Of a stretch of 20,330 nucleotides of DNA, positions 1 through 20,330 are shown in pieces (position 1 is the stretch's first letter; every line of letters begins with the position of its first letter). This DNA is from a virus, in IMG/VR virus record IMGVR_UViG_3300038954_000112, positions 1 through 20,330 of that record. One strand, 5' to 3'. The notes beneath the pieces are model-generated. The model was not told where the DNA came from, did not search any database, and was given only the letters and a program-made list of their open reading frames with translations. The position numbers and the translations under genes are program-made.

Positions 1-1
1 G

Positions 2-700
2 GAACAATACAAAGGACTTAATTTTGCCAATGGTGCTATTTGTAGTAGTGTATTGAAAAGAGATTTACGTAAACAATGGCAGAAAGATAACCAATACAGC
101 TATCAAATATTCGGGTATGATATTGACGAACCGAAAAGGGCAAAAGCCTTCACAATAAATTATCCAGAAGCTAAAGGGTTTTATCCGTTGCTTATGCTTG
201 GATATTCTAAAAAAATGTGCGTTGATAAGGTTGAGAAAGCTGGCATCGAAATTCCTTTAGCTTATAGGCTTGGTTTAAATAATAACAATTGTTTGAAAAC
301 TGGTTGCGTTCAGGGAGGTATTGGATATTGGCAGAAAATTAAACGTGAAATGCCTGATAAGTTTGAAGCAATGGCAAAAGTTGAACATAAATTAACCGAT
401 GCAAAAGGGGAGCCCGTGACCATGCTGAAAGACCAAAGTAAAAAAGCAAAGGATAGCGGGAATGAATTGGTGTTTTTAAAACCGCATCCAGACTATCCGC
501 ATATTAAAGACATAAGCATGATGAAAGGCAGAGAACCTAAACCATTGAAGGATTGTTTTGGTGAATGTGGAGTGACTGACTTGGAAAGAAATCCAACGGA
601 AAATGAAATAAACTTTGCTAATCCTAATGGCTTTGAAAAAGCCAAAGTGGGCGGGCAAAAAATAAATTATGGTCTATTTGCACAAGCTTCGATTAAATGA
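2..700 (+). CDS. PAPS-reductase-like adenine nucleotide alpha-hydrolase family protein, 5' end outside window
   Basis: The reading frame is open from the first complete codon at base 2, so this is the C-terminal part of a longer gene; the TTG at 53 is internal. The visible text has the look of phage-encoded phosphoadenosine phosphosulfate (PAPS) reductase-like proteins: an AICSS segment followed by a basic KRD..R stretch, a CVDKVEKAGIEIP helix, and a cysteine pair in NCLKTGCVQGG, with another cysteine pair (CFGEC) near the end. The ATP-binding PP-loop expected at the N-terminus lies upstream of the window and cannot be checked. Members of this superfamily activate sulfate or adenylate RNA or DNA bases for thiolation; the true substrate here is unknown. 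The stop TGA overlaps an ATG (ATGA) that opens a 28-codon frame. Family assignment is from memory of the motif pattern, not a search. Confidence 0.72.
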   Translation, partial: EQYKGLNFANGAICSSVLKRDLRKQWQKDNQYSYQIFGYDIDEPKRAKAFTINYPEAKGFYPLLMLGYSKKMCVDKVEKAGIEIPLAYRLGLNNNNCLKTGCVQGGIGYWQKIKREMPDKFEAMAKVEHKLTDAKGEPVTMLKDQSKKAKDSGNELVFLKPHPDYPHIKDISMMKGREPKPLKDCFGECGVTDLERNPTENEINFANPNGFEKAKVGGQKINYGLFAQASIK

Positions 701-783
701 ACGGTCGTAGCCTTGCAGCTAACGGCTACAAATATGAAACGGCAGGGATTAAGTGCGAAACCCTATCAGCCGACCACAAATGA
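697..783 (+). CDS. Candidate 28-residue small protein coupled to the preceding gene
   Basis: An ATG at 697 overlaps the stop of the PAPS-reductase-like gene (ATGA) and opens a 28-codon frame ending at TGA 781-783. The peptide begins MNGRSLAANGYKYE and contains one cysteine. The ATGA overlap is the usual sign of translational coupling and the composition is protein-like. The same stretch can also fold into a branched RNA, so the open frame may be incidental. No family is recognised. Confidence 0.3.
   Translation: MNGRSLAANGYKYETAGIKCETLSADHK
703..775 (+). other. Potential three-way-junction RNA fold
   Basis: GGTC 703-706 can pair with GACC 772-775, closing two inner helices. One is GTAGCC 707-712 with GGCTAC 724-729. 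The other is GGC 741-743 with GCC 769-771, continued by AGGG 744-747 with CCCT 761-764. The first inner helix is perfect over six pairs; the closing stem is only four. It directly follows a gene stop codon. It may be a structured 3' end or a regulatory element, or chance pairing; no known riboswitch class is recognised. Confidence 0.25.
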
Positions 784-807
784 TGAATAGTAGCACACAG
801 TATAATT

Positions 808-833
808 CAGCACCACAGTCCTCTGCTGTTTTA
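808..833 (+). terminator. Weak hairpin followed by a short T run
   Basis: CAGCA 808-812 pairs with TGCTG 824-828 across an 11-base loop, followed by TTTT. The stem is only five pairs, so this is at best a weak terminator separating the upstream gene from the small genes that follow. It lies immediately before a candidate promoter element. Confidence 0.2.
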
Positions 834-839
834 TATTTG
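832..839 (+). promoter_or_regulatory. Candidate Bacteroidota -7 promoter element (TATATTTG)
   Basis: TATATTTG matches the Bacteroidota sigma-ABfr -7 consensus TAnnTTTG exactly and lies 35 bases before the ATG at 875, a sensible position for driving the run of small genes. No convincing TTTG or TTG -33 element is seen at the expected distance upstream, so support is one box only. Confidence 0.35.
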
Positions 840-874
840 ATGTTAATAAAGGCTGGCTTTAAATTTAATGTATT

Positions 875-1060
875 ATGTATTACTATGTAATTCCAAAGAC
901 AAACGATTTGTCAGACGACGGTTACTATGTTGTAAGAGCAAAAAACCTTACAGACCTGAAAAACAAAGGTTTTAACAAGAATGCAGTTGAACGTAGAAAC
1001 AAAGATTATGACAAAGCTGTCAAAGGTTTAAACAAAAGGAAACTTAAAGTTTGGGATTAA
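875..1060 (+). CDS. Hypothetical protein, 61 residues
   Basis: A short tyrosine-rich N-terminus (MYYYVIP) is followed by a strongly charged, lysine-rich second half with several K/N/R runs. No signal peptide, membrane segment or metal-binding motif is seen. The ATG at 875 is preceded by an A/T-rich leader with no SD, which is normal for Bacteroidota genes. A competing ATG at 868 is in a different frame. It is the first gene after the candidate promoter element and is followed by a stable GC hairpin. It is probably a small phage accessory protein, but I do not recognise a family. Confidence 0.6.
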   Translation: MYYYVIPKTNDLSDDGYYVVRAKNLTDLKNKGFNKNAVERRNKDYDKAVKGLNKRKLKVWD

Positions 1061-1070
1061 GTTTTAAATT

Positions 1071-1104
1071 GGGCAGGCTGTTCGTTGGTTTGTTCAGCTT
1101 GCCC
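1071..1104 (+). terminator. GC-rich intergenic hairpin
   Basis: GGGCAGGCTG at 1071-1080 pairs with CAGCTTGCCC at 1095-1104, ten pairs with one G-T wobble and a 14-base loop. No T tract follows, so it is not a classical intrinsic terminator; it may protect the 3' end of the upstream message or slow transcription. The loop TTCGTT (1081-1086) is also complementary to AACGAA at 1123-1128, which lies just inside a tiny open frame beginning at 1120. Confidence 0.45.
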
Positions 1105-1171
1105 ATAACAGATAATTAAATGAACGAACTTACAATATACCACTACCGCATTAAAAGATACGATTTTTATT

Positions 1172-1381
1172 ATGTCAGATGTAGAATTTAAGGAATTAAA
1201 ATATGGGTTCAAATATGGTGACGCAACTATTGAACGCCATATATGCGATGAGAAAAAAGGATGGATTGTTTTAGGGTTAGAAACCCAAAAACGCAGACTT
1301 CAAATATATGTCACCAAAACAGGGAAAGTTAGAATACACGATGAGAATGGAAATGAGTGGCTTCCTTCAAATGGTGGCTAA
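1172..1381 (+). CDS. Hypothetical protein, 69 residues
   Basis: The ATG at 1172 follows a T-rich leader with no SD. The protein alternates beta-strand-like hydrophobic patches (GWIVLGL, RLQIYVT) with charged loops and ends in NGNEWLPSNGG, suggesting a compact all-beta or mixed small domain. One cysteine and two histidine-like positions are not arranged as a metal site. No family is recognised. It sits in the run of same-strand small genes. A 23-codon frame starting at ATG 1120 overlaps its beginning in another frame and is probably not a gene. Confidence 0.6.
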   Translation: MSDVEFKELKYGFKYGDATIERHICDEKKGWIVLGLETQKRRLQIYVTKTGKVRIHDENGNEWLPSNGG

Positions 1382-1440
1382 CATTCCGGCTGTATGTTGT
1401 CAGTTTTTATGCGATTTTGAAACACAAAAATTATAATATT

Positions 1441-1686
1441 ATGAGTACACATGAATTATTTAAGAAACACTTTGGTAACCAGATAGCGGTTGATTTAAAA
1501 CACCCTAACATGGAAAGTTTTTTTGAAGAACTGAATGAAGAATGCTTGCAGGAAGATAAGCATAAAAAATGCAATATACAGCGTGTTGTAAGGCAGTTTA
1601 CTTGCTCCTGTGGCATTCCTGACGCTATTCGATTATGTGAAGGTGTGGAATATTGCATGAAATGCGGAGATAGGTTAAGCAAGTAA
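1441..1686 (+). CDS. Small zinc-ribbon-like protein, 81 residues
   Basis: The chosen start is ATG 1441, preceded by an A/T-rich leader (TTATAATATT); the frame is open further up to 1357, but that would overlap the previous gene by 25 bases and add unlikely residues. The N-terminal half is charged and helical. The C-terminal part carries C55-x-C57 and C72-x2-C75 with C66 between them, a spacing compatible with a small zinc ribbon or zinc finger. Such modules in small phage proteins often bind nucleic acid or a host polymerase subunit, but nothing here identifies a partner. The stop codon is nine bases before a strong predicted RNA pseudoknot. Confidence 0.6.
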   Translation: MSTHELFKKHFGNQIAVDLKHPNMESFFEELNEECLQEDKHKKCNIQRVVRQFTCSCGIPDAIRLCEGVEYCMKCGDRLSK

Positions 1687-1695
1687 ATTACTTAC

Positions 1696-1736
1696 AACGG
1701 GCAAGTATAGCGCCCGTTTAAAAAAATGTGCTATAC
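1696..1736 (+). promoter_or_regulatory. Predicted H-type RNA pseudoknot
   Basis: Stem 1 is AACGGGC 1696-1702 with GCCCGTT 1712-1718, seven perfect pairs. Stem 2 is GTATAGC 1705-1711, inside the loop of stem 1, with GCTATAC 1730-1736, also seven perfect pairs. The connecting loops are 2 bases (1703-1704), 0 bases between the stems, and 11 bases (1719-1729) containing seven consecutive A. This is the classic coaxially stacked geometry with an A-rich third loop. It lies between the stop at 1686 and the ATG at 1767. It may regulate translation of the next gene, stabilise a 3' end, or bind a ligand. It does not match preQ1-I in detail. Confidence 0.5.
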
Positions 1737-1766
1737 AGATTAATTAACGTTTTAATACAAATACTT

Positions 1767-1994
1767 ATGAGATACAAAACAGCAGCGAAAATGGCAGAAA
1801 TAGCAACTAAATACCCTGACCGAAAAAATGTTGGTTTAGACAATGTTAGCACACGTACTTGGTACTTTCAAGGCGGTGCAGGAAAGAGTAGTTTTAGAAT
1901 ACCTATAACAGCTACAGATAGAGAAACAGCGATAGCAATATTTGAAACCGAACACCCCGACAAGAAATGGGGAATGACAACTTGCTATGATTAG
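1767..1994 (+). CDS. Hypothetical protein, 75 residues
   Basis: The start is taken as ATG 1767. The frame extends up to a GTG at 1728, but those codons lie inside the pseudoknot and add an odd hydrophobic stretch. The protein is basic at the N-terminus (MRYKTAAKMAEIATKYPDRK) and contains WYFQGGAGKSSFRIP, whose GGAGKS resembles a glycine-rich loop but is too short and isolated to call a P-loop NTPase. The C-terminal half reads like an ATDRETAIAIFETEHPDKKW helix-loop. No family is recognised. Expression may be governed by the upstream pseudoknot. Confidence 0.55.
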   Translation: MRYKTAAKMAEIATKYPDRKNVGLDNVSTRTWYFQGGAGKSSFRIPITATDRETAIAIFETEHPDKKWGMTTCYD

Positions 1995-2011
1995 TATGTG
2001 TGCACAAAGGA

Positions 2012-2057
2012 TTAGTGTATGGCAAGTGCCATCACAGAACTTAATTAATAACACTAA
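2012..2057 (+). other. Intergenic hairpin with alternative outer stem
   Basis: ATGGC 2019-2023 pairs with GCCAT 2028-2032 around the tetraloop AAGT; GTG 2015-2017 and CAC 2033-2035 can extend it with a bulged T. Alternatively TTAGTGT 2012-2018 pairs perfectly with ACACTAA 2051-2057, close to the start codon at 2069. The two outer pairings exclude each other, so this could act as a switch on translation of the next gene, but the stems are short. Confidence 0.3.
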
Positions 2058-2068
2058 AGATTAAAATT

Positions 2069-2281
2069 ATGAAAAGACTTTGGAATAGAATACGAAAGGC
2101 ATTTGCTATCCACATTGTTATGTTGCGTTTTATTTCTGAAAATAGAATGTATTCAGCTTATGAAAAATACGTTGATTGGGAAACATTAGCAATGGGTAGA
2201 GATGAAGTTGGTACTTATAAGTGGTTTATTTGGTATGTGAAACAAAATAAAGATTTTAGAAATACGTGGCTTGGATTTTAA
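2069..2281 (+). CDS. Hypothetical protein, 70 residues
   Basis: The ATG follows an A-rich leader (TTAAAATT) without SD. The N-terminus is strongly basic (MKRLWNRIRKAFAIHIVMLRF), forming an amphipathic or weakly membrane-binding helix, and the rest is rich in tryptophan, tyrosine and phenylalanine. No clear transmembrane segment, cysteine pair or catalytic motif is visible. No family is recognised. Its TAA stop is immediately followed by the ATG of the broken RNA ligase gene, so the two were probably cotranscribed. Confidence 0.55.
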   Translation: MKRLWNRIRKAFAIHIVMLRFISENRMYSAYEKYVDWETLAMGRDEVGTYKWFIWYVKQNKDFRNTWLGF

Positions 2282-2552
2282 ATGCCACATTACATGCAGA
2301 TATATACACCTGCTGTAGGACATTCACGAGCAAAGAGTGAAAAACAAAGCACTACAACCGCTATTGCTATTAAACATTGAATCAGGAGAATGTTATATTT
2401 TCCCTAAAATCGACGGAACAAATGTAAGTGTATGGCTTGATGAAAATGGAGAACTGCAAGCAGGAAGCCGAAAAAGGCATTTAACTGTTGATAATGATAT
2501 TGCAGAGTTCTCCAAAAACCATTGCTTGCTAAATTACAAATGCCAGAACTAA
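2282..2552 (+). pseudogene. RNA ligase remnant, frameshifted and 3'-truncated
   Basis: The frame starting at GTG 2337 contains FPKIDGTN, SVW and AGSRKR. This is the nucleotidyl-lysine motif I (K-x-D-G) and the following Ia-like region of the Rnl/covalent nucleotidyltransferase superfamily, which repairs broken RNA by 5'-3' ligation. The family is normally several hundred residues; here only about 70 remain, with motifs III to V missing. An ATG at 2282, directly after the previous stop, begins a frame reading MPHYMQIYTPAVGHSRAKSE. It would join the ligase frame smoothly (KSEKQ then ALQPLL) if one A in the A-runs at 2340-2348 were removed, pointing to a one-base frameshift. After about 2505 the sequence stops resembling the family and runs antisense into the end of the convergent gene. 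Non-functional as a ligase, in my judgement. Confidence 0.62.
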
Positions 2553-2867
2553 ACTAAGTGCGCTTATCAAAAAAGCCCCGATTGCAATAGCTAATTTTAT
2601 ATTAGCATGCATGTTTTTTATATGCTTTTCGATTGCCTTTTTTTCAATGCTATTTTCCTGCAACTCCTCAATCTGGGGGCGATACGGACAGCTGCGCTCC
2701 CGGTTGTAGGTGTATTTTTTTAAAAGATCAATCTCATGCCTATTCTCTTTTGTTTTAGCGTAAGCATTTTCGAACAATTCCTTTTGATGCTTGACAATTT
2801 GCTCGATTGTTACTAATCGTTCTAATACTTCTTTGTTGTAATCTTGTTCGCTCATGTGTATTATCAT
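2529..2867 (-). CDS. Small coiled-coil protein with C-terminal membrane segment (XhlA/holin-like)
   Basis: The first about 85 residues are charged and heptad-like (EVLERLVTIEQIVK, HEIDLLKK, IEKKAIEKHIKN), and residues 91-112 form one hydrophobic membrane helix (KLAIAIGAFLISALSLVLAFVI region) ending at the very C-terminus. This layout, an N-terminal helix plus a tail anchor of about 110 residues, matches XhlA/haemolysin-type lysis accessory proteins and some small phage tail-end membrane proteins. It is the last gene of the late operon, where lysis genes are often found; its ATG directly follows the stop of the hub gene (TAAATG). M5 is an alternative start. No endolysin is in the window, so the lysis role is inference. 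Confidence 0.6.
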   Translation of the reverse strand: MIIHMSEQDYNKEVLERLVTIEQIVKHQKELFENAYAKTKENRHEIDLLKKYTYNRERSCPYRPQIEELQENSIEKKAIEKHIKNMHANIKLAIAIGAFLISALSLVLAFVI

Positions 2868-5800
2868 TTAATATATAATAGGAGGGTGTATTGATTTTCC
2901 GTGTAGATACAAATTCAATCTCTCTTGATCAGATAAGATAGAAGGTATCACTATAAATTCATCAAGCTCACCATCATAGAAGGATGACAGCACTGTTCCC
3001 CCTTTACAGCCTAAATACAGATCATCCGTGTTAGATGTATCTCCTATTAATGATATATCGTTGTTAGTATCTTGTAAAACATTATCTATATATAACTTCA
3101 TTTTATCATTAGTTCGATCAATCTCAAAGATAACACTGACATATTCGTTTGTGAACACCCCGGAACCAACACTTACATTCGCTGAATTTGCACCATCATC
3201 AATTGCACAAATTAGATTGTTGCTTGAGTCTTTATAAATCATATAATTTCCCCCTTTATGAATTATATAAGCCGTTGAGCCACTATTTGTTGCTTTCAGC
3301 CAAATTGCTATAGTCCTTGATTGCGTATTGTCGTAAGAAAAAGAACCGTTGTGATTAATTATCAGTCGCTCTTGATTTGATGCGTCAAAATCGCCGATTG
3401 TCTTTTCTTTTTCATTTGGCTCCGCTCCTGCTGCACTGACAGCATTGTTTGTATTTAAGCTTATGTCATATACCGAGTCAATATCTCCTGAAGTTATTTT
3501 TTGATAACTAAAGCTTGTTAGGAACACATCAAAAGATGGGAAGTTATTCGATATAATATAATTTTGAAAATAGCCCTGAATGAAATAGGCAACGTCTTTC
3601 GTATCCCCACTGTCATTCTTTACCTCAATTTTCACGTCTTGATTAATAATAGGGATAATAACATAAGGTTTTCCTGTTACGAATGAAATGTCACTAAAGA
3701 CATGCCCTTGTGTGGTTGTTATAGATATAATCATATTAGTTGAATCTCCATTACTATCAGTTATACCTAACCCGGTCACGTATAAATATGAGTAATCAGT
3801 TTGATTAAACTTAGGAAAGACAAGATAAAAATCTCCGGTAACTGCATTGTGAATCACCTGTTGACTAGCAAGTTGTGGAACATATAAGGGCTTTGTCTCC
3901 CAGCTTGCTACCGGATTACCTTTTGCATCATAACTTTGCGTAAGTGTTTTTTTCCCGACATCGAAATCTTGTATACCACCGCTTGTGCTTTGTCGAAGTC
4001 CACTCAGGTCTACATTTGCTCCATCAACATTCAGTGCTCCAGACCCTAAGCTCAACGACCCACCTTCGGTATCTATGTCTCCGTTATCAGCATCTATGAA
4101 TCTGTTCAGTTTCCCGGTATACGCTGAAACTTGTGAGATATCGAATTCTTTATTGTTAATTTTTTTCAAAACCGCCGTTCTCGTTGCAACTCTGTTTACC
4201 TCAAACCAACTCCCATCCCAGGTATTCATCAAGGGATTATATTTCACTTTGTTGGCAAATAAGGAATATGTATTTTCATTATATGTAATTTGAAGTCGTC
4301 TAAACAATGAAATCAAATCAGCACTTTCATTGTATATCGTGCCTTCCAGGACAAGCAGATACTTCTTTTGATTGCCTAAAGTCTCATTAACAAGTAGTTG
4401 ATTGAAAAACTGCATAAAACCTTCCGTGTCGCCCTGCCGCCATTTATCGTTCACATTAGTGACAATTCCTGTTCCAGGGACATATATGCCAAGAAGGCCT
4501 CTGCTTAATGCCCCTCCTGAACCAATTAGGCTGTCATCTAGCTCATATTTCAATGTGCTGCCTGTGTTTTCAGCAGTATACTCAACGTAATCGGGAGGCG
4601 CTTCATTGTCTTCGATGTGTTTTACTGTGATTGCTGTCTTCTGTATGCCATAAGTATTGCCATTTGCGCTGCCAGAATTTATTATCTTTATTTCCGCTGT
4701 GTTTGTCTCCGGGATGTCTTCTGTGTATAGCTCAACCGAGAGACTGGCATTTTTATTCCCACTTCCGCCTAAGCTAGGGCCACTTGCTCCACTAGTCTTG
4801 TAATCAATTGTGTTTGAACTTGTATCCCAAGAACCATCAGCTTGCAGATAATAGATACCAACTTTAACCTGCATTGAGATATTCAGCCAATCATTGCCGG
4901 GGCCGGTTAACCCGCCAAAATATACATCTAACTTCAATTTTATATGCAAATAATTACCTGTTCCAGTCTGTAATTGCGGAGTCTCATATGTTGTTCCAAA
5001 CGCAAAGTCTTGTGTGATTAGAGAGCCATTATTTTTCGTTATATATCGCCCCTGAACTTTCCCTAAAGCTGGCAGATAAGAAAAAGAACAGCCTGCCCTA
5101 TATATATCCGATTGGTTAACCGAGTCAATTATATCTAATGTACTTGTACCTCTTGATTGTCCATTTCGATCAAATTCGCGAAAAACTGCACTGCCAAAAA
5201 GGTCATCGGTTTGCATAATATACCAATACCCGGCGAATTGAAACATCACCGCGCGAAAGCGGGTAAGAATATGTTCAAGAACTTCATGCAAGCTAGATTT
5301 CTCCTCAACAACATTTATGGTTCCATCGTAGCCTTCTTTTTCTTTTATCTTAGTCCAAACCTCCTTGCTTTCTGCTCTCACATAATGGAGCGGTTCATAA
5401 TCAGTGCCGCTTGGCATTGTCTCACTATACCATTTTGTGTACGTTCTTATACAAGGATCAGTTGACTGATAAAAATTCATAATAGTAGGCAACTCTCTTA
5501 ATGCTTCTGCAAACGTATCTAAAAAAAAGTTCTGGGTAGTATAATCGATTTCCTTTAGAAAGCCAACCCCATCTACTGCCGAAAGTTCCACACTTTGATA
5601 ATAATTGTCTCCTAATTTACTAAAGTCGTTTAATATAATGCCAAACCAGGGGGATTCCGATTCCCTTTGTATTGATACTAAATAGCGATTTTCATTATTT
5701 GTTCTCAAATTGTCAAGAAAATCATCAAGGATGCCTATATTATAAGTATCTTCCATTATTTCGACGCCTGTTATGTATTTCACATTGCTGTCGGCGCCAA

Positions 5801-6434
5801 ATATTATTTTCAAGGTGCATTCTCCACTTGTGTCCGGGCTGAAGCTGCCTTTAATTGTTTGCCATCCAGATTCATCTAGTGTAAATGTATTTAGATATGC
5901 CTGCCCATTTTCACTGTCGATAATATTTATAATAATATCTGTTCCAGCAGAAGCCTTAACATATGCTTGGAAATTATATGTTTTTTCTGAAGACAATGAA
6001 TCTTTTAAAACTTGCTCAACTCTGTGATCTAAGGGATTTCTTGGCGCTGTTGTCTGCTCATAACGTAATGAATTGGAATAGAATTTGTAGTTTTCGCTTA
6101 CAGAAACTGAATAGCTACCTTCACCAGAATCAATATACGCATACCATAACCCCGGCTCTTGCTCTTCTACGCCTTCAATCACCGCACCTGCAAAGTTATT
6201 TGAAGCTATAAGATTTTGTTTTCCTCTATTATTCATAAATACAGATGCTTCTGAAGTCATGAATCCACCTTTGACGACATCAGTTATACCTCTGTCCCAG
6301 CTCAATTCGTATCCAGGTGCTTCGTTAGCAATTTGTGTATATTGATTGTCATCAACACCATCCTTATCAAAAATTCTAATTCTATGATATACACTGCCCT
6401 TACCTGTAAATTCAATTCTATATAATTCATTCAT
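2868..6434 (-). CDS. Large tail-tip hub/adhesin protein with inserted carbohydrate-binding-like domain and C-terminal LamG-like domain
   Basis: This 1188-residue protein follows the tape measure gene, the usual place of the distal tail/hub protein. Residues 1-80 (IRIFDKDG, YELSWDRGITDVVKGG, ASVFM) and about 235-300 (YLVSIQRES, WFGIILNDF, VELSAVDGVGFLKEI) read as two halves of a hub-like N-terminal domain. Between them, residues about 80-230 form a jelly-roll-like carbohydrate-binding-module (CBM-like) insertion (YNFQAYVKAS, GWQTIKGSFSPDTSGECTLKI). The middle is beta-rich with repeated glycine/serine linkers. Residues about 1015-1188 look like a concanavalin/LamG fold (RTIAIWLKA, VSVIFEIDRTNDKMKLYID, GELDEFIV). 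The protein probably forms the tail tip and binds host surface glycans. Its ATG is two bases from the upstream stop. Confidence 0.75.
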   Translation of the reverse strand: MNELYRIEFTGKGSVYHRIRIFDKDGVDDNQYTQIANEAPGYELSWDRGITDVVKGGFMTSEASVFMNNRGKQNLIASNNFAGAVIEGVEEQEPGLWYAYIDSGEGSYSVSVSENYKFYSNSLRYEQTTAPRNPLDHRVEQVLKDSLSSEKTYNFQAYVKASAGTDIIINIIDSENGQAYLNTFTLDESGWQTIKGSFSPDTSGECTLKIIFGADSNVKYITGVEIMEDTYNIGILDDFLDNLRTNNENRYLVSIQRESESPWFGIILNDFSKLGDNYYQSVELSAVDGVGFLKEIDYTTQNFFLDTFAEALRELPTIMNFYQSTDPCIRTYTKWYSETMPSGTDYEPLHYVRAESKEVWTKIKEKEGYDGTINVVEEKSSLHEVLEHILTRFRAVMFQFAGYWYIMQTDDLFGSAVFREFDRNGQSRGTSTLDIIDSVNQSDIYRAGCSFSYLPALGKVQGRYITKNNGSLITQDFAFGTTYETPQLQTGTGNYLHIKLKLDVYFGGLTGPGNDWLNISMQVKVGIYYLQADGSWDTSSNTIDYKTSGASGPSLGGSGNKNASLSVELYTEDIPETNTAEIKIINSGSANGNTYGIQKTAITVKHIEDNEAPPDYVEYTAENTGSTLKYELDDSLIGSGGALSRGLLGIYVPGTGIVTNVNDKWRQGDTEGFMQFFNQLLVNETLGNQKKYLLVLEGTIYNESADLISLFRRLQITYNENTYSLFANKVKYNPLMNTWDGSWFEVNRVATRTAVLKKINNKEFDISQVSAYTGKLNRFIDADNGDIDTEGGSLSLGSGALNVDGANVDLSGLRQSTSGGIQDFDVGKKTLTQSYDAKGNPVASWETKPLYVPQLASQQVIHNAVTGDFYLVFPKFNQTDYSYLYVTGLGITDSNGDSTNMIISITTTQGHVFSDISFVTGKPYVIIPIINQDVKIEVKNDSGDTKDVAYFIQGYFQNYIISNNFPSFDVFLTSFSYQKITSGDIDSVYDISLNTNNAVSAAGAEPNEKEKTIGDFDASNQERLIINHNGSFSYDNTQSRTIAIWLKATNSGSTAYIIHKGGNYMIYKDSSNNLICAIDDGANSANVSVGSGVFTNEYVSVIFEIDRTNDKMKLYIDNVLQDTNNDISLIGDTSNTDDLYLGCKGGTVLSSFYDGELDEFIVIPSILSDQERLNLYLHGKSIHPPIIY

Positions 6435-6436
6435 AA

Positions 6437-9400
6437 TTAACCCTTACGCTTATTTTTCGCTTCTGTTCGTTCAATTGTTGCAATTAGGTCTGTGCCATCC
6501 AAGCGAAACTGACCCGTCACATTTACATTGCCGCCGCCCATGCCAGCCGGGGATTGGTTGATCATGTGGTTTGGTGTCACAGCTGCGCCTCGTGGTAGAT
6601 TCACTATTTCTTCCCCTTTTTCTCCTACTTTGAAAATCCCACTACGTACTACTTCTCCGCCTGTAGCCAGTCCTTGTGGTTTCTGTGATTCTACATTCTT
6701 TGACCACATAGCTTTCAATACACCTACTCCAGCAGCTGCCAGCGCCAGACCGATTAAACCTTTGGAAGACTCCCCTGCAATTACTCCGGCAATGGCTTGC
6801 GCCAATAATCCGTTAATGATCTGCCCAATGGCATCCAGCGCAGTTCCTACCATAGACTTGAACCCTTCTTCACCTTCTACCAATGCAGCTCCCAATTGCG
6901 ACGCCATGGAAGAAACAGCGCCTGAAATAACACCACTGAATTGCTCTGCGATTTCTTTCAGCCGCTCCATGCCCTTGGCGCCCGTTGTACTCATTTCTTG
7001 CAATTCAATATTCACACCAGAAACCGCCCGTCGCATATCTGCCAACCCTTGCTGCATGGGTTTGAAATCAGGCAGTCCGACAGAAATTTCCTGCTTATTG
7101 GCTTGTTGTATAGCAGCTCCCAATCCATCGTCCGTAGGGCCTTGCATGGTTGGAGTGAAGCTGAATCCAAGAGCCTCCCTGCGCACTTGCTCAGACATGG
7201 ATTTCCAAGCATCCCTGTATTCCCGGGTGTACTTGTTTGTCAGCTTCATCATCAGTTGCTGTTCTTCATCCCAAGTGATTTTCCCGTTTTTGGCGGCTTG
7301 CTGTATCACCCCAACTCTTTCCTGATATTCCTCTCTTATGACATCTGTCCTAGCTTTCAGTTCATTCTGCAATTCAGCCAAGGCAGATGAACCTCCTCCA
7401 GATTCTGCTTTTTTGATTTTCTTCTGTGCTTCCTCAGCATCATCAACTTGTTGTTTTATCCTGGATGCTTGTTCACCAAATGCTGAAGTGGACATGCCTA
7501 CAGTAGGATCAATGTCCTGCTTGGCCATATCAATGTACACGGCAAATTCATCATTCAGTAATTTTTGTGATGTCGCAGCTTCCTTCGCAGCCTCTTGGTT
7601 CTTCCTGTACCATACTGCCACTTTTCTGCCATATTGTGCGTACAGCTCATTATATTTCTGGTACTGTTCTCCAGCACCTACTAATTCATCTACCTCACCT
7701 TTCAGTAGTTTTGTAATTAATCGTTGCCGTTCTTCGGCTGTTTTTCCTTGGTCTTTGAGTGCATCATTTAATTTCCTGTAAGCCTTTTCTTGCGTCTCCA
7801 TTAACTCATTCTGAATCTCCTCTTGTTTTTCCTGCTTTGCTTTCAGAATGTAGTTTTCCCGCAGTCCTTCATTGACATTGTTTTGAGCTTTTCCGATGTC
7901 TTCCAAATTGCTTTTCTCACTTAACTGATTTGGAAGGTAATCAGCGTACTGAGTGTTCAATTCTTTGATTATTTCCTTACGGCGTTTTTCTTGTACAGCT
8001 GTTAAATCACTTTGAGCGGTCAGCGCTTTCAGTTCTGAGAATAATTCCCCAGCCTTGTTTTTCTGAATATTGTACTGCGCTGCTGATTTTGAAGCTAAAT
8101 CCGCCATTTGTTTCTGCTCACTGTTGAATAAGCGGCTGTTTCTGACAAGCCCAACAATGATAGGCGCCAGTGCTGCGGCAGCTGTCAATAGCACACCAAG
8201 AGGATTTGTCGCTATCACTGCCCGCAGGGCTTTGAACACGGTTATTATTCCTTTGAATCCAGCAATCAGCCCAGGAATTACATTTGACATCATAAATCCA
8301 AAAATGACCATCAAAGGTCCTATTGCAGCCACTGCTCCTGCTATAATAGTCACCCATCGTTGCTGCGTTGAATTAAGCCCCGCAAACCAATCCGCCACCT
8401 TTCTAAGCATATCACCCAATCCTTCTAAAAGCGGCAGAAATGCACTTCTCAGGCTCTTCCCAATACTCACCAGCGCTGTTTTACCCTGCGCCATTGCAAC
8501 ATTGAATCTGTGTTTTGCTGTCTGCGAAGCCGCACCATACGCATCATCCAGACTGCCTGTAGTGTCAGTCATGCGTTCAAATATAGCGATGTTCTCCTCA
8601 GCATTACCTCCCATAATATCCAGTACACCACTCAATGCACGGATGTTTGGGAATACCTTGGCCAATGTGTCATCACCATATTCATTTTGTTTATCTTTCA
8701 GCGTTTGTAATACCGAAACCAAACCATCTTCTTTGATTTGTTTTCTGAGGCCTTGGGCAGACAAGCCCATTTCCGCCATCGCTGTTTCTGCCTGTTTTGA
8801 AGGTTTCAGCATACTAGCCAATATCTGGCGCAATTGAATGGCGGCAGTACTGGCGTCTGTACCTGTTCTTGTCATAGCAGCTACTGAAGCACCTACCTGA
8901 TCAAAACTAACTCCAAGCTCTGAAGCGATTGGCAGCACTTGCCCAAGACTTTCCGCCAGCTGAGGTGCTTCTGCCTTACCTTCACGCACCGCGGCAACCA
9001 ATACATCTGTCGCCTGTTCTGCTCCCAAGACTTCCGAGCCGTAAGCATTCATAGCTGAAGTTACCAGATCAGCTACTGTTTTTGTTTCTCCCAATCCAGC
9101 GGCACTGGCCCGGGCACTGCTGTTCAAAGCATCCATAGCATCAGCACCACGCAAACCAGCTGAAGTGACAAAGAATAGGGCATCAGCCATTTCAGCAGGA
9201 GCTTTTCCCATGCTGGCTCCTGCTGAAAGTATCTGATCTTCCCATTGTCCTACCTGTTCTCTAGCCACTCCCACAAGACCTATAATTTTGGACATACTGC
9301 TTTCAAACTCCATATATGATTTGAATGCGGCAGCACCTATGCCAGCTAAAGGCGCAGTAACATACATAGATAGGTTCTTGCCTATCTTCTTCATCTTACC

Positions 9401-9496
9401 ACCTACTACTTTCATTCTGTTCTGAGCATTTGTCAACCCTCTTTCAAAATGAGTAGTGTCTAATCCTAATCCAGCATATAATTGTCCAATTTTCAT
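6437..9496 (-). CDS. Tail tape measure protein (TP901 family)
   Basis: At 1019 residues this sets tail length and is carried inside the tail tube during assembly. The N-terminus (LYAGLGLDTTHFERGL, MKKIGKNLSMYVTAPL) and the following alanine/glycine-rich core (FVTSAGLRG, LVTSAMNAYG, LGQVLPIASELGVSFDQVGASVAAMTR) are characteristic of the TP901 core domain, spanning roughly residues 60-345. Hydrophobic segments follow at about 385-450, then a long charged coiled-coil region to about 740, and another glycine/alanine hydrophobic stretch at about 850-925. It sits three bases after the second chaperone gene and just before the hub gene, the canonical order. Upstream of the ATG there is only a weak AAGA, no clear SD. 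Large open frames on the opposite strand here are shadows. Confidence 0.93.
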   Translation of the reverse strand: MKIGQLYAGLGLDTTHFERGLTNAQNRMKVVGGKMKKIGKNLSMYVTAPLAGIGAAAFKSYMEFESSMSKIIGLVGVAREQVGQWEDQILSAGASMGKAPAEMADALFFVTSAGLRGADAMDALNSSARASAAGLGETKTVADLVTSAMNAYGSEVLGAEQATDVLVAAVREGKAEAPQLAESLGQVLPIASELGVSFDQVGASVAAMTRTGTDASTAAIQLRQILASMLKPSKQAETAMAEMGLSAQGLRKQIKEDGLVSVLQTLKDKQNEYGDDTLAKVFPNIRALSGVLDIMGGNAEENIAIFERMTDTTGSLDDAYGAASQTAKHRFNVAMAQGKTALVSIGKSLRSAFLPLLEGLGDMLRKVADWFAGLNSTQQRWVTIIAGAVAAIGPLMVIFGFMMSNVIPGLIAGFKGIITVFKALRAVIATNPLGVLLTAAAALAPIIVGLVRNSRLFNSEQKQMADLASKSAAQYNIQKNKAGELFSELKALTAQSDLTAVQEKRRKEIIKELNTQYADYLPNQLSEKSNLEDIGKAQNNVNEGLRENYILKAKQEKQEEIQNELMETQEKAYRKLNDALKDQGKTAEERQRLITKLLKGEVDELVGAGEQYQKYNELYAQYGRKVAVWYRKNQEAAKEAATSQKLLNDEFAVYIDMAKQDIDPTVGMSTSAFGEQASRIKQQVDDAEEAQKKIKKAESGGGSSALAELQNELKARTDVIREEYQERVGVIQQAAKNGKITWDEEQQLMMKLTNKYTREYRDAWKSMSEQVRREALGFSFTPTMQGPTDDGLGAAIQQANKQEISVGLPDFKPMQQGLADMRRAVSGVNIELQEMSTTGAKGMERLKEIAEQFSGVISGAVSSMASQLGAALVEGEEGFKSMVGTALDAIGQIINGLLAQAIAGVIAGESSKGLIGLALAAAGVGVLKAMWSKNVESQKPQGLATGGEVVRSGIFKVGEKGEEIVNLPRGAAVTPNHMINQSPAGMGGGNVNVTGQFRLDGTDLIATIERTEAKNKRKG

Positions 9497-9499
9497 ATC

Positions 9500-9844
9500 T
9501 TATTTCTTGCGGTTATCAATGCCTCCAAATGCGGTGCAGATCGCTATTAATTTTTGTTCCATCTCTTCGACGGATTGCGGTTCTTCAGTTTCCCAGCTGA
9601 ATCTATACAGCTCTTCTGGTTTCTTGTATTTCTTCTTCCAGTATGGGTTGCTGTTCAGCATATACACTGTCAAAGTTCTGATTGCTTCGTGCACGGCTTT
9701 GATCGGGACGTTCATTTTGTTTTCCTCCCTGACATTGAAATCGTGCATGGCGTGAAAAAACTCAACGGGCGTTAATTCATAAAACGTCGTAACGGATAAT
9801 CCTAATCTGCTGACAGAGAAACCTACCAGCTCACTATACGTCAT
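9500..9844 (-). CDS. Tail assembly chaperone, second component (gpT-like)
   Basis: A 114-residue protein located directly before the tape measure gene, where siphophages encode the chaperones that coat the tape measure protein. It has TPVEFFHAMHDF, a pattern seen in phage tail-chaperone proteins, and a charged C-terminus. Its ATG overlaps the stop of the previous gene (ATGA at 9841-9844), so it is either translationally coupled or made partly as a -1 frameshift fusion, as with lambda G/GT. Specific family membership is inferred mainly from position and length. Confidence 0.65.
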   Translation of the reverse strand: MTYSELVGFSVSRLGLSVTTFYELTPVEFFHAMHDFNVREENKMNVPIKAVHEAIRTLTVYMLNSNPYWKKKYKKPEELYRFSWETEEPQSVEEMEQKLIAICTAFGGIDNRKK

Positions 9845-10185
9845 TCTTTTCTCTGCGCCGGGATTTTGTCGACTTTCATTTTGTTGGCTGCCTCCTCCAT
9901 CCCCTGGAAAAAATTTGGTACCACTTCCATGAACTCAGTCATGCATTGATCCAAAACAAATTCCATTTCGTCTCTGGGCAATTCCATTTCCCTGCCTTCG
10001 ATCTTATGCCCTGCTACTAAGGAATGATACAATAACGGTTCCAGAACTGTGATATCTCCATCCATCAGTTCATCAATTTCCAGCACTTCATCTCCATTTG
10101 ATAGTTCCTTGCTTACATGTTTCAGCGCATAATAGCTCACCCTTACTGGATATTGTTTTTCGTTGTATGTTATTTTTTCGATCAT
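9841..10185 (-). CDS. Tail assembly chaperone, first component (gpG-like)
   Basis: A 114-residue acidic protein just downstream of the tail tube gene. Features such as YPVRVSYYALKHVSKEL, LEPLLYHSLVAGHK and a methionine- and acid-rich C-terminal helix are typical of small tail assembly chaperones. The end of the gene reads AGA AAA GAA TGA, with A-AAA-G just before the overlap with the next gene, which would permit a -1 slip that fuses the two proteins. The leader has no SD and the 48-base gap upstream contains the palindrome GGTTAACC at 10216-10223. Confidence 0.68.
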   Translation of the reverse strand: MIEKITYNEKQYPVRVSYYALKHVSKELSNGDEVLEIDELMDGDITVLEPLLYHSLVAGHKIEGREMELPRDEMEFVLDQCMTEFMEVVPNFFQGMEEAANKMKVDKIPAQRKE

Positions 10186-10233
10186 GATTAATCTTTTTGA
10201 TTATTAAATTGGTTTGGTTAACCCTAACTCATT

Positions 10234-10674
10234 TTAGATGGATGTGGCAGAGCCACTGTTCAATGTTGGTTTTCCACTCACTTTCAAAGTCACATCAGCA
10301 GTGATTTTGTCATCCAGTGCAGTAGTCAGATTCAGCTCTGTTACCAAAGCCTCAAACTCAAGACTGGTGTTATCGCTGTCCGGCAAAACAATTTCGTAAT
10401 TGCCTACCGTGTCACTTTCGAAATCAGTGTTCATCAGTTCATACGTATCACGAACAAAGTTCATGGTTAACGTAACGGTGCCCGCATCACGCAGACTGCC
10501 GATGAATTCCCGGTAACCGCCTGTGCTGTCCAATGTAGTGATGTCAATGGTTTCCCGGCTTCTGCCTGGTCCATCTATGCTAACAATGTTAGCCATTTTC
10601 TCAAATGCTGGCGTTGATAAGGAACTGTTCCAACGACGAAACTGTGTGCCTATACCAGCTGTTCCTGTACTCAT
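10234..10674 (-). CDS. Major tail tube protein
   Basis: This 146-residue protein has the pattern of the lambda gpV/TP901-1-type tube proteins: IVSIDGPGRSRETIDITTLDS, then GGYREFIGSLRDAGTVTLTMNF, IVLPD, SLEFEALVTELNL, and a terminal ITADVTLKVSGK strand. Many copies polymerise to form the tube. The ATG overlaps the stop of the tail terminator gene (ATGA), yet a strong SD (AAGGAGG at 10686-10680 on the minus strand, five bases from the ATG) lies inside that upstream gene, consistent with independent high expression. The neighbours (terminator before, chaperones after) fit exactly. Confidence 0.93.
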   Translation of the reverse strand: MSTGTAGIGTQFRRWNSSLSTPAFEKMANIVSIDGPGRSRETIDITTLDSTGGYREFIGSLRDAGTVTLTMNFVRDTYELMNTDFESDTVGNYEIVLPDSDNTSLEFEALVTELNLTTALDDKITADVTLKVSGKPTLNSGSATSI

Positions 10675-11060
10675 ATTGTCCTCCTTTGTATATTAAGATT
10701 CATACTAAAACGTGCTCTATTATTTTTGTCATATTCAATAATTTCTGGTCCTGAAGTGCAGATAATCACTGAATAATGAGTTCCATTCAGTTCAAAATTC
10801 CCTTTATAATTCAAAAATTCTTTGATTGCTTGTAATTTCTCCCACCCATTTTGATAGGAAACATCCCTGCCTCTTATTTGAAGGCTGTCCCGATAATATG
10901 GAATGCCTTCTAAATCCCCATCCGTCCCATTGCTGTAATCAAACAATGTGACGCAATTATTCACCTCTGCCGGCTCTTTGCCGATGAACAAATCAGCGCC
11001 AAACGTACCAAGTGAATTGGCAATCAGCAAATCCTTTATGTCAGTAGAAACGGAGTTCAT
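10671..11060 (-). CDS. Tail terminator / minor capsid protein
   Basis: A 129-residue protein with the features of the minor-capsid-3/tail-terminator group: an N-terminal helix, FGADLFIGKEPAEVNNCVTLFDY, then RDSLQIRGRDVSY and a C-terminal strand RARFSMNLNIQRR. These proteins cap the growing tail tube and join it to the head. An SD (AGGAGGG, 11078-11072 minus strand) stands eleven bases before the ATG, inside the end of the gp10-like gene. It overlaps the tail tube gene by four bases. Confidence 0.82.
   Translation of the reverse strand: MNSVSTDIKDLLIANSLGTFGADLFIGKEPAEVNNCVTLFDYSNGTDGDLEGIPYYRDSLQIRGRDVSYQNGWEKLQAIKEFLNYKGNFELNGTHYSVIICTSGPEIIEYDKNNRARFSMNLNIQRRTI
10680..10686 (-). promoter_or_regulatory. 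Strong SD sequence of the tail tube gene
   Basis: AAGGAGG five bases before the tail tube ATG and located within the end of the tail terminator gene, allowing tube protein to be made independently of coupling. Confidence 0.65.
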
Positions 11061-11530
11061 AATTTCAAAGTCCCTCCTATGGTTTGAAGTATTTTTGTTT
11101 TGTTACGCTCTAATGCTTTTTCAAAGAACTTAGGCCCACTGCCCGGCCTGTTCCAGTTTAAGTTTTCCGGGTATTCATGCACTGCGGCTGAATAATTAGC
11201 ACTGAAACCCATTACCAGGCTTGGACGGTTAGCAGACAGCATTGTCTTGGCTGATGCAAGAGCCTCACTGTGGTCTGCTCTTAACTGCCCGGCATCTTTG
11301 CCTGTGAATTGGCTTTTCGTAGCCACTTCTTTAATAGTAACAGCAAACCAACTGGCTTGTAGATTTCTAAGGTCAGCAGGAACCTTGGGTGGAGTTTTAT
11401 CCATGTCTCTCTGAATTAGAATAGCCGCATTGATCAAACCTTTATTACTTTTTCGTTTGATTCTGCGGTATTCCTTTTCCAGGCCGTCCACCACATCCTT
11501 AATCCCTGTCAGTGTAAATTCTTTTTTCAT
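11057..11530 (-). CDS. HK97 gp10-like tail-completion / head-tail joining protein
   Basis: This 157-residue basic protein starts with FTLTGIKDVVDGLEKEYRRIKRKS and ends with AVHEYPENLNWNRPGSGPKFFEKALERNK. The central ILIQRDMDKTPPKVPADLRNLQASW and the VHE...GPKFFEKA block are characteristic of the HK97-gp10 group, which help join heads to tails. ATGA overlaps link it to the genes on both sides. I am confident of the group from pattern and position, less so of its exact structural place. Confidence 0.8.
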   Translation of the reverse strand: MKKEFTLTGIKDVVDGLEKEYRRIKRKSNKGLINAAILIQRDMDKTPPKVPADLRNLQASWFAVTIKEVATKSQFTGKDAGQLRADHSEALASAKTMLSANRPSLVMGFSANYSAAVHEYPENLNWNRPGSGPKFFEKALERNKTKILQTIGGTLKL

Positions 11531-11874
11531 CTTAAATACGCCATTTGCACCTGCTGCTCATTATACAATGATTTCAGTTTTCTGATTTCAATTATTTCTC
11601 TACCATCTACATTCTCAACAAAACCACTGGACAAATCTGCCAGTTCCCCTAACCACAGCATCCCACCTTCTTGCAATTCAGTATCTGTCAGCACAGCTGC
11701 CTTGCTTATTATCTCATCCCCCAGTTTGTTCTTTACTTTTTGTTTGATCACGGTCCAGCGACAGTTAATCTGAACCGGACTATCAAACTCAATTCCTGCT
11801 CCGGTGTTTGTTGGATTGCCCCAATACACCGCTTTGTCTGTAAGAACTCGTGATATGGTTGTTTTCAAACTCAT
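11527..11874 (-). CDS. Head-closure / minor capsid protein
   Basis: A 115-residue protein with AVYWGNPTNTGAGIEFDSPVQINCRW near the N-terminus and mixed beta strands afterwards (IISKAAVLTDTEL, GREIIEIRKLKSLYN), a pattern seen in phage head-closure or minor-capsid-1-like proteins. It lies between the connector and the gp10-like gene, the position expected for the stopper that seals the portal after packaging. Coupled to both neighbours by ATGA overlaps. Confidence 0.72.
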   Translation of the reverse strand: MSLKTTISRVLTDKAVYWGNPTNTGAGIEFDSPVQINCRWTVIKQKVKNKLGDEIISKAAVLTDTELQEGGMLWLGELADLSSGFVENVDGREIIEIRKLKSLYNEQQVQMAYLR

Positions 11875-12239
11875 AAGGACTTAAAAATTGCTTTCTTTCT
11901 TGCTTGCTTTGCCATTATTCCTGTGGTGTCTAATTGCACCACCAATTGCCCATAACGGGTACTTCTCAGCCCTTCTGCATATAGCTTTGAATTAGTAAGA
12001 TATTTCACAGTCACATCCCCTACTTTTTCTTCGATAGGTGGACGGTCTTTTGTGGAAGCTATGAAATGACAAGTCAGATATTTTTCAATCTCGATCAACC
12101 TATCATCAGACATACCCTGCCCATCCAGTTTTTCGTCCACTTGCATGGAAGCGGTTGAAATGAAGCTGCTAATGTCATCATCCACTAATGTGGTATGGAT
12201 TATTTTCTTCACCTCTTCGACTGTTGTCCTTACTGCCAT
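11871..12239 (-). CDS. Head-tail connector protein (gp6-like), 122 residues
   Basis: The start is taken as ATG 12239 (MAVRTTVEEVKKI): this ATG shares one base with the upstream stop (TAATG). The longer frame from 12269 would only add METETEREKI by overlapping the sulfotransferase gene. The helical N-terminal half (EVKKIIHTTLVDDDISSFISTASMQVDEKL) and RLIEIEKYLTCHFIAS are typical of HK97 gp6-type connectors that form the ring below the portal. The DNA-packaging neck genes follow in canonical order. Confidence 0.75.
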   Translation of the reverse strand: MAVRTTVEEVKKIIHTTLVDDDISSFISTASMQVDEKLDGQGMSDDRLIEIEKYLTCHFIASTKDRPPIEEKVGDVTVKYLTNSKLYAEGLRSTRYGQLVVQLDTTGIMAKQARKKAIFKSL

Positions 12240-12943
12240 TATCTTTTCCCTTTCTGTTTCTGTTTCCAAAGTTTAGGTTCAATGAATTCCTGCACGTCAT
12301 CATGTTTATAAGGCAGTCCCAGCCATTTGAACAATTCATCCAGCTCTGTATAACTTTCCTCCTGTACTAACTTCTCAGGCCAGATTTGCTTAATGTCCAG
12401 TCCAGCAGCATGCATATCAGCGAACCGTTTCTTGTGTTGATTAATCCACCAAAGCCATCCTGCCTGCTCATCCTCAGCATTAATTTTCTTCAATACATGG
12501 TCACGGGCGTAAGCATTCATAAATCCAGTACGCAAACAAGAATTAATAATGTCCTGATCATTTCTACGTACAATTATCCATTGAGCTTCTGGAAATGCTT
12601 CATGCCAGACTTGCCAATGCAGCGCCATTTTAGCGCCCTTATAAAACCAGCGCTGATCCTTCAATCCTTGTTTCTGCAATATTCCCAGCACCTGATCTCT
12701 CCAATTTTTGATAACCAAAACATTGCGCTTCGGAATTGGATATTGTCCTTTTGGGTCGCAGCCCAGCCCGGATAAATACGGCTTCACTAAACGCTCCCTG
12801 AGTTCGTGATTCTCGAACATGCCCTTAGCGTTATAAATGCTGGCGCCGATCAAATCCCCTCCCCATACTCCGGACAGGTTAATCAATCCAGCCATTAGAC
12901 TGGTGCCGCTTCTTGGAACGCCTGTTATCAAAATTGGTTTCAT
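12239..12943 (-). CDS. Sulfotransferase family protein
   Basis: A 234-residue protein that should transfer sulfate from PAPS to an acceptor. The 5'-phosphosulfate-binding loop is plain at residues 8-15 (GVPRSGTS), near the N-terminus as in the family. The 3'-phosphate-binding region is recognisable at 125-136 (VRRNDQDIINSC) with arginines and Ser135. Length is normal for a minimal sulfotransferase domain; there is no signal peptide or membrane segment, so it is cytoplasmic. It overlaps the glycosyltransferase-like gene by four bases (ATGA) and the connector gene by one (TAATG). The acceptor is unknown; its neighbours suggest a glycan. Confidence 0.88.
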   Translation of the reverse strand: MKPILITGVPRSGTSLMAGLINLSGVWGGDLIGASIYNAKGMFENHELRERLVKPYLSGLGCDPKGQYPIPKRNVLVIKNWRDQVLGILQKQGLKDQRWFYKGAKMALHWQVWHEAFPEAQWIIVRRNDQDIINSCLRTGFMNAYARDHVLKKINAEDEQAGWLWWINQHKKRFADMHAAGLDIKQIWPEKLVQEESYTELDELFKWLGLPYKHDDVQEFIEPKLWKQKQKGKR

Positions 12944-13554
12944 AGTCTGTAATATTTTTTCACCCAGTCTTTGTTGACTTCGTGCGGGCGTGGTTTACCG
13001 TGAAAAATAACCATATCAGCATCCGGTTCTCCGTTCTTGCAGTCATGTTTGTATGAAGCAAGTCTCAGGTTGTGGTCGACGTTCAGCCGTTTTGGCGTTA
13101 TTCCATTTCTGAGCATTTTGTCATATGCCCAAACCTGCTCCAGTCTGTACCAGCCTTGCACTTCATTTGGATCGAATAGAACATTGAAATCACCATTCCA
13201 AAGCATTGGGTTATTGCCCCATTTAACTGCCCAAGGCTTCATGCCGTATAATTCATCCTTTGCAATCTCAATATCAAATAACCAGCTAACATCCTTCAGA
13301 AATACAGTATCTAATCCAGTCACCATCACATGACCTGTTTCCCTGAATGCTTCGTGCATGCAGAATCTGCCTGTATAGGTGCTGATCAAAGGCTTTGCAA
13401 TTACTTCTGTGCCTGTGAACTGCTCTGGGACATCAGTATAACAAATAAACTGATCTACTACAGGAACCATGCGCTTAACCTGGGCATGCAAAACCATTAC
13501 ATGCTCCTTTCTATAATCCCCTCCGGTTTTATACACGCAAACAAATTTCTTCAT
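12940..13554 (-). CDS. GT-A-like glycosyltransferase-family protein
   Basis: This 204-residue protein has a GT-A-like start (FVCVYKTGGDYRKEHV), a central TGLDTVFL at 79-86 in the place where nucleotide-sugar transferases of the GT8-like type carry DLDxV, and a late IFHGKPRPHE (183-192), the H-G-x-P-x-P-H motif seen in phage and bacterial relatives. The aspartate normally first in the D-x-D pair is Gly80 here, leaving Asp82. It may still bind a sugar nucleotide with altered metal use, or act on another activated substrate. No signal peptide. ATGA overlaps on both sides tie it to the DUF115-like and sulfotransferase genes. Confidence 0.75.
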   Translation of the reverse strand: MKKFVCVYKTGGDYRKEHVMVLHAQVKRMVPVVDQFICYTDVPEQFTGTEVIAKPLISTYTGRFCMHEAFRETGHVMVTGLDTVFLKDVSWLFDIEIAKDELYGMKPWAVKWGNNPMLWNGDFNVLFDPNEVQGWYRLEQVWAYDKMLRNGITPKRLNVDHNLRLASYKHDCKNGEPDADMVIFHGKPRPHEVNKDWVKKYYRL

Positions 13555-14246
13555 AACACTTCCTGGATTGGTAATTTTTGGAACTGCTCAATTTTACTGT
13601 TCATACTGGTATTGATTATCTCCAACTCTAATTTCTTAGCATCCTCAGCCAATGCATTGAAGCATGACAGATGCCTTTTGAATGGTAGACCTTTTACATG
13701 CCCGCGTGTCAGCGGTTGTCCTTTCTTGGTGTAATGATTATGCCAGTGCTGGTAGGCGTTTGTTAGCGCCATATCAAACCCCAGCAATACCACTTTCTTA
13801 GCTCCAAACAGACACGCTAAATTAATAGCAGCCGCTCCGCTATTGTAATTGAAAACGATTTCTGTTTTGGAAAGTCCTGTTTTCTTTGCAGAACGTGGAA
13901 TGTAATGAATGTTCTCGTATCTGAACCGCTCATTTTTGAACAATTTATGACAGCTATACTTCAGCCCCTTGTACTTCCGCAGTGCTGCCTGGTTTTGTTC
14001 AAAGAATGTATTATCCCCAAAAAAGCAAACATCTACCCACTCACCTAACATATAAGCCGCATTCACGCCTATTACATGTTTGTTGTGAAGAGCAGAAAAG
14101 TAAGGTGCATATTCGCTCATAGGTGCTTTTTTTGTTCGCACCTGCTGTACCAGTTCTTCAGGAATGCCAAACTGCTCAATCACAGAAGGACCTCCACCAA
14201 TGATATACACCGTACCATCTTGCCATATTTTGGGAATGCTGCTCAT
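13551..14246 (-). CDS. DUF115/GT42-like transferase (MptE-like fold)
   Basis: A 231-residue protein with the glycine-rich nucleotide-binding start YIIGGGPSV (14-22), VIGVNAAY (58-65), FFGDNTFF (75-82), NSGAAAINLACLFGAKKVVLLGFDM (135-159 region) and HWHNH (167-171). This ordered set is shared by the DUF115 superfamily, which includes the archaeal pterin pyrophosphokinase MptE, Maf flagellin glycosyltransferases and, more distantly, GT42 sialyltransferases such as CstII. In a glycan cassette, sugar transfer is likelier than pterin chemistry; that is inference. Start ATG shares one base with the preceding stop (TAATG). Confidence 0.78.
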   Translation of the reverse strand: MSSIPKIWQDGTVYIIGGGPSVIEQFGIPEELVQQVRTKKAPMSEYAPYFSALHNKHVIGVNAAYMLGEWVDVCFFGDNTFFEQNQAALRKYKGLKYSCHKLFKNERFRYENIHYIPRSAKKTGLSKTEIVFNYNSGAAAINLACLFGAKKVVLLGFDMALTNAYQHWHNHYTKKGQPLTRGHVKGLPFKRHLSCFNALAEDAKKLELEIINTSMNSKIEQFQKLPIQEVL

Positions 14247-14584
14247 TACTGATTCAATTCCTCCACCATTTTGTTGGCAGCATCTTCACGCAGTGATTTT
14301 TCATTAATAACTTTGCCGTTATCATCCACCACGTCAAACCACCCGGCAGCTTTTTCTTTCACTGAGTATTGATGTTTTTCAACATCATCCAGTTTCTCAG
14401 AATTGTCTTTGCCTTCAACAATTACTTCCACCAAATCCATGAACCCCTTTGGGATTTCAGCTGGATAGGCGACAAATACCTGTTTTGGTTTGATGATTGT
14501 TTGCTCTTCATTCTTCAAACGAACACTAGAAGAACCTAACCATCTGTATTGTCCTTGCCCTTCGGCTAATTTTTGACGTTTCAT
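14246..14584 (-). CDS. Phage structural-cluster protein of unknown function, 112 residues
   Basis: Located just after the major capsid gene. The N-terminus is basic with QGQYRWLGSSSV; the C-terminal third reads QYSVKEKAAGWFDVVDDNGKVINEKSLREDAANKMVEEL, a strand-hairpin-helix typical of a small domain found in phage proteins beside the capsid gene (YqbF-like in appearance). Its role could be head fibre, decoration or connector; I cannot decide. The leader is A/T-rich with no SD and a 47-base gap separates it from the capsid stop. Confidence 0.6.
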   Translation of the reverse strand: MKRQKLAEGQGQYRWLGSSSVRLKNEEQTIIKPKQVFVAYPAEIPKGFMDLVEVIVEGKDNSEKLDDVEKHQYSVKEKAAGWFDVVDDNGKVINEKSLREDAANKMVEELNQ

Positions 14585-14631
14585 ATAATTTTTGATTAAA
14601 ATAATTAAGCTTGGTTAGCTCAAGTTAATGA

Positions 14632-15702
14632 CTACGCTGACAAATGAACAATACCACACTGACTGTCCTCATCCGCTCTGATCTGTGGAACTTGGATTGA
14701 CATAACCTTGTAGTTCGTCACCATTCCACCCTGACTTCTCCATTCCAGGTTGGTCATCGCCATGCCATCCACGAGGCGTACGGTATCAGAAGTCATCTGA
14801 ACCATTACAGCATTGTCATCCGGCAAGTGATCAGCTACGGTCACAGCATCCAAGTTGGCAATTTCCAGAAGACGTTGTCTTACTGTCTTGCCGCTGGTGG
14901 CGTTGTAATCCTCATCAATGATGGTTTCCCAATTTGATGGAATGTACAGCACGTATGGGCCGTATTTGTTTTTGTCCAGCATCTTCTGCTTCATCTGAAG
15001 CACTTCCTCCAGAATACCTTCTGCTGTTTTGCCGGAAGCGTCCCAGGCAGTGCTGAGGGTCTGTGTCTGGCGGCTTGGGAAGCTCAAATAGGTGTAGATC
15101 GTGCCTCCACCAAAGCTGTAACTGGTATCAGTGAACAGCAAATCTTCCAACTTTTCACTTACTTTCCTTGCAGCTCTTTCAGCCTGCTCAGTGTCCAATG
15201 GGCTACCCATGTTACGGCTTGCGGCCAGCACCCTTGCGTTGATCTCATAATCGCTGTGGATTATAGGCAACGGAAGATAAGTAGTGCTGTAAGTCGGGCG
15301 GTCATTCTGTCCACGGGTCAATCCATCCATACTCATACTGGCGCTTCCACCATCATCAACAGAATGACTTTCCAGAACAGTGCGGCCCATACCATTTCCG
15401 ATGTTATACACCAGACCACGGCTGCGCAGGTCGTTAATGCCGATCAATCGCTCACGGCTTACTCTCAATACAGCTTCATCCAGTGCTTTCCACTCATCCC
15501 GGCGGAGTGTGGCATTTGCCTGGATTGGCATTGCTTTCAATTTGCCATTACTTTGCATCACGTTCCGGTAGGCCTGAAGGGCTCCGGTTTTCGTGTTGAC
15601 TACTACGAATGGGCGGAAGGCGTGTTTGTCCATGCCGTTTGCAATCATTTGATTGGCGACATTTCCAGTTCCTTGTCCATTCACTATTGCATCCATACTC
15701 AT
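14632..15702 (-). CDS. Major capsid protein, encapsulin-like (HK97 fold)
   Basis: This 356-residue protein follows the encapsulin/linocin-M18 pattern: RRDEWKALDEAVLRVSRERLIG (67-88 region), MSMDGL (123-128), YLPLPIIHSDYEINAR (142-157), PLDTEQAERAARKVSEKLEDLLF spine helix (168-190), GPYVLYIPSNW (248-258; T. maritima encapsulin has GPYTLVINTDRW), then AVTVADHLPDDNAVMV and VTNYKVMSIQVPQ. It carries about 60 more N-terminal residues than encapsulins, enough for a scaffold or delta-like extension. A strong SD (AGGAGG at 15716-15711, eight bases from the ATG) fits its high expression. A second ATG at codon 3 is a less likely start. Confidence 0.9.
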   Translation of the reverse strand: MSMDAIVNGQGTGNVANQMIANGMDKHAFRPFVVVNTKTGALQAYRNVMQSNGKLKAMPIQANATLRRDEWKALDEAVLRVSRERLIGINDLRSRGLVYNIGNGMGRTVLESHSVDDGGSASMSMDGLTRGQNDRPTYSTTYLPLPIIHSDYEINARVLAASRNMGSPLDTEQAERAARKVSEKLEDLLFTDTSYSFGGGTIYTYLSFPSRQTQTLSTAWDASGKTAEGILEEVLQMKQKMLDKNKYGPYVLYIPSNWETIIDEDYNATSGKTVRQRLLEIANLDAVTVADHLPDDNAVMVQMTSDTVRLVDGMAMTNLEWRSQGGMVTNYKVMSIQVPQIRADEDSQCGIVHLSA

Positions 15703-15710
15703 ATTATTTT

Positions 15711-15716
15711 CCTCCT
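15711..15716 (-). promoter_or_regulatory. Strong SD sequence of the capsid gene
   Basis: AGGAGG eight bases before the capsid ATG, within a 58-base A/T-rich gap. Bacteroidota genes usually lack such sites, and most neighbours here also lack it, so it probably marks a need for high or host-independent initiation. Confidence 0.7.
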
Positions 15717-15760
15717 AATTTCTGTTTTTACAAACTTTTTGTTTTTCTGTTTCGCAACTG

Positions 15761-16186
15761 TTACGCTATGCGAACAATTATACGTGATGCGGTATCTCCA
15801 CTGTCACTCAGATCAACTGCTTCAGTAGCATACGCCACTATTTGCACGTTGCCGCTGGTTTCTGCACGCAATCTTCCATTACCATCGCTTTCCAGCGCAT
15901 CTCCAATACTTACATCCTCACCTGAAGCGAGAATCATATTGGCCATGTCTCCACGGCGTGGAACCCATACCTGCACCGGATCACCAGAGCTGTATGCATC
16001 ACTGATTTCATCTCCTTGCAGCTCGTCTTCCAGAGCGATCATCAACTGAGCAGCACCCGCGGCAGTTGAATGTGCCTGCACTTTACCTGCTGATGTTTCT
16101 TCAACCAACATTCCTGGAGTGATTGCTGCTGCGGCAGTAAACTCCTCGTTGATCTTTGTGTAATCTTTTACTTTGATAGTATTCAT
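15761..16186 (-). CDS. Head decoration-type protein (gpD-like/DUF2190-like in appearance)
   Basis: A 141-residue alanine-rich acidic protein directly before the capsid gene. The motif set GMLVEETSAGKVQAHST, LMIALEDELQGDEI, DPVQVWVPRRGDMANMIL and VSIGDALESDGNGRL is that of small beta-barrel proteins found beside phage capsid genes, comparable with capsid-stabilising decoration proteins. A GAGG SD-like site (16198-16195 minus strand) lies eight bases before the ATG. Exact family is not certain. Confidence 0.7.
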   Translation of the reverse strand: MNTIKVKDYTKINEEFTAAAAITPGMLVEETSAGKVQAHSTAAGAAQLMIALEDELQGDEISDAYSSGDPVQVWVPRRGDMANMILASGEDVSIGDALESDGNGRLRAETSGNVQIVAYATEAVDLSDSGDTASRIIVRIA

Positions 16187-16247
16187 TTTATTTTCCTCGT
16201 TTTTGTTTCAACTCCAATGAATTTAGCCTTGTACAATTGACAAAAGC

Positions 16248-16727
16248 TTACTCGCTTTTCTGTTCAATTGTGTAATCCTCCAAAGGCGCCACTTCATCAG
16301 AAGCATTGGCCTGTGGAGTAGCTGCGCCTGCGGCTGAATAATCAGCTTCATTTTTTTGCAGGCTCTTGGCAATCTTTTCAAGCATATTGAAATTCATGCC
16401 TTCCAGCTCTTCCTGTTTCCAGGTGCCTTCTTCAGTGTTATCCTGGATTGCTTTTACCAGTTTTTCTCTCTCAGCCTTGTAGCTGGCCAAACCTTGTTTC
16501 ATTGTCTCTTGCATGCCTTGTGGCATCAGCTCAACAACTTCTTCGGCTTTGGTGTAACCTGACAGCGCTGATTTCAGAACATTGCTGTTCATTTCAGGTG
16601 TCATTTTCTCGATCATTTCAGGTGTCTGTTCAGACAGCCATTCCCGGTCACTTTCTGTGAACTTCGTGGAAGTGTTATTAATAAGGGCATCCACTTTTTC
16701 GGGGCAACATTTTGAATTTTTAGACAT
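16248..16727 (-). CDS. Predicted internal-start scaffold protein, 159 residues
   Basis: An in-frame ATG at 16727 (residue 387 of the fused gene) is preceded by AGGAGG at 16738-16733, five bases away, one of the best SD sites in the window and almost identical to that of the tail tube gene (AGGAGGACAA then A or T before the ATG). The product begins MSKNSKCCPEKVDALINN and is acidic, helical and coiled-coil-like, as expected for a scaffold needed in many copies. Lambda C/Nu3 and several HK97-like phages make scaffold from the 3' part of the protease gene in this way. Confidence 0.7.
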   Translation of the reverse strand: MSKNSKCCPEKVDALINNTSTKFTESDREWLSEQTPEMIEKMTPEMNSNVLKSALSGYTKAEEVVELMPQGMQETMKQGLASYKAEREKLVKAIQDNTEEGTWKQEELEGMNFNMLEKIAKSLQKNEADYSAAGAATPQANASDEVAPLEDYTIEQKSE

Positions 16728-17885
16728 TTTGTCCTCCTCGTTTTGATTATTGTTCTGTCCCGAAATTGGGACGTAATTGATTTCTTTTCTTACGGCAATT
16801 GGTTCACCTGTCATTTCCACACTGTCGTCTTCTCTAATGGAGTAGCCTCTGCGGAAATACCGGGTGCTGCCGTTATCCGCTACCTTGTAAATGAACTCTG
16901 TTTCGTACAAAGCCTCCAGCCAATGCAGCTTTCCATCATAATCCATGTCATCCAACATGCGCTGCAACTGATTCATCACTGCGGTGTATTCCTGGTTGGT
17001 GGTGATCTGATTGACTGCGTAACCTTGCCCGGCCAGCTGTTTCAGATGTTTGCTGTCCACTTCAAACTTGCCAAACTCCTTGAACAGAAGATAACGGGCC
17101 ATGCCAGCCACTTCTTTGTCTTCTGATTCAGCAGCATGTTCCAAAGCATTCTTGTTCAGTTTGCCGTTGTTGACTACCTGATATTTCAGTTCATCCTCAC
17201 TGCCTTCTTTTTCGCTGTTGACAATCAAAAGGTGGTTACTTGGCTCAGTGTTCTTTTCTTGTTTGAAAGTTTCGGTTTCCGTGCCTGTATAAACAGGTAA
17301 TTGTATTTTTTTCATATCATTTGTCTTTTGATTAGTCCTGATTCCGCATCCGTCCTGATAGCTGCATGCGCCTTGGGCCTCCGGCAATAGTGCAAGATGA
17401 TCAGGGCGGTAATTGCGTGCAATTCCAATGTATTGTTCTCCATTATGTTCTCCCTGCTTATCTTCATTGTCCGTAAATGCACCAATGCTAACATCCATTG
17501 CCTCACTATTGTTGAAACGCTGCAATAAGGTAGGTGAAATAGAATTAGCCCGTTCTACTTCAATCCAAACTTCTGCCCGCAGCCGATCCCCGTCCATGTG
17601 TACATTGTACACTCTGCCAAAAACCTGCTTATCTGATACCTGTACGCTGTTGGCTGAAACGTACTGCCCATCAATCTGCGGATGATTTTCTAATACAGGA
17701 ATGCCGTTCCAACTTTCAGGAAATCTGCCCAACTCTTCTGCTAAATGCAAAATAGGTCCTTGGCTTCCGTGATGCACTCCTTCACGCATCATTACAACAG
17801 GCAGCACAATGTAATCACGGTCCAGGTGCGTAGTTTGCCTGGCCGTGTAATCTCTGTTAGTTTGTATGATTCTTCTCAGCTCCAT
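16248..17885 (-). CDS. Prohead protease fused to scaffold
   Basis: A 545-residue protein. Residues 1-190 resemble DUF2213-type prohead proteases: VLENHP with His68, MDVSIGAF with Ser133 and NYRPDHLALLP with His163, a plausible His-Ser-His arrangement as in the assemblin/S78 superfamily. Residues about 191-386 are a linker domain with LHWLEALYETEFIYKV and YFRRGYSIREDDSVEM. Residues 387-545 are charged, helical and scaffold-like (ESDREWLSEQTPEMIEKM, MKQGLASYKAEREKLVKAI). The protein should shape and then mature the prohead by cleaving scaffold and capsid extensions. The ATG at 17885 follows the gp7-like stop by one base. An internal SD and start at 16727 would yield scaffold alone. Confidence 0.82.
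   Translation of the reverse strand: MELRRIIQTNRDYTARQTTHLDRDYIVLPVVMMREGVHHGSQGPILHLAEELGRFPESWNGIPVLENHPQIDGQYVSANSVQVSDKQVFGRVYNVHMDGDRLRAEVWIEVERANSISPTLLQRFNNSEAMDVSIGAFTDNEDKQGEHNGEQYIGIARNYRPDHLALLPEAQGACSYQDGCGIRTNQKTNDMKKIQLPVYTGTETETFKQEKNTEPSNHLLIVNSEKEGSEDELKYQVVNNGKLNKNALEHAAESEDKEVAGMARYLLFKEFGKFEVDSKHLKQLAGQGYAVNQITTNQEYTAVMNQLQRMLDDMDYDGKLHWLEALYETEFIYKVADNGSTRYFRRGYSIREDDSVEMTGEPIAVRKEINYVPISGQNNNQNEEDKMSKNSKCCPEKVDALINNTSTKFTESDREWLSEQTPEMIEKMTPEMNSNVLKSALSGYTKAEEVVELMPQGMQETMKQGLASYKAEREKLVKAIQDNTEEGTWKQEELEGMNFNMLEKIAKSLQKNEADYSAAGAATPQANASDEVAPLEDYTIEQKSE
16733..16738 (-). promoter_or_regulatory. SD sequence inside the protease/scaffold gene
   Basis: AGGAGG five bases before the internal in-frame ATG at 16727. 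A strong SD inside a coding frame and at the exact domain boundary is unlikely to be accidental and supports internal initiation of scaffold. Confidence 0.65.
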
Positions 17886-17886
17886 T

Positions 17887-18834
17887 TTAATTTGGGTTTG
17901 GGTTTAAGTTTGGCACATCCATCCCTTGTCGAAATGGAAGGGCGATGCAGCGGCATTGTGGATGGCGTGGTATCATTGTCATTATCTGATCCAACGTATA
18001 GATACTGCCTTGGAGGTCTGCACATAAATTACATACACGATTGTCTCCAGCAGTACTCCACTCCGCCTGCACATACACGCCCTCTACTCTGTAATTCAGA
18101 TATTCTTGTATCATTCCCTGGTGGTGCGCCCGGATTATTTCTGTGCGTGCTAACATTTCAGCTCTGCGTCTTGCACTGATAAAGCGGCCTAAACTATCTC
18201 TGATTTCCAGATTACCAGCTGCACCATTAATTGTTTGATTCAACAAATTTGCTAATTCCCTGGGTCCAGCTCCTCTTGCCAACCCGTCTGCCAATACTCT
18301 GCTGATTTGTTGGCTCATGGCAGAAGTGATTCCTTTCAATTCTTCAAATACCCGGGTATATAAAATCCCAACACGCTGAACGTGTACTGGGTTGTTCATA
18401 GCCAGATTGATATCATTGCCTGAAATTTCAATACCTATGCGCTGCATTTCTTGTTGCGCCCTGGTAACTCCTTTTTCATATGCTTCCCTGACATACATAT
18501 CAGTCCAGCGTTCATTCAGTGCATTGCCTGAACCAGGAACATTCACCACTTCCAGAATCCCTCTATCTACCTGCTCTTGTAACCAGTCCATGAATCCGGC
18601 CATTTTCTGCGAACTGGTTTCAAATGCAAACTGACGTCTGCCAGTCGGGCTCATCTGCATTGTCTGAATTGGCTGCAATGCGAAACAGTCCTGCTCAATG
18701 ATACTTTGACGGATAACTCCTCGCAGCTCCCTAAATCTTTTGCGCATTGCGGTTGCAAAACGATTGCGCAAGGTCAGGGTATGCGTTGGGTCATATCTGT
18801 TAACATTGGTCTGTATGTTGCAGGTTTCGCACAT
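17887..18834 (-). CDS. SPP1 gp7-like head morphogenesis protein
   Basis: A 315-residue protein following the portal gene. The C-terminal core (residues about 222-297) has RRRAEMLARTEIIRAHHQG, AEWSTAGDNRVCNLCADLQG and IPRHPQCRCIALP, the signature of the SPP1 gp7/Mu gpF minor head family, which associates with portal and enters the capsid. C268-x2-C271 with His291, Cys294 and Cys296 could form a zinc site. The N-terminus also carries a CETC pair. A 75-base A/T-rich gap separates it from the portal gene, the longest in the late operon, and no promoter box is seen there. Confidence 0.9.
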   Translation of the reverse strand: MCETCNIQTNVNRYDPTHTLTLRNRFATAMRKRFRELRGVIRQSIIEQDCFALQPIQTMQMSPTGRRQFAFETSSQKMAGFMDWLQEQVDRGILEVVNVPGSGNALNERWTDMYVREAYEKGVTRAQQEMQRIGIEISGNDINLAMNNPVHVQRVGILYTRVFEELKGITSAMSQQISRVLADGLARGAGPRELANLLNQTINGAAGNLEIRDSLGRFISARRRAEMLARTEIIRAHHQGMIQEYLNYRVEGVYVQAEWSTAGDNRVCNLCADLQGSIYTLDQIMTMIPRHPQCRCIALPFRQGMDVPNLNPNPN

Positions 18835-18909
18835 GTTTCAGTTTTGGATATAAATATAATATTGATTCGCTGATAAACAAAGTAATTTTAATAACTGCTT
18901 AATAACTAT

Positions 18910-20283
18910 TTATTCTTCTTCAAAATTCTCATCTGGCATTCCTTCCGTTCCTTCCTGCTCCTGTACCAGTTCATTCTGCTCAGCCTCCTGTATTGCCTCC
19001 ACTTCTTCATCTGATAATCCGAGTATAATTTTGAAGAATTGTTCTGGTGGCATTATCATGCTGGAAAATCCATACTGGCTATAACTTTTCAATGCATCAG
19101 CTCTTGTTTTCCCTATCTCTGCTTTTTCTTTCTCACTTTGAGCAAACAAATCACTCCACAATACCTCCCACTTTGTCACCTTGGGCAATACTCCGTACTG
19201 CATCAACCTGTCAACTAATTTCTGTATGATTTCCGGTGACGCATATTCCTGCCTTCTGTCCTGTATTACTTCCAACCAAGCTGATTTATCTTGGCTGCTG
19301 CTCAGCTCACCTCTTTCACTTCCTGTCAGTATTCGTTGCGGTATGCCCGTTGCCGCACTGATCATTTGTATCTGCACGTTGACATGTTCAGTTGGTGAAG
19401 AAACCTGGCTGGCTAATTCCTCCATCGTGATTCCTTCTTGCATGATGAATCTGCGTAGGTTGTGCTCATATTCATTCAGCTGGGTTTTGAACTTCTCAAT
19501 TTCCGCATCTCCAAGTTCATAATTCTCCCCATCCACTTTTCCTTGATAACCGGGACGGGCTCCACGCCAAAACATCTCTGCACTACCGCCTGTCAGTTTC
19601 TCTAAATCTTTCAAACGGTTGTACACTTTCTCCAACATCGGGGTGCCAAAGACTTCATCCTCCAGCGGGCTGTTGACTACATGCAGCACCCTGGAATGAT
19701 GTACAGTTAGACTGCTGTTTTCAGCGCCTCCTGTTCTGGTAGTGGAAACACGGATAGTGTATAATTCAGGCATGCCGTATCGTGGATTGCCCGGGTCTTG
19801 CACATACTTTGATATTGTTACATCTCCTTCTCCGAATGGCCGGGCGTATATTAATTTCGGGCTGCCTGTTACTGGATTGGCTGTTTCTCCAGATTGTTTC
19901 ACATCATCAAACCCTAATAACAGAATAGCAAATCTTCCAATACCTGATAGTTTGTCTAATCGTATCAGCTTTGATTTCAATTTCAGGCGTTTTTCCAAAT
20001 CAATCCAGGCTTGTTCAAATTCAGTTTTGTCCAGTTCTTTGTTCTCCATCAATTCCAATTTGCCTGACCAGGTTTTCTGAACCGGGCGGGTGATGATGGC
20101 ATTGGCAATGTCCTGACGGCGGAATAAGGAATAGTAATCCTCATATTTGATTTCCTCTGGGTAGCCAAGTGCTTCATATATGTCCCGGCTGCCGTTGTAT
20201 GCCTGTCCTAAGCGAATCAGCCATTTCTGCCGTTCCACCAATTCGCTATATACTTGTAATTTTTCATCTTTTGTCATTGTCAT
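18910..20283 (-). CDS. Phage portal protein (DUF1073-like)
   Basis: The 457-residue protein has the DUF1073-type portal pattern: RRQDIANAIITRPVQKTW, RLDKLSGIGRFAILLLGFDD, KLIYARPFGEGDVTI, HHSRVLHVVNSPLEDEVFGTPMLEKVYN, and later QIQMISAATGIPQRILTGSERGELSSSQDKSAW. The portal ring forms the DNA entry vertex. The tail is acidic (EQEGTEGMPDENFEEE). The first ATG at 20283 is preferred over the one at codon 3, because AGAGGG stands at an appropriate distance upstream. Placed between terminase and gp7-like genes, as usual. Confidence 0.92.
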   Translation of the reverse strand: MTMTKDEKLQVYSELVERQKWLIRLGQAYNGSRDIYEALGYPEEIKYEDYYSLFRRQDIANAIITRPVQKTWSGKLELMENKELDKTEFEQAWIDLEKRLKLKSKLIRLDKLSGIGRFAILLLGFDDVKQSGETANPVTGSPKLIYARPFGEGDVTISKYVQDPGNPRYGMPELYTIRVSTTRTGGAENSSLTVHHSRVLHVVNSPLEDEVFGTPMLEKVYNRLKDLEKLTGGSAEMFWRGARPGYQGKVDGENYELGDAEIEKFKTQLNEYEHNLRRFIMQEGITMEELASQVSSPTEHVNVQIQMISAATGIPQRILTGSERGELSSSQDKSAWLEVIQDRRQEYASPEIIQKLVDRLMQYGVLPKVTKWEVLWSDLFAQSEKEKAEIGKTRADALKSYSQYGFSSMIMPPEQFFKIILGLSDEEVEAIQEAEQNELVQEQEGTEGMPDENFEEE

Positions 20284-20285
20284 GA

Positions 20286-20330
20286 TTATATCCCTCTGCT
20301 TTTCTTCTTTCTACTCAATTTTGCAAATGC
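20286..20330 (-). CDS. C-terminal tail of an upstream gene, probably terminase large subunit (partial)
   Basis: Reading in from the right edge, one frame gives 14 residues ending GI then TAA at 20288-20286, two bases before the portal ATG. The peptide (AFAKLSRKKKSRGI) is basic, as terminase large-subunit tails often are. Identification as terminase rests on position alone. Confidence 0.45.
   Translation of the reverse strand, partial: AFAKLSRKKKSRGI

Follow-up and report, generated by a model that had tools for sequence, protein, structure and literature searches.

Glycosylation of virions by virus enzymes is known. Mycobacteriophages Che8, Rita, and their relatives (Freeman et al. 2023) encode glycosyltransferases, and the glycans on their major capsid protein influence antibody recognition, as cited in PMC11256854 and PMC12691614. 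For chlorovirus PBCV-1, PMC7019647 describes a mostly virus-encoded machinery, a cytoplasmic capsid glycan, and glycan variation that gives rise to antigenic classes. Maf proteins are cytoplasmic and act on a protein acceptor (PMC11339370). Finally, sulfotransferases of family PF13469 have been reported as phage auxiliary genes, the function of which the authors call unclear (PMC10580990).

The DNA analyzed here (the window) is a 20,330-base IMG/VR virus record with a siphophage structural operon on the minus strand, in the order portal, MuF, protease/DUF2213, decoration protein, DUF6260-type major capsid protein, a small gene (hyp112), three cassette genes, DUF4054 connector, further neck genes, tail tube, and tape measure; some of the neck and tail gene names were assigned from order and sequence. 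The three cassette genes, intact ORFs that fill positions 12239 to 14246 exactly, belong to the families assigned to them in an earlier, sequence-only reading. The features are as follows.

11871 to 12239, minus strand: DUF4054 head-tail connector (PF13262, over the cutoff), the downstream border of the slot.
12239 to 12943, minus strand: PAPS-type sulfotransferase, 234 aa (PF13469, invariant loop, AF2/Foldseek), the downstream end of the island.
12940 to 13554, minus strand: GT8-like GT-A glycosyltransferase, 204 aa (phrog_1962, family profile versus GT8/glycogenin), the variable middle gene of the window phage.
13551 to 14246, minus strand: DUF115/GT42-like glycosyltransferase, 231 aa (phrog_4603, AF2/Foldseek), the upstream end of the island.
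14246 to 14584, minus strand: hyp112, a small partner gene between the capsid and DUF115-like genes.
14632 to 15702, minus strand: major capsid protein, DUF6260/encapsulin-like (PF19774, E 1e-21; phrog_771), a candidate acceptor.
15761 to 16186, minus strand: head decoration/cement protein (PF09956, phrog_766), a candidate acceptor.

The overlaps of 1 to 4 bases that had been described were all found (hyp112/DUF115-like, 1 base; DUF115-like/glycosyltransferase, 4; glycosyltransferase/sulfotransferase, 4; sulfotransferase/connector, 1, the connector likely starting with the ATG at 12239 to 12237), but the cassette stops short of the major capsid gene, from which hyp112 separates it. As the best explanation, which we hold to be somewhat better than an even bet, the three genes would make up a reduced version of a sulfoglycan island encoded by phages, placed in the structural operon and building a glycan on a virion protein.

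Like the window lineage, the mycobacteriophages encode their own glycosyltransferases. Their transferase genes, however, lie near the 3' end of the genome (PMC11256854), whereas the island described here occupies the slot between capsid and neck genes, and PMC11256854 and PMC12691614 describe no sulfotransferase, APS kinase, or fixed-end capsid-neck island. PBCV-1 differs in being a eukaryotic algal virus with unrelated genes, and a sulfation locus is not described in the passages of PMC7019647 consulted. Pseudomonas phages D3 and PAJU2 and Tetraselmis viridis virus S20 likewise have, between capsid and neck genes, a DUF115-like gene accompanied by nearby methyltransferase or glycosyltransferase genes, but their capsids were not matched by the capsid profile of the lineage, nor did the sulfotransferase profile find a match in them. 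In S20, an isolated marine virus (L170, record positions 26950 to 33219), the stretch from the presumed capsid gene to the head-closure gene contains two DUF115-like genes, one GT-D gene, one GT2 gene, methyltransferase genes, and a relative of the window glycosyltransferase. Given DUF115-like genes in the cultured D3-like phages and this larger glycosyltransferase island in S20, the habit of filling the slot extends beyond the present capsid family.

The parallel to Maf proteins and flagellin drawn by the sequence-only reading holds for the fold superfamily (GT42/MptE), which is common to Maf and the window DUF115-like protein; as this is all that they have in common, Maf is a loose model and not a closer one. 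The Maf flagellin glycosyltransferase is a large multidomain protein of a flagellar locus, whereas the window protein is a single domain of 231 residues in a phage head-neck operon without flagellin; Maf-like flagellin glycosylation was therefore rejected as a model on the grounds of size and context. The genes of PMC10580990 belong to the same family, PF13469, but linkage to a structural operon or to an APS kinase is not reported there. Sulfation, PAPS supply, and an architecture of fixed ends and a variable middle set the locus apart from the known systems compared here, and no description of it was found among the open-licence papers searched; sulfation by a conserved locus that also provides its own PAPS appears to be new.

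The DUF115-like protein matched phrog_4603 ("alpha-2,3-sialyltransferase"; E 2e-30) and contains the motifs IGGGPS and QHWHNH. Its AF2 model (pLDDT 90.6) was matched by Foldseek to the GT42 sialyltransferase Cst-I (probability 1.00, TMq 0.56) and to an MptE-type kinase (probability 0.99), a remote relationship, as the E values were only about 1e-3. Since the window protein falls below the PF01973 (DUF115/MptE-like) cutoff (21.9 versus 34.6 bits), we call it DUF115-like and assign no Pfam membership; 20 of 25 relatives matched PF01973 at an E of ≤0.01 (best, 5e-8). A CI repressor, the best PDB sequence match of the DUF115 profile (E 0.004), was judged spurious.

At the other end of the island, the sulfotransferase exceeded the curated cutoff of PF13469 over the whole protein (28.9 versus 27 bits), as part of a family in which 31 of 33 relatives matched at an E of ≤0.01. 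TGVPRSGTS, which contains the motif that had been pointed out, spans residues 7 to 15, and the TGxxRSGTS loop, R127, and S135 are present in the window protein and invariant among its relatives (alignment A5); we take the RSGTS loop to bind PAPS and the Arg/Ser pair, with its spacing of 8, to form the 3'-phosphate site. With an AF2 model (pLDDT 92.5) matching sulfotransferases at a Foldseek probability of 1.00, the protein is a predicted PAPS-dependent sulfate transfer enzyme.

The middle protein is a more divided case. It matched phrog_1962 glycosyltransferases (E 3e-14), and its family profile matched a GT8 galactosyltransferase structure (E 2e-5) as well as GT8 and glycogenin (about 4e-3); the protein itself had no Pfam match. 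HGKPRP, from the third motif noted earlier, is found at residue 185. The metal-binding DxD is absent, a point that the sequence-only reading had missed, with GLD at residues 80 to 82 where DLD is usual in the family, so that the window copy may be altered or inactive. Since the same G variant is found in L036, L084, and L159, these proteins may constitute a glycosyltransferase subfamily with altered chemistry.

A scan with the sulfotransferase as query yielded 73 viral contigs, in nearly all of which this gene directly precedes the connector and neck genes; both end genes were present in the same order in 18 of the 19 complete slots of this set. Since this choice of query favored loci with the sulfotransferase, the capsid protein alone served as query in a second scan. 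The best 80 of at least 593 matches were used, so that the following counts describe the nearer relatives of the window: among 37 loci spanning the slot, the DUF115-like gene was found in 35, the sulfotransferase in 34, both in 33, and a glycosyltransferase of the window's family in 23. In all 33 loci with both end genes, the DUF115-like gene comes before the sulfotransferase, at a distance of −45 to 6,978 bases (median, 1,831). The order of the slot is capsid gene, hyp112, DUF115-like gene, middle genes, sulfotransferase, connector. Recurrence in 33 of 37 capsid-found loci (again from the best 80 of at least 593 matches) makes the arrangement more than chance, and the rarity of co-occurrence in the slot that had been named beforehand as evidence against the cassette was not found. 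What was proposed as a three-gene unit is, in these loci, a fixed pair at the ends, whereas the middle glycosyltransferase (23 of 37) is not fixed.

The exceptions, namely, an empty slot in L125, no sulfotransferase in L092 and L157, and no DUF115-like gene in L131, indicate that the island is dispensable in some phages. It was not seen in any of the remoter capsid relatives inspected, among them the cultured Brevundimonas phage MaInes, the archaeal virus Hardycor1, and the Klebsiella virus KpV2811, and a tblastn search of 50,697 records revealed no cultured phage carrying this sulfotransferase. The loci are metagenomic, many of them fragments, and the evidence consists of sequence and predicted structure. 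A genome scan gave hits at seven loci, each within a metagenome-assembled genome (Deltaproteobacteria/Desulfosarcina, Rhodospirillales/Rhodospirillaceae, other Proteobacteria, and Campylobacterales). Several of these hits are only short and weak, and the seven loci may come from stray contigs of viruses; a host assignment was rejected.

Between the fixed ends, 46 nonredundant complete slots contain zero to nine middle genes each, and these turn over far faster than the flanking genes. At 60 to 70% capsid identity, 127 of 151 pairs of loci have no middle gene in common (≥40% identity), as do 8 of 11 pairs at 70 to 80%. By the same threshold, the DUF115-like gene is common to 84% and the sulfotransferase to 90% of pairs at 60 to 95% capsid identity; with Mantel correlations to capsid identity of 0.61 and 0.34, respectively, the inheritance of both end genes follows that of the capsid. 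Glycosyltransferases of phrog_1962 account for 31 of the 91 middle genes of the capsid-anchored loci (best 80 of at least 593 matches), next to GT2, methyltransferases, epimerases, UDP-glucose dehydrogenase, polysaccharide-synthesis enzymes, and further sulfotransferases. Nucleotide-sugar enzymes, GT9, Polysacc_synt_2, and one GtrB-like PHROG are also among the middle genes. Radical-SAM enzymes, short-chain and zinc dehydrogenases, a PfkB kinase, and transketolases come in addition from the loci anchored by the sulfotransferase. Three middle genes of the latter set contain NUMOD3 (homing-endonuclease-type) motifs (alignment A2) and are a possible vehicle for island turnover.

A family search of the long records uncovered an APS kinase in L041, inside the island and against the sulfotransferase gene. 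A profile of this gene found 17 APS-kinase-like copies in 2.36 Mb of fetched sequence, those of L002 to L004 being near-identical. All are shortened and lie beside the sulfotransferase; three examples are given here, and the others are in 14 other loci.

L041, 7544 to 7999: APS-kinase-like gene.
L006, 2798 to 3169: APS-kinase-like gene.
L008, 1680 to 2102: APS-kinase-like gene.

Sixteen of the 17 abut or overlap a sulfotransferase ORF, with overlap lengths that are approximate because ORF starts were set mechanically, and one is 269 bases away; the gene is found on either side of the sulfotransferase, depending on the phage. As the loci were picked for a nearby capsid or sulfotransferase gene, this linkage applies within the neighborhood and is no genome-wide rate. 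All eight copies tested exceeded the PF01583 (APS kinase) cutoff (56 to 79 versus 21.1 bits), although the match covers only about 100 of 152 profile positions, hence the designation as shortened forms; the conserved P-loop and DGD-type positions are kept. The product should make the sulfate donor PAPS. ATP sulfurylase was not found in 40 records; complete phage-borne PAPS synthesis was rejected on this ground, and the phages would use host APS. Neither the window nor most relatives show an APS kinase in the slot. Where present, its position is evidence for a functional sulfation route linked to the building of the glycan; together with the pairing of the end genes in 33 of 37 slots (best 80 of at least 593 matches), it lends support to the coupled pathway that the sequence-only reading had suggested. 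No paper linking a phage APS kinase to a sulfotransferase was found among the open-licence papers searched.

O-antigen seroconversion cassettes of the gtrABC type need a membrane flippase and membrane-anchored transferases. A simple hydropathy scan found no hydrophobic 19-mer in the three window proteins and a membrane-type hydrophobic segment in 9 of 166 middle genes, five of the nine belonging to one gene family. Enzymes that are nearly all soluble disfavor a lipid-linked host-surface pathway and favor cytoplasmic modification of a protein from the same operon. On this argument, we propose that soluble enzymes, co-produced with head and neck proteins, would assemble a short glycan and link it, in the cytoplasm, to a protein of the virion. 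The DUF115/GT42-like enzyme would be the constant core transferase that starts or extends the glycan, the variable middle genes (in the window phage, one GT8-like protein) would set the sugar structure, and the sulfotransferase, as the final constant enzyme, would transfer sulfate from PAPS onto this common product. The benefit would most likely be an altered contact of the particle with binding proteins, surfaces, or host polymers.

The acceptor could be the capsid protein, the decoration protein, or hyp112. Solubility, the location among structural genes, and inheritance along with the capsid together favor a virion protein; operon position alone is no proof of a virion target. The hyp112 protein combines an N-terminal part of generic type with a C-terminal mini-domain whose consensus is GWYDVVDxxGKxxNEKALR and which is duplicated in some cases (alignment A9). 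This mini-domain was present in phages that have the island and missing from every island-less relative inspected, among them L125, which apparently lost the island. Since most of the remaining island-less phages are outgroups, this association amounts to effectively one independent loss and is no more than suggestive; hyp112 is a candidate acceptor or docking protein. No relation of hyp112 to D3 orf6.5 or to the post-capsid genes of MaInes and KpV2811 was detectable, and the post-capsid gene of Hardycor1 gave at most a weak N-terminal match.

More broadly, and more tentatively, the relatives may represent a widespread uncultured lineage with variable sulfated virion glycans, specified by a serotype-like island whose ends are fixed and whose middle can be swapped, in which a phage APS kinase boosts PAPS in some members. 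The locus offers a testable answer on what phage sulfotransferases do: they would add sulfate to a glycan that the phage itself makes and that is probably carried by the particle. If true, virion glycosylation would extend to sulfated glycans and O-antigen-like diversity would exist on phage particles, and "auxiliary" sulfur genes, such as APS kinase, would be virion-building genes.

Modification of the host surface, with sulfated sugars on lipopolysaccharide, capsule, or exopolymer that block superinfection or the sticking of virions to debris, would be consistent with O-antigen-like variability as well, and several middle genes resemble O-antigen or capsule enzymes (GT9, epimerase, UDP-glucose dehydrogenase, Polysacc_synt_2, and the GtrB-like PHROG). 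We nevertheless consider it unlikely, given the scarcity of hydrophobic helices (none in the window proteins, one each in 9 of 166 middle genes) and the embedding of the genes between head and neck genes, where late expression is expected. Improbable, too, is direct tyrosine sulfation of a virion protein independent of the glycosyltransferases: by fold and by sequence, protein-tyrosine sulfotransferases rank high among the matches of the island enzyme, but a mycobacterial sulfotransferase comes first by fold and further bacterial ones match as well, and the enzyme is in fixed linkage with a glycan island. Moreover, the profile match to TPST dropped from an E of 3e-8 to 0.004 once second-copy sulfotransferases were removed, and tyrosine sulfation was downgraded accordingly.

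That the slot is merely a tolerant insertion site gathering unrelated cargo would fit the very variable middle and the NUMOD3 genes of some islands, but it is a very improbable reading with both ends fixed, the end genes co-inherited with the capsid, and contents overwhelmingly of one theme. Phage DNA glycosylation exists, and the thymidylate-synthase family is a usual marker of base hypermodification. Sugars and sulfate on phage DNA bases, a reading for which this precedent and the nucleotide sulfation or glycosylation roles suggested for phage transferases (PMC10829341) can be cited, are the least probable of all, as the genes are in a structural operon and that family was found in only 2 of 21 long records, one over the cutoff.

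Outside the slot, an open-ended plus-strand ORF at window positions 2 to 700 looks by eye like the C-terminal part of phage PAPS-reductase-like proteins, and a 71-aa plus-strand ORF at 2337 to 2552, apparently truncated, has a KIDGTN motif as in RNA ligases; neither had a Pfam match. In a few relatives, a second multikilobase insertion follows the sulfotransferase or DUF4054 gene and precedes the stopper gene (L038, 8738 to 14304; L129, 14086 to 16889).
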